Assembly (NCBI GenBank): GCA_947630505.1
Contig: CANRHV010000014.1
Location: 1 to 47,443, forward strand
Direction: 5' to 3'
Origin: an uncultured Monoglobus sp.
GTDB lineage: Bacteria; Bacillota; Clostridia; Monoglobales; Monoglobaceae
DNA: 47,443 bases
The stretch's first letter is position 1, and each line of letters begins with the position of its first letter. Under the pieces are notes generated by a model that ran no database searches, was not told where the DNA came from, and saw only the letters and a list, made by a program, of their open reading frames with translations. The translations under genes and the position numbers were made by a program. Positions 1-47,443 of this stretch are shown here, piece by piece.

Positions 1-118
1 TTGCTATATTTTTATGCAAAAAAAGCAAAAACCTCGTAAAAATAGACATTTAAATCAAATTTATAATAAAATTAGGGATGTCTGCTTGACATTACCATAT
101 AAAATAGGAGGAGTTTAT

Positions 119-2278
119 ATGAAAAAGATTGTTTGTTTGGTATTGTCGGCGCTGCTCGCGATCTCGGTTATGCCGGTTTTCGCGGCGGACAGCGCGGGGC
201 TTGAGGCGGCGATCACAACGGCCAAGAGCCGAATCGATATTCCCGCGGAGCTTTCGGAGTTCTCAAGCAGCGTTTCCGCCGAAAGCGGCGGGATAACAAG
301 CTATCGGCTTCAGTGGGAGACCGCCGAGGGAGCCGAGACGCAAAAGAGGATCGAGACGACCGTGGACGGATTCGGCAATATTCTGCTGTACAACTACAGC
401 GTGTTTGGAAACTATTATACCGACAAGGCGTCTCTGCCCAAGCTTTCCGAATCCGAGGTGATCGCTGCGGCATATTCGCATCTTGCGAGGCTGAATCCCG
501 TGCTCGCTCCGGAGTTTGATCAAAACGGCGAGATCCTGCACGGCTACGACGTGAACTCGACAAGCGCGACGGTTCGCTTTAAGCGTTATGTAAACGGCTT
601 GCCGTTTTGCGGAAACTATATGGACATTACTCTCGGCAAGGATACCGGCGAGCTCGTTCAGCTGACGTCTTCGATGACATACGCCGAAAATATCGTCTCG
701 CCCGACGGAATTATAACGCCCGAGCAGGCGGCGGAAAAATTTAAGGCGCTGTCGCCCATGACCGCGAAGTACATAACCAAGTACGGCGGCGCGGACGAGG
801 ACGACGCGGCGGTTCTGGCGTATGAGCCGAAAAATTCCGACGAGATGATAGACGCCAAAACGGGAGAGGAATTCAAGCAGGATGTCGGCGGATATCAAAA
901 CGCCGGAGCCGCGTATGATACTGCGAGCGGCACATTTGCAGCTGAGGCCGCGGCGTACGGCGGAGGATTTACTCAGTCGGAGCTTGTTAACATGGAGCAG
1001 GTCGAGGGCCTGATGTCCGAGTCCGAGGCTCGGGCGGCTGTGGAGGCTATATCCGAGTTGCCACTTGAGGGCAAGGAGTTTTCGGGCTGCACCTTTGATT
1101 ATCTCGGAGGCAGCCGCAAGGACGACGGAACATTGACATACATCGCGAATCTGACCTATTCGCTGAGCGAGGTGCGCGGCGATATGAACGTGCGGGAGGA
1201 TACCTTCGTTTCAATAGACGCAAAAAGCGGAGAGCTTCTCGATATCAGCACGTTTAATAACACAAATAACGGCGCAGAAAAGCCGACTATTACCGAGGCG
1301 CGGGCGCTTGAGACCGCCAAGGCCTTTGCCGCCAAGTATGCGGCGGATGAGTACGCGAAGGCGGACTCCGACATTGAGGCTTCGGATTCAGCGGCTCCCG
1401 AGTCGGATTATTACAGAGACTATTGGTTTAATTTTTACCGTATGGAAAACGGGTACGAGTACCAAGACAACAAGCTTGGCATTACGGTCGACAAGGTCAG
1501 CGGAAAAATAAAGCAGTTTTCCAAGGATTGGAACGACGATATTGAGTTTGAATCGCCCGACGGAATGATCTCCGCCGATGAGGCGTTTTCGGCGCTCTCG
1601 GAGCAGCGCGGTATCGAGGCGCGGTATGCGATCAGGACCGACGAAAGCGGCGCAAAGAGCGCGCAGATCGTGTACGCTCTGCCGATAGGCAAAGCGAGTA
1701 TTGTTTCGGCCAAGAGCGGAAAGCTCTTGGACTACAACGGGACCGAGTATAAAGAGGACGAGGCGGCCGCCTCCGCGGACGATATAAGCGGACACTACGC
1801 CGAGACCGCGATAAGCGAGCTGCTTGAGAACGGAGTTATTTCTCTGCCCGAGGGCGAGACAAGCTTCCGCCCGAACGATGTTATAACCCAAAGCGAGCTG
1901 CTGGCGTTCGTGGCGGCGCTCGAGGGCGAGCACTATCCGATAACGCCGTATTACGAAAGAGGATTATACAAGTACGCCGCGGCCCGCGGAATAATAAAAA
2001 GCGGCGAGGCGCAAGACGAAAATCTGCCCTGCATACGCGAGGACGGACCCAAGTATATTATACGGGCGCTTGGCTATGAGGAAATAGCTCAAATGACCGA
2101 CATATTCGCGGCGGGATTTTCGGACAGCGCCGACATAACGCCCGGCATGGAGGGGTATATAGCCTTGGCGAAGGGATTTGGCATAGTCGGAGGCAACCCG
2201 GACAGCACCTTCGCACCGAAGGAGCCGCTAATAAGAGCCGACGCGGCGATAATGATATATAATTATTTGACGAAATAA
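119..2278 (+). CDS. secreted YcdB/PepSY-like protein with C-terminal SLH domains
   Basis: This 719-residue exported protein begins at an ATG preceded by AGGAGG; an in-frame ATG 35 codons upstream lacks a ribosome binding site. Residues 1-22 form a signal peptide ending VFA. The central part holds repeated segments of the YcdB/YcdC or PepSY type, in which phrases such as ITPEQAAEKF and VDKVSGKIKQF recur (family assignment by recognition). The last 165 residues look like S-layer homology modules: roughly 554-610 (ISGHYAETAISELLENGVI), a weaker one near 620-655, and 660-717 ending NPDSTFAPKEPLIRADA. SLH modules bind pyruvylated cell-wall polysaccharide, so the protein is probably held on the wall. 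YcdB/PepSY-like regions are often proposed to inhibit proteases or sense the envelope, but the role here is unknown. It appears monocistronic and ends at a terminator shared with the facing gene. Confidence 0.8.
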   Translation: MKKIVCLVLSALLAISVMPVFAADSAGLEAAITTAKSRIDIPAELSEFSSSVSAESGGITSYRLQWETAEGAETQKRIETTVDGFGNILLYNYSVFGNYYTDKASLPKLSESEVIAAAYSHLARLNPVLAPEFDQNGEILHGYDVNSTSATVRFKRYVNGLPFCGNYMDITLGKDTGELVQLTSSMTYAENIVSPDGIITPEQAAEKFKALSPMTAKYITKYGGADEDDAAVLAYEPKNSDEMIDAKTGEEFKQDVGGYQNAGAAYDTASGTFAAEAAAYGGGFTQSELVNMEQVEGLMSESEARAAVEAISELPLEGKEFSGCTFDYLGGSRKDDGTLTYIANLTYSLSEVRGDMNVREDTFVSIDAKSGELLDISTFNNTNNGAEKPTITEARALETAKAFAAKYAADEYAKADSDIEASDSAAPESDYYRDYWFNFYRMENGYEYQDNKLGITVDKVSGKIKQFSKDWNDDIEFESPDGMISADEAFSALSEQRGIEARYAIRTDESGAKSAQIVYALPIGKASIVSAKSGKLLDYNGTEYKEDEAAASADDISGHYAETAISELLENGVISLPEGETSFRPNDVITQSELLAFVAALEGEHYPITPYYERGLYKYAAARGIIKSGEAQDENLPCIREDGPKYIIRALGYEEIAQMTDIFAAGFSDSADITPGMEGYIALAKGFGIVGGNPDSTFAPKEPLIRADAAIMIYNYLTK

Positions 2279-2294
2279 AATTTGAGAATAAAAA

Positions 2295-2333
2295 GGCGTG
2301 TCAAGGAAAAAATTCTTTGACACGTCTTTTTTT
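2295..2333. terminator. bidirectional intrinsic terminator
   Basis: A stem of about 12 bp with G-T wobbles (GGCGTGTCAAGG against CTTTGACACGTC) is followed by a run of T on the plus strand and preceded by AAAA, so it also works on the minus strand. It separates the convergent SLH protein and lipoprotein genes. Confidence 0.8.
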
Positions 2334-4005
2334 ATTCAACGCTCATTCGGTTGTGCATCGGCGCGACGCAGCCCGTCAGGGTGGTGATCTCGATCACGGC
2401 GCTGTACGTCTTTCCGGGCTCCAGAGAGAACGCGATAGTGTCTCCGTATTCGTCGGGCTTCAGGCGCTCTTTGGGGTCGCTTTTCGAGTTCGGGTCCTCG
2501 GGCGGATCGTCGTCAAACTTTTTCATGATATAGGTCCCGCCGTCGCTTTGCGCTGTCTCTCCGCTCTCCGCGTCGGTCAGGCTGTAGCGGTATACCTGTC
2601 CCGCGATAGAGCTTAAATAAAAATTAAATTTGCGCGTCTTTGAGCCCGAGTTTTTCAGCCTGATCTCGTACCGCTCGGTGACGCCGAAGTTGCCCAGATT
2701 GCAGGCGTTGTATTTGTAAAAATCGTCGTCGCAGACCTCGCTGCCGCTCGGGTGCTTTATGTCCTTTATGTCGATATTGGGTTGAAATTTCGTCATGACC
2801 GGCACGCCGTATGACGCTATCTTTTCGCTTTGCTCAGTGTCATAGTTCCCGTAGTGCTTGGTGTGGAACGCGTCAAACTGCCAGATGTTGTTTTTCCACC
2901 CGTCGGGCACCTCCGAGCCGTACAGGCCCATTTTGGTGTCGTCGGCGTATTTAAGGCGCATAAGGTCGCTTTCGGCCGCGATCGGCAGGGGCTCGCGCCA
3001 GGTGTTCACGTTGGTGGCGAAAACTCCGTCGGGTATTGTGATACCCTCGGGCGCGCGGGAGTTTTTGACCGTTACGTGCACGGGGCCGCTCGGCGTCTTG
3101 TCGTTTATTTCATACTCAAAAGCCGCGGTCACGATCGGAGCGTTTTCGGCTATACCCTTATACTGGGGCTCGTTGTCGTACGGCCCTTTCAAAAGAGTTT
3201 TAAAATTGTTTTTGGCCGCCGCTTTGTCGGTGTAGGCCAGTGTGTCAAAATTCACCGTGCCGCTCAGCACCTCGAATTTCATCATCATCCACATCGGCTC
3301 GTTCCATCCGCCGTATCTGAAATGATTGATGTCGTTTTCGGTTATGTAGCTTTCAAAATCGCTCAGATACGCCGTTTCTCCCGCGGACAACTCGCGCTCG
3401 GCGCCGAGGCTGACGTATTTTTCGGTGTTAGGCGTTCTTGATTGATCCCGTATAACCGCGGGGCAGCCGTCGGCGTGGTCGGGCGCGATGCCCGCGCCGC
3501 AGGAGCAGCCGAATGTGCGCAGGTACTCGGGTATTGAAACCGGAGTGTTTGTATAATCTGCCCAGGCCTGGTTCCAGTCCCAGTTTTTGTCTATTCCCAG
3601 ATTCAATATCTTAAAGCTGCCGCTGCTTGAGGAAAACGCCGCGTCGTAGTAAAGGTCCGTCCAAAAGTCCACGGAGTAACCGCGATGGTGGTAGCTGAAC
3701 ACGGTGTATAGGCCCGGTGTCAGGTTTTCAAAATGTACTATGCTTGAAGGCGTCTCACCGTCAGCAAGATATTTGGCGTTGAGATGCTCGGGATTGTCAT
3801 CAAACAGATAGTATTCGGGCTTGCCTTCCGCGCTTTTTGTTTCGGCGACAAACTCGATCACCGGCGCGGTCGGGTCGAGGTCGTATTTTGCGGCTGTGGG
3901 CGGCGGCGTTGAGGCGGACGCCCGCGTGTCAGATGAGCATCCGAATTGAGTTATCAGCGCCGCGGCCGCCGCCAATAAGATCAATAATTTAAACGTGTTT
4001 TTCAT
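2332..4005 (-). CDS. putative lipoprotein of unknown function
   Basis: This 557-residue protein starts with a short charged N-terminus and a hydrophobic stretch (LLILLAAAAALI) leading to Cys23 in QFGCSS. That resembles a lipoprotein signal peptide with a weak lipobox (Gly at -1, Phe at -2). A Thr/Pro/Ala linker follows at about residues 27-40, then a large soluble extracellular domain rich in Tyr, Trp and Asp. Near residues 165-182 is a small cluster of three cysteines (GCSCGAGIAPDHADGC). I recognise no catalytic motif. The gene is separated from its left neighbour by a bidirectional terminator and is divergent from the dideoxysugar operon, with 226 bp between them. A cell-surface binding protein is plausible, but no function is claimed. 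Confidence 0.7.
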   Translation of the reverse strand: MKNTFKLLILLAAAAALITQFGCSSDTRASASTPPPTAAKYDLDPTAPVIEFVAETKSAEGKPEYYLFDDNPEHLNAKYLADGETPSSIVHFENLTPGLYTVFSYHHRGYSVDFWTDLYYDAAFSSSSGSFKILNLGIDKNWDWNQAWADYTNTPVSIPEYLRTFGCSCGAGIAPDHADGCPAVIRDQSRTPNTEKYVSLGAERELSAGETAYLSDFESYITENDINHFRYGGWNEPMWMMMKFEVLSGTVNFDTLAYTDKAAAKNNFKTLLKGPYDNEPQYKGIAENAPIVTAAFEYEINDKTPSGPVHVTVKNSRAPEGITIPDGVFATNVNTWREPLPIAAESDLMRLKYADDTKMGLYGSEVPDGWKNNIWQFDAFHTKHYGNYDTEQSEKIASYGVPVMTKFQPNIDIKDIKHPSGSEVCDDDFYKYNACNLGNFGVTERYEIRLKNSGSKTRKFNFYLSSIAGQVYRYSLTDAESGETAQSDGGTYIMKKFDDDPPEDPNSKSDPKERLKPDEYGDTIAFSLEPGKTYSAVIEITTLTGCVAPMHNRMSVE

Positions 4006-4148
4006 ACTATTGCTCCGATTATTATAAACTTATCAAATTGTAAAAATTTGCTCACATTATATAATATTAGACGATCGAGCGGCTCATTTTGTTCCCGACT
4101 TTTCAAATTATTTAAAATTATTACGCTGTTCTTTGGTATATTTCGGGC

Positions 4149-4177
4149 TTGACATACAAACAGCTATGTTGTAAAAT
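4149..4177 (+). promoter_or_regulatory. sigma-A promoter of the CDP-dideoxysugar operon
   Basis: TTGACA at 4149-4154, a 17-bp spacer, and TAAAAT at 4172-4177 place a start site near 4184, about 48 nt before rfbF. The rest of the 4006-4231 intergenic region is AT-rich; nothing else stands out. Confidence 0.75.
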
Positions 4178-4231
4178 ATATATGATATTCTACCGACATT
4201 TGACATTTTTCGAGAATAAAGGAGAACTACT

Positions 4232-5008
4232 ATGAAAGTGGTAATTTTAGCCGGAGGACTGGGCACGAGAATCTCGGAGGAGAGCCATCTGCGCCCGAAG
4301 CCGATGATAGAGATCGGAGGTATGCCGATCTTGTGGCACATAATGAAGGAGTATTCGCATTACGGATACAACGACTTTATAATTTGCGCCGGATACAAGC
4401 AGTATGTGATAAAAGAGTATTTCGCCGATTACTATCTGCACAGAAGCGATGTGACCTTTGATTTCAGCCGCGAGAATAAGATGATCATTCATAATAACGT
4501 GGCGGAGCCCTGGAAGGTGACTATCGTTGACACGGGTCTTCATACCATGACCGGCGGCAGGGTGAAGCGTGTTCGCGACTATATCGGTGAGGAGACCTTT
4601 ATGCTGACCTACGGCGACGGTCTGTGTGATATTGATATAAACAAGCTTGTGGAGTTCCACAAGAGCCATGGCAAAATCGCCACTATTACAGCTATTGACT
4701 TAAATCAGCGTTTCGGCGTGCTGGAGATCGCGAAGTCCGGACTGGTAAAGGCCTTCCGCGAGAAGGATGAGGAGGACGGAGACGTGATAAACGGCGGCTA
4801 TATGGTTTTGGAGCCCAAGGTGTTTGATTACATCGAGGGCAGCCGCACGGTGTTTGAGAAGGAGCCGATGGAGCGGCTCGCCAGAGAGGGCGAGATGATG
4901 GCCTACAGACACGATGGATTTTGGCGCTGCATGGACACCCAACGAGACAAGATGGTTCTTGAGAAGATGTGGGAGGAAGGCAACGCGCCCTGGAAGGTTT
5001 GGTATTGA
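4232..5008 (+). CDS. rfbF: glucose-1-phosphate cytidylyltransferase
   Basis: It makes CDP-glucose from CTP and glucose-1-phosphate, the entry step to CDP-3,6-dideoxyhexoses. The 258-residue protein matches the family length of about 257. The N-terminal nucleotide-binding signature (VVILAGGLGTR then RPKPMIEIGG) and the stretch WHIMKEYSHYGYNDFIICAGYKQYVIKEYF are characteristic of RfbF; the C-terminal part has DGFWRCMDTQRD. The ATG is preceded by GGAG at good spacing and by a consensus promoter. It is the first gene of a five-gene operon (rfbF, rfbG, rfbH, glycosyltransferase, epimerase/reductase). The following gene starts 8 bp after its stop. Confidence 0.95.
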   Translation: MKVVILAGGLGTRISEESHLRPKPMIEIGGMPILWHIMKEYSHYGYNDFIICAGYKQYVIKEYFADYYLHRSDVTFDFSRENKMIIHNNVAEPWKVTIVDTGLHTMTGGRVKRVRDYIGEETFMLTYGDGLCDIDINKLVEFHKSHGKIATITAIDLNQRFGVLEIAKSGLVKAFREKDEEDGDVINGGYMVLEPKVFDYIEGSRTVFEKEPMERLAREGEMMAYRHDGFWRCMDTQRDKMVLEKMWEEGNAPWKVWY

Positions 5009-5016
5009 TTATTAAT

Positions 5017-6078
5017 ATGAAATTTGACATTGATTTTTATAAAAACAAAAAGGTTTTTGTAACCGGACATACCGGCTTTAAGGGCAGCTGGCTGTGCAAA
5101 ATACTGACGATGGCCGGAGCCGACGTGACAGGATACGCCCTTGAGCCTCCCACCGAGCCTTCGCTGTTTGAATTGGCGGACATCGGGAGCGGAATTAAGT
5201 CGGTTATCGGAGACATACGGGATTTTGACGGGCTTAAAGCCGCGTTTGATAAGGCGCGGCCCGAGATCGTGCTGCATCTGGCGGCGCAGCCCATAGTTCT
5301 TGAGAGCTACAAAAACCCGAGATACACCTACGAGACCAACGTTATGGGAACGGTCAATATATTGGAGTGCGTCAGAAACTCGGACAGCGTGAAATCATTT
5401 TTAAACGTCACCACCGACAAGGTCTACAAAAACAATGAGTGGTGCTGGGGCTACAGAGAGGACGAGCCCCTGGACGGCTTTGACCCGTACTCTAACAGCA
5501 AGTCCTGCTCGGAGCTTGTGACCCACAGCTATAAGGACAGCTTTTTTGAGAGAGGCGCCGCGATATCGACCGCTAGAGCGGGCAACGTTATAGGCGGAGG
5601 AGACTTCGCGAAAAACAGGATAATTCCCGACTGCGTGCGCGCGGCGGAAAAGGGCGAGAATATAATCGTCCGCAACCCCGCTTCCACGCGGCCTTATCAG
5701 CATGTGCTTGAGCCGCTTTTCGCCTATCTGATGATAGCCGAAAAGCAGTATGAAAACCGCGGATATTCCGGATACTATAACGTGGGGCCCGACGAGCGCG
5801 ACTGCGTTGACACCGCGGCGATCGTCAATATGTTCTGCGAGAAATGGGGCGGTATCTCATGGATAAGCGCCGCGCCGAAGGACGCGCCTCATGAGGCGAA
5901 TTTCCTTAAGCTTGACTGCTCGAAGCTGAAGAGTGTTTTCGGCTGGAGACCCCGCTGGCGCGTGGCCGAGGCGGTTGAAAAAACCGTTGAGTGGACGCGG
6001 GTTTACCTGGGCGGCGGCAGCGCCGATGATATAGATAAAATAATGCAAAAACAGATAATCGAATATATGAGAGGATAA
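5017..6078 (+). CDS. rfbG: CDP-glucose 4,6-dehydratase
   Basis: This short-chain dehydrogenase/reductase enzyme converts CDP-glucose to CDP-4-keto-6-deoxyglucose. I chose the ATG at 5017 (353 residues, near the usual ~356), since the upstream in-frame ATG at 4969 lies inside rfbF. The NAD-binding motif GHTGFKG occupies residues 17-23, the catalytic Tyr158 and Lys162 lie in PYSNSKSCSE, and ARAGNVIGGGDFAKNRIIPD is diagnostic of the CDP-glucose dehydratase branch. No strong ribosome binding site precedes the start, so translational coupling to rfbF is likely. It stands directly before rfbH, which uses its product. Confidence 0.93.
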   Translation: MKFDIDFYKNKKVFVTGHTGFKGSWLCKILTMAGADVTGYALEPPTEPSLFELADIGSGIKSVIGDIRDFDGLKAAFDKARPEIVLHLAAQPIVLESYKNPRYTYETNVMGTVNILECVRNSDSVKSFLNVTTDKVYKNNEWCWGYREDEPLDGFDPYSNSKSCSELVTHSYKDSFFERGAAISTARAGNVIGGGDFAKNRIIPDCVRAAEKGENIIVRNPASTRPYQHVLEPLFAYLMIAEKQYENRGYSGYYNVGPDERDCVDTAAIVNMFCEKWGGISWISAAPKDAPHEANFLKLDCSKLKSVFGWRPRWRVAEAVEKTVEWTRVYLGGGSADDIDKIMQKQIIEYMRG

Positions 6079-6082
6079 AACA

Positions 6083-7429
6083 ATGTTTGAAAATACCGAC
6101 GAAAAGCAGGCGAGGCAGCAGATACTCGAAATGGTTGACGAATACTGCAAGATGTTTCACCTGAAAAAGAAAGATTTTGAGGAGGGCGACCGCATACCCT
6201 ACGCTTCGAGAGTTTATGATTCCGATGAGATGGTGAATCTGGTTGACAGCTCGCTTGAGTTTTGGCTGACCTCGGGCAGATATACCGATGAGTTCGAGGA
6301 AAAGCTCGCGGAATATTTAGGCGTTAAATACTGCGCGCTGGTGAATTCGGGCTCAAGCGCGAACCTGACCGCGTTTATGACGCTGACCTCGCCGCTTCTG
6401 GGCGAAAGGGCGGTAAAGCGCGGCGATGAGATAATAACCGTCGCGGCGGGATTCCCGACGACCGTGACGCCGATCCTCCAGTACGGAGCTGTGCCCGTGT
6501 TTGTGGACGTCACGATCCCGCAGTACAACATAGACGTGACAAAGCTTGAGGACGCGCTTTCGGACAAGACCAAGGCTGTCATGATTGCCCATACTTTAGG
6601 CAACCCGTTTGACATAGCGGCGGTCAAGGCGTTTTGCGATCGACACAACCTTTGGTTGGTGGAGGACAACTGCGATGCTCTGGGCTCGCAATATACCATA
6701 GACGGCGAGAAGCGTTTCACGGGCACGATAGGCGACATCGGAACATCGAGCTTCTATCCTCCGCACCACATGACGATGGGCGAGGGCGGAGCGGTTTACA
6801 CAAACGATCCGCTGCTGGCGAAAATTATAAAGTCAATGCGCGACTGGGGCAGAGACTGCGTGTGCAAGTCGGGCATGGACAATATGTGCGGCCACCGCTT
6901 TGACAGACAGTATGGCGAGCTGCCTCTCGGATACGACCATAAATACGTGTACTCCCACTTCGGATATAATCTCAAGGCCACCGATCTGCAGGCGGCGATA
7001 GGCTGCGCGCAGCTGAAAAAATTTCCGTCATTCGTGGAAAGGAGAAAGCATAATTTCGCAAGGCTTCATAAAATTTTGGAGCCGATAAGCGACAGGGTGA
7101 TACTGCCCGAGGAGTGCGAGAACTCGGACCCCAGCTGGTTCGGATTTTTGATAACCTGCAAAGAGGGCGTCGACAGAAACAGCGTTGTGCGCTATGTGGA
7201 GCAAAAGGGCGTTCAGACCCGAATGCTGTTCGCGGGCAACCTTACCAAGCACCCCTGCTTTGACGAGCTCAGAAAGTCCGGAGAGGGCTACAGAGTGGTC
7301 GGAGGGCTCGAAAATACCGACAGAATAATGAACGACACATTCTGGGTAGGCGTGTACCCCGGCATGACCGATGAAATGATTGACTACATGGGACGCGTGA
7401 TCATTGAGGCGATTCGTAAAGGAGAATAG
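6083..7429 (+). CDS. rfbH: CDP-6-deoxy-4-keto-glucose 3-dehydrase (E1)
   Basis: E1 is a PMP-dependent, [2Fe-2S] enzyme of the DegT/DnrJ/EryC1 aminotransferase fold that removes the C3 hydroxyl of CDP-4-keto-6-deoxyglucose. The 448-residue length fits the family. The usual Schiff-base lysine is replaced by histidine (His-His at 228-229, in PPHHMTMGEGG), the hallmark of E1 dehydrases. The cysteine cluster DCVCKSGMDNMCGHRF matches the iron-sulfur ligand region. Family knowledge says E1 needs an NADH-dependent iron-sulfur flavoprotein reductase (E3, ascD/ddhD); none is encoded in this window, so it must be elsewhere or be replaced by another donor. The gene follows rfbG by 4 bp. Confidence 0.93.
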   Translation: MFENTDEKQARQQILEMVDEYCKMFHLKKKDFEEGDRIPYASRVYDSDEMVNLVDSSLEFWLTSGRYTDEFEEKLAEYLGVKYCALVNSGSSANLTAFMTLTSPLLGERAVKRGDEIITVAAGFPTTVTPILQYGAVPVFVDVTIPQYNIDVTKLEDALSDKTKAVMIAHTLGNPFDIAAVKAFCDRHNLWLVEDNCDALGSQYTIDGEKRFTGTIGDIGTSSFYPPHHMTMGEGGAVYTNDPLLAKIIKSMRDWGRDCVCKSGMDNMCGHRFDRQYGELPLGYDHKYVYSHFGYNLKATDLQAAIGCAQLKKFPSFVERRKHNFARLHKILEPISDRVILPEECENSDPSWFGFLITCKEGVDRNSVVRYVEQKGVQTRMLFAGNLTKHPCFDELRKSGEGYRVVGGLENTDRIMNDTFWVGVYPGMTDEMIDYMGRVIIEAIRKGE

Positions 7430-7431
7430 TT

Positions 7432-8385
7432 ATGAAAAAAATTTCCGTGCTTATTCCCTGCTATAATGAGGAACAGAACGTTGTTCCTCTGAGCAAAGCG
7501 ATCATTGAGCAGTTCGAGCGGCATTTGGGCGGCTACGACTACGAGATCGTGTTTATAGACAACGATTCGCGGGACAGCACCAGGGCGCTGCTGGCGGGCT
7601 TATGCGCCGATAATAAAAAGATCAAGGCTATCTTCAACGCCAAGAATTTCGGTCAGTTCAACTCGCCCTACTACGGTATGTGCCAGACCACGGGCGACTG
7701 CACGATACTCATGTGCGCCGACTTTCAGGACCCGCCCGAGATAATTCCGAGGCTTGTTAAGGAATGGGAGAACGGCTATAAAATAGTCAGCGCGATAAAA
7801 AGCTCCAGCCGCGAGAATCCTTTTATCAGATTTTTGCGCACCTGCTACTACAAGGTGATCAAAAAGATGTCCGACGTGGAGCAGATCGAGCATTTCACGG
7901 GCACGGGTCTTTATGACAAGACATTTATCGACGTGCTGAGAAACTTAGACGATTCCGAGCCGTTTCTGCGCGGTATCGTGGCGGAGCTCGGCTTCAAGCG
8001 CAAGGACATAGAATACGAGCAGCAGCAGAGGCGGGCGGGCAAGACCAGCAACGGTTTTTACAGTCTGTACGACGCGGCGATGCTAAGCTTCACCTCCTAC
8101 ACCAAGATCGGTCTCAGGCTCGCCACCATGTCGGGCTTTGTGATCTCAATACTGAGCATAGGCGTGGCGTTCGCTTATCTGATAATGAAACTTGTGCATT
8201 GGCAGAACTTCCCGCTCGGCAACGCTCCGATACTGATAGGCGTGTTTGTGCTTGGCGGTATACAGCTTTTCTTTATAGGACTTTTGGGCGAGTATATACT
8301 CAACATAAATAAACGAATAATGCACCGACCGTTGGTTATAGAAGAAAAGCGGCTTAATTTTGACGACGAGGAGGCCGCACAATGA
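7432..8385 (+). CDS. family 2 glycosyltransferase with two C-terminal membrane helices
   Basis: This 317-residue protein has the GT2 fold of the DPM1/GtrB/ArnC type. ISVLIPCYNEEQNV opens the nucleotide-sugar domain, FIDNDSRDST and CADFQDPPEI carry the acidic metal- and nucleotide-binding residues, and KRKDIEYEQQQRRAGKTS is the usual region before the membrane part. Two hydrophobic helices lie at about residues 228-252 and 265-290. Such enzymes typically transfer a sugar onto undecaprenyl phosphate or build a surface glycan at the inner membrane face. The donor is unknown; the operon suggests a CDP-sugar product or its glycan. Start is ATG with GGAG upstream, 2 bp after rfbH; the end overlaps the next gene by 4 bp (ATGA). 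Confidence 0.85.
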   Translation: MKKISVLIPCYNEEQNVVPLSKAIIEQFERHLGGYDYEIVFIDNDSRDSTRALLAGLCADNKKIKAIFNAKNFGQFNSPYYGMCQTTGDCTILMCADFQDPPEIIPRLVKEWENGYKIVSAIKSSSRENPFIRFLRTCYYKVIKKMSDVEQIEHFTGTGLYDKTFIDVLRNLDDSEPFLRGIVAELGFKRKDIEYEQQQRRAGKTSNGFYSLYDAAMLSFTSYTKIGLRLATMSGFVISILSIGVAFAYLIMKLVHWQNFPLGNAPILIGVFVLGGIQLFFIGLLGEYILNINKRIMHRPLVIEEKRLNFDDEEAAQ

Positions 8386-9299
8386 AAACTGCGGTTATAA
8401 CCGGAGCGACCGGAATGTTGGGAGCGGCGCTGACGCGCAAGCTGACCCGCGAGGGATACAGGGTATACGCGGTCGCGCGGCCGGGCTCAAACAGGCTGAA
8501 TAATATTCCGGCGCATGACAGCGTTATTCGCGTGGAGTGCGATCTGTCGGGATTGAGTGAACTTAAAAATCTTATTCATAAAAAATGCGGCGCGTTTTTC
8601 CATTTTGGATGGGGCGGCACGTTTGGCGCGGCCAGAAACGATTTGGACGCACAGATAAACAACATTAAATATACCCTTGACGCGGTCAAAGCGGCTAAAG
8701 ACTTAGGCTGCGAGGTATTTCTCGGAGCCGGTTCCCAGGCGGAATACGGCCGATGTGACGGCGTGATCTCGCCCGATACGCCCGCAAATCCCGAAAACGG
8801 TTACGGCATCGCGAAGCTGTGCGCCGGCCAAATGTCAAGGCTGCTGTGCGAAAACCTCGGGATAAGGCATATCTGGTGCAGGATTTTCAGCGTGTACGGC
8901 CCCAATGACGGAGAGAACACCATGGTCTCGGCTGCTTTAAGAAAACTGCTTATGGGCGAGCGCCCGTCCTGCACAAAGGGCGAGCAGATGTGGGATTATC
9001 TATATTGCGGTGACGCGGCCGAGGCGTTTTATCTGGCGGCGGAAAAGGGCAAAAACGGAGCGGTCTATTGCGTCGGCAGCGGCAAGGCGCGGCCTTTAAA
9101 AGAATATATAGAGACGATGCGCGATATCGCGAGCCCCAAAACCGAGATCGGATTCGGAGAAGTGCCGTACGCCGAAAAGCAGGTGATGTATCTTTGCGCC
9201 GATATTGAATCGCTCAGATGCGACACCGGCTTTGAGCCGAAAACGCCTTTCGAGGAAGGGATCAAAATAACCGCCGATCATATTTCAAAAAATTTGTAA
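8382..9299 (+). CDS. NAD(P)-dependent epimerase/reductase for a CDP-deoxyhexose
   Basis: This 305-residue extended short-chain dehydrogenase has the Rossmann motif GATGMLG (8-14) and catalytic Tyr141/Lys145 in NGYGIAKLCAG. It ends the rfb operon and overlaps the glycosyltransferase by 4 bp. In known pathways the gene after rfbH encodes the last step: CDP-abequose or CDP-paratose synthase (RfbJ, RfbS), or the reductase of a branched sugar (YerK in yersiniose synthesis). Sequence reading alone cannot tell these apart, so I give no symbol. A strong hairpin terminator follows at 9306-9330. Confidence 0.85.
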   Translation: MKTAVITGATGMLGAALTRKLTREGYRVYAVARPGSNRLNNIPAHDSVIRVECDLSGLSELKNLIHKKCGAFFHFGWGGTFGAARNDLDAQINNIKYTLDAVKAAKDLGCEVFLGAGSQAEYGRCDGVISPDTPANPENGYGIAKLCAGQMSRLLCENLGIRHIWCRIFSVYGPNDGENTMVSAALRKLLMGERPSCTKGEQMWDYLYCGDAAEAFYLAAEKGKNGAVYCVGSGKARPLKEYIETMRDIASPKTEIGFGEVPYAEKQVMYLCADIESLRCDTGFEPKTPFEEGIKITADHISKNL

Positions 9300-9305
9300 T
9301 TTATT

Positions 9306-9330
9306 GCGCCCGCCAAATTTCGGCGGGCGC
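9306..9330. terminator. convergent hairpin terminator
   Basis: A perfect 9-bp GC stem (GCGCCCGCC / GGCGGGCGC) with loop AAATTTC lies between the ends of the rfb operon and the facing TPP-enzyme gene. Downstream T-richness is modest (TTAGCTTTATT). Confidence 0.75.
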
Positions 9331-9336
9331 TTAGCT

Positions 9337-11175
9337 TTATTCAACGGGTTTTATTATCATGTTTTCGAGCAGTTCCTCTCTTGGGAGGAAGGGGGCCAGG
9401 TCCTCAAGGGGCGGGCTCACCAGCGTGCCGTCGGGCAGACGCTTGGTGGCGCTTTTGGGCTCAAAGTTCTGGTCGGTCGAGACGAATATCTCGCAGAATA
9501 CCGCGCCGTCGGTTTTGAGCGCCTCGTCGACCGCGAGTTTCATCTCGGCGTTGCTTTTTGCGGATAGATATTTATAGCCGAAGGCTTCCGCCAGCTTTTT
9601 AAAGTCGGGGAAGCTCAGATCACCGCTTTCGGGGCCGATGCCCACCTTGGTGTGCTCGCCGAACAGATTGTTCTGGGTCTGCCTTATCGAGTGGTAGCCC
9701 TCATTGTTTATCAAAAATATTTTTATCGGCAGACGGTTGGTGATGATCGTTTGAAGCTCCTGCAGGTTCATCATAATGCTGCCGTCGCCCTCTATGCAGA
9801 TAGTCTCGCGCTTATCGGCCGCGACGCAGGCGCCTATCGCCGCGGGCAGACCGTAGCCCATGCTGGCGACAGCGCTGTTTATCAAAAACCTCGCGTCCTT
9901 TTTTATTATATAGTTATGGCTGCTCACAACGCAGGCGCTGCCGTTTGACACCACGGTCAGGTTCCCGTCGGGCAGGCTGCCGCTCAGATAATTTATAAAG
10001 GCGTACACATTGGCGGTCTTGCCGTTTTCCTCAAAGTGCCGCTTTTGTGTTACGGGGTATCGCTGTTTCCAATCGGCGCAGGTCTTAAGCCAGCCTTCGC
10101 CGCTGAAAACGGGTGCGGGCTCGCCCGACAAGGCGTTGTTCATTTTTTCAAAAAAGTCTTTGGCGTCGGCGCAGACCGGGATCTCGACGTGTATAGTCGT
10201 CTTTTTCAGCTCCGCCGGGTCGGCGTCCACCATTATTACGCGCGCCTCTCTCGCCCATGTTTGGTAGTTGTAGCCCACCTGCCGTATCGACAGGCGGTTG
10301 CCCACGGCCAAAATCAGGTCGGCGTTCTGCACCGCGAAGTTTCCCGCGCGGTCGCCCATTATTCCGCCGCGGCCTACATACAACGGGCTGTCGTTTTCGA
10401 TCGCGTCGATCGAGTCCCAGCAAGTGGCAATCGGTATCCCGAGCTTGTCCGCAGTCTCGCGGAAGGCGTCATATCCGCCCGAGAGCCGTATTCCGTTGCC
10501 CGCGTACAGCACGGGCCTTTTTGAGCTTTTGATCTTATTGATTATATCAAGAATTATATCGTCGGATACCGGAGCGGGCTTGGCGGCCGCATCCTCGTTT
10601 GGGTCGTAGGCGCGCAGCTCGTCCGTCTCTATCATGCAGCCCTGAAAGTTTACGGGAATATCTATCCAGACCGGGCCGCGTCTGCCGCTGGGCGCCAGAT
10701 AATACGCCTTTTCGAGGCAATAGCGGATGTCGAGCGGGTCCTCTATCATGACCGCGTATTTGCACATGGGGCTCACCGACTTTGTGATGTCGTACTCCTG
10801 ATCGCCCACCGCGCGCAGGGGCAGACCGTCGGTGAATTTTTCCATATACCGCGCGGTCGTGTCGTATCTGACCTGGCCGGATATAACGAACATCGGCACC
10901 GAGTCGAGCCAGGCGCCCAGCACGCCCGTTATGGCGTTTGTGCCTCCCGGGCCCGTCGTCACGCACAGCGCGGCCATGGTGTTGTTTACGCGGGCGTAGC
11001 TCTCCGCGGCTATGGCGCAGGCCTGCTCGTGATGGTTAAAAAGACACTTGAGACCTTCTTTGTGGCCCAGCGCGTCGTTCAGGTGCATGGCTCCGCCGCC
11101 GGTCACCATAAAGCAGTCATGAATTCCGTGGTTTACCAAAAAATCCGCCACATAATCCGCCAGTCTGATCTTCAT
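9337..11175 (-). CDS. thiamine-diphosphate enzyme, acetolactate synthase-like (possible YerE-type)
   Basis: This 612-residue protein has the three-domain acetolactate-synthase fold. The catalytic Glu50 is in NHHEQACAIAAESYAR, followed by TTGPGGTNAITG, a middle domain, and the TPP/Mg motif GDGSIMMN near residue 461 with INNEGYHSIR. I chose the second ATG: AAAGGA lies 12 nt upstream of it but directly abuts the first one. A biosynthetic acetolactate synthase would normally sit with ilvN or ilvC; neither is here. The location facing a CDP-3,6-dideoxyhexose operon instead suggests the YerE role, where pyruvate-derived acetyl is added to C4 of CDP-4-keto-3,6-dideoxyglucose to make a branched sugar. 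That role is inference from context. Other sugar-modifying decarboxylases are possible. Confidence 0.75.
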   Translation of the reverse strand: MKIRLADYVADFLVNHGIHDCFMVTGGGAMHLNDALGHKEGLKCLFNHHEQACAIAAESYARVNNTMAALCVTTGPGGTNAITGVLGAWLDSVPMFVISGQVRYDTTARYMEKFTDGLPLRAVGDQEYDITKSVSPMCKYAVMIEDPLDIRYCLEKAYYLAPSGRRGPVWIDIPVNFQGCMIETDELRAYDPNEDAAAKPAPVSDDIILDIINKIKSSKRPVLYAGNGIRLSGGYDAFRETADKLGIPIATCWDSIDAIENDSPLYVGRGGIMGDRAGNFAVQNADLILAVGNRLSIRQVGYNYQTWAREARVIMVDADPAELKKTTIHVEIPVCADAKDFFEKMNNALSGEPAPVFSGEGWLKTCADWKQRYPVTQKRHFEENGKTANVYAFINYLSGSLPDGNLTVVSNGSACVVSSHNYIIKKDARFLINSAVASMGYGLPAAIGACVAADKRETICIEGDGSIMMNLQELQTIITNRLPIKIFLINNEGYHSIRQTQNNLFGEHTKVGIGPESGDLSFPDFKKLAEAFGYKYLSAKSNAEMKLAVDEALKTDGAVFCEIFVSTDQNFEPKSATKRLPDGTLVSPPLEDLAPFLPREELLENMIIKPVE

Positions 11176-11271
11176 GCTTATAATCATTCCTTTCGGTTTT
11201 TTGCTTGATCAATACAAAGCGTATTATATCAAATACAATTAAAAATGTCAACCATAATCGGCTTCCGCAAT

Positions 11272-11300
11272 AAAAAGGAACGCGCCGCGCGGGCGCGTTC
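11272..11300 (-). terminator. intrinsic terminator of the phosphoglucomutase gene
   Basis: A 9-bp stem (GAACGCGCC / GGCGCGTTC) is followed on the minus strand by a T run, just after the phosphoglucomutase stop codon. Confidence 0.8.
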
Positions 11301-11312
11301 TTTGTGTAGTGC

Positions 11313-13034
11313 TTATTTAACGATCTCGTCAACGTCGGCTTTGACTTTTTCGAGAAGCTCGTTGGCCTCTTCCTCGGTCTCGCCCTTCATCAGGCAGTAT
11401 ACCTTGATCTTGGGCTCGGTGCCCGAGGGACGGATAACGAAGTTGTTCTTGTCCTCAAGCTCCAGATAGATAACGTTCGACTGAGGCAGCAGGATCTTTG
11501 ACTTCTCGCCCGTCAGAAGATCGACGCGCTCGCTTGTCAGGTAGTCGCGTATCGCGATGACCTTCTTGCCGGCCACCGACTTGGGCGGGTTGGAACGGAT
11601 GTTGTCCATTGTGGACTTGATCTTGGCGAGGCCCTCGATTCCCTCGAGAGTTACCGAAACGACCTGCTCTTTGTAGTAGCCGTACTTTTTGTATATCTTG
11701 TCCATCTGCTCAAAGATTGAGCTGCCCTTTTCCTGATAGTAGAGCGCCATCTCGGCGATCAGCATTGTGGCAACGACCGCGTCCTTGTCGCGGGCGTATG
11801 TGCCCTTTAAGTAGCCGTAGCTTTCCTCAAAGCCGAACAGGTATGTGCCGACTCCGGTCTCCTCGGATTCCTTTATCTTCTCGCCGATGAACTTAAAGCC
11901 GGTCAGAACTTCCTTCATGTCGATGCCGTAGGCGTCGCAGATGTCCTTGACGATGTTGGTGGTAACGATCGTCTTTACTATATAACCGTCCTTCGGAACG
12001 GCGTTCTTTTCTTTGAGCGCCGAGAGTATATACTCGGAGAGCAGAGCGCCCACCTGGTTTCCGGTGAAGTTCACATACTCGCCCTCGTCATTTTTAACCA
12101 GGATTCCCACACGGTCGCTGTCGGGGTCGGTGCCGACGATCAGGTCGGCGCCGCAGTCCTTGGCGTAGCCTATCGCAAGGTGGAAGCCCTCTTTATACTC
12201 GGGGTTGGGGAACTCGACCGTCGGGAAGTCGCCGTCGGGCAGCTCCTGCTCCTTAACGACAACAACGTTGTCAAAGCCCACGCGCTTTAATATCTTTCTC
12301 ACGGGCTTGTTGCCCGCGCCGTGGAACGGGGTGTAAACAAATTTCAAAGTGCCGCCCTTTTCCTTCGCCAGTTCGGGGTTCACGCACTGCTCCTGAACTC
12401 TGTCGAGATAAACCTCCTCGACCTCGTCGCCTATCATAACGATCAGGCCTTTTTCTATCGCTTCCTCAAAGTCCATTTTCTTAACGCCCGTGAAGATGTC
12501 GGTCTTTTCGATCTCCTCGAGAACGATGGCCGCAAGCTCGGGATTGAGCTGGGCGCCGTCCGCGCCGTACGCCTTGTAGCCGTTGTACTTCGCCGGGTTG
12601 TGGCTGGCGGTCACCGCGATGCCCGCGGTGGTCTTTAAATATCCGACCGAGAACGAAAGCTCGGGAACCGGCTTCAGCTCCTCAAACAGATACGCCTTGA
12701 TGCCGTTGGCGGCCAGTATCTGGGCGGCTTCCTTCGCGAAAACGTCCGACTTATGACGGCTGTCGTAAGCGATAACAACGCTCAGGTCGGCGTCCGCGCC
12801 GTTTGTCTTGATAAGCTGATTGGCAAGGCCCTGGGTCGCCTGGCCCACAACATACTCGTTCATGCGGTTGATGCCCGCGCCGAGAACGCCTCTGAGGCCC
12901 GCGGTTCCAAACTCCAGCGGCTTATAGAAGCGGTCCTTGATCTCATCCTCGTCGCCGCGGATAGCCTCAAGCTCCTTGACGGTCTCCTCGTCCGCCTCCT
13001 TGAGCCATCTCTCGTATTCAGCTAAGTAGTCCAT
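11313..13034 (-). CDS. pgcA: alpha-phosphoglucomutase / phosphomannomutase
   Basis: It interconverts hexose-6- and hexose-1-phosphates, and so can supply glucose-1-phosphate for CDP- or UDP-glucose. The 573-residue length matches Firmicute PgcA. All four family motifs are visible: the phosphoserine loop TASHNP with Ser144, the metal site GTDPDSDRVG, the sugar-recognition loop GFEESYGYL, and the phosphate-binding RPSGTEPKIK near the C-terminus. The start has GGAGG at good spacing. The gene stands alone with its own terminator, but its position beside the rfb locus makes biochemical sense, because RfbF uses glucose-1-phosphate. Confidence 0.93.
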   Translation of the reverse strand: MDYLAEYERWLKEADEETVKELEAIRGDEDEIKDRFYKPLEFGTAGLRGVLGAGINRMNEYVVGQATQGLANQLIKTNGADADLSVVIAYDSRHKSDVFAKEAAQILAANGIKAYLFEELKPVPELSFSVGYLKTTAGIAVTASHNPAKYNGYKAYGADGAQLNPELAAIVLEEIEKTDIFTGVKKMDFEEAIEKGLIVMIGDEVEEVYLDRVQEQCVNPELAKEKGGTLKFVYTPFHGAGNKPVRKILKRVGFDNVVVVKEQELPDGDFPTVEFPNPEYKEGFHLAIGYAKDCGADLIVGTDPDSDRVGILVKNDEGEYVNFTGNQVGALLSEYILSALKEKNAVPKDGYIVKTIVTTNIVKDICDAYGIDMKEVLTGFKFIGEKIKESEETGVGTYLFGFEESYGYLKGTYARDKDAVVATMLIAEMALYYQEKGSSIFEQMDKIYKKYGYYKEQVVSVTLEGIEGLAKIKSTMDNIRSNPPKSVAGKKVIAIRDYLTSERVDLLTGEKSKILLPQSNVIYLELEDKNNFVIRPSGTEPKIKVYCLMKGETEEEANELLEKVKADVDEIVK

Positions 13035-13197
13035 AATAAATACCTCCGTTTTAATTAATATAAGTAAAATTAATATATTATTCTTGAGATTATTCCATAC
13101 ATATTCATTATACTACTATACCGCGCGGATTTCAACTGCTTTTAATGTAAAAAAATGCCTGTGATTTTTGTGTAATATTTCATGTTAGTGTCTGCGT

Positions 13198-13533
13198 TCA
13201 GAGGCTTCTGTACGAGGCTTTTATCGCTTTTACCGAATCGGAAAGCAGCTTGAGCTCCTTTTTGTCACAATCTTCAAGTTCGCGCTGTATGAAATGTTTG
13301 TAAGCTTTTTCCGAGACCGAGAGGCTGTCGCACAGTAAAGAATCCGCCGATACGTCAAGAACATTCGCGATATTTACCAAAACCGGCAGACTGAGTTTGG
13401 TGTTGGCTGTTTCGATATGACTGAGATGAACGGGAGATATTTCCGCCATTTCGGCCAGTTTTTCCTGTGACAGCTGCCTTCGCAGTCTTTCGTTTCTGAT
13501 TCTTTTTCCTATTGCAATATAGTTAAGATTCAT
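13198..13533 (-). CDS. XRE-family helix-turn-helix regulator
   Basis: This 111-residue cytoplasmic DNA-binding protein starts at the ATG with AAGGAG 8 nt upstream; an in-frame GTG three codons earlier overlaps that site and is unlikely. The Cro/C1-type HTH spans about residues 6-62 (GKRIRNERLRRQLSQEKLAE, then SPVHLSHIETANTKLSLPVL). The C-terminal 45 residues are helical and charged and may allow dimerisation. It is divergent from the giant surface-protein gene at 13721. The intervening region carries a duplicated 24-bp sequence that is a good operator candidate, so it probably controls itself and that gene. Confidence 0.85.
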   Translation of the reverse strand: MNLNYIAIGKRIRNERLRRQLSQEKLAEMAEISPVHLSHIETANTKLSLPVLVNIANVLDVSADSLLCDSLSVSEKAYKHFIQRELEDCDKKELKLLSDSVKAIKASYRSL

Positions 13534-13565
13534 AAACAGCACTCCTTAAATTTGTTTATTATATA

Positions 13566-13621
13566 TATTGTAAAATCAAAATGACCGTGATAAAATATAT
13601 TGTATAGTCAAAATGACCATG
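13566..13621. promoter_or_regulatory. paired operator-like direct repeats between XRE gene and giant surface protein
   Basis: Two 24-bp direct repeats start at 13566 and 13598, 32 bp apart (about three helical turns). They share TATTGTA followed by TCAAAATGACC, then RTG, with 4 differences. They lie in the divergent intergenic region between the regulator and the surface protein, as expected for binding sites of the XRE protein. The rest of 13534-13720 is AT-rich and must hold both promoters; I could not assign either with confidence. Confidence 0.55.
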
Positions 13622-13720
13622 TAATATAAATTTGTGCAGAATGTATTAAATTAATATTACGATTATTTAAATGTTATATGAAAAATAAATTAATATTATA
13701 TTATAAACGGAGGAAACGAC

Positions 13721-16700
13721 ATGAAAAAACAAAAACTTATCGCGATGGCTGTGTCTTTTATGATGCTTGTTATGTCATTGCCCGTTTTGAGCTTCGCCGA
13801 GGAGGAACCGTCTTCGGCGCCGCCCGAAACATACGAAACAACGGAAGCGACGGAAGCATTTGCGGAAAGTCCGCAAGACCAAGCGGAAATGGATTATTCT
13901 GAGGTTAATTCGGATAATAATGTTGAGCTTGCAGACAGTGGTGCAACATACTATATTTCCAATGTTGAGGAGCTTAATGCTGTAAGAAATGATTTGTCCG
14001 GAACATATTATCTAACTCAGGATATTGATCTGTCAAACTATGGTGATTGGATCCCGATTGGCCATACCGCCAATTCAAGCCAATCATTCAGCGGTGTATT
14101 TAACGGTCAGGGATATAAGATTACGGGTATGACCATTAATTCAAACGAATATACCTACACCGGTTTGTTCGGAGAGGTTTCAGGAACGATCACCAATCTC
14201 GGAGTATCGGGCAATATAACAACTACAACGGATAATGTAGGATTGCTTGCGGGATGTGTAACGAACGGTAATATAACGAATTGCTATACCACAGGAAGCA
14301 TAGAAGCTAAACAATATGTCGGAGGTTTAATAGGAGAAACAAAAGTTGGTTATTACACCAATGTGTTAATAGAAAATTGTTATTCACGCGCAAGTATAAC
14401 CGGATTAAAGACAGGTGAATCCAATTACATGGGAGGATTGATCGGTTATGATGATTCATATGATGACAATAATAAGACAGTCATAAAACGCTGCTATTCA
14501 ACGGGCTATATAAGAACAAAGAATGATAACGCCGTGTATGGTGGCTTAATAGGACAAATTGACGGCTATACAGTCAGTCTGTTTAACTATTACGATCGAA
14601 CGACGGCAAAAACACTCGACACAGACAGAAGCTTTGCGGCAACAACGGCGCAAATGAAAAACCAAAATACATTCACAGGCTGGGATTTTGAAAATGTATG
14701 GGGTATTTCTTCGGATATAAATGACGGTTATCCGTATTTAAAGTTTGGAACAAGCACATTTAGCATAACCGGCTCCGGAACTGAGTTAAGTCCGTATATG
14801 ATATATAATCAAAATGATTTAATTGCTATTATTGAGGGCAAGATCGGAGATGCGGATTCATATTATGAGCTTGCGAATGATATAGTTTTGGATGCCACAT
14901 TCTGGACGCCGATAGGCGGCAACAAAAGCGGACGGAATTTTGACGGTAATTTTAACGGAGCGGGATATACGATCTCGGGACTGAATATCACGCAGGATAA
15001 TTTCACCTGCAGCGGTTTGTTCGGAGAGGTTTCGGGAACAATCACCAATCTCGGAGTATCGGGCAATATAACAACTACAACGGATAATGTAGGATTGCTT
15101 GCGGGATGTGTAACGAACGGTAATATAACGAATTGCTATACCACAGGAAGCATAGAAGCTAAACAATATGTCGGAGGTTTAATAGGAGAAACAAAAGTTG
15201 GTTATTACACCAATGTGTTAATAGAAAATTGTTATTCACGCGCAAGTATAACCGGATTAAAGACAGGTGAATCCAATTACATGGGAGGATTGATCGGTTA
15301 TGATGATTCATATGATGACAATAATAAGACAGTCATAAAACGCTGCTATTCAACGGGCTATATAAGAACAAAGAATGATAACGCCGTGTATGGTGGCTTA
15401 ATAGGACAAATTGACGGCTATACAGTCAGTCTGTTTAACTATTACGATCAAACGACAGCAAAAACACTTGACACAGACAGAAGCTTTGCGGCAACAACGG
15501 CGCAAATGAAAAACCGAAATACATTCACAGGCTGGGATTTTGAAAATGTATGGGGCGTTTCTTCGGATATCAACGACGGTTATCCGTATCTTAAATTTGG
15601 CGAATATGAATATGATAATATCGGCTCGGGTTCAAAGTATGACCCGTATATGATCTATTCTGTAGAGGATCTGATTGCTATTACAGAAGGCAGAATAGGC
15701 AAAACTGATTCATATTACGAGCTTGCGAATGATATAGTTTTGGATGCCACGTTCTGGACGCCGATAGGCGGCAACAGAAGCGGACGGAATTTTGACGGTA
15801 ATTTTAACGGAGCGGGATATACGATCTCGGGACTGAATATCACGCAGGATAATTTCACCTACAGTGGTTTGTTCGGAGAGGTTTCGGGAACGATCACAAA
15901 TCTTGGTGTAGACGGTAATATAACAACTACAACGGATAATGTAGGATTGCTTGCGGGATGTGTAACGAACGGTAATATAACAAATTGCTATACCACAGGA
16001 AGCATAGAAGCTAAACAATATGTCGGAGGATTAATAGGAGAAACAAAAGTTGGTTATTACACCAATGTGTTGATAGAAAATTGTTATTCACGCGCAAGTA
16101 TAACCGGATTAAAGACAGGTGAATCCAATTACATGGGAGGATTGATCGGTTATGATGATTCATATGATGACAATAATAAGACAGTCATAAAACGCTGCTA
16201 TTCAACGGGCTATATAAGAACAAAGAATGATAACGCCGTGTATGGTGGCTTAATAGGACAAATTGACGGCTATACAGTCAGTCTGTTTAACTATTACGAT
16301 CAAACGACAGCAAAAACACTTGACACAGACAGAAGCTTTGCGGCAACAACGGCGCAAATGAAAAACCGAAATACATTCACAGGCTGGGATTTTGAAAATG
16401 TATGGGGCGTTTCTTCGGATATCAACGACGGTTATCCGTATCTTAAATTTGGCGAATATGAATATGATAATATCGGCTCGGGTTCAAAGTATGACCCGTA
16501 TATGATCTATTCTGTAGAGGATCTGATTGCTATTACAGAAGGCAGAATAGGCAAAACTGATTCATATTACGAGCTTGCGAATGATATAGTTTTGGATGCC
16601 ACGTTCTGGACGCCGATAGGCGGCAACAGAAGCGGACGGAATTTTGACGGTAATTTTAACGGAGCGGGATATACGATCTCGGGACTGAATATCACGCAGG

Positions 16701-19700
16701 ATAATTTCACCTGCAGCGGTTTGTTCGGAGAGGTTTCGGGAACAATCACCAATCTCGGTGTAGACGGAAATATAGCAACTACAACGAACAATGTGGGATT
16801 ACTTGCCGGATACGTGACAAACGGCAGTGTAACAAATTGTTATTCTGTCGGCAGCGTTGAGGCAAAACAGTATGTCGGAGGATTAATAGGAGAAACAAAA
16901 GTTGGTTATTACACCAATGCGTTGATAGAAAATTGCTATTCACGCGCAAGCATAACCGGCTTAAAGACAGGCGCATCCAACTATATGGGCGGATTGATCG
17001 GTTGTGCTGGTTCATACAGCGGCAGTAATAAAACGGTCATAAACAATTGTTACTCTACGGGCTACATAAAGCCTGAAAACACCTCGGCTTCAAATGTCGG
17101 TGGATTCATTGGTTATAAAGATGGTTATACAGAAGTAACCGCGTGTTATTACGATCAAAATACAAGCGGCAGAAACGATGAAGGTAAAGGAATAGGATTG
17201 ACGACCGAAGATGCGAAAGAGCAATTAACGTATACGGTATGGGATTTCACGGACGTATGGGGAATATCACCCAATAAGAATAACGGATATCCGTATTTGC
17301 AGGCTGTAGAACCGCATGATCCTATTGCGCCTCCGCCCACGGCTAAGCCAACACCTACGGCTACACCATCGCCAACGCCAATTCCCGAGATAACGCCTAC
17401 GCCGGTGCCTACAGCTGTTCCGGTGACGCCAACTCCCGTGATAACGCCCACTCCCGTACCCACGGATGTTCCGGTGACGCCGACGCCCACAGCTAAACCC
17501 ACGGCAACACCTAAGCCCACGGCGACGCCCACGCCAAAACCTACAGCGACGCCTAAGCCTACGGCGACACCCACGGCGACGCCCGTGCCTATGGCGACGG
17601 ATGTTCCGGTGACGGCAACGCCCAAACCTACGGTAACGCCAACGCCCATCCCGACGCTCGCGCCGACGCCGGCAACGGAAGTACCCGTGGATCAGTATTA
17701 CTGGAAAGCGTCAAGCGGTGACGAGTATAAGAAAGCGGGAGAGGAGTTTATGCGCGGCCTTGTGGGAACAAGTCAACTTGAAAAAGCGGTTATCGGTGAA
17801 AGCACCTTTAAAGACGGCTTCAGCAATAATTTTGCCATAACATCTAATAGTGCGAATGGCTATTGGAGTAACGGAAAAGCCGGAGGTTGTGCTATGAAAT
17901 ACACTGCTGCGGAAAGCGGCAACTTTACGATATACGCATATGGCATGTCAGTCCAAGATCCACCGGCAAAATTCTATGCGGTTCAGGAGGGCGCGACTGA
18001 TCTCGAACGTGATAATATTGGCAGCGTTTTGATTGATGAGTATAGCAAAAAAGTGATTTGCCAAATTTATGTAAAAGCCGGCTCCGTATATTATTTCCTA
18101 ATCCCGGGCTCAAGAGCTCGATTCGTGGGCGCTAAGTTCGAAGAAAGTACTGAGCCAATACCCACCGAGGCGCCGATCACGCTCAGCGGTATCAGGATAA
18201 AGGCGCAGCCCGACAAGACCACAGTGGTCGAGGGCACGGCGCTTGATACGAGCGGCCTCAAGGTCGAGGCTGTATACAGCGACGGAAAAACCGAGGAGAT
18301 AAGCGACTATACATTGAGCGGCTATGACATGAACCGCATAGGAGAGCAGACCATCACGGTCGAGTATATGGGATATACGGCGAACTTTAATATAACCGTG
18401 GTTCAAAAGAGCATGATAGGTCTTGTTATAGCGCAAAAGCCGAACAAGCGCGCGTACGCGCAGGGCGAGCAGCTTGACACGGCGGGAATGATCGTGAGCG
18501 CGCTGTACAACAACGGCACAAGCGAGGAGATCACAGGCTATAATGTTTCGGGCTATGATCCGAATTATGTCGGAAGTCAGACTATAACCGTTTCGCATAA
18601 CGGATTTTCGGCGGCGTTCACCGTGACGGTGTCTGCAAAGGAGCAGCCCGCGGGCATGGCCGAGACGCCCAAGATAAGCATATCGAGCTTTATAGGCGGA
18701 AAAACCGTGACATTGACGACGGCCACCGAGGGCGCGCGGATTTACTACACGCTTGACGGAACGGCGCCAAATACATCATCAAATTTCTACGGCGAACCGA
18801 TAACCCTGACCGAGACGGCCTCGGTAAAGGCTATAGCCGTTAAAGACGGAATGAACCCCAGCAAGACCGCAGGCGGCAAGATAACCGTCGGCAATACCGA
18901 AACGCCAACATCCAGCCATAAGGCGGGACAGCTTGAGGTAGGAACGGTAATAACGCTGCGCTCCGAGACCTCGGGCTCGATGATATACTATACCACGGAT
19001 GGCAGCGAGCCCACGACAGAGAGCAAGAGATATTCGGGCGGCATAGCGATAACCGACGACGTTACGATAAAGGCGATAGCCGTAAAGGACGGCTGCAAAA
19101 ACAGCGGAATATTCGAGGCGGCGTACACGGTGCCGAAGATAGAGCCGGGAAGCGCGGCGATATCTGTCGGCTCGGTATCGGGAGCCGCGGGCGACACGCT
19201 GTCGATCCCCGTATATCTGTTTGCGGACGGAGATTCGGGAATAACCGAGTACCGCTTAACTATAAACTACGACGCGTCTAAGTTTGATTATGAGTCGGTA
19301 ACACCCGCCGAGGGAGCGTCGGATTCCGATTTGTTCACATCGGTGGGCAAAGGCGCTGTGACGGTGCTGTACAGCGGAGCTGCGATAGAGAGCGGCGAGG
19401 TATGCGATATAAACCTGAAGGCGCTTGAGAGCGACGAGGACGGCGAGTATCCGATCTCGATTCAAAAGGACAGCGTGAAGCTGACCGCCGCGGAGCAGAA
19501 AGAGTTTAACATTGACGTGACCGACGGAGCGATAACATTGATAGGCTCGATAAACTCGAACCTTGAGCTTAAATCCGACGTAATGCTGACCGACGCGAGC
19601 GGAAACGACATAACCGACAAGAGCGGCATAAAAGGTGACGTGACGGCGAACGTGACGCTTGAGAACGCGAGCGGAGACGTGGCGATCGAGCCGATGACCG

Positions 19701-19903
19701 TGAACATAATCATGGCGGTATACGACAGAAATGACTGCCTTGTGAGCATGTCGGTGATGGACGCCGATCTGAGCGACCTTAACTACGTGTTCACAAACAC
19801 GGTCGATATCCCGGACGGCGTCGAGGTGGGCAGCATAAAACTTATGGTCTGGAACGGCCTCAGCGATATGACGCCGATGTCCGCCGCGAGCGAGATACTT
19901 TAA
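13721..19903 (+). CDS. giant secreted GLUG-repeat surface protein (2060 aa)
   Basis: A signal peptide (residues 1-27, ending LSFAEE) opens a 2060-residue exported protein; the start ATG has GGAGG. Domains in order are: an acidic spacer; GLUG-type repeats (about 80-1200) built on FNGAGYTISGLNI, NVGLLAG and QYVGGLIGE phrases; a Thr/Pro-rich linker at about 1205-1323 (TPTPVPTA, TATPKPTATP), probably extended across the wall; a small domain at 1325-1470; two bacterial Ig-like domains (about 1485-1560 and 1565-1637); two chitobiase/FN3-like modules (about 1647-1720 and 1730-1800); a cohesin-like domain (about 1808-1945); and a C-terminal module ending IKLMVWNGLSDMTPMSAASE. No LPXTG or SLH motif is visible. 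An adhesin or scaffold-type surface role is likely. Within the GLUG region the DNA is repeated with an exact 852-bp period. Confidence 0.85.
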   Translation: MKKQKLIAMAVSFMMLVMSLPVLSFAEEEPSSAPPETYETTEATEAFAESPQDQAEMDYSEVNSDNNVELADSGATYYISNVEELNAVRNDLSGTYYLTQDIDLSNYGDWIPIGHTANSSQSFSGVFNGQGYKITGMTINSNEYTYTGLFGEVSGTITNLGVSGNITTTTDNVGLLAGCVTNGNITNCYTTGSIEAKQYVGGLIGETKVGYYTNVLIENCYSRASITGLKTGESNYMGGLIGYDDSYDDNNKTVIKRCYSTGYIRTKNDNAVYGGLIGQIDGYTVSLFNYYDRTTAKTLDTDRSFAATTAQMKNQNTFTGWDFENVWGISSDINDGYPYLKFGTSTFSITGSGTELSPYMIYNQNDLIAIIEGKIGDADSYYELANDIVLDATFWTPIGGNKSGRNFDGNFNGAGYTISGLNITQDNFTCSGLFGEVSGTITNLGVSGNITTTTDNVGLLAGCVTNGNITNCYTTGSIEAKQYVGGLIGETKVGYYTNVLIENCYSRASITGLKTGESNYMGGLIGYDDSYDDNNKTVIKRCYSTGYIRTKNDNAVYGGLIGQIDGYTVSLFNYYDQTTAKTLDTDRSFAATTAQMKNRNTFTGWDFENVWGVSSDINDGYPYLKFGEYEYDNIGSGSKYDPYMIYSVEDLIAITEGRIGKTDSYYELANDIVLDATFWTPIGGNRSGRNFDGNFNGAGYTISGLNITQDNFTYSGLFGEVSGTITNLGVDGNITTTTDNVGLLAGCVTNGNITNCYTTGSIEAKQYVGGLIGETKVGYYTNVLIENCYSRASITGLKTGESNYMGGLIGYDDSYDDNNKTVIKRCYSTGYIRTKNDNAVYGGLIGQIDGYTVSLFNYYDQTTAKTLDTDRSFAATTAQMKNRNTFTGWDFENVWGVSSDINDGYPYLKFGEYEYDNIGSGSKYDPYMIYSVEDLIAITEGRIGKTDSYYELANDIVLDATFWTPIGGNRSGRNFDGNFNGAGYTISGLNITQDNFTCSGLFGEVSGTITNLGVDGNIATTTNNVGLLAGYVTNGSVTNCYSVGSVEAKQYVGGLIGETKVGYYTNALIENCYSRASITGLKTGASNYMGGLIGCAGSYSGSNKTVINNCYSTGYIKPENTSASNVGGFIGYKDGYTEVTACYYDQNTSGRNDEGKGIGLTTEDAKEQLTYTVWDFTDVWGISPNKNNGYPYLQAVEPHDPIAPPPTAKPTPTATPSPTPIPEITPTPVPTAVPVTPTPVITPTPVPTDVPVTPTPTAKPTATPKPTATPTPKPTATPKPTATPTATPVPMATDVPVTATPKPTVTPTPIPTLAPTPATEVPVDQYYWKASSGDEYKKAGEEFMRGLVGTSQLEKAVIGESTFKDGFSNNFAITSNSANGYWSNGKAGGCAMKYTAAESGNFTIYAYGMSVQDPPAKFYAVQEGATDLERDNIGSVLIDEYSKKVICQIYVKAGSVYYFLIPGSRARFVGAKFEESTEPIPTEAPITLSGIRIKAQPDKTTVVEGTALDTSGLKVEAVYSDGKTEEISDYTLSGYDMNRIGEQTITVEYMGYTANFNITVVQKSMIGLVIAQKPNKRAYAQGEQLDTAGMIVSALYNNGTSEEITGYNVSGYDPNYVGSQTITVSHNGFSAAFTVTVSAKEQPAGMAETPKISISSFIGGKTVTLTTATEGARIYYTLDGTAPNTSSNFYGEPITLTETASVKAIAVKDGMNPSKTAGGKITVGNTETPTSSHKAGQLEVGTVITLRSETSGSMIYYTTDGSEPTTESKRYSGGIAITDDVTIKAIAVKDGCKNSGIFEAAYTVPKIEPGSAAISVGSVSGAAGDTLSIPVYLFADGDSGITEYRLTINYDASKFDYESVTPAEGASDSDLFTSVGKGAVTVLYSGAAIESGEVCDINLKALESDEDGEYPISIQKDSVKLTAAEQKEFNIDVTDGAITLIGSINSNLELKSDVMLTDASGNDITDKSGIKGDVTANVTLENASGDVAIEPMTVNIIMAVYDRNDCLVSMSVMDADLSDLNYVFTNTVDIPDGVEVGSIKLMVWNGLSDMTPMSAASEIL
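14161..17150 (+). repeat. four in-frame 852-bp tandem repeats inside the giant surface protein
   Basis: The same sequence (GGTTTGTTCGGAGAGGTTTC) recurs at 14161, 15013, 15865 and 16717, an exact 852-bp (284-codon) period. Units 2 and 3 are almost identical at DNA level across their whole length. Unit 1 shares the GLUG half but has a different linker. Unit 4 diverges after about 16760 and lacks a full second half. Near-identity implies recent duplication or ongoing gene conversion. Confidence 0.9.
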
Positions 19904-19931
19904 AAAATAATTAATTCTTCCCAATTAAACC

Positions 19932-19967
19932 AAAAAACTCCCCGCGTGAGATCGCGGGGAGTTTTTT
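19932..19967. terminator. bidirectional terminator
   Basis: An 11-bp GC-rich stem (AACTCCCCGCG / CGCGGGGAGTT) is flanked by A and T runs, between the giant surface-protein gene and the facing rubredoxin gene. It should work in both directions. Confidence 0.9.
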
Positions 19968-19973
19968 GATAAA

Positions 19974-20132
19974 TTAATCCATTTTGCTGAACTGGTCCTT
20001 GCCTACGCCGCAGAGGGGGCAAACGAAGTCGTCGGGCAGATCTTCCCACTTGGTGCCGGGAGCTATTCCGTTATCGGGATCGCCCGCCGCCTCGTCGTAG
20101 ATATATCCGCAAAGGTCGCATACGTATTTCAT
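19974..20132 (-). CDS. rubredoxin
   Basis: This is a 52-residue electron-transfer protein with one Fe(Cys)4 site. The ligands are Cys5 and Cys8 (VCDLCGY) and Cys38 and Cys41 ([12 protein letters not shown]), and the family phrase [20 protein letters not shown] lies between them. The start is the ATG at 20132 with GGAGGTG upstream; longer in-frame starts lack such a site. Rubredoxins in anaerobes pass electrons to oxygen- and peroxide-scavenging enzymes, but none is next to it here. Confidence 0.97.
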
Positions 20133-20265
20133 GGTTTCACCTCCGATAAGTATTGATTTGTTATTTTTCAATTTTCGGCGCGCGTCACGCGCTATGGTTA
20201 ATTATACAACATTTTTGGCGCGTTTGTCAACACCCGCGCGATTGGAGCGAGCCGATTTTTGCAAA

Positions 20266-20286
20266 GGCGCCGCTTCACGCGGCGCC
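20266..20286 (-). terminator. hairpin terminator of the Noc-like gene
   Basis: An 8-bp stem (GGCGCCGC / GCGGCGCC) with loop TTCAC lies just downstream of the Noc-like gene on its strand, followed by TTTGCAAAAATC, a weak T tract. Confidence 0.55.
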
Positions 20287-20293
20287 CCACATA

Positions 20294-21220
20294 TTATTCT
20301 TTTGGAATTTTTATCAGATATTCTATATAGTCGGGCTCTTCGCGGCGTTTCGCCACAGCACCCACGCCGCTTTTGTTCATAAGCTCCACCGCCTTTTTGA
20401 TCGTGTTCGAAAATATGCGTATATCTCTGAAGGTTTTGGGCTTGCGCGAGGGCTGCTTGTCCGCGCCTTGTCGCGGCTCGTTTATCTTTCGCAGCATGCG
20501 CTCAACCAGCGCCTCGGTGCGCGCCACATTCAGCTCGTTTTTTGTTATTTTTTCAAGGGCCTCCATTTGGCTTTTTTCGTCGGGCAGCTTGAGAAGCGCG
20601 CGGGCGTGCCGCTCGGTCAGGCCGTACTCGCAAAGCACCGCGCGCACGTTCACGGGCAGCTTTAATATGCGTATTTTGTTGGCTATCGTGGACTGGCTCT
20701 TGCCGAGCTTGGCGGCCAGCTCCTCCTGGGTCAGGCCGTGCTCCGAGAGAAGCGTCTGAAATGCCTCGGCTTCCTCTAAATAATTCAGGTTTTCGCGCTG
20801 TATGTTTTCGATCAGCGCCATGACCGCGCTGTCGGTCCCGGTGGCGCGGATAACCGTCGCCGGTATGTAGTCCATGCCGAGCATGCGGCACGCCTCAAGG
20901 CGGCGGTGCCCCGCCACAAGCTCGTATTCAAACGGTATGGTCTGGCGTACGGTCACGGGCTGCATCAGGCCGTAGTTCTCGATCGAGGCCGCAAGCTCGG
21001 CGAGAGCGTTCTCGTCGGTCTCGAGCCGCGGCTGGTTCGGGTTGGGCTTTATGCAGTTTATCGGGATCGACTGCGAGTTTCCGTGGGTCACAAATTTTTT
21101 TACGGACTTTATTTTCGATAGGTCGATCTCGGTGTTTGTTCTCTCGATTTCGCGGATCTCCACGTCATACGTTTTTTCGGGAACGGGCTCGGTTCCCTTT
21201 TTTAAATAATCAAACAGCAT
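20294..21220 (-). CDS. noc: ParB/Noc-like nucleoid occlusion protein
   Basis: This 308-residue DNA-binding protein has the ParB architecture. The N-terminal CTP-binding domain begins at SIPINCIKPNPNQPR, with the GxxRR-type motif in ELVAGHRRLEACR and the ENIQRENLNYLEEAEAF box. The central HTH follows (LTQEELAAKLGKSQSTIANK). A basic C-terminal region lies beyond about residue 230. SQSTIANKIRILKL resembles Noc more than canonical Spo0J, and the hydrophobic N-terminal MLFDYLKK could be a membrane-binding helix as in Bacillus Noc. No parA/soj partner is adjacent, which also favours Noc. The start at 21220 has AAGAAAGG 8 nt upstream; a longer frame to 21295 lacks one. Confidence 0.75.
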   Translation of the reverse strand: MLFDYLKKGTEPVPEKTYDVEIREIERTNTEIDLSKIKSVKKFVTHGNSQSIPINCIKPNPNQPRLETDENALAELAASIENYGLMQPVTVRQTIPFEYELVAGHRRLEACRMLGMDYIPATVIRATGTDSAVMALIENIQRENLNYLEEAEAFQTLLSEHGLTQEELAAKLGKSQSTIANKIRILKLPVNVRAVLCEYGLTERHARALLKLPDEKSQMEALEKITKNELNVARTEALVERMLRKINEPRQGADKQPSRKPKTFRDIRIFSNTIKKAVELMNKSGVGAVAKRREEPDYIEYLIKIPKE

Positions 21221-21332
21221 TTTTGTCATCCTTTCTTTTGTGAGCGCGTTTTGTATTCGCTTTTCATAAAAATTATAGCAAAGCGCGGCTGTCAATGCAA
21301 AAAGAACAGTGACAAAAATTTCGACATGATTT

Positions 21333-21563
21333 TCACACCCTGTTGATTATTATAAGATCGTCACCGATTTTTGAAATTTTATCCCACGGCACGGTTATGT
21401 CGTCCTCCCTGCCCAGCATGCCCAAAAATCTGTAAGAGCCGGGTATCAGCAGCGAGCGCACCGCGCCGCTCCGCTCGTCTATCTCCATGTCGGACACGTA
21501 GCCAAGCCTCTCGCCGTCGGCCGCGCATATGACCTCTTTGAGCCGTATCTCGCTGAACTTCAT
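21333..21563 (-). CDS. YlmC/YmxH-family PRC-barrel protein
   Basis: This 76-residue protein is a single PRC-barrel domain (EVICAADGERLGYVSDMEID, then ITVPWDKISKIGDDLIIINRV). It matches the small YlmC/YmxH proteins that are widespread in spore-forming Firmicutes. Its biochemical role is not established. The ATG is preceded by GAGGTGA. It is transcribed in the same direction as the Noc-like gene downstream and as dapL upstream, but a terminator lies between it and dapL. Confidence 0.85.
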   Translation of the reverse strand: MKFSEIRLKEVICAADGERLGYVSDMEIDERSGAVRSLLIPGSYRFLGMLGREDDITVPWDKISKIGDDLIIINRV

Positions 21564-21581
21564 AATATCACCTCAAAAACA

Positions 21582-21615
21582 AAAATCACTCCATACAAAT
21601 ATATGAAGTGATTTT
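21582..21615 (-). terminator. intrinsic terminator after dapL
   Basis: A 9-bp stem (AAAATCACT / AGTGATTTT) has a 16-nt loop and is followed on the minus strand by a T-rich run. It separates dapL from the downstream PRC-barrel gene. Confidence 0.7.
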
Positions 21616-21649
21616 TTGAATAATGAATTTTTGTTATGATTTAGTAAGT

Positions 21650-22987
21650 CTATTCCTCGGCCTCTTCCTCGGGCGCGGTCTCGGGCTCCTCGATAACCAG
21701 CTCGGCCTCGGCGGGTTCCTCGATCGCCTCAGGTTCCGGCTCGGGTTCCGGCTGAGGCTCGGGCGCGGGAGTCATCAGCTTTTTGAAGCGCTCCATCGCC
21801 TCGATCGTGCTCTCCCTGTCGCTGAACGCGGTCAGGCGGAAATAGCCCTCGCCGTTTTTGCCGAAGCCCGCGCCGGGGGTTCCCACAACGTTGATGCTCT
21901 CGAGCAGGTAGTCGAAGAATTCCCATGAGCGCATACCGCCGGGGCACTCAAGCCAGATATAGGGCGAGTTGATGCCGCCGAAATATTTGATTCCGACCTC
22001 GTCCATCGTGTCGGCGATGATTTGGGCGTTCTGCTTATAGTAGTCGATATTTTCTTTTATCTGCGCGCGTCCCTCGGGCGTGAACACCGCCTCGGCCGCT
22101 CTCTGAACGATATAGGGCACGCCGTTGAACTTGGTCGTCTGGCGTCTGAGCCACAGCTTGTTAAGCTCCACAACGTCGCTGTCTACCTTGAGCAGCTTTT
22201 TGAGCTTGGTTATCTGCACCTTGAGGTCCTTGGGCACGATGGTGTAGCCGCAGCGAGTTCCGGTGAAGCCCGCGGTCTTGGACAGCGAGCAGAACTCGAT
22301 CGCGCATCTCTTGGCGCCGTCAACCTCGTATATGCTGCGCGGCAGCTTGCTGTCGCCGATAAACGCCTCGTACGCCGCGTCGAACAGGATTATCGCGTCG
22401 TTCTTTAAAGCGTAGTCCACCCACGCCTTGAGCTGGTCGTAGGAGTAAACCGCGCCGGTCGGGTTGTTGGGCGAGCACAGATAAATGATGTCCGCCTTCA
22501 CGCCGGGCTCGGGCAGGGGGCAGAATCCGTTTGAGGCCTTCGCCTGCATGTACTCTATCTTTCTGCCGTTCATGATGTTGGTGTCAACGTACACAGGATA
22601 AACCGGGTCGGGAACCAGAACCAGATTGTCCTTGTCAAACAAATCGGTGATGTTTCCCACGTCGCTCTTGGCGCCGTCGCTGATGAACACCTCGTTTATG
22701 TCGACCCTAATGGTGTTTTCTTTGTAGTACGCAACGATCTTTTCGCGCAGGAAGTCATAGCCCTGCTCGGGGCCGTAGCCGCGGAACGTCTCTTTAACGC
22801 CCATCTCGTCGGCCGCCTTGTGGATAGCCTCAACAACCACGGGCGCCAGAGGCAGCGTAACGTCGCCTATGCCCATGCGGATGATTTTTTTGTCGGGATT
22901 TTTCTCGGCGTAATCGTTGACCTTTCTCGCTATCTCGGAAAACAGATAGCTCTCTTTGACATTTAAATAATTTTCGTTTATTCGCAA
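21650..22987 (-). CDS. dapL: LL-diaminopimelate aminotransferase with acidic C-terminal tail
   Basis: This PLP enzyme converts tetrahydrodipicolinate directly to LL-diaminopimelate for lysine and peptidoglycan. The PLP-binding Lys237 lies in FCSLSKTAGFTGTRCGY; LCSPNNPTGAVYSYDQL and the N-terminal INENYLNVKESYLFSEIARKV are typical of DapL. I chose the TTG start: AAGGAG lies 8 nt upstream, whereas the in-frame GTG abuts it. The protein is 445 residues, longer than the usual ~390-410, because about 40 Pro/Glu-rich residues follow the catalytic domain (PEPQPEPEPEPEAIEEPAEA). No cysteine or aromatic residues occur in that tail, so it is probably disordered. dapF lies 31 bp upstream on the same strand, forming a two-gene DAP operon. 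Confidence 0.93.
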   Translation of the reverse strand: MRINENYLNVKESYLFSEIARKVNDYAEKNPDKKIIRMGIGDVTLPLAPVVVEAIHKAADEMGVKETFRGYGPEQGYDFLREKIVAYYKENTIRVDINEVFISDGAKSDVGNITDLFDKDNLVLVPDPVYPVYVDTNIMNGRKIEYMQAKASNGFCPLPEPGVKADIIYLCSPNNPTGAVYSYDQLKAWVDYALKNDAIILFDAAYEAFIGDSKLPRSIYEVDGAKRCAIEFCSLSKTAGFTGTRCGYTIVPKDLKVQITKLKKLLKVDSDVVELNKLWLRRQTTKFNGVPYIVQRAAEAVFTPEGRAQIKENIDYYKQNAQIIADTMDEVGIKYFGGINSPYIWLECPGGMRSWEFFDYLLESINVVGTPGAGFGKNGEGYFRLTAFSDRESTIEAMERFKKLMTPAPEPQPEPEPEPEAIEEPAEAELVIEEPETAPEEEAEE

Positions 22988-23018
22988 TTTAAACACTCCT
23001 TTTTAATTTTTATATGCC

Positions 23019-23870
23019 TTATATATTTTGAGGGGCGCAGAGCTCGCCCTCGCACACAAAAGCCGCCGGGCCTCTCTTGATGACCGTGCCGTCGGGCATG
23101 TAGGTGATGTTGAGGTCTCCGCCTCTTAATTTTATCAAAATTTCCTCGCCGTACTCGCAGTATCCGTTAAGCACCGCCGCGACCGCCGCCGCGCAGGCGC
23201 CCGTTCCGCAGGCCCATGTCTCGCCGCTGCCGCGCTCCCACACGCGCATCTGCAGGGTGTGATCGTCGATCACGCGGATAAACTCGGTGTTGATGCGGCG
23301 GGGAAACAGCTTGTGGTTTTCAAACTCGGGCCCGATCTGCTCAAGGTTTAGGCTGTCGACGTCGTCCGTGAACACGACCGCGTGGGGGTTGCCCATCGAA
23401 ACGCCGGTAATGCTGTATTCAAGGCCTCCGACGGTTATCGGGCGGCTGACTATCTTGTCGCCTTCCATATCTATCGGGATATTTTTGGGGTCGAGCTCCG
23501 CCTTGCCCATGTCGACGGTTACGGATTTGACAGCGCCGTTTTCGATTTCAAGGTCGAGTACCTTGATGCCGCCCAGAGTTTCGAGCGTTATTTGATTTTT
23601 GTCGGTCAGGCCCTTGTCGTAAACATATTTTCCGACGCAGCGGGTGGCGTTTCCGCACATCTCAGCCTCCGAGCCGTCGGCGTTGAATATGCGCATCCTA
23701 AAGTCCGCCTTGTCGGAGGGCATGATCAAAACCAGACCGTCGCTGCCGATACCGAAGTGCATATCGGACACGAAGCGCGACAGCTCCGCCGGGTCGTCGA
23801 TTTTTTCCTCAAAACAGTTTATGTATATATAACAATTGCCTATGCCGTGCATTTTTGTAAATTTTATCAT
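23019..23870 (-). CDS. dapF: diaminopimelate epimerase
   Basis: It interconverts LL- and meso-diaminopimelate using two cysteines as acid and base: Cys72 in EAEMCGNATRCVG and Cys221 in GETWACGTGACA. The 283-residue length is normal. The N-terminal motif reads MHGIGNCYIYINCF, with Cys where many homologues have Asp after GN. The start has GGAGGTG 5 nt upstream. It is the first gene of a dapF-dapL operon, so both last steps of the aminotransferase DAP pathway are made together. Confidence 0.96.
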   Translation of the reverse strand: MIKFTKMHGIGNCYIYINCFEEKIDDPAELSRFVSDMHFGIGSDGLVLIMPSDKADFRMRIFNADGSEAEMCGNATRCVGKYVYDKGLTDKNQITLETLGGIKVLDLEIENGAVKSVTVDMGKAELDPKNIPIDMEGDKIVSRPITVGGLEYSITGVSMGNPHAVVFTDDVDSLNLEQIGPEFENHKLFPRRINTEFIRVIDDHTLQMRVWERGSGETWACGTGACAAAVAAVLNGYCEYGEEILIKLRGGDLNITYMPDGTVIKRGPAAFVCEGELCAPQNI

Positions 23871-23961
23871 CGGCTCACCTCCGCTGAAATTTGTCTATTA
23901 AAAATATTGTATCATAATTGTAAAATAAATACAATAGTTTTTTAAAATTTTATTACGCGAA

Positions 23962-23991
23962 GCGGCCTCTGACTGAACAGTCAGAGGCCGC
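23962..23991. terminator. strong palindrome, probable terminator
   Basis: A perfect 13-bp stem (GCGGCCTCTGACT / AGTCAGAGGCCGC) with loop GAAC lies between the 3-prime end of the papain-like gene and the dapF promoter region. The T tract is poor on both strands, so termination is probable but not certain. Confidence 0.6.
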
Positions 23992-24015
23992 CATAACAGC
24001 GATGTAAACGCTCGC

Positions 24016-26121
24016 CTATTGCGCGTAGACCTTTTCAGCCGCGCACAGAGGCTCAATATTGTCAAGATCATCCCAAACCATTATTTGCAGCGATTCGCCC
24101 GGCTCGGCCGCGGACAGTGATTTCTCGGTTTTATAACTCTTTGTGCCGGCTTTGAGAGTGACCATGTCCGAATCAACATCAACAAGCGCGCCGCGGCTGT
24201 CGTATTTTGCGACTATCAGATATACCGATCGGCCGCCGCTGCTCTCGGGCGTATACAAACGAGCCGCGCCGTTTGCGTAATCGGATATGGTGAGTTCGTT
24301 CGGAGGCGCCGCGCCGCCCATATACGCCTTGACGGTCCAGTTAAAATATATCTTTGAAGGAACGCCGTTGTATGTTACATTCATTGGTTCCTCAAATGTG
24401 TCCTTCCACCGATAATTGAACCAATTATTTTCATAAACAAACGATACTCCCGCCACAGGCTCGTTGTTGCCCATGGGGTCAACCTCGCTTGAATTATTGG
24501 AAACAACCTTGCCGGCATACGGAACGAGGTTTGATTGCTTTATTTTATCGGGACAGTGTTGTCTTATTATAATATCAAAGTTTCCGCTGACAAACTGCGG
24601 CTCGGCAAACTCAAGATAATAGTATCCGGGATATGGGAAAATGACCTTTGAAACCGCGGCCCCGCTTTCCGGATCTTTAAGCATGACTATATCCGGATCA
24701 TCGGAAAATTTATTGTGGGGTATCTCCTCCGGCATATCTTCCGAAACGCCGCTTTTTACTATGACCTCATATTCCTCCAAATTACTATTTACTTCCAAGC
24801 CTATGCCGTCCAGTTCTTCGGTTCCGTTCGCTTTGAAACGCGAGGCATATATTATTCCGTTCAACAAATTATACGCATATCCTAAATCGGAGCCCGCCAT
24901 GTTATATTCTTTGATCGAGGACGGCGCGTCGTTTTTATATTTATATACGGTGGCCGTTGAGCCTATAGTGGGGTCCATATATGAAATATATCCGTATCCG
25001 TTATCGCCCCAGTCGCTGCCCCAGCTGTTTTTTATTATCCACGCTCCGTTTACGGGTGTCACCTTGCCTGTGGCGCTGTCATAGCTGCCGACGCTTGACG
25101 CGAAATTAGAGGCGGGGTAATTGTCGTCCCAACCCACGATAGCAACACCGTGATTCGTGTAATATAACAGACTGTATCCCGTGTCATCGTCGCTGAACAA
25201 ACTGTCATAATCAACTTCATTGTTCATAATTATATCTTTCCAAGAGGAGGAATATGCCGCTTTTGACTCATTATAATACGCGGGATTCGGATCATCGCAA
25301 TAGGCCACATCCACGGCGCCGTAATCCATGACTGCTTGTTTGATTCTGTTTATCACCTCGGTGTTTGGAACCGATTTCACGCTTTTCACATTATTGTTCG
25401 CGTCGTATGTGATATCGAGCTTCGAGCTGCCGACGAATTGCGTGAGATACATGGCGTTTTCTAAGGTGAGCTGTCTGTCCGCCGTTCCGAAATCAAAAAT
25501 CGTTTTATAGTCATAAAAGCCCCCGTTTTTATACGCCGTATATGTTTTCATCGGATATTGAGAGTCGAGGATCGGTCCGGTCGCTTGCCCGCGGCTCAAA
25601 TATGCCGCTGCCATTTCGCGGTTTCCGCCCTCGGGATCGTAAATCGTGTCCGAAGCGTAAAAATGAAAGTCGGTATATTTTTTGTATTCGGGATTTGTGG
25701 TATTGTACATAGCGGCGGCCATGTGGACCTCGGACCAAAGCGATGAATTGTTCGCGAAGCTTTTTCCGTTATTTTTGATCGCGCTGAACTCGCTCGCGGC
25801 GGTTGCCGCGTACGCCCAACAATTACCGTTGTGTCCTTGGTCTCTGACCGAAGGATACGACATTTTGAAGGGCGCGGTCGTTCGGGAATCGTATTTTGCC
25901 GGCAGAGCCGCGACGGCGGACACCGGTCGGTCGTCGATAACATATTTCATTTTATCCGGGATCAAAGTAAAATCTTCCGGATGTTTCAGATATTCAAGAT
26001 ATTCGTCGGTATAGCAGTCATAAAGCTCCTGTCGGTCATCATAAGGCGCTTCTTCGGCAAATACCGGCGTACACAGCAGCAACGCGGACAAAATGAATGT
26101 GGCAATTTTACGCATTGTCAT
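24016..26121 (-). CDS. secreted papain-like (C1) cysteine peptidase
   Basis: This 701-residue exported protein has a signal peptide (1-22, LLLCTPVFA) and a papain-family domain. The oxyanion Gln95 and nucleophile Cys101 are in VRDQGHNGNCWAYA, the catalytic His324 in NHGVAIVGWDDN and Asn365 in WIIKNSWGSDWGDNGYGYISY. All key residues are present, so it should be active. A downstream beta-rich region (about 385-600) resembles the lectin-like domain found with such peptidases. The C-terminal 85 residues form a module ending LQIMVWDDLDNIEPLCAAEKV that recurs in other secreted proteins here. It is a paralogue of the 39442 gene, which has the same layout. The start has GAGGTG 8 nt upstream. Confidence 0.88.
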   Translation of the reverse strand: MTMRKIATFILSALLLCTPVFAEEAPYDDRQELYDCYTDEYLEYLKHPEDFTLIPDKMKYVIDDRPVSAVAALPAKYDSRTTAPFKMSYPSVRDQGHNGNCWAYAATAASEFSAIKNNGKSFANNSSLWSEVHMAAAMYNTTNPEYKKYTDFHFYASDTIYDPEGGNREMAAAYLSRGQATGPILDSQYPMKTYTAYKNGGFYDYKTIFDFGTADRQLTLENAMYLTQFVGSSKLDITYDANNNVKSVKSVPNTEVINRIKQAVMDYGAVDVAYCDDPNPAYYNESKAAYSSSWKDIIMNNEVDYDSLFSDDDTGYSLLYYTNHGVAIVGWDDNYPASNFASSVGSYDSATGKVTPVNGAWIIKNSWGSDWGDNGYGYISYMDPTIGSTATVYKYKNDAPSSIKEYNMAGSDLGYAYNLLNGIIYASRFKANGTEELDGIGLEVNSNLEEYEVIVKSGVSEDMPEEIPHNKFSDDPDIVMLKDPESGAAVSKVIFPYPGYYYLEFAEPQFVSGNFDIIIRQHCPDKIKQSNLVPYAGKVVSNNSSEVDPMGNNEPVAGVSFVYENNWFNYRWKDTFEEPMNVTYNGVPSKIYFNWTVKAYMGGAAPPNELTISDYANGAARLYTPESSGGRSVYLIVAKYDSRGALVDVDSDMVTLKAGTKSYKTEKSLSAAEPGESLQIMVWDDLDNIEPLCAAEKVYAQ

Positions 26122-26221
26122 ATTATTAACACCTCGATCACAAAATTTGATTTAATTATAACATAAATTTAATGGTATTGCAATTGTTTTTTTTAAACTT
26201 TGTCTGTCCAAATAAATCCGT

Positions 26222-26250
26222 TTGACAAAATTTTTCGGCTGTGGTAAAGT
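26222..26250 (+). promoter_or_regulatory. sigma-A promoter of the zinc-ribbon membrane protein gene
   Basis: TTGACA at 26222-26227, a 17-bp spacer and TAAAGT at 26245-26250. The expected start site near 26257 excludes the upstream GTG at 26241 as a start codon. Confidence 0.65.
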
Positions 26251-26279
26251 ATATTCATAAAACAACGGGATGTGATCAT

Positions 26280-26654
26280 GTGTTCGGAAGATTCAGCGAG
26301 TTTATGAACGGGCGCTACGGCTTTGACAAGCTGGGCGGCGCTCTGATAATCGCGGGCGCGGCGCTGTCGCTGCTGGGGCGCCTGCTTTGGATGGTGTGGC
26401 TCAGCCGCCTGTCGCCGGTGTTTTACGCGCTGTTTATACTGCGGTTTTTGTCCAAAAAGGAATACGCCCGATCAAGGGAGAACCGCATTTTTATCGAGTT
26501 TTTCAATAATATAAAGGACTTTATGAGCCGCGACCGCGCGAATTATAATTACTATACCTGCCCGGTGTGCAAGACAAAATTCCGCGTTCCGAAAAACGAG
26601 GCGCAGGGCTACACAGCAAAGCGCGTGTGTCCCAAATGCCGCAATGAATGGTAA
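26280..26654 (+). CDS. small membrane protein with C-terminal zinc ribbon
   Basis: This protein of about 124 residues starts at GTG 26280, the first plausible start after the promoter; the ATG eight codons later is an alternative. A hydrophobic segment at about residues 20-55 (GALIIAGAALSLLGRLLWMVW and SPVFYALFILRF) suggests one or two membrane helices. A basic, probably cytoplasmic stretch follows. The C-terminus has a CxxC-CxxC pair (YYTCPVCKTKFRVP then VCPKCRNEW) as in zinc ribbons. I recognise no named function. It lies between the papain-like gene (divergent) and the restriction-modification island. Confidence 0.7.
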   Translation: MFGRFSEFMNGRYGFDKLGGALIIAGAALSLLGRLLWMVWLSRLSPVFYALFILRFLSKKEYARSRENRIFIEFFNNIKDFMSRDRANYNYYTCPVCKTKFRVPKNEAQGYTAKRVCPKCRNEW

Positions 26655-26675
26655 AACATTTTTGTTTTATTATAT

Positions 26676-26704
26676 TTGACTAATTTTTATTGTTGTGGTA
26701 TAAT
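26676..26704 (+). promoter_or_regulatory. sigma-A promoter of the restriction-modification operon
   Basis: TTGACT at 26676-26681, a 17-bp spacer and a perfect TATAAT at 26699-26704. Transcription would begin near 26711, about 42 nt before the methyltransferase ATG. That rules out the in-frame ATG at 26690. Confidence 0.8.
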
Positions 26705-26752
26705 ATTTATAAGAAGTATATATTTATCATTTTGAAACGTGGGGATATGGAT

Positions 26753-27685
26753 ATGGATTTATTAAATTATAAATTTGTTTGTGATGACGCTCTTAAATTT
26801 TGCCGTTCAATGCAAGATGAAACTGTAAAATTAATTGTTACATCACCTCCTTATAATATTGGAAAAACATATGAAACAAAAACGAGTATTGATGAATATT
26901 TGAATAATATCACTCCTGTTTTAAGTGAATTAGTTAGAATATTACAATCAAATGGTAGTTTGTGTTGGCAAACAGGTAATTACGTTAATAATGGAGAGAT
27001 ATATCCGTTAGACATATTTTTTTATCCTATTTTCAAACAATTAGGATTAAAACTACGTAATAGAATTATTTGGCATTTTGGACATGGGTTACACTGCTCC
27101 AAACGTTTTAGCGGTAGATATGAAACGATACTGTGGTTTACAAAGACAGATGATTACACGTTTAATTTGGACGATGTGCGAATTCCTTCAAAATATCCTG
27201 GCAAACGTTATTTTAAAGGAGAAAAAAAGGGAAAATTAAGTGGAAATCCAAAAGGGAAAAATCCAGAAGATGTTTGGCAACTAACATTGGATAGACTATA
27301 TGATGACTGGGACGCTCAAATATGGGATATACCAAATGTCAAAGCGAACCATCCGGAAAAATTAGATCATCCTTGTCAATTCCCTGTTGAATTGGTTGAG
27401 CGATGTGTTTTGGCGCTAACAAATCCTATGGATATCGTTTATGATCCGTTTGCAGGTGTTGGGTCTTCATTAATAGCGGCATTAAAAAACGGGAGATGCG
27501 CATATGGTACAGAATTATTTCCCAAATATGTGGCGATAGGGCTAGAGCGTATAAAAAAATTGTCTAATGATACACTAATAACAAGACCAATCTATCAGAA
27601 AATATATACACCTAAAGCTACTGACAAAATCGCTCAACGTCCAAAAGAATGGGAGGAATTTAATGAAAGTCGCAAATTTGTATAA
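26753..27685 (+). CDS. type II DNA methyltransferase (beta class, probably N4-cytosine)
   Basis: This 310-residue S-adenosylmethionine-dependent methyltransferase has catalytic motif IV, TSPPY (30-34), N-terminal to the cofactor-binding motif I, DPFAGVGSS (231-239). That order defines the beta class. TSPPY is usual for N4-cytosine methylation, and M.BglII-type enzymes belong there; this assignment is inference. The start is the second of two close ATGs, with GTGGGG 8 nt upstream. Its last 23 bp overlap the endonuclease gene. Base composition and codon use are clearly more AT-rich than the flanking genes, which suggests recent transfer. It would protect the host DNA from the partner nuclease. 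Confidence 0.88.
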   Translation: MDLLNYKFVCDDALKFCRSMQDETVKLIVTSPPYNIGKTYETKTSIDEYLNNITPVLSELVRILQSNGSLCWQTGNYVNNGEIYPLDIFFYPIFKQLGLKLRNRIIWHFGHGLHCSKRFSGRYETILWFTKTDDYTFNLDDVRIPSKYPGKRYFKGEKKGKLSGNPKGKNPEDVWQLTLDRLYDDWDAQIWDIPNVKANHPEKLDHPCQFPVELVERCVLALTNPMDIVYDPFAGVGSSLIAALKNGRCAYGTELFPKYVAIGLERIKKLSNDTLITRPIYQKIYTPKATDKIAQRPKEWEEFNESRKFV

Positions 27686-28289
27686 TCATCTTAACGGTTA
27701 TGAATATATGATGGTTCATAGAAGAGCTCTTTGGGATGAAATAATTGGCGCAATTCAGAATATTGATGCAAACCAATATACTAAAATAAGTAACGCTAAG
27801 GCAACAAAGGGAGCTGTTAAGTATGATCAAAAGAAGTTAAATTCATGTTTTGAAAATATTTTATGTCCTCAAAATTGGCATAAATTAAAGACATATTATT
27901 ATGTAACGGAAGATATTAATATAGCACGTGAAATTGCAAACATACGCGACAAAGAAATTCAGAAGCAAATTATTCAAGATAATGGTTTAAATGCGTATAG
28001 AACAAATAATGAAGTTGATTTTGTTAAAGAACGAGTAGCACTTGAAGTACAGTTTGGAAAGTATTTTAGTGTTGCGTATGATTTACATGTTAAACACACT
28101 TTTTTCTATCTGCGTAACGATATTGATGTTGGCATAGAAATAATACCTACCAAAAAAATGCGTTTAAAAATGGATACGGGAGTTGCATGGTTTGAAAATG
28201 AGGTTGCAAATATTATCAGAGAAGGACGGTCAAATCCGTTAGTGCCGATTGTTTTAATTGGTATTGAGCCAGAACAGATTTTAATTTAG
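27663..28289 (+). CDS. BglII/BstYI-family type II restriction endonuclease
   Basis: This 208-residue protein matches the BglII/BstYI family (BglII 223 aa, BstYI 203 aa). The signature NEVDFVKERVALEVQFGKY carries Asp119, Glu128 and Gln130, with the same spacing as the BglII active site Asp84/Glu93/Gln95, an unusual triad in which Gln replaces the common Lys. Family enzymes cut AGATCT (BglII) or RGATCY (BstYI); the exact site here is not readable from the sequence. The start ATG has GGGAGG at good spacing and overlaps the methyltransferase gene by 23 bp, so translation is probably coupled, methylase first. Composition is AT-rich like its partner. A hairpin follows. Confidence 0.85.
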   Translation: MKVANLYNHLNGYEYMMVHRRALWDEIIGAIQNIDANQYTKISNAKATKGAVKYDQKKLNSCFENILCPQNWHKLKTYYYVTEDINIAREIANIRDKEIQKQIIQDNGLNAYRTNNEVDFVKERVALEVQFGKYFSVAYDLHVKHTFFYLRNDIDVGIEIIPTKKMRLKMDTGVAWFENEVANIIREGRSNPLVPIVLIGIEPEQILI

Positions 28290-28294
28290 ATAAA

Positions 28295-28322
28295 TAAGGA
28301 CAGAAAACTATTTCTGTCCTTA
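28295..28322. terminator. convergent hairpin after the restriction gene
   Basis: A perfect 12-bp stem (TAAGGACAGAAA / TTTCTGTCCTTA) with loop ACTA lies between the endonuclease and walJ ends. The downstream T content is limited, so it is a likely, not certain, bidirectional terminator. Confidence 0.65.
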
Positions 28323-28326
28323 TGCT

Positions 28327-29088
28327 TTACGTTGCAACGCTTAGGCGCAGGTCTCGGCCTACTTTTATTCCGGAGCGGGTCAGCGCGGCTTTTACGGTCT
28401 CGAAGGCGAGATCCGGATAGTTGTTTTCCTCGCTGAGATGGCCGAGGATTATATTCTCTGTTCCCATTTTTACCAGCAGCTCGGCGCCCCTGCCCGCGTC
28501 GTCGTTCGACAGATGGCCCAAGGCTCCGCGTATCCTCTGCTTGAGCGGGTAGGGATATCTTCCGACCTCCAGCATGCCGATGTCGTGGTTGGACTCCAGC
28601 AGCACCGTTTTGCAGCCCGCGATCGCGCGCATCACTTCCTCGGTGAGAGTGCCCATGTCGGTGGCCACCGCGCCCGCGTCCTTGCCGTCGTCGAATCTGT
28701 AGCCCACGGGGTATGCCGCGTCGTGCGGGATGCGGAAGGGCCTAATCCCTATGTCACCGATCGAGAAGGGCTCGGTGCCCTCAAAGATCTTTATATACTC
28801 GTTGTTAAGCTTGCCCAAATCGTTTGTCATGATAGCCGCCCAGGTGACCGAGTTGGCGTAGACCGGTATGCCGTACCGCCGCATCATAACGCCAATACCC
28901 TTTATGTGGTCGGAGTGCTCGTGGGTCACCACGATCCCGTCCAGTTCCTCGGGCGAGACACCGACGCGCGCCATCGCGGCGCATACCGCCTTGCCGCTGA
29001 TGCCGCAGTCGACCAGTATCTTTGTTTTGTCGGTATAAACCAGGCAGGAATTGCCTTTGCTTCCGCTTTTTAATGGGTGCAGCTTCAT
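28327..29088 (-). CDS. walJ: MBL-fold hydrolase, WalJ/YycJ type
   Basis: This 253-residue metallo-beta-lactamase-fold enzyme has the metal motif HEHSDH (56-61), the N-terminal LKSGSKGNSCLVYT typical of YycJ/WalJ, and a later ESNHDIGMLEVGRYP. WalJ homologues are exonuclease-like proteins, often near walRK, linked to cell-wall and DNA metabolism; no walRK is present here. It follows murA by 26 bp on the same strand, so the two are co-transcribed. The ATG is preceded by GGGAG 7 nt upstream. Confidence 0.85.
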   Translation of the reverse strand: MKLHPLKSGSKGNSCLVYTDKTKILVDCGISGKAVCAAMARVGVSPEELDGIVVTHEHSDHIKGIGVMMRRYGIPVYANSVTWAAIMTNDLGKLNNEYIKIFEGTEPFSIGDIGIRPFRIPHDAAYPVGYRFDDGKDAGAVATDMGTLTEEVMRAIAGCKTVLLESNHDIGMLEVGRYPYPLKQRIRGALGHLSNDDAGRGAELLVKMGTENIILGHLSEENNYPDLAFETVKAALTRSGIKVGRDLRLSVAT

Positions 29089-29114
29089 ATGTTATCTCCC
29101 GCGTTCTATGTATG

Positions 29115-30419
29115 TTATTTGTTTGCCGCCTTGAGGTAGTCGGGCATCGGATTCACCTTTCTGCGGGTGATCTGAGCGCCCAGAGCCCTGAGCTTTTTTT
29201 CAAGGTCCTCGTAGCCTCTGTCTATATATTTAAGGTTGTATATCTCTGTGACGCCGTCCGCCATAAGGCCGGCTATGACCATCGCGGCTCCGGCTCTCAG
29301 GTCCTTGGCGCATACCGGCGCGCCGGTGAGCTTGGTGCCGCCCTCGACCACGGCCACGTCGCTGCCCTCGACCGTTATCGCGGCGCCCATTCTGTTGAGC
29401 TCGCTGACGTATTTGAGACGGTTGTCCCAAACGTTTTCGGTCATTATGCTGGTGCCCTTCGCTTTTGTCAGAAGCACAAGCATCTGGGGCTGCAGGTCGG
29501 TGGGAAAGCCCGGATAGGGCTGGGTCTTGACGTTGCAGCGTCTGAGCTCGGGCCGTTTCACGTAAACGCGGATGGCCTCGTCGTCCTCCTCGAGGCCGAC
29601 TCCCATTTCCTCAAGCTTGGCGCTGAGCGATTCCATGTGCTTGGGAATGATGTTGCTCACGATCACATCGCCTCCGGTGGCGGCCGCCGCTATCATAAAG
29701 GTCCCGGCCTCGATCTGGTCGGGTATCACGCTGAAGGTCCCGCCGTGCAGCTCCTTCACGCCTCTGATCTTTATAACGTCGGTTCCCGCGCCGCGGATAT
29801 TTGCGCCCATCGAGTTGAGGAAGTTCGCCACGTCGACCACGTGCGGCTCCTTGGCCGCGCTGTCTATAACGGTCATGCCGTCGGCGAGGACCGCCGCCAG
29901 CATAACGTCAATGGTGGCGCCGACCGAGACAACGTCCATATAGACCGTGTCTCCGACCAGCTTGTCCGCCTTGATGTTAACGACTCCGTATTCTATATCG
30001 CTCTCGGCGCCCAGCGCCTTAAAGCCCTTTAAGTGCAGGTCTATCGGGCGCACGCCGAAATCGCAGCCTCCGGGGAGGTCCACGCTGGCTTTTTTCATTC
30101 TGCCTAAAAGAGCGCCCATGAAATACGAGGACGCGCGAATTTTGCGCACGGCCTCGCCGACCGCTCTGTGGCTCTTTATGCCCGAACAGTCCACCTCAAC
30201 AACGTCGTTGCCGACAAAGCCGGCCTCGCAGCCGAGGCTTTTTATTATTCCTATAAGGTCATATATATCGCTGACGCGGGGCACGTTCTCGATAACGCAC
30301 TTCCCGTTAACCAGAATGGACGCGACCAAAATAGCGACCGCGGAATTCTTCGCGCCGCTGATCTTTACCTCACCCGAAAGAGGCACGCCGCCCAATATGA
30401 CCATTTTTTCGTCGTTCAT
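29115..30419 (-). CDS. murA: UDP-N-acetylglucosamine 1-carboxyvinyltransferase
   Basis: MurA transfers enolpyruvate to UDP-GlcNAc, the first committed step of peptidoglycan synthesis. The 434-residue length is typical. Lys24-Asn25 lie in [10 protein letters not shown], and the catalytic, fosfomycin-sensitive Cys119 is in [16 protein letters not shown]. The C-terminal [14 protein letters not shown] and [20 protein letters not shown] are also characteristic. A GGGGGC site precedes the ATG, and a sigma-A promoter lies at 30477-30504. It forms an operon with walJ. Confidence 0.96.
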
Positions 30420-30476
30420 TCAAAATGCCCCCAAACAATACGCATTTTTGGTTTTAGTCATATAATCTCAAGTATT

Positions 30477-30504
30477 ATTATAGCACAAAAAAAGGATTTG
30501 ACAA
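30477..30504 (-). promoter_or_regulatory. sigma-A promoter of murA-walJ
   Basis: Reading the minus strand: TTGTCA (30504-30499), a 16-bp spacer and TATAAT (30482-30477), about 58 bp upstream of murA. The remainder of the 30420-30787 gap is AT-rich. A weak TTCACC-17-TATAAT pair (30710-30738) may serve the amidase gene; I see nothing else there. Confidence 0.65.
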
Positions 30505-30787
30505 GATTATTTCTTATCTTTTAAAGAATTTGCCAAAACTTTTTATAAACCGCTATGATTTTAATACTGTTTTCACAAAAAACTCTCATTTGTATTTTGC
30601 CTTAATATATATTATAACACACATCTGTTACAAAACGATAACAGAATTATTAAAATACAAGTATTATGTAGAAATTTGGCGCTCGCGGCGTTTGCAAAAG
30701 TCCTTATTTTTCACCAAAATACCTCAAAATTATATAATATATTGAGGCGTGATACGCGTCTTAAACATTTTAGGAAAGGTGAAATAT

Positions 30788-31351
30788 ATGGCAGTTAAAA
30801 TATTTATCGACGCCGGACACGGCGGCCCGAACCCCGGAGCGGTGGGAAACGGCGTGATCGAGCAGGACGTCAATTTGTCGGTGGCGACGCAGCTGGCGGA
30901 CGATTTGCGGGCCATGGGCTACGATGTGCGTGAATACCGCACCACACCCGATGAGAACGTGATATCTCCCGTGGCGGCCGATCTGAGGAAGCGGGCCGCC
31001 GAGGCCAACGACTGGGGCGCCGACTACTTTATAAGCATACACACAAACAGCTCGACAAACCCCGCCGCGAACGGCATTGAAACATATGTTTACAGACTGA
31101 ACTCGACCTCGGCGCGGCTGGCGCGGTCGATCATGGACGCGGCCACCGCGGCTCTCGGCATAAAGGACAACGGCGTGCGGCAGGCCAATTTTTCGGTGCT
31201 GCGCAACACAAACATGCCCGCGGTGCTGGTGGAGCTCGGATATCTTTCAAACCCCACCGAGGCGCTGAATCTGAACAGCTCGGCGTGGCGCGCAAAGATC
31301 GCCGCCGCCATAGCCGAGGGGATAAATAATTTTATTATAAATTCAAGATAA
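30788..31351 (+). CDS. N-acetylmuramoyl-L-alanine amidase (Amidase_3)
   Basis: This 187-residue zinc amidase domain cuts the bond between muramic acid and the stem peptide. The zinc ligands His11 (DAGHGG), Glu25 (NGVIEQDVN) and His85 (SIHTNSS) and the catalytic Glu149 (VLVELGYLSNPTEA) are all visible. The start ATG has GGAAAGGTG upstream. No signal peptide or wall-binding module is present: the protein is a bare catalytic domain. Similar bare domains serve in sporulation (CwlD-like, though those are usually exported) or as phage endolysins, but no phage genes are adjacent. How it reaches the wall is unclear. Confidence 0.9.
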   Translation: MAVKIFIDAGHGGPNPGAVGNGVIEQDVNLSVATQLADDLRAMGYDVREYRTTPDENVISPVAADLRKRAAEANDWGADYFISIHTNSSTNPAANGIETYVYRLNSTSARLARSIMDAATAALGIKDNGVRQANFSVLRNTNMPAVLVELGYLSNPTEALNLNSSAWRAKIAAAIAEGINNFIINSR

Positions 31352-31365
31352 TAAAACGTATAAAA

Positions 31366-31462
31366 TGACACCTCATCCGACAGGCTGCGCCTGCCACCTT
31401 CCCCTCAAGGGGAAGGCAAAATCAGGCTTTCCCTTGAGGGGAAGCAGACTGATGAGGTGTCA
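31366..31462. repeat. 97-bp MITE/REP-like palindromic element
   Basis: Perfect 12-bp terminal inverted repeats (TGACACCTCATC / GATGAGGTGTCA) enclose nested hairpins: CAGGC-GCCTG, CCTTCCCC-GGGGAAGG, and a second copy pairing CTTCCCCTCAAGGG with CCCTTGAGGGGAAG. There is no coding capacity. I recall similar CCTCATC/CCTTCCCCTCAAGGGGAAGG elements as interspersed repeats in gut Firmicutes. It lies between the convergent amidase and glycosidase genes, where it could also end transcription. Confidence 0.8.
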
Positions 31463-31481
31463 TACATATATTATTCTGTTT

Positions 31482-32642
31482 TTAATCCCAGTAGAGCACG
31501 GCGTACTGCTTTCTGCCGTCCGACGAGAAGCGGACGCCGTTGTCAAGACCCAGAGCCGCGCTTCCGCCGCCGTCCAGAGCCAGGCCCGAGGCGCAGCCCA
31601 GACCCGAAAGCACCTGTCCGGCTCTCGCCAGCGTGGTCGACGAGCTGACGCAGAGAACTATCTTGTTCAGCTCTCTGTTGTAGCCCACATAGGTTCTGTT
31701 GGTGTATCGGTCGATATCAAATGTCCCGTAGAAGCCTTCCTCGGCCGCGGTGACCTCGGGCAGCACGCCCACGCCGCTGACCGCGAACATGACGTTTTTC
31801 TCGTCATAAATGTTTGAAACGCGCTTGATCTCGACCGAGCCGTCGTAGTGGACGATCAGGGTGGTGATCGGACTTCCGTGAGTTATCTCGTTTGATATAA
31901 CTCTGCCTTCGCTGACCAATATGCCGACCGAATAGGTGTCGCCGTCGCTTTCCCAGCCGAAAAACGTCGAGTTGCTGTAGTTCGGTCTGCCGCAGCTTTC
32001 TGCCGAGCGGTTCACGATCTCCTGAACGCGTATGCTCAGCGGGTCTATATACACCACGTGAGCGCCTCCGATATAGCCGTAGCTGTATTTCTCTTTGGCG
32101 TGGCTGACGATGTTGACGCTGTCGCGCGAGCTGTAGTCCACGCTGTACCAAAGCGAGCTCATCAGCGACTCAAGAGGCGCGTACAGCACGCCGCCGTAGT
32201 TTATCAGCGGCTGCTGCCAGTTGTCGGTGTAGGTGTTGTTTATCACAGCCAGATTGCTGCCGAGAGCGACCCTGACGGAGTATTCGCCTTTTATGATATA
32301 AGCCGTGTATTCCGCGGGGTCGTAATACACCTTGCACTCCATGAAGTCCTGAAGCGACGTCAGCGCCGTCATCAGCGTGCCGCCCGCGTAGATAAGCGGA
32401 CTGCTCAGCTGTTTTTCATAGCCGTTTATGTAAATCTTGCCGGAGCCCTCGGTTATCTCAAGACCCGCGCTGCCGACAGTGTCGCCGCTCACGGTTCCCA
32501 GCTCCGCGTTTGAAAACATCGACACGTCGATTTGAAAATCATAGTCATATTCCGACTCAACGGCGTAAACACCTCCGAGCGCGCACGCCACTGCGAGCGA
32601 CACCGCCGCAGCGGCAGCCCGCCTCAACATATTTTTAAGCAT
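31482..32642 (-). CDS. secreted phosphodiester glycosidase-domain protein
   Basis: This 386-residue exported protein has a signal peptide (about 1-27, AAVSLAVACALGGVYA). An N-terminal half follows with two stretches like copper-amine-oxidase N-domain repeats (SSPLIYAGGTLMTALTSLQ and INYGGVLYAPLESLMSSL), a fold often used for wall binding. The C-terminal NAGPA/phosphodiester glycosidase domain has THGSPITTLIVHYDG and the signature GCASGLALDGGGSAALGLDNG. Relatives remove GlcNAc from phosphodiester-linked glycans; the target here may be a wall or capsule polymer. The ATG at 32642 has AGGAAG 11 nt upstream and is preferred over the longer frame. Confidence 0.82.
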   Translation of the reverse strand: MLKNMLRRAAAAAVSLAVACALGGVYAVESEYDYDFQIDVSMFSNAELGTVSGDTVGSAGLEITEGSGKIYINGYEKQLSSPLIYAGGTLMTALTSLQDFMECKVYYDPAEYTAYIIKGEYSVRVALGSNLAVINNTYTDNWQQPLINYGGVLYAPLESLMSSLWYSVDYSSRDSVNIVSHAKEKYSYGYIGGAHVVYIDPLSIRVQEIVNRSAESCGRPNYSNSTFFGWESDGDTYSVGILVSEGRVISNEITHGSPITTLIVHYDGSVEIKRVSNIYDEKNVMFAVSGVGVLPEVTAAEEGFYGTFDIDRYTNRTYVGYNRELNKIVLCVSSSTTLARAGQVLSGLGCASGLALDGGGSAALGLDNGVRFSSDGRKQYAVLYWD

Positions 32643-32784
32643 TATGTAAAATTCTTCCTTTCGCGTCCGCAACATCCTTATTTTGTATAAATGTTACAGT
32701 AATGTTACAGAAATGTTACAAGTTAAATTGTAACACATTTTTACACAAAAATCAAGGGCGGAGGCGAAATTTGTAGAAATTGCA

Positions 32785-33339
32785 TTATCCGGAATAAGAT
32801 GCCAGCAAAAGTGTGTTCAGATTGTCAATAAGTTCTTCCTTGCTCAGTTTCATGTCTCCGAGCAGCCATTTGCGGACTACCGAAATGCAGGCGCCGGCGT
32901 AGAATCTGGCCCAGAACTCGGGGCTCACCGGGATCTCCGCGCCGTTTTTTATGCGTTCGCTCACAACCTCCGCCAGCTTTTTCTCAAGCATACCCTGTAT
33001 CCGGTCCGAAACCGAATAAAGGCTGTTTCTTCTGAAAATCGACGCGTACACGTCCTTATTTTCGGACACGTAATTTATTATACCCTCGACCAGATCACGC
33101 GAATCCGCCGACAAGTCCGAGACTTTCAGCGGCAAATGATCGTCGATCGCGTGGATAAGCAGCTCGTCCTTGTCGCTGTAGTGCGAATAGAATGTGGCGC
33201 GGTGGACCATCGCCTCTTCGCAAATATCGCAGACCGTGATTTTTTCAAAAGGCTTTTTGCGGATCAGATCAAACAGCGCGTTGGAAAGCAGCTTCTTGGT
33301 GCGTCTGACTCTCAAGTCCTCTTTTTTTTGCTTTCCCAT
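32785..33339 (-). CDS. TetR-family transcriptional regulator
   Basis: This 184-residue regulator has an N-terminal HTH at about residues 10-57 (RRTKKLLSNALFDLIRKKPF, ITVCDICEEAMVHRATFYSHY) and a C-terminal helical ligand domain of the kind seen in TetR_C_7/DhaS-like proteins. The ATG has GGGAG 8 nt upstream; an in-frame GTG three codons earlier overlaps that site. It is divergent from the MMPL transporter operon with its promoter between them, so it probably represses that operon and itself. Its ligand is unknown. Confidence 0.88.
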   Translation of the reverse strand: MGKQKKEDLRVRRTKKLLSNALFDLIRKKPFEKITVCDICEEAMVHRATFYSHYSDKDELLIHAIDDHLPLKVSDLSADSRDLVEGIINYVSENKDVYASIFRRNSLYSVSDRIQGMLEKKLAEVVSERIKNGAEIPVSPEFWARFYAGACISVVRKWLLGDMKLSKEELIDNLNTLLLASYSG

Positions 33340-33449
33340 AATATACACTCCCTCTCATTGAATAAACGCCGCTCAAATATCGATACGGGTCCCCGCGCCG
33401 TTTGCCGCGCAATCGGCGATCCCTATTTGAGCATTGTCTACTTGATTTG

Positions 33450-33478
33450 ATTATACAATTTAACCGCACAAATGTCAA
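33450..33478 (-). promoter_or_regulatory. sigma-A promoter of the tetR gene
   Basis: On the minus strand: perfect TTGACA (33478-33473), a 17-bp spacer and perfect TATAAT (33455-33450). AAATGTCAA occurs here and again about 25 bp further right, a possible operator pair. Confidence 0.8.
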
Positions 33479-33579
33479 GTATCTTGTTGTAAATGTCAAA
33501 ATATTGTTATTGTATAAGCAAGTCCCGATGGATTTTATTACAAAAATACAGATAAACAACACATATGATATATTGTCGG

Positions 33580-33608
33580 TTGTAATAGGCAGAAAATAGT
33601 ATTATAAT
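33580..33608 (+). promoter_or_regulatory. promoter of the MMPL/GLUG operon
   Basis: TTGTAA at 33580-33585, a 17-bp spacer and TATAAT at 33603-33608. A 7-bp stem (GACGCCG / CGGCGTC, 33617-33639) starts just at the expected transcription start and may be an operator or a 5-prime leader hairpin. Confidence 0.6.
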
Positions 33609-33661
33609 ATTAAGTAGACGCCGTCAACTTGTCGGCGTCCGAATAATGAGAGGGTGATAAA

Positions 33662-36106
33662 ATGAAAAAATACGCGTCCGAACCGAGCTTTATGGATAAG
33701 GTCGCTTTATTTATAGTAGACAAGCGAAAGGCTTTTTATCTTATTTTCGCCATTGCGGTGTTTTATTTCGCCACCTGTATTCCTAAGGTGCAGGTCGAAA
33801 ACGACATAACGGCGTATCTGCCGGGCGACACCGAGACCAAAATAGGTATTGATCTGATGGAGCGGGAGTTCACGGCGTACGACTCGTTTTATTTTATGAT
33901 CTCGAATATATCTTATGATAAGGCCGAAAAGATCTCGGAGCAGATCGCGGAGGTCGACGGCATAAAATCGGTCGAGTTTGAAAACGACGACGATCACTTT
34001 AAAGACTCGTCCGCGCTGTTTAATATAGTTCTGGACAACGCTCTGGACAACGAGCGGGAGATCGCCATAGAGGAAGAGGTCAAAAACAAGTTTTCGGACT
34101 ATGACTGCTACATATACTCGGATTCAATAGACACCGCCTCAAGGGACCTTGCGGGCGAGATGCGCAACATAATATTCTGCGTTGTTATCGTTGTCGTTCT
34201 GATACTGCTGTTCACATCAAAATCGTTTATGGATGTTCCGGTGTTTCTGATAGTGTTTGTGGTTGCCGCCGTGCTCAACATGGGCAGCAACTATATGCTG
34301 GGCACGATCTCGTTTATCTCAAACTCGGTGGCGATAGTGCTGCAGCTGGCGCTGGCGATCGACTACGCCATAATTCTGTCCCACAGGTTTGCCGAGGAAA
34401 AACAGACCAAAAACGCCCACGACGCTATAGTGGCGGCGCTTTCGAAGGCGATAATCGAGATAAGCTCCAGCAGCCTCACCACGGTGGCGGGCCTTGCGGC
34501 GCTTATGACTATGAAAATGGGAATAGGCCGCGATCTGGGCATAGTGCTTTGCAAGGGTATATTTTGCTCGCTGATAACCGTGTTCCTGCTGATGCCCGGG
34601 CTTTTATATATGTTCTCAAACGCCATCGACAAAACCGTTCACCGAAACTACATACCCGACATATCGGGCTTCGGCAAGATCGTTATGGCGGTCAGAAAAG
34701 TCATGCCGATATTCATGGGAATAATAATCGTCATAGCCATCGTTCTCTCGTCAATGTGCCAGTACGCCTTTGACGAAAGCTCGGTGGCGGGCGTGCGCGT
34801 GAGCCAGAGCCGAGCCGACAAAAACAAAATACGCGGCACCTTCGACGCGGGCGGACAGCTTGCGGTTATCATCCCCAAGGGCAACTATGACAAGGAAAAA
34901 AAGATACTCCAGGATGTGGGCGAGTATGAGGGGATATCGTCGGCGCTGGGTCTCGCCAACGTGGACGCGGGCGACGGCTACACCCTGACCGACAAGGTGA
35001 CGCCCCGCCAGTTCGCCGAGCTTATGGATATAGATATCGACACCGCCCACGTGCTGTTTCAGGCGTACGGAGCTTCGGTATCGCAGTACGCGCCCATTTT
35101 CCGCGATGTCGACTCCTACACGGTCTCGATAATCGACATACTAATGTTCGTGCATGAGCAGATGGATTACGGCGTGATCGACCTGGGCGACGAAAACGAC
35201 GATATAAACGAGGTATATGACAAGGTCACCGACGCGCGCAGCCAGCTTGAGGGCAGCGAGTACTCGAGGCTGGTGTTCACCTACACGGGAGACAACGAAA
35301 GTGACGAGGTCATTGAGCTTCACAACAAGATCCGCGAAACCGTGTCGCAGTATTACGACAGTCCGATACTTGTCAGCAACGCGATCGCCGCTCTTGACCT
35401 CAAGTCCTCATTCAGCGGAGACAACCGAAAGATCAATTTCTTCACGATAATCTCGGTGCTGCTGATACTGCTCGTGACCTTCCGCTCGGCCAGCGTTCCT
35501 GTGCTGTTGGTGCTGACGATCCAGGGCAGCATATGGATAAACTTCTCGTTCCCGTATTTGATGAATGAAAAGCTGTATTTTCTGGGCTACCTGGTGGTGA
35601 GCTCGATACAGATGGGCGCCACGATAGACTACGCCATAGTGTTCACGACCAGATACCTTGACATAAAAGACCGAGTCGGCAACCGCGCCGCCGCTATAGA
35701 CGCGATAAACGGCGCGTTCCCGACTATCCTGACGTCGGGACTGATACTCACGATCGCGGGATTTTTGATTGGTCTTATCTCAACAAACCCGATCATATCG
35801 GGCCTCGGTATCTGTCTCGGCCGCGGAACCCTGATCTCGATAATACTTGTTATGGCGCTGCTGCCGCAGATCGTGGTCGTATTCGACAAGCTGGTCGAAA
35901 AGGGCGGCTTTGTGATAAAGACCAAAGAGAAAAAAGAGCACAGCGGCACCGTTATGGTAAACGGCAAAATAAACGGATATGTGAGCGGATATATAACCGG
36001 AACTATCCACGGCGTAATAAAAGGCGACGTCAGAGCGGTGATCGACGACATGACCGAGGTGCCGAGCGAAAAATTAAAGCGGGGTGGAAAAGATGCTGAA
36101 AAATAA
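33662..36106 (+). CDS. MMPL/RND-family membrane transporter
   Basis: This 814-residue protein has the duplicated RND layout: one helix near residues 20-40, an extracellular domain, helices 2-6 including AIDYAIILSHRFAEE (acidic residue near 234), a second extracellular domain, and helices 8-12 including GATIDYAIVFTTRYLD (acidic residue near 656). Asp-Tyr pairs in these helices are the proton-relay positions of MmpL proteins. MMPL proteins export lipids or hydrophobic compounds or support surface-protein assembly; the substrate here is unknown. The last 50 residues are hydrophilic with a short-period G-I/V pattern (VNGKINGYVSGYITGTIHGV) resembling a small bactofilin-like beta-helix. The stop overlaps the next gene by 14 bp, so the two are translationally coupled. 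Confidence 0.88.
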   Translation: MKKYASEPSFMDKVALFIVDKRKAFYLIFAIAVFYFATCIPKVQVENDITAYLPGDTETKIGIDLMEREFTAYDSFYFMISNISYDKAEKISEQIAEVDGIKSVEFENDDDHFKDSSALFNIVLDNALDNEREIAIEEEVKNKFSDYDCYIYSDSIDTASRDLAGEMRNIIFCVVIVVVLILLFTSKSFMDVPVFLIVFVVAAVLNMGSNYMLGTISFISNSVAIVLQLALAIDYAIILSHRFAEEKQTKNAHDAIVAALSKAIIEISSSSLTTVAGLAALMTMKMGIGRDLGIVLCKGIFCSLITVFLLMPGLLYMFSNAIDKTVHRNYIPDISGFGKIVMAVRKVMPIFMGIIIVIAIVLSSMCQYAFDESSVAGVRVSQSRADKNKIRGTFDAGGQLAVIIPKGNYDKEKKILQDVGEYEGISSALGLANVDAGDGYTLTDKVTPRQFAELMDIDIDTAHVLFQAYGASVSQYAPIFRDVDSYTVSIIDILMFVHEQMDYGVIDLGDENDDINEVYDKVTDARSQLEGSEYSRLVFTYTGDNESDEVIELHNKIRETVSQYYDSPILVSNAIAALDLKSSFSGDNRKINFFTIISVLLILLVTFRSASVPVLLVLTIQGSIWINFSFPYLMNEKLYFLGYLVVSSIQMGATIDYAIVFTTRYLDIKDRVGNRAAAIDAINGAFPTILTSGLILTIAGFLIGLISTNPIISGLGICLGRGTLISIILVMALLPQIVVVFDKLVEKGGFVIKTKEKKEHSGTVMVNGKINGYVSGYITGTIHGVIKGDVRAVIDDMTEVPSEKLKRGGKDAEK

Positions 36107-39100
36107 ATATTTAAACAGGATAATATCATACGCGGCGGTCGTTATGCTGATAACTTTGTGCGCGGCGCCCGCGTTTTCGGAGGGCGAGGCGCCCGTTATA
36201 AACATCTCATCGGCGGCGGATTTTGTGTCCCTTGCCAAAAACTGCACCTACGACAGCTATTCGCGCGGCATGCAGGTCACGCTGATGAGCGATATTGATA
36301 TGAGTGAAACCGAGATAGAGCCTATGAAAATTTTTTGCGGCGTGTTCGAGGGCGGCGGCCACAGTATAACCGGCGTCAAGCTCAATCAGGAGGGCTCGCA
36401 GAAGGGCCTGTGCTTCGAGCTGGGCGAGGGCGGCGAGATACGCAATCTTAATATCTCGGGCAGCGTCAAAGCCTCGTCACCGTCAAGCGGCGGCGCTTCT
36501 CTGGGAGAGATACTTGGCAACGTTGCGGCCAACGCGGGCATAAATACCGCTCAGTCCGCCGAAAACAGCGCTGCGGTTCTGGGCGGAATAATCGGCAAAA
36601 ACAGCGGCAAAATAGTCAACTGCTCGTTTGACGGCGTAGTGGACGGCGAGACGGCCGTGGGCGGAATCGCGGGCGAGAACACGAACACCGGAGTTATCGA
36701 GTCGTGCAGGAACCTCGGCTCGGTCAAAGGCAAGACGGCGGTGGGCGGAATCGCGGGAATAAACTCGGGAGTGATAAAGACATCGACCAACGAGGGCGGC
36801 GTGAACTACGACCCGACCGAGGGCAGCCACAATATCGGCGGCATCTGCGGCACAAATCCCGGCCTTGTCAGCGGCTGCGAGAACCGCGCCGTTGTGGGCT
36901 ACAAAAATGTTGGCGACAATATCGGAGGCATCGCGGGACGACAGAACGGCTGCATCACTTCCTGCAGGAACTACGGCGAAGTCCTAGGCGAGCAGAGCGT
37001 GGGCGGCATATTCGGCAGATTTGAGCCCTACGCCGAGCTGACCGCGGCCGACATTCAGCGCGTGAAGGACGATTTAAACGAGTTTCATAATCAGGTCAGC
37101 GCCGATGTAAACAACGCGGTAAACGCGGCGAACGGTGTAGTCAACAACGCCTCAAACAGCGCGGATAATCTGCGGCAAAATGTGAACGATGACTTAAACG
37201 ATCTAATAAGCCGTGTCAGCGGAAACGGAAGCTCGAATATAATATCCGCTTTCAGCGACAGGCTTAATGATCTGGACAGCGGAATACAGAGCACGCTGTC
37301 GGACGCGGCGTCAAACATAGACGCGGAGCTTAGCGGCATAACCGACCGCGGCGCGGCTCTGATCGACAGCATAGACAGCCGCGCGAGAGAGGATATAACC
37401 GACGCGGCGGGCAAGATCGGCTCCGTGGCGGACAGCATAAACTCGACTGCCGACACCGTGAACACGCTTGTTAGCGATGTGGACGGCATAGTCGGCGACA
37501 TAACCGACGCCTACAACAACGGCGACATGAACGCGGTGGATAACGGCCTGGCGCGGCTCGATGAGCGGCTTGATTATATGGAGAAAAACGTGATCGACCC
37601 GATGGCGGAAAATGCCAACAGCGCTATGAACTCGGTGAACCGCGCGGCTGACACTTTAAGAAGTGACGCAAACGCGGCGGCAAACGCTTTAGAGGGACCC
37701 GTGCGCCGCGCGGGCGAGGCGATCGACGATTTTAGGTCCGACGTCGAGACGGTGGAAAGCGGCATAGACAGCGCGCGTCAAAAAATCAAGGACGTGCGCG
37801 ACAAAATACATAATTTGCCGAACATCACCCCGAAGCCGGGCGGAATATTCGGAGCGCTGCGCGATTTTCTTTTCACAAATGTCTACGCCGACGAGCCGAT
37901 AGGCTTAAACGATGATCAGATAAAGTCCGAGCTTAAAGACATAAACAGCGTCGACGTGGCTCTGCCCCGAACCGTTTCGGGCGAGAACACCGACAACGCG
38001 CTTGTTATATATTGCTTAAACGACGCCAACGTCAGCGGCAGAAAATCCGCGGGCGGTATCGGCGGCACCGTGGGGATCGAGTCGGCTGTAAAAAACGGTG
38101 ACAACATCACGCTGCAAAGCGGCGGCATCCTCACAAATTCGTCCTATGTCAAGGCGGTGATCGACGGCTGCGTGAGCAACGGCGAGATATACGCCAAGGA
38201 CGGTTACGCGGGCGGCATCGCGGGAGACGCGGCTTTGGGCATAATCAAAAACTGCGCCTGCGGCAGCAGCGCGAAAAGCGACAGCGAGTACGTCGGCGGA
38301 ATCGCGGGCAGCTCGTCCGGAAAAATATATGACTGCGCCGCGATCTCGGATTTGACCGCGACGCGTCTGGCGGGCGGAATCGCGGGCAGCGGCAAATTTA
38401 TCTGCGAGTGCTACGCCCTGCCGAGAATATTCGGCGGCACCGAGAAGACCGGAGCGATCGCGGGTCAGGCGGACGGCACGGTCATAAACAACTATTTTAT
38501 CAAAGAAAATCTGAACGGAATCGACGGCACCGACTACGAGGGCAAGGCGGTCGCGCTTCTGCCCGAGGAGATCACGGGGAGCGGGACGCTGCCCGCGAGA
38601 ATGGTCGGTTTTAACGACGATAAGTGGTACATGGCAAACGACGACATATATCTGCCCCAGAACAGGGCGCTCAGCGACAATGCCGACTCGGATATCGGAG
38701 CGCTGCTCAAGGCCGAGTCCGCCGATCTGGCGCTGTTTAAGTTCGACGCCAAGTTCGAGGTGGACGGCAACACGCTGTATGAGACGACCGTGAACTACGG
38801 CGATGTGCTTGACCCGTCGTTGATCCCGGAGCTGGAGTACCGTGACGGCTACTGTCCGCAGTGGAGCGAGGACACGACCGCGCCGATAATCCGCGACACG
38901 ATATTTAAAGCGGAATATACCGACGCCGTGAAAACCATCGCCACGGGCGACGATCCCCCGACCATGTTGGTTGAGGGCAACTTCCGCGACGGCACCGAGG
39001 TGACGGCGCACGAGACAGAAATTTCGGGAGAATTCCCGCGGGGCTGTGAGGCTCTGGCGGCGTATGAGTTCGACATAAGTCCCGACTATCAGGGCAATAT

Positions 39101-39374
39101 AAAGGTTCATATCCGCGACAAAGACGGCAAGGGCAACTGCGCCGCCATCGACACCGAGGAAGGGACCAAGATTATAAAAGGCGAGCGCGACGGCAGCTAT
39201 ATGGTTTTCGAAACCGCCGGAGAGGGCAAGTTCACCGTGCTTCACAGGCCAAACCGCCTGTGGCCTGTCTTGGGAATCGCGGGCGCCGCGCTTATCGCGC
39301 TGGCGGTAATAATCCTGATAGCTCGCAAAAAACGCAAACAGGCAAATAAAAAACAAGAATCGGAAAGCGCATAA
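36093..39374 (+). CDS. membrane-anchored GLUG-repeat/coiled-coil surface protein
   Basis: This 1093-residue protein has a signal peptide (about 1-30, AAPAFS) and GLUG-like repeats at about 60-320 (TAVGGIAGENTNTGVIESC and relatives). A long Asn/Ala/Asp-rich helical region follows at about 325-600 (VNNAVNAANGVVNNASNSAD, FRSDVETVESGIDSARQKIK) that looks like a coiled coil. More GLUG repeats lie at about 650-820, then a flagellar-hook-like InlB-type strand unit near 880-945. A single C-terminal helix (VLGIAGAALIALAVIILI, about 1057-1077) is followed by a basic tail. The protein is therefore secreted and fixed in the membrane. The coiled coil between beta-rich domains recalls YhgE/Pip-type proteins. 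It overlaps the MMPL gene by 14 bp and likely works with it. The ATG at 36093 follows GGGGTGG. Confidence 0.8.
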   Translation: MLKNKYLNRIISYAAVVMLITLCAAPAFSEGEAPVINISSAADFVSLAKNCTYDSYSRGMQVTLMSDIDMSETEIEPMKIFCGVFEGGGHSITGVKLNQEGSQKGLCFELGEGGEIRNLNISGSVKASSPSSGGASLGEILGNVAANAGINTAQSAENSAAVLGGIIGKNSGKIVNCSFDGVVDGETAVGGIAGENTNTGVIESCRNLGSVKGKTAVGGIAGINSGVIKTSTNEGGVNYDPTEGSHNIGGICGTNPGLVSGCENRAVVGYKNVGDNIGGIAGRQNGCITSCRNYGEVLGEQSVGGIFGRFEPYAELTAADIQRVKDDLNEFHNQVSADVNNAVNAANGVVNNASNSADNLRQNVNDDLNDLISRVSGNGSSNIISAFSDRLNDLDSGIQSTLSDAASNIDAELSGITDRGAALIDSIDSRAREDITDAAGKIGSVADSINSTADTVNTLVSDVDGIVGDITDAYNNGDMNAVDNGLARLDERLDYMEKNVIDPMAENANSAMNSVNRAADTLRSDANAAANALEGPVRRAGEAIDDFRSDVETVESGIDSARQKIKDVRDKIHNLPNITPKPGGIFGALRDFLFTNVYADEPIGLNDDQIKSELKDINSVDVALPRTVSGENTDNALVIYCLNDANVSGRKSAGGIGGTVGIESAVKNGDNITLQSGGILTNSSYVKAVIDGCVSNGEIYAKDGYAGGIAGDAALGIIKNCACGSSAKSDSEYVGGIAGSSSGKIYDCAAISDLTATRLAGGIAGSGKFICECYALPRIFGGTEKTGAIAGQADGTVINNYFIKENLNGIDGTDYEGKAVALLPEEITGSGTLPARMVGFNDDKWYMANDDIYLPQNRALSDNADSDIGALLKAESADLALFKFDAKFEVDGNTLYETTVNYGDVLDPSLIPELEYRDGYCPQWSEDTTAPIIRDTIFKAEYTDAVKTIATGDDPPTMLVEGNFRDGTEVTAHETEISGEFPRGCEALAAYEFDISPDYQGNIKVHIRDKDGKGNCAAIDTEEGTKIIKGERDGSYMVFETAGEGKFTVLHRPNRLWPVLGIAGAALIALAVIILIARKKRKQANKKQESESA

Positions 39375-39394
39375 GAGCTTTTGATGATAAAAAA

Positions 39395-39434
39395 CGAGGC
39401 GCGTCATGACAATAGTGTGTCATGACGCGCCTCG
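39395..39434. terminator. convergent bidirectional terminator
   Basis: A perfect 16-bp stem (CGAGGCGCGTCATGAC and its complement) has loop AATAGTGT. A T run follows on the minus strand (AAAAAA on plus), and the plus side is weaker. It separates the GLUG gene from the second papain-like gene. Confidence 0.85.
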
Positions 39435-39441
39435 CTTAAAT

Positions 39442-41859
39442 TTACTGTTCGGCCGAAAGACTTATCAGTTCCGGCAGCTCGGCGTACGGCTCGTAGGTGT
39501 AGCCGTTCCAAACAAAGATCTTCGCAAATTTCTCATTGTTGGCGTGGGAAATACCGGGGATCGAGAATTTGCCGTTTTCGTCAAACTCGGGTGCGAAATC
39601 CGCCACAAGTCCGACCATAGCGCCGTTGTCATCGTATAAGCCCAAGAGCACCGCCGGGTCCTCACAGCTTTGGTCAAGCATTGTTACGAAAACATCAATG
39701 GTCCCGTTGTCATGCTTAACAAGCTCGCTCTCAAATTTGGGAGGCTCGCTTGGGGCGGCCGTCGCGGGCGCTGTTGTGGGTTCCTCCGAAGTGGGCGGCA
39801 GAGTTACCGTCGGCTCTGTTGTTGTCGGCGGAACGGGAACCTCGGTCGGTTCGGGAGCGTTCGTGGGTTCAATTTCGGGCGTTGCCGTAGGCTGCGGCTC
39901 TTGCGTCGCCGGAGTTGAGGCTTTGTCGGTATATGCCTTTATCGCCCAGTTGCTGACAATAAATTCCGGGTCTTTTGTATTGCTGCCCAGCAATGAAATC
40001 TCTTTTGCGTTGTCGCGCCAACCTGAAATTTCATAGGGACCGCCGGAAGGTCCTCCGTAAGACGCGACCGAGAATGACACTCCCTCTGTGGGTTTGAAGT
40101 GGGTCATGGCCTCGTCGTCCGTCATGTCGCTTATAAATTCGTATTGGCCGTTTACGGCGTCAATTATACGGCCTTTTACTTGCCTTTGAACATTGGGGAT
40201 AGAGAATCTCTTACCGAGTTTTTCCGGATTTGAAACTTTGATTATGATCTCAAACTCGCCGCTGACTGTGATCGGGTCCGCTAATTCGACAGTGTTATAT
40301 CCCGCGCTCTCAAAGCTGAATTTACTTGATGTTCCGCTTCCGTCGGGATTTTTGAATGTCACAATATTTTCATCTCCGCCGAAGTCGATAATCGAAAGTT
40401 TGCCCGGGTCTTCGCCCTGCGGCTTGTTTCTCACGATCACCTCGTAATCGTCTGTGCTGTCCGTGATATACAGACCGAGAGCGGTAAGCTTTTCCTCGTC
40501 GTTGTTCTCGGTGGTAAAACGAGTGGCAAAAATTGAGCAGCTGTATTCCGGATTTTGTAATATCGGGTTATATGGATCATAATAATTGCCGCCCGACGTG
40601 CCGCTTGTGCCGGCGATCTCATACGAGTATACGTTGTCCGAAAGCTTATCCGTGAAATCGTATGTGTACGAGGCGAAGCCTATGGCCGGGTCGAGGTAAG
40701 ACACGTACTGATAGCCGCCGTCGCCCCATCTTTCGCCCCAGCTGTTTCTGATTATCCACGCGCCGTTAACCTTTGTGCCGTCGAGAAGCCGCGGTGTCGT
40801 AGCGAAATTATCCGCCGAGAAATTATCATCCCAGCCCACAATTGTCACGCCGTGGTTCGAGGGAATAAAGAATGTGTAGCTGCCGTCTGAACTGAATGAC
40901 AAAATACCGTTATATATGCCGTTGTCATCATCTTCAACTGTGCCGTTTAGCATATCTATCCAGTCAAGATAGTACGCGTGGGTCGCGGAATTATAATATT
41001 CTCGGGTCTCTTGAGTGTTATTAGTAGTATTGGAATCATACGCAAGATATGAGGTTCCGACCGCTCCGCGGCTCACTATCGCTTCTTTTATTGAGTCAAT
41101 AACCGGTTGATTAAGGCCGTAGTTCAGGTTTGTGGCCGTGTTATTCACTATATCAAAAGTCAGTTTTGAGCTGCCCTCATGGTTATCGGTAATATAATCG
41201 GCCGATTTTAAAGCGAGCGTGCGTTTTTCCGCGCCTATTGAGAATATCGGCTCGTAGTTGTTAAATCCACCGTTTTTGTACGTTTCAAACACGCTTTCGT
41301 CGTAATTGTTATACAAAACCGGACCGCACGCCTTTGCGCGCGTATAGTACGACGTTGCCATTTCGCGGTTGCCTCCGGCAGGCGTGTCCGAGACCGCGAA
41401 GTCATGATATGCGGTATAAGGCGCGTATTCGGCGTTTCTTGTTCCGTACATAGCCGCGGCCAGATGCGGCTCGGACCATAGATTCGCTGTGTTTGAATAA
41501 TTCGTTCCGAAATCAAGAATGGTCGAAAACTCGCCCGCGGCGATCGCCGCATAAGCCCAGCAGTCGCCGTTGAGACCCTGGTCGCGGATGGGCGGCACCT
41601 TTCCCATAATGGCCATATTATCTTTTCTGCTGTCATATTTCGCGGGCAGCGCGGCCGCCGCAAACGCTCTGCGGTGTTCGTTCTCGTAATTAACGGAGTC
41701 GGGGATAACGGTATAATTCTCGGGGTTTTTCAAATAATCCGCATAGCCCGAGGTTATCTCGGCAGTCATCGGAGGAACCGAAATTTCCGCGGCAAATGCC
41801 GCGCTGCCGAGCAATAAGCTCGAGACGATTGTTGCGGCAAGAATTTTGCGTTTAAACAT
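39442..41859 (-). CDS. secreted papain-like (C1) cysteine peptidase, second paralogue
   Basis: This 805-residue exported protein has a signal peptide (1-24, LLLGSAAFAAE) and a full papain triad: Gln94/Cys100 in IRDQGLNGDCWAYA, His336 in NHGVTIVGWDDN, Asn372 in WIIRNSWGERWGDGGYQYVSY. A lectin-like beta region follows. A Thr/Pro/Glu linker (about 675-725, TEPTEVPVPPTTTEPT) then leads to a C-terminal module ending FAKIFVWNGYTYEPYAELPE. Compared with the 24016 paralogue it has an added Pro-rich spacer. The start was set at 41859, where AAAGGAG lies 8 nt upstream. Peptidases of this type may trim surface proteins; targets are unknown. Confidence 0.87.
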   Translation of the reverse strand: MFKRKILAATIVSSLLLGSAAFAAEISVPPMTAEITSGYADYLKNPENYTVIPDSVNYENEHRRAFAAAALPAKYDSRKDNMAIMGKVPPIRDQGLNGDCWAYAAIAAGEFSTILDFGTNYSNTANLWSEPHLAAAMYGTRNAEYAPYTAYHDFAVSDTPAGGNREMATSYYTRAKACGPVLYNNYDESVFETYKNGGFNNYEPIFSIGAEKRTLALKSADYITDNHEGSSKLTFDIVNNTATNLNYGLNQPVIDSIKEAIVSRGAVGTSYLAYDSNTTNNTQETREYYNSATHAYYLDWIDMLNGTVEDDDNGIYNGILSFSSDGSYTFFIPSNHGVTIVGWDDNFSADNFATTPRLLDGTKVNGAWIIRNSWGERWGDGGYQYVSYLDPAIGFASYTYDFTDKLSDNVYSYEIAGTSGTSGGNYYDPYNPILQNPEYSCSIFATRFTTENNDEEKLTALGLYITDSTDDYEVIVRNKPQGEDPGKLSIIDFGGDENIVTFKNPDGSGTSSKFSFESAGYNTVELADPITVSGEFEIIIKVSNPEKLGKRFSIPNVQRQVKGRIIDAVNGQYEFISDMTDDEAMTHFKPTEGVSFSVASYGGPSGGPYEISGWRDNAKEISLLGSNTKDPEFIVSNWAIKAYTDKASTPATQEPQPTATPEIEPTNAPEPTEVPVPPTTTEPTVTLPPTSEEPTTAPATAAPSEPPKFESELVKHDNGTIDVFVTMLDQSCEDPAVLLGLYDDNGAMVGLVADFAPEFDENGKFSIPGISHANNEKFAKIFVWNGYTYEPYAELPELISLSAEQ

Positions 41860-41938
41860 TTTTAGCACTCCTTTATACAAAAGTATTATGAATTATATCA
41901 TAAAACCTTGAAAAAATCAATTATTATTGCAAAAAAGT

Positions 41939-41966
41939 TTGAAAAATAATCAACATATGTTATAAT
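41939..41966 (+). promoter_or_regulatory. sigma-A promoter of ogt
   Basis: TTGAAA at 41939-41944, a 16-bp spacer and TATAAT at 41961-41966, about 22 bp before the ogt start. Confidence 0.6.
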
Positions 41967-41987
41967 AACATAGAAAGCGGGGATAGT

Positions 41988-42488
41988 ATGAACTACACAG
42001 CGGAATATCAATCAATTTTGGGAAAAGTTTTGATGGCTTCGGACGGAGAGAATTTGACGGGGTTGTGGTTTTTTGGCGCCAAGCATTTCGCCGCGGGGCT
42101 CGGGAGCGAAAGGCAAATAAAAGAGCTGCCGATATTTAAGAACGCGAGGAAATGGCTTGATATATATTTTTCGGGCCGAGAGCCGGATTTCACGCCGCCG
42201 CTGCTCCTGCGCGGCAGTGATTTTCAAAACGAGGTTTGGAATCTCTTGCGAAAAATACCTTACGGCCAAACCGCGACATACGGCGAGATCGCCAAGCGTC
42301 TTGCGAGCGCTCGTGGAATCGAGAGGATGTCCGCGCGTGCCGTGGGCGCCGCGGTGGGCCGCAACCCGATTTCGATCATAGTGCCGTGTCACAGGGTAAT
42401 AGGCGCAAGCGGCGGCCTGACCGGTTACGCCGCCGGCGCCGACAAAAAAGCCTACCTCCTGAACCTTGAGAGAAAAGCGGAAAAATGA
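41988..42488 (+). CDS. ogt: methylated-DNA--[protein]-cysteine S-methyltransferase
   Basis: This suicide DNA-repair protein takes the alkyl group from O6-methylguanine onto Cys134 in the signature IIVPCHRVIG. The 166-residue length fits Ogt-type proteins. GQTATYGEIAKRL is the DNA-binding helix-turn-helix, and NPISI plus GLTGYAAG surround the active site. The start has GCGGGG upstream and a promoter just before it. Its last codons and stop lie inside the first copy of a 65-bp direct repeat, so the C-terminus (RKAEK) may have been set by insertion of that repeat. Confidence 0.95.
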   Translation: MNYTAEYQSILGKVLMASDGENLTGLWFFGAKHFAAGLGSERQIKELPIFKNARKWLDIYFSGREPDFTPPLLLRGSDFQNEVWNLLRKIPYGQTATYGEIAKRLASARGIERMSARAVGAAVGRNPISIIVPCHRVIGASGGLTGYAAGADKKAYLLNLERKAEK

Positions 42489-42658
42489 CCGCTCAAAAAA
42501 GAAAGTCATGCCTTGCATGACTTTCGTAAAAAAGCGTCAATCTATAAAGGGCTCCCGCGGAGTCCGAAAGACTTCGTGGGAAAAGCGGAAAAATGACCGC
42601 TCAAAAAAGAAAGTCATGCCTTGCATGACTTTCGTAAAAAAGCGGTCATTTTTCCGCT
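42472..42658. repeat. 65-bp direct repeat pair, second copy within a 76-bp palindrome
   Basis: Identical 65-bp copies lie at 42472-42536 and 42580-42644. Each has an 11-bp hairpin (GAAAGTCATGC / GCATGACTTTC, loop CTT). Copy 2 continues so that AGCGGAAAAATGACCGCT on its left is matched exactly by AGCGGTCATTTTTCCGCT on its right, ending at the CCA end of the tRNA-Leu gene. Copy 1 lacks that right arm and runs into the ogt stop on its left. Confidence 0.85.
42603..42633 (-). terminator. intrinsic terminator of the tRNA-Leu gene
   Basis: On the minus strand the 11-bp hairpin with a 3-nt loop is followed directly by six T, a canonical terminator 25 bp after the tRNA-Leu 3-prime end. The identical hairpin at 42501-42525 would act as a second stop. 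Confidence 0.8.
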
Positions 42659-42744
42659 GGTGCCGGTGATCGGGGTCGAACCGATACGGTATCACTACCA
42701 CAGGATTTTGAGTCCAGCGCGTCTGCCAATTCCACCACACCGGC
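42658..42744 (-). tRNA. tRNA-Leu (anticodon CAA)
   Basis: The minus-strand sequence folds as a class II tRNA. The 7-bp acceptor is GCCGGTG / CACCGGC, with encoded ACCA, a T arm containing GGTTCGACC and a long variable arm (TGGTAGTGATACC). The anticodon loop CTCAAAA gives CAA, which reads UUG. The anticodon stem has one T-T mismatch. Confidence 0.93.
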
Positions 42745-42764
42745 ATATTTTTAGCACGAGTATT

Positions 42765-42793
42765 AATATATCACAAACTTTTCAAAAAATCAA
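42765..42793 (-). promoter_or_regulatory. promoter of the tRNA-Leu gene
   Basis: On the minus strand: TTGATT (42793-42788), a 17-bp spacer and TATATT (42770-42765), about 20 bp before the mature tRNA. Confidence 0.6.
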
Positions 42794-42841
42794 GCCCTTT
42801 AACAAATTTTTTGAAAAAATAAAAAATTTTCAAAAAATCCC

Positions 42842-42870
42842 TTGACAAACCTTTCATCACATAGTATAAT
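42842..42870 (+). promoter_or_regulatory. consensus sigma-A promoter of the tRNA-Lys gene
   Basis: Perfect TTGACA (42842-42847), 17-bp spacer and perfect TATAAT (42865-42870), 25 bp upstream of the tRNA. Confidence 0.9.
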
Positions 42871-42895
42871 CTTAACGTTGCCTCAATTGAGATAT

Positions 42896-42972
42896 GCACC
42901 TTTAGCTCAGCTGGCTAGAGCACCTGACTCTTAATCAGGGTGTCCGGGGTTCGAATCCCCGAAGGTGTACCA
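42896..42972 (+). tRNA. tRNA-Lys (anticodon CTT)
   Basis: A 77-nt cloverleaf including encoded CCA. The acceptor is GCACCTT / AAGGTGT (one G-T pair), the D arm has AGCTCAGCTGGCTAGAGC, the anticodon stem CCTGA with loop CTCTTAA gives CTT (reads AAG), and the T arm has GGTTCGAAT. A tyrosine integrase gene starts its 3-prime end 93 bp away, which marks this tRNA as a likely attachment site. Confidence 0.96.
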
Positions 42973-42986
42973 CCCAAAAAGCCGTG

Positions 42987-43010
42987 AAACCGTAGGTTTT
43001 GCGGTTTTTT
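42987..43010 (+). terminator. probable terminator after tRNA-Lys
   Basis: A 6-bp stem (AAACCG / CGGTTT) with a 9-nt loop is followed by a T run ending at 43010. Confidence 0.55.
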
Positions 43011-43026
43011 GTTTGCCTAAAAAACG

Positions 43027-43048
43027 ATTTGCTCAACATTTGCTCAAC
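43027..43048. repeat. tandem 11-bp repeats, candidate integrase arm-binding sites
   Basis: ATTTGCTCAAC occurs twice head to tail (43027-43037 and 43038-43048), between the tRNA-Lys gene and the integrase 3-prime end. Short direct repeats at this place are typical arm-type sites bound by the N-terminal domain of tyrosine integrases. Confidence 0.5.
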
Positions 43049-43065
43049 ATTTTTATGTTTTGGCT

Positions 43066-44229
43066 TTATTGTAAGTTAAAGTTGTTTGCCAAAGCTTCGC
43101 TTGCTATCGCCTGAGCTCTCGAAAAAGCGTGGGCATAAATGTTTAGCGTTGTGTTGGCGTCGCTGTGCCCGAGACAGGATTGGACTGTCTTAACGCTTGC
43201 TCCGCTGTCGATCAGCAGCGAGGCGTTTAAGTGCCTGAAACTGTGAAGGCTGACATATCTCAGGTTCTCTCTTTTGCAAAAATTCTTTAACCATTGGCAC
43301 GGCGCGAGCGGTGACAAAACTTCGCCGTCATCCCGTTTGAATACAAAATCATTTTCAGCCCATTTTGTGCCGAATATGCGGCTCTGCTCCGCGTAAAAAT
43401 TTTGCAGCCTTTTCAGATAATCAAAAACTATTTCCGGAAGTTTGAGGCAGCGGTTTGAGGACAAGGTCTTTGGCGTGTCCAAAACATTTCCTTCAAACGG
43501 GATGTGATATAAGGCTTTGTTGACCGTGACTATATGATTTTCAAAATCAATATCGTCCCATGTCAGTCCGCACAACTCGCCTCTGCGGAACCCGCTGTAG
43601 ATCGCGAGTATAAAATAGGCTTGGTATTTTAACGGCGCTTTTTCGGTCAGATGTTTCAGAAATACTCTTGCCTCGTCAACCGTGTACATATCGCGCTCAG
43701 TCCGCTGCTCGCTTGGAATATTAGCGTTCCTGCACGGGTTTTCTTTTATTATATCCAGCCTTACTGCATAGCTGAAAATGGACGAGGCACAGGATATGTA
43801 GTTCTTGATCGACTTTGCTCCGAGAGGTTTGAGTCCTTTTGACTTATTGCCGCCGCTCAGTGAGTTTATCAGAAATTGTATTTCACGCTTGCCGATTTTA
43901 TCGAGTTTCAAATGCCCAATTTCCGATTTAAGCCTTTTCAGCATAGAGCGCATGTGATCAAGGTCGGTTTTCTTTAATTTCTTTTTGCCGTATTCCTCGA
44001 CCCACTGATCTATAAAATCGGAAAAATTTATCGGAGCCGAGACAAATCCGTTTTTACAGGCTTCCTCAAAAAGTATTGCCTGGCGGTTTACCTCTTTTTC
44101 AATCTGCTTTGCTGTCATGTTCGGGCTCGGTTTCCAGGTTTTTGTACGGAAAATTTGTTTTCCCGAAATGTCTCGACCGCAGCTTACTCGAATCTGATAG
44201 CTCTTGTTTCTTTTTGTTATATTTGCCAT
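43066..44229 (-). CDS. int: tyrosine site-specific integrase of a tRNA-Lys-associated element
   Basis: This 387-residue phage/ICE-type integrase has an N-terminal arm-binding region (ITKRNKSYQIRVSCGRD), a SAM-like core-binding domain (about 65-165) and a catalytic domain. The catalytic residues are complete: Arg215 (SGFRRGEL), Lys254 (TPKTLSSNR), His329 and Arg332 (LHSFRHLNAS), His355 (LGHSDANTT) and Tyr365 (NIYAHAF). The start has AAAGGGG 9 nt upstream. It is convergent with tRNA-Lys, whose 3-prime end is probably its attachment site. No excisionase, replication or structural genes follow to the right in this window, so it is either one end of a larger element or a stranded remnant. Confidence 0.92.
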   Translation of the reverse strand: MANITKRNKSYQIRVSCGRDISGKQIFRTKTWKPSPNMTAKQIEKEVNRQAILFEEACKNGFVSAPINFSDFIDQWVEEYGKKKLKKTDLDHMRSMLKRLKSEIGHLKLDKIGKREIQFLINSLSGGNKSKGLKPLGAKSIKNYISCASSIFSYAVRLDIIKENPCRNANIPSEQRTERDMYTVDEARVFLKHLTEKAPLKYQAYFILAIYSGFRRGELCGLTWDDIDFENHIVTVNKALYHIPFEGNVLDTPKTLSSNRCLKLPEIVFDYLKRLQNFYAEQSRIFGTKWAENDFVFKRDDGEVLSPLAPCQWLKNFCKRENLRYVSLHSFRHLNASLLIDSGASVKTVQSCLGHSDANTTLNIYAHAFSRAQAIASEALANNFNLQ

Positions 44230-44260
44230 TTGATGAATCCCCTTTCATTATTCATCCCTA

Positions 44261-44292
44261 TGGCGTTATTCTGTAAAAACAGTATAACGCCA
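44261..44292. promoter_or_regulatory. 32-bp near-perfect palindrome upstream of int, probable operator
   Basis: TGGCGTTAT and ATAACGCCA flank an inner CTGT-AAAA-ACAG, with a single T-T break on each side of the inner palindrome. It is centred about 47 bp upstream of the int start, where a repressor or excisionase would be expected to bind. Confidence 0.6.
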
Positions 44293-44576
44293 ATTAAGTC
44301 GGTATGTCAATGCCTATTTTGTTTTTGTTAATAAGACTTGTTCATATTTTGGAAGAAGGATAAGTAAAATAATACTCGACCCACTGCTGAGGGATGAAAA
44401 AGCTCTTTAAAATTATTTGCTTTGTTTAATAAATTACATAAGGTAAGTTGAAAAAGCAAAAGAATTTTGGAAAATAACCAAAAAATTTTTCGTCCGATTT
44501 TGACAAAATTCATATAAGCCTTAACGTATAATACAATTAAGCATTGCCTGCGGCGGCTTAATAAAAATTGCAGTAT

Positions 44577-44669
44577 AGCAAGCACAGCAAACGGGTACCC
44601 AATTTTAATAAATCAAAATTACTTTACTTGCAAATTATGAATAACAGCAAGCAAAGCGAATGGGTACCC
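44577..44669 (+). repeat. pair of 24-bp direct repeats ending in GGGTACCC
   Basis: Copies at 44577-44600 and 44646-44669 share AGCAAGCA, AGC, AA and GGGTACCC, with 3 mismatches in 24. A small hairpin (GTTCGC near GCGAAAC) follows the second copy. They sit in the 638-bp gap (44230-44867) between the integrase and the Xer-like gene, which is otherwise AT-rich without convincing genes. I recall similar stretches as dispersed repeats in Clostridia, but cannot verify that. Confidence 0.5.
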
Positions 44670-44867
44670 GTTCGCGGTTTTGCGAAACGGACAAGCCGTT
44701 TTATACGCAAAAAATTATTGGGAAATTATCCCAAACCCTTTATTAAATTTCGGAGGTATACACAATGTAGAATTACCGTTTGCTAAGCAGAAAAACAGCG
44801 TTAAATTCTTGACAACTTCTAAAATAAAGTTTTCGTGGTAGAATAAACGAATAAGGAGTTGTTGACA

Positions 44868-45706
44868 ATGAAAAGCATTACAGATAAACATATAGAAAAT
44901 TTTAAGAGCTATCTCCAAAACGAGGAACGCGCGGCGGCGACCGTGGAGAAATATATACGCGACGTTAGCGCGTTCGGCGCATGGCTTAGCGGAAAAGAAA
45001 TTAACAAAAATGCCGTGCTCGCGTACAAGGAGTATCTAATCGAAACCTACGCGCCCGCGAGCGTCAATTCCGTCTTATCCTCGCTGAACAGCTTTTTCCG
45101 TTTTACGGGTTGGCACGACTGCCATGTGAAAACGCTGAAAATCCAACGGCAGATTTTCGCCAAAAGTGAAAAAGAGCTTACAAAAGCAGAATACGAAAGA
45201 CTCTTGAGCGCCGCGCAGAAAAAGGGCAACCGCCGGCTGTATTATCTTATGCAAACGATATGCAACACCGGCATACGAATATCGGAGCTGCGCTTTATTG
45301 ACGCAAACGCCGTTAAAACGGGCAAAGCGACGATACGGTGCAAGGGCAAAATGCGCGTGGTGATACTGACCGCGCCGCTTTGTAAAATGCTCAAAGGATA
45401 TATGAAAGAACAGGGCATAACGTCGGGCAGCGTATTTCAGACCAAAACGGGCAAACCGATGAACCCAGCAACGTATGGCGAATGTTAAAGGCTTTATGCG
45501 AAAGCGCGGGAGTATCGAAAGACAAGGTATTTCCGCACAACTTCCGACACCTGTTCGCGCGGACGTTTTATTCCATTCAAAAGGACGTGGTGCGGCTCGC
45601 GGACATTCTCGGTCATTCGAGCATAAACACAACGCGTATCTACACAATGGAAAGCGGCGCTGTTCACCTTAAGCAAATGCAAAAGCTCGGACTTTTGCGC
45701 TGTTAA
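44868..45706 (+). pseudogene. Xer-like tyrosine recombinase broken by a single-base frameshift
   Basis: Two frames together encode a recombinase of about 279 residues. The first (from ATG 44868, AAGGAG upstream) has the core-binding domain and catalytic Arg137 (CNTGIRISELRFI) and Lys161 (CKGKMRVV), reaching TGKPMN before it runs out of frame and stops at 45488. The second frame continues SNVWRMLKALCESAGV and carries HNFRHLFAR, LGHSSINTT and the tyrosine in TRIYT, ending at 45706. Restoring one G in AACC-CAGC (near 45464-45466) gives an uninterrupted protein with the usual NRSNVWR. It is thus either a recent pseudogene, a reversible frameshift, or a sequencing error. Its stop lies 2 bp before an inverted repeat that bounds a promoter-bearing segment, so it is the likely inversion enzyme. 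Confidence 0.85.
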
Positions 45707-45708
45707 AA

Positions 45709-45732
45709 AACAACATAACAGAAATTATGTTG
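45709..45732 (+). repeat. left inverted repeat (recombinase core site) of a candidate invertible segment
   Basis: This 24-bp site consists of AACAACATAA, spacer CAGAAA, and TTATGTTG (arm continuing TT). The arms are mutually complementary and the spacer is asymmetric, as in tyrosine-recombinase crossover sites. Its exact reverse complement lies at 46013-46036. The hairpin could also end transcription of the recombinase gene. Confidence 0.8.
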
Positions 45733-45767
45733 TTTAAATATGCAAATATGTCTACATAGATATAAAA

Positions 45768-45796
45768 ATTATAATACAAAACATTATGTTTGTCAA
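45768..45796 (-). promoter_or_regulatory. consensus promoter inside the invertible segment
   Basis: On the minus strand: TTGACA (45796-45791), exactly 17 bp, then TATAAT (45773-45768). It is the only consensus-quality promoter between the recombinase and the downstream surface gene, and it faces the wrong way for that gene. Confidence 0.88.
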
Positions 45797-45909
45797 TGAT
45801 TTGGGCTGATTTTTCTGGATTTAGATTAAATATTTATAAAAAATCACTTTTTACGGATTTTTGTAATTGTTTTGTTGTGAAAAAATAAAAAATATATCAC
45901 TCGAAGAAA

Positions 45910-45938
45910 ACCAATGAAAAGTCACAAGTTACATTGGT
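45910..45938 (+). terminator. possible terminator inside the invertible segment
   Basis: A 7-bp stem (ACCAATG / CATTGGT) with a 15-nt loop is followed by CTGTTTTTCGTGCTTTTTTT. In the present orientation it would stop rightward transcription toward the surface gene. The stem is short, so the call is tentative. Confidence 0.4.
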
Positions 45939-46012
45939 CTGTTTTTCGTGCTTTTTTTGCTTCATTTGTATCGGCAGAATACCGAAAACTATGGGATACC
46001 AAGCTTACTCAG

Positions 46013-46036
46013 CAACATAATTTCTGTTATGTTGTT
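46013..46036 (-). repeat. right inverted repeat (recombinase core site)
   Basis: Exact 24-bp reverse complement of 45709-45732: on the plus strand it reads CAACATAA, spacer TTTCTG, TTATGTTGTT. The opposite spacer orientation predicts inversion, not deletion. Confidence 0.8.
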
Positions 46037-46218
46037 ATAACAAAAATCACCTATCTAATTAAGAAACGCAACCTTAAAACATACGAGTATGAATGTAATT
46101 ATGAAAAAGCGCAGCATAAAATAAGCTCGGTGCGGCACAAACGGTGCTCGAAATGAATTTCCGATATGGTATTATAAACGATATTTATAGAAGGATATTT
46201 ACAAAAGGAGGAATGACT

Positions 46219-47443
46219 TTGAAAAAGCGAATTTTAAGTCTAACTGTTGTATTGTCAATGGTGCTTGCCATGATACCGGTGTTTAATCTAACCGCGTCAG
46301 CGGCGTTTGACGATGCCGCAGGCGGTACAGGTACGTCTGACGATCCGTATCAAATTGAAACCGCAGAGCAGCTTAAAAGGCTTTCCGAAAGCGTACAAGA
46401 CGGCAATACATATAGTGGTTACTATTTTAAGCTTACATCCGACATTGATTTGGGAGGAAATGAGGACAATCAATGGACGCCTATCGGAAGCAACGCTAAA
46501 TGGTTCAGCGGTAATTTTGACGGAGGAAACCATACTATAAGCGGACTATATATAAACGACGACAGTTTGCAGTATCAAGGTCTGTTTGGATATATTAGAG
46601 GCGACCAAATATCCACCATTAAAAATCTGACTGTTAAAGGCTCGGTTACAGGCGGCAATTATGTCGGCGGCATTGCGGGGTATGTGTGCGTAAACAGAGG
46701 CCACATAGATAATTGTCATAACGAAGCAACTGTATCCGGCATTCAGTATGTCGGTGGCATTACAGGCGAGTCTTATGCGGAAATAACAAACTGCTCCAAT
46801 ACAGGTGTAATAAAAGGTGAGCATTATGTAGGAGGTATCATCGGAAATAGATCTTTTTATTATTTTAATTCAAACACTATTGACGATCGTCTGACAAAAA
46901 ACTGTTACAACACCGGAGAAATAATTGGCGAGGGATATAGCGATTTTATCGGCGGCATTTTGGGACGAGGAAATAATGTAATGTATTGCTATAATACCGC
47001 AAATGTGAACGGGCAAACCTTGACTTATGTTGGCGGTATTATAGGAAGAAGTGTGACCGTGTCTGGTAATTATGTATCCACCTGCTATAATGTAGGTCTT
47101 ATTGGGACGGAGTCAAATAAGGGAGGCGGTATCATAGGGTATCTAGATGAGACAATTTATACTCTCGTTGAAACAAGGGCGTGCTATTACCTCGAAGGGA
47201 CAGCGGCAGACGCCAGTATGGGTACAGCAGCAGGGGGCGTGCACGTTGGCGGTTTGTTCGAGGGAACCACGGCTCAATTTAAGACACTTGCATCAGACGT
47301 ATCTGAATTTCGCAGCGAATATACGGACAGCGTATGGGCAGGCAGACCCCTCCTTAATACCAATAAAGTAGCCATGAGCAAAACTCCGAAAAGTACGTTT
47401 TTACGTGGGTTTACTCATGTTAAATTTTTTCTTATCACTCCAT
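46219..47443 (+). CDS. secreted GLUG-repeat surface protein (partial, runs off the window)
   Basis: The frame stays open from a TTG start at 46219 to the window end (408 codons). AAAGGAGG lies 7 nt before the TTG; the ATG at 46213 nearly abuts that site and is unlikely. A signal peptide of about 28 residues ends NLTASA. GLUG-type repeats follow: GTGTSDDPYQIETAEQLKRL, FSGNFDGGNHTISGLYI, NYVGGIAGYV, QYVGGITGES, HYVGGIIGNR. They resemble those of the giant protein at 13721 but are not near-identical. No good promoter lies in 46037-46218 (the best is TATTAT with a poor -35). Expression therefore probably depends on the invertible promoter upstream. The C-terminal anchoring cannot be seen. Confidence 0.85.
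   Translation, partial: MKKRILSLTVVLSMVLAMIPVFNLTASAAFDDAAGGTGTSDDPYQIETAEQLKRLSESVQDGNTYSGYYFKLTSDIDLGGNEDNQWTPIGSNAKWFSGNFDGGNHTISGLYINDDSLQYQGLFGYIRGDQISTIKNLTVKGSVTGGNYVGGIAGYVCVNRGHIDNCHNEATVSGIQYVGGITGESYAEITNCSNTGVIKGEHYVGGIIGNRSFYYFNSNTIDDRLTKNCYNTGEIIGEGYSDFIGGILGRGNNVMYCYNTANVNGQTLTYVGGIIGRSVTVSGNYVSTCYNVGLIGTESNKGGGIIGYLDETIYTLVETRACYYLEGTAADASMGTAAGGVHVGGLFEGTTAQFKTLASDVSEFRSEYTDSVWAGRPLLNTNKVAMSKTPKSTFLRGFTHVKFFLITP

Follow-up and report, generated by a model that had tools for sequence, protein, structure and literature searches.

An invertible-promoter cassette of a clostridial family, probably retired in the OFF orientation, in an uncultured Monoglobus sp.

The window, that is, the whole stretch of DNA that was analysed, comprises 47,443 nucleotides of one contig of an uncultured Monoglobus sp. 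Near its right end a gene for a tyrosine recombinase, a pair of inverted repeats enclosing a promoter, and a gene for a secreted surface protein follow one another, as set out below.

44868..45488, plus strand: N-terminal part of a XerA/XerD-like tyrosine recombinase, 206 aa, with a SAM-like domain and the first catalytic half, ended by a premature stop
45464..45706, plus strand: C-terminal part of the recombinase in another frame, with the motifs HNFRH, GH and Y (from Pfam and alignment)
45709..46036, no strand assigned: invertible segment including both sites, 280 bp between 24-bp arms, OFF as sequenced
45709..45734, plus strand: left recombination site, AACAACATAA-CAGAAA-TTATGTTGTT, with the exact inverted repeat making up its first 24 bp
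45768..45796, minus strand: promoter TTGACA-17-TATAAT, directed leftwards across the left site and antisense to the recombinase gene at its 3' end
46013..46036, minus strand: right recombination site, the inverted copy of the left one, spacer TTTCTG
46102..46125, plus strand: stub reading frame ATG...TAA (MKKRSIK*), a remnant of the ancestral switched gene start that has lost its RBS and is homologous to the gene start at locus L065
46148..46175, plus strand: candidate promoter of the GLUG gene itself, TCGAAA-16-TATTAT with extended -10 TATGG, homologous to the region upstream of L108/L109
46219..47443, plus strand: secreted GLUG-motif surface protein with a TTG start and a visible signal peptide, cut by the contig end

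The two 24-bp sequences at 45709-45732 and 46013-46036 are inverted copies of each other without a mismatch, and the repeat search bore out both the pair and the enclosed 280 bp as an earlier note, made from the letters of this DNA, had described them. About 4e-7 exact 24-bp inverted-repeat pairs are expected by chance in 47 kb of the same composition; the combination of such a pair and a promoter after a recombinase gene is far beyond chance. A genome-wide search found no second copy of the 24-bp sites elsewhere in the genome. Both sites are near-palindromic, and the 6 bp at their centre form an asymmetric spacer (CAGAAA in the left site, TTTCTG in the right), such that the asymmetric spacer and palindromic arms of the earlier description stand, the outer arm of the right site matching in 9 of 10 positions. 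With regard to other kinds of element, the RNA families found at the locus are two tRNAs and nothing further, and a search of viral contigs, bearing on phage origin, found neither the repeat nor any relative of the recombinase.

Within the segment, the perfect minus-strand promoter that had been claimed is indeed present at 45796-45768, where it matches the consensus in 12 of 12 positions; when the segment was shuffled 2000 times, 2 of the shuffled versions reached its score. The promoter faces the recombinase gene at its 3' end, so that the segment as sequenced is OFF, as was proposed, provided that the switched gene sits to the right. Set against the features of an inverton, the window has inverted recombination sites around a short segment and, as read from the sequence, an outward-facing promoter between them; what it lacks, by reason of a frameshift, is the complete tyrosine recombinase that nearly all relatives possess.

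In the recombinase gene, the frame that opens with the ATG at 44868 runs for 206 aa until a stop at 45488; the remaining 80 aa, which contain HxxR, GH and Tyr, are encoded in a different frame at 45464-45706. In other words, the two halves are split by a single-base frameshift near 45462-45467, within the catalytic domain, and the Pfam Phage_integrase profile is matched at positions 2-109 in one frame and 108-167 in the other. The claimed distance of 2 bp between the end of the recombinase gene and the left site thus holds for the C-terminal frame only, and not for the ATG frame. Pfam also excludes a serine invertase. Intact relatives have ca 279 aa, and the closest of them, L065, is intact at 279 aa and 93% identical to the N-terminal part; its alignment with the window over the whole gene contains one single-base gap only. 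Beyond the shift, the C-terminal part differs from L065 by 13 synonymous and 2 nonsynonymous changes, which argues that it was under selection until very recently and that the frameshift is either very recent or an error; the genome is a draft assembly of 119 contigs, and the shift may be a recent mutation or may have arisen in the assembly. A programmed frameshift was considered and rejected, since the relatives read straight through. No other member of the recombinase family was found in the window's genome at E <= 0.001. The earlier description of the segment as locked thereby gains a reason that it did not have before, namely a frameshifted recombinase gene together with the lack of a close second copy in the genome.

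A second, unrelated tyrosine integrase of 387 aa is encoded nearby on the minus strand at 43066-44229, just past the 3' end of a tRNA-Lys gene (region 42896-44229). The 3' end of a tRNA gene is the usual site of integrated elements, and the switch and the GLUG gene may lie on the same island as this integrase.

The recombinase belongs to a large family. A search for relatives over bacterial and archaeal genomes gave 43, and a search at the level of the class found a relative at E <= 1e-60 in 61 of its 391 genomes. A census of cassettes, from which duplicates were removed, comprised 104 recombinase loci in Clostridia. At 92 of these an inverted-repeat pair directly follows the recombinase, starting ca 10 bp past its stop codon, and at nine of the other 12 the contig ends within 135 bp of the stop. 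The exact core ACATAA-N6-TTATGT occurs in 80 site pairs with 55 distinct spacers, none of the 80 being palindromic. By simple consensus matching only, a strong promoter was recorded in 79 segments; in 72 of them it faces outward and lies 45-72 bp from the outer edge of a site, and its direction is towards the recombinase (OFF) in 54 and towards the next gene (ON) in 25. The geometry is hence conserved, and it is almost certain that the locus in the window belongs to this family of switches. The genes found 3' of the right site across the family encode secreted proteins, GLUG proteins, TetR regulators, a Band-7 protein, a helicase and Hsp70, a diversity which indicates that the cassette is not bound to surface genes. 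A further idea, that each switch has a private spacer serving as an address code by which the switches of one genome stay separate, is unsupported: diverse as the spacers are, pairs from one genome share a spacer no less often (4 of 42) than pairs from different genomes (58 of 3613), which gives no sign of avoidance.

Several variants of the cassette were observed. One genome (G352; L156-L160) holds six distant family members, 43-45% identical, with the core ACATTAT-N4-ATAATGT and an unchanged layout; recombinase and site seem, from comparison of these sequences, to have changed together. Three cassettes of another genome (L069, L070 and L071 of Lapin-015 bin64) have the common spacer CGGAAA, such that recombination among them is possible in principle, and all three are ON. 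The cassettes L073, L114 and L118 have three sites each, two of them in tandem 41 bp apart, with outward promoters at both ends, so that a flip would swap promoters rather than turn one off. In a relative, a set of three sites with the spacer TGGAAA/TTTCCA is also found upstream of a secreted protein of 1058+ aa (L112 2181-2740; G021:C5) with no adjoining recombinase, and may be an orphan switch or depend on an enzyme that acts in trans. Finally, a recombinase gene accompanied by its own 42-bp inverted copy and by two partial genes facing each other (L095 4376-4679; G031:C11) looks like a rearranged locus.

Both orientations of the segment occur among homologous loci. In 23 pairs, homologous segments align in reverse complement and have opposite promoter labels, as for L080 (OFF) and L121 (ON), with 90% identity over 175 bp, or L122 (ON) and L125 (OFF), with 82% over 215 bp; 48 pairs have the same orientation, and the labels are inconsistent in three (L043/L122, L043/L146 and L170/L171). 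The opposite orientation, which the earlier note had proposed to look for in related genomes, is thus present in the family, but the closest relative, L065, is likewise OFF, and at this particular locus, in the window and L065, OFF alone is seen; the reverse alignment of the window segment with the ON segment of L070 reaches only 75% over 65 bp. An assembler halts where reads diverge at an inversion junction, and breaks at the sites are expected wherever the reads contain both orientations. Nine of the 18 contigs that end less than 1 kb from a recombinase stop do so 0-12 bp past the end of a site, although an individual break may have some other cause, such as a mixture of strains. The contigs of L066, L067, L044 and L136 are examples that end at a site. 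The contig of the window continues unbroken through both sites. Taken as a comparison of cassettes across Clostridia, these observations strongly support the original reading of an invertible promoter between tyrosine-recombinase sites.

The gene to the right of the segment is another matter. It does encode a secreted GLUG protein, as had been noted, with a TTG start at 46219 and a recognisable signal peptide. At L065, however, the GLUG gene begins 68 bp past the right site with an RBS and an ATG, and in the window this same place is occupied by the stub, whose region aligns with L065 5174-5247 (blastn and alignment); only after the stub does a second, similar gene start, at 46219, lead into the GLUG protein. 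The stretch before this gene shares 75% identity with the regions upstream of GLUG paralogues in two relatives, L108 and L109, which have no sites nearby and are preceded by TTGAAA-17-TAAAAT with an extended -10. The candidate in the window is weaker than theirs, having TCGAAA and a spacer of 16. On the strength of this homology to unswitched paralogues, the present GLUG gene most likely arrived with its own promoter. It follows that, with the ancestral start dead and an own promoter probable, expression of the GLUG gene need not follow the segment. The statement that the gene has no good promoter of its own is hence doubtful in view of the candidate at 46148-46175, and that the surface protein is OFF finds no support; we consider it unlikely that the GLUG gene would be silent on account of the segment.

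A related arrangement is seen in another member of the genus (G006; L115), which has no such recombinase and yet has kept the left 190 bp of the segment, promoter included, at 86% identity. In this relic (L115 2184-2376; G006:C1) the left site is mutated and the right site absent, and the promoter now faces a minus-strand gene (1080-2063). To judge by its sequence, it is a further stage of cassette decay.

The pairing of an invertible promoter with a tyrosine recombinase is well known. As in Escherichia coli fimE-fimS, the end of a recombinase gene adjoins the left repeat, the segment contains an outward promoter, and in the OFF state this promoter faces the recombinase gene (PMC2845655, PMC7446863); unlike in that system, there is one recombinase here and not two, and the sites differ. 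The NCBIfam model for Fim-type tyrosine DNA invertases gives the intact relative L065 32.5 bits, below its cut-off of 221. With the RecV switches of Clostridioides difficile (cwpV and flagellar) the cassettes have in common their occurrence in Clostridia, a tyrosine recombinase and an association with surface genes, but RecV works in trans on several loci, whereas each cassette here has its own adjacent recombinase. Indeed, the RecV pattern of one recombinase with several unlinked sites is not that of the window, where the sites are unique and adjacent to the gene. The C. difficile flagellar switch moreover contains no promoter, in contrast to the cassettes described here, and loss of recV leads to phase-locked cells (PMC7446863). 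XerA, XerC and XerD are of the same fold family, and the best solved relative of the recombinase is an archaeal XerA-like recombinase (4a8e); the sites here, however, adjoin the gene and flank a promoter, with no dif site, and L065 falls below the equivalog cut-offs of NCBIfam for XerA (146.6 against 220), XerD (131.8 against 329.6) and XerC (114.8 against 335).

A close counterpart is found in a 2025 survey of a defined gut community, which describes an inverton group of 33 members, 32 of them from Clostridia, linked to a nearby group of tyrosine recombinases, and which tracked the flipping of inverton group 139 with invertase group 35 in Clostridium sp. D5 and Intestinimonas butyriciproducens (PMC11892184). 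Group 139 resembles the present cassettes in being clostridial, intergenic, ca 200-250 bp long and placed beside a tyrosine-type recombinase gene; judged by size and placement, the two are probably the same group, and the survey does not describe the broken recombinase and replaced downstream gene of the window (PMC11892184). A literature search for phase variation in Monoglobus found nothing.

The segment at 45709-46036 is, on this evidence, an invertible-promoter cassette and belongs to a family widespread in Clostridia, in which a dedicated XerA/XerD-like recombinase encoded just upstream would recombine two inverted ACATAA-N6-TTATGT sites. Each flip would turn an outward sigma-A promoter either towards the next gene, which it would then drive (ON), or back towards the recombinase (OFF). 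We infer that the recombinase of the window acted on the sites beside it. The cassette of the window is OFF and is probably unable to flip, its recombinase frame being broken and no close homologue being present; the ancestral switched start codon is dead, and the GLUG gene which now follows is probably self-promoted. In short, the window probably contains a recently retired switch, OFF and non-flipping as the genome stands, a reading to which we give a probability of roughly 0.6.

What speaks against retirement is that neither repeats nor promoter have decayed, and the same perfection of sites and promoter suits a switch that still works. In that case the frameshift would be an artefact of sequencing or assembly, the enzyme would be active, and the GLUG gene would vary in phase because transcription from the flipped promoter reads through into it, whether or not the gene also has a weak promoter. 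Such a switch would also account for purifying selection over both parts of the recombinase, for the intact gene in nearly all relatives and for L065, in which the same segment stands intact next to a GLUG gene. It must contend, however, with the frameshift as sequenced, with the defunct start of the stub and the new upstream region that separate the segment from the GLUG gene, and with a contig that runs unbroken through both sites, unlike those of several relatives; we hold it to be a serious contender, if not the expected outcome. Were the recombinase dead, the segment might still be flipped in trans by another enzyme, in the manner of RecV in C. difficile: master recombinases of this kind are known (PMC5903667), and the genome does encode other tyrosine recombinases, such as the 387-aa integrase. 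That the genome-wide search gave no further family homologue, and that the sites are unique in the genome and of a type paired with an adjacent recombinase gene, makes this very improbable. Nearly excluded is a reading without recombination, in which the repeats are a pair of regulator-binding sites, an RNA structure or a terminator, and the neighbouring recombinase is incidental. Each site is near-palindromic by itself, which speaks for that reading, but the spacers never are, the sites are always mutually inverted and track the recombinase across families, and the segments occur in both orientations.

The OFF geometry of the clostridial family, in which a near-consensus promoter ca 50-60 bp off is aimed into the cassette's own recombinase gene from its 3' end, is conserved. 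The OFF promoter could in this way stabilise its own state by antisense transcription of the recombinase, the switch in the window having then been fixed by loss of the recombinase and takeover of the target by a self-promoted gene. This is a speculative and rather unlikely proposal; if true, it would mean that a bias is built into the switch.

For phase variation read from a single genome the locus offers a caution, in that perfect repeats and a perfect promoter are compatible with a broken enzyme and an independent neighbouring gene. The window is one case seemingly caught during the retirement of its switch. The overall picture in gut Clostridia is one of self-contained promoter switches that form a large and uniform family, are portable and have been placed before very different genes.
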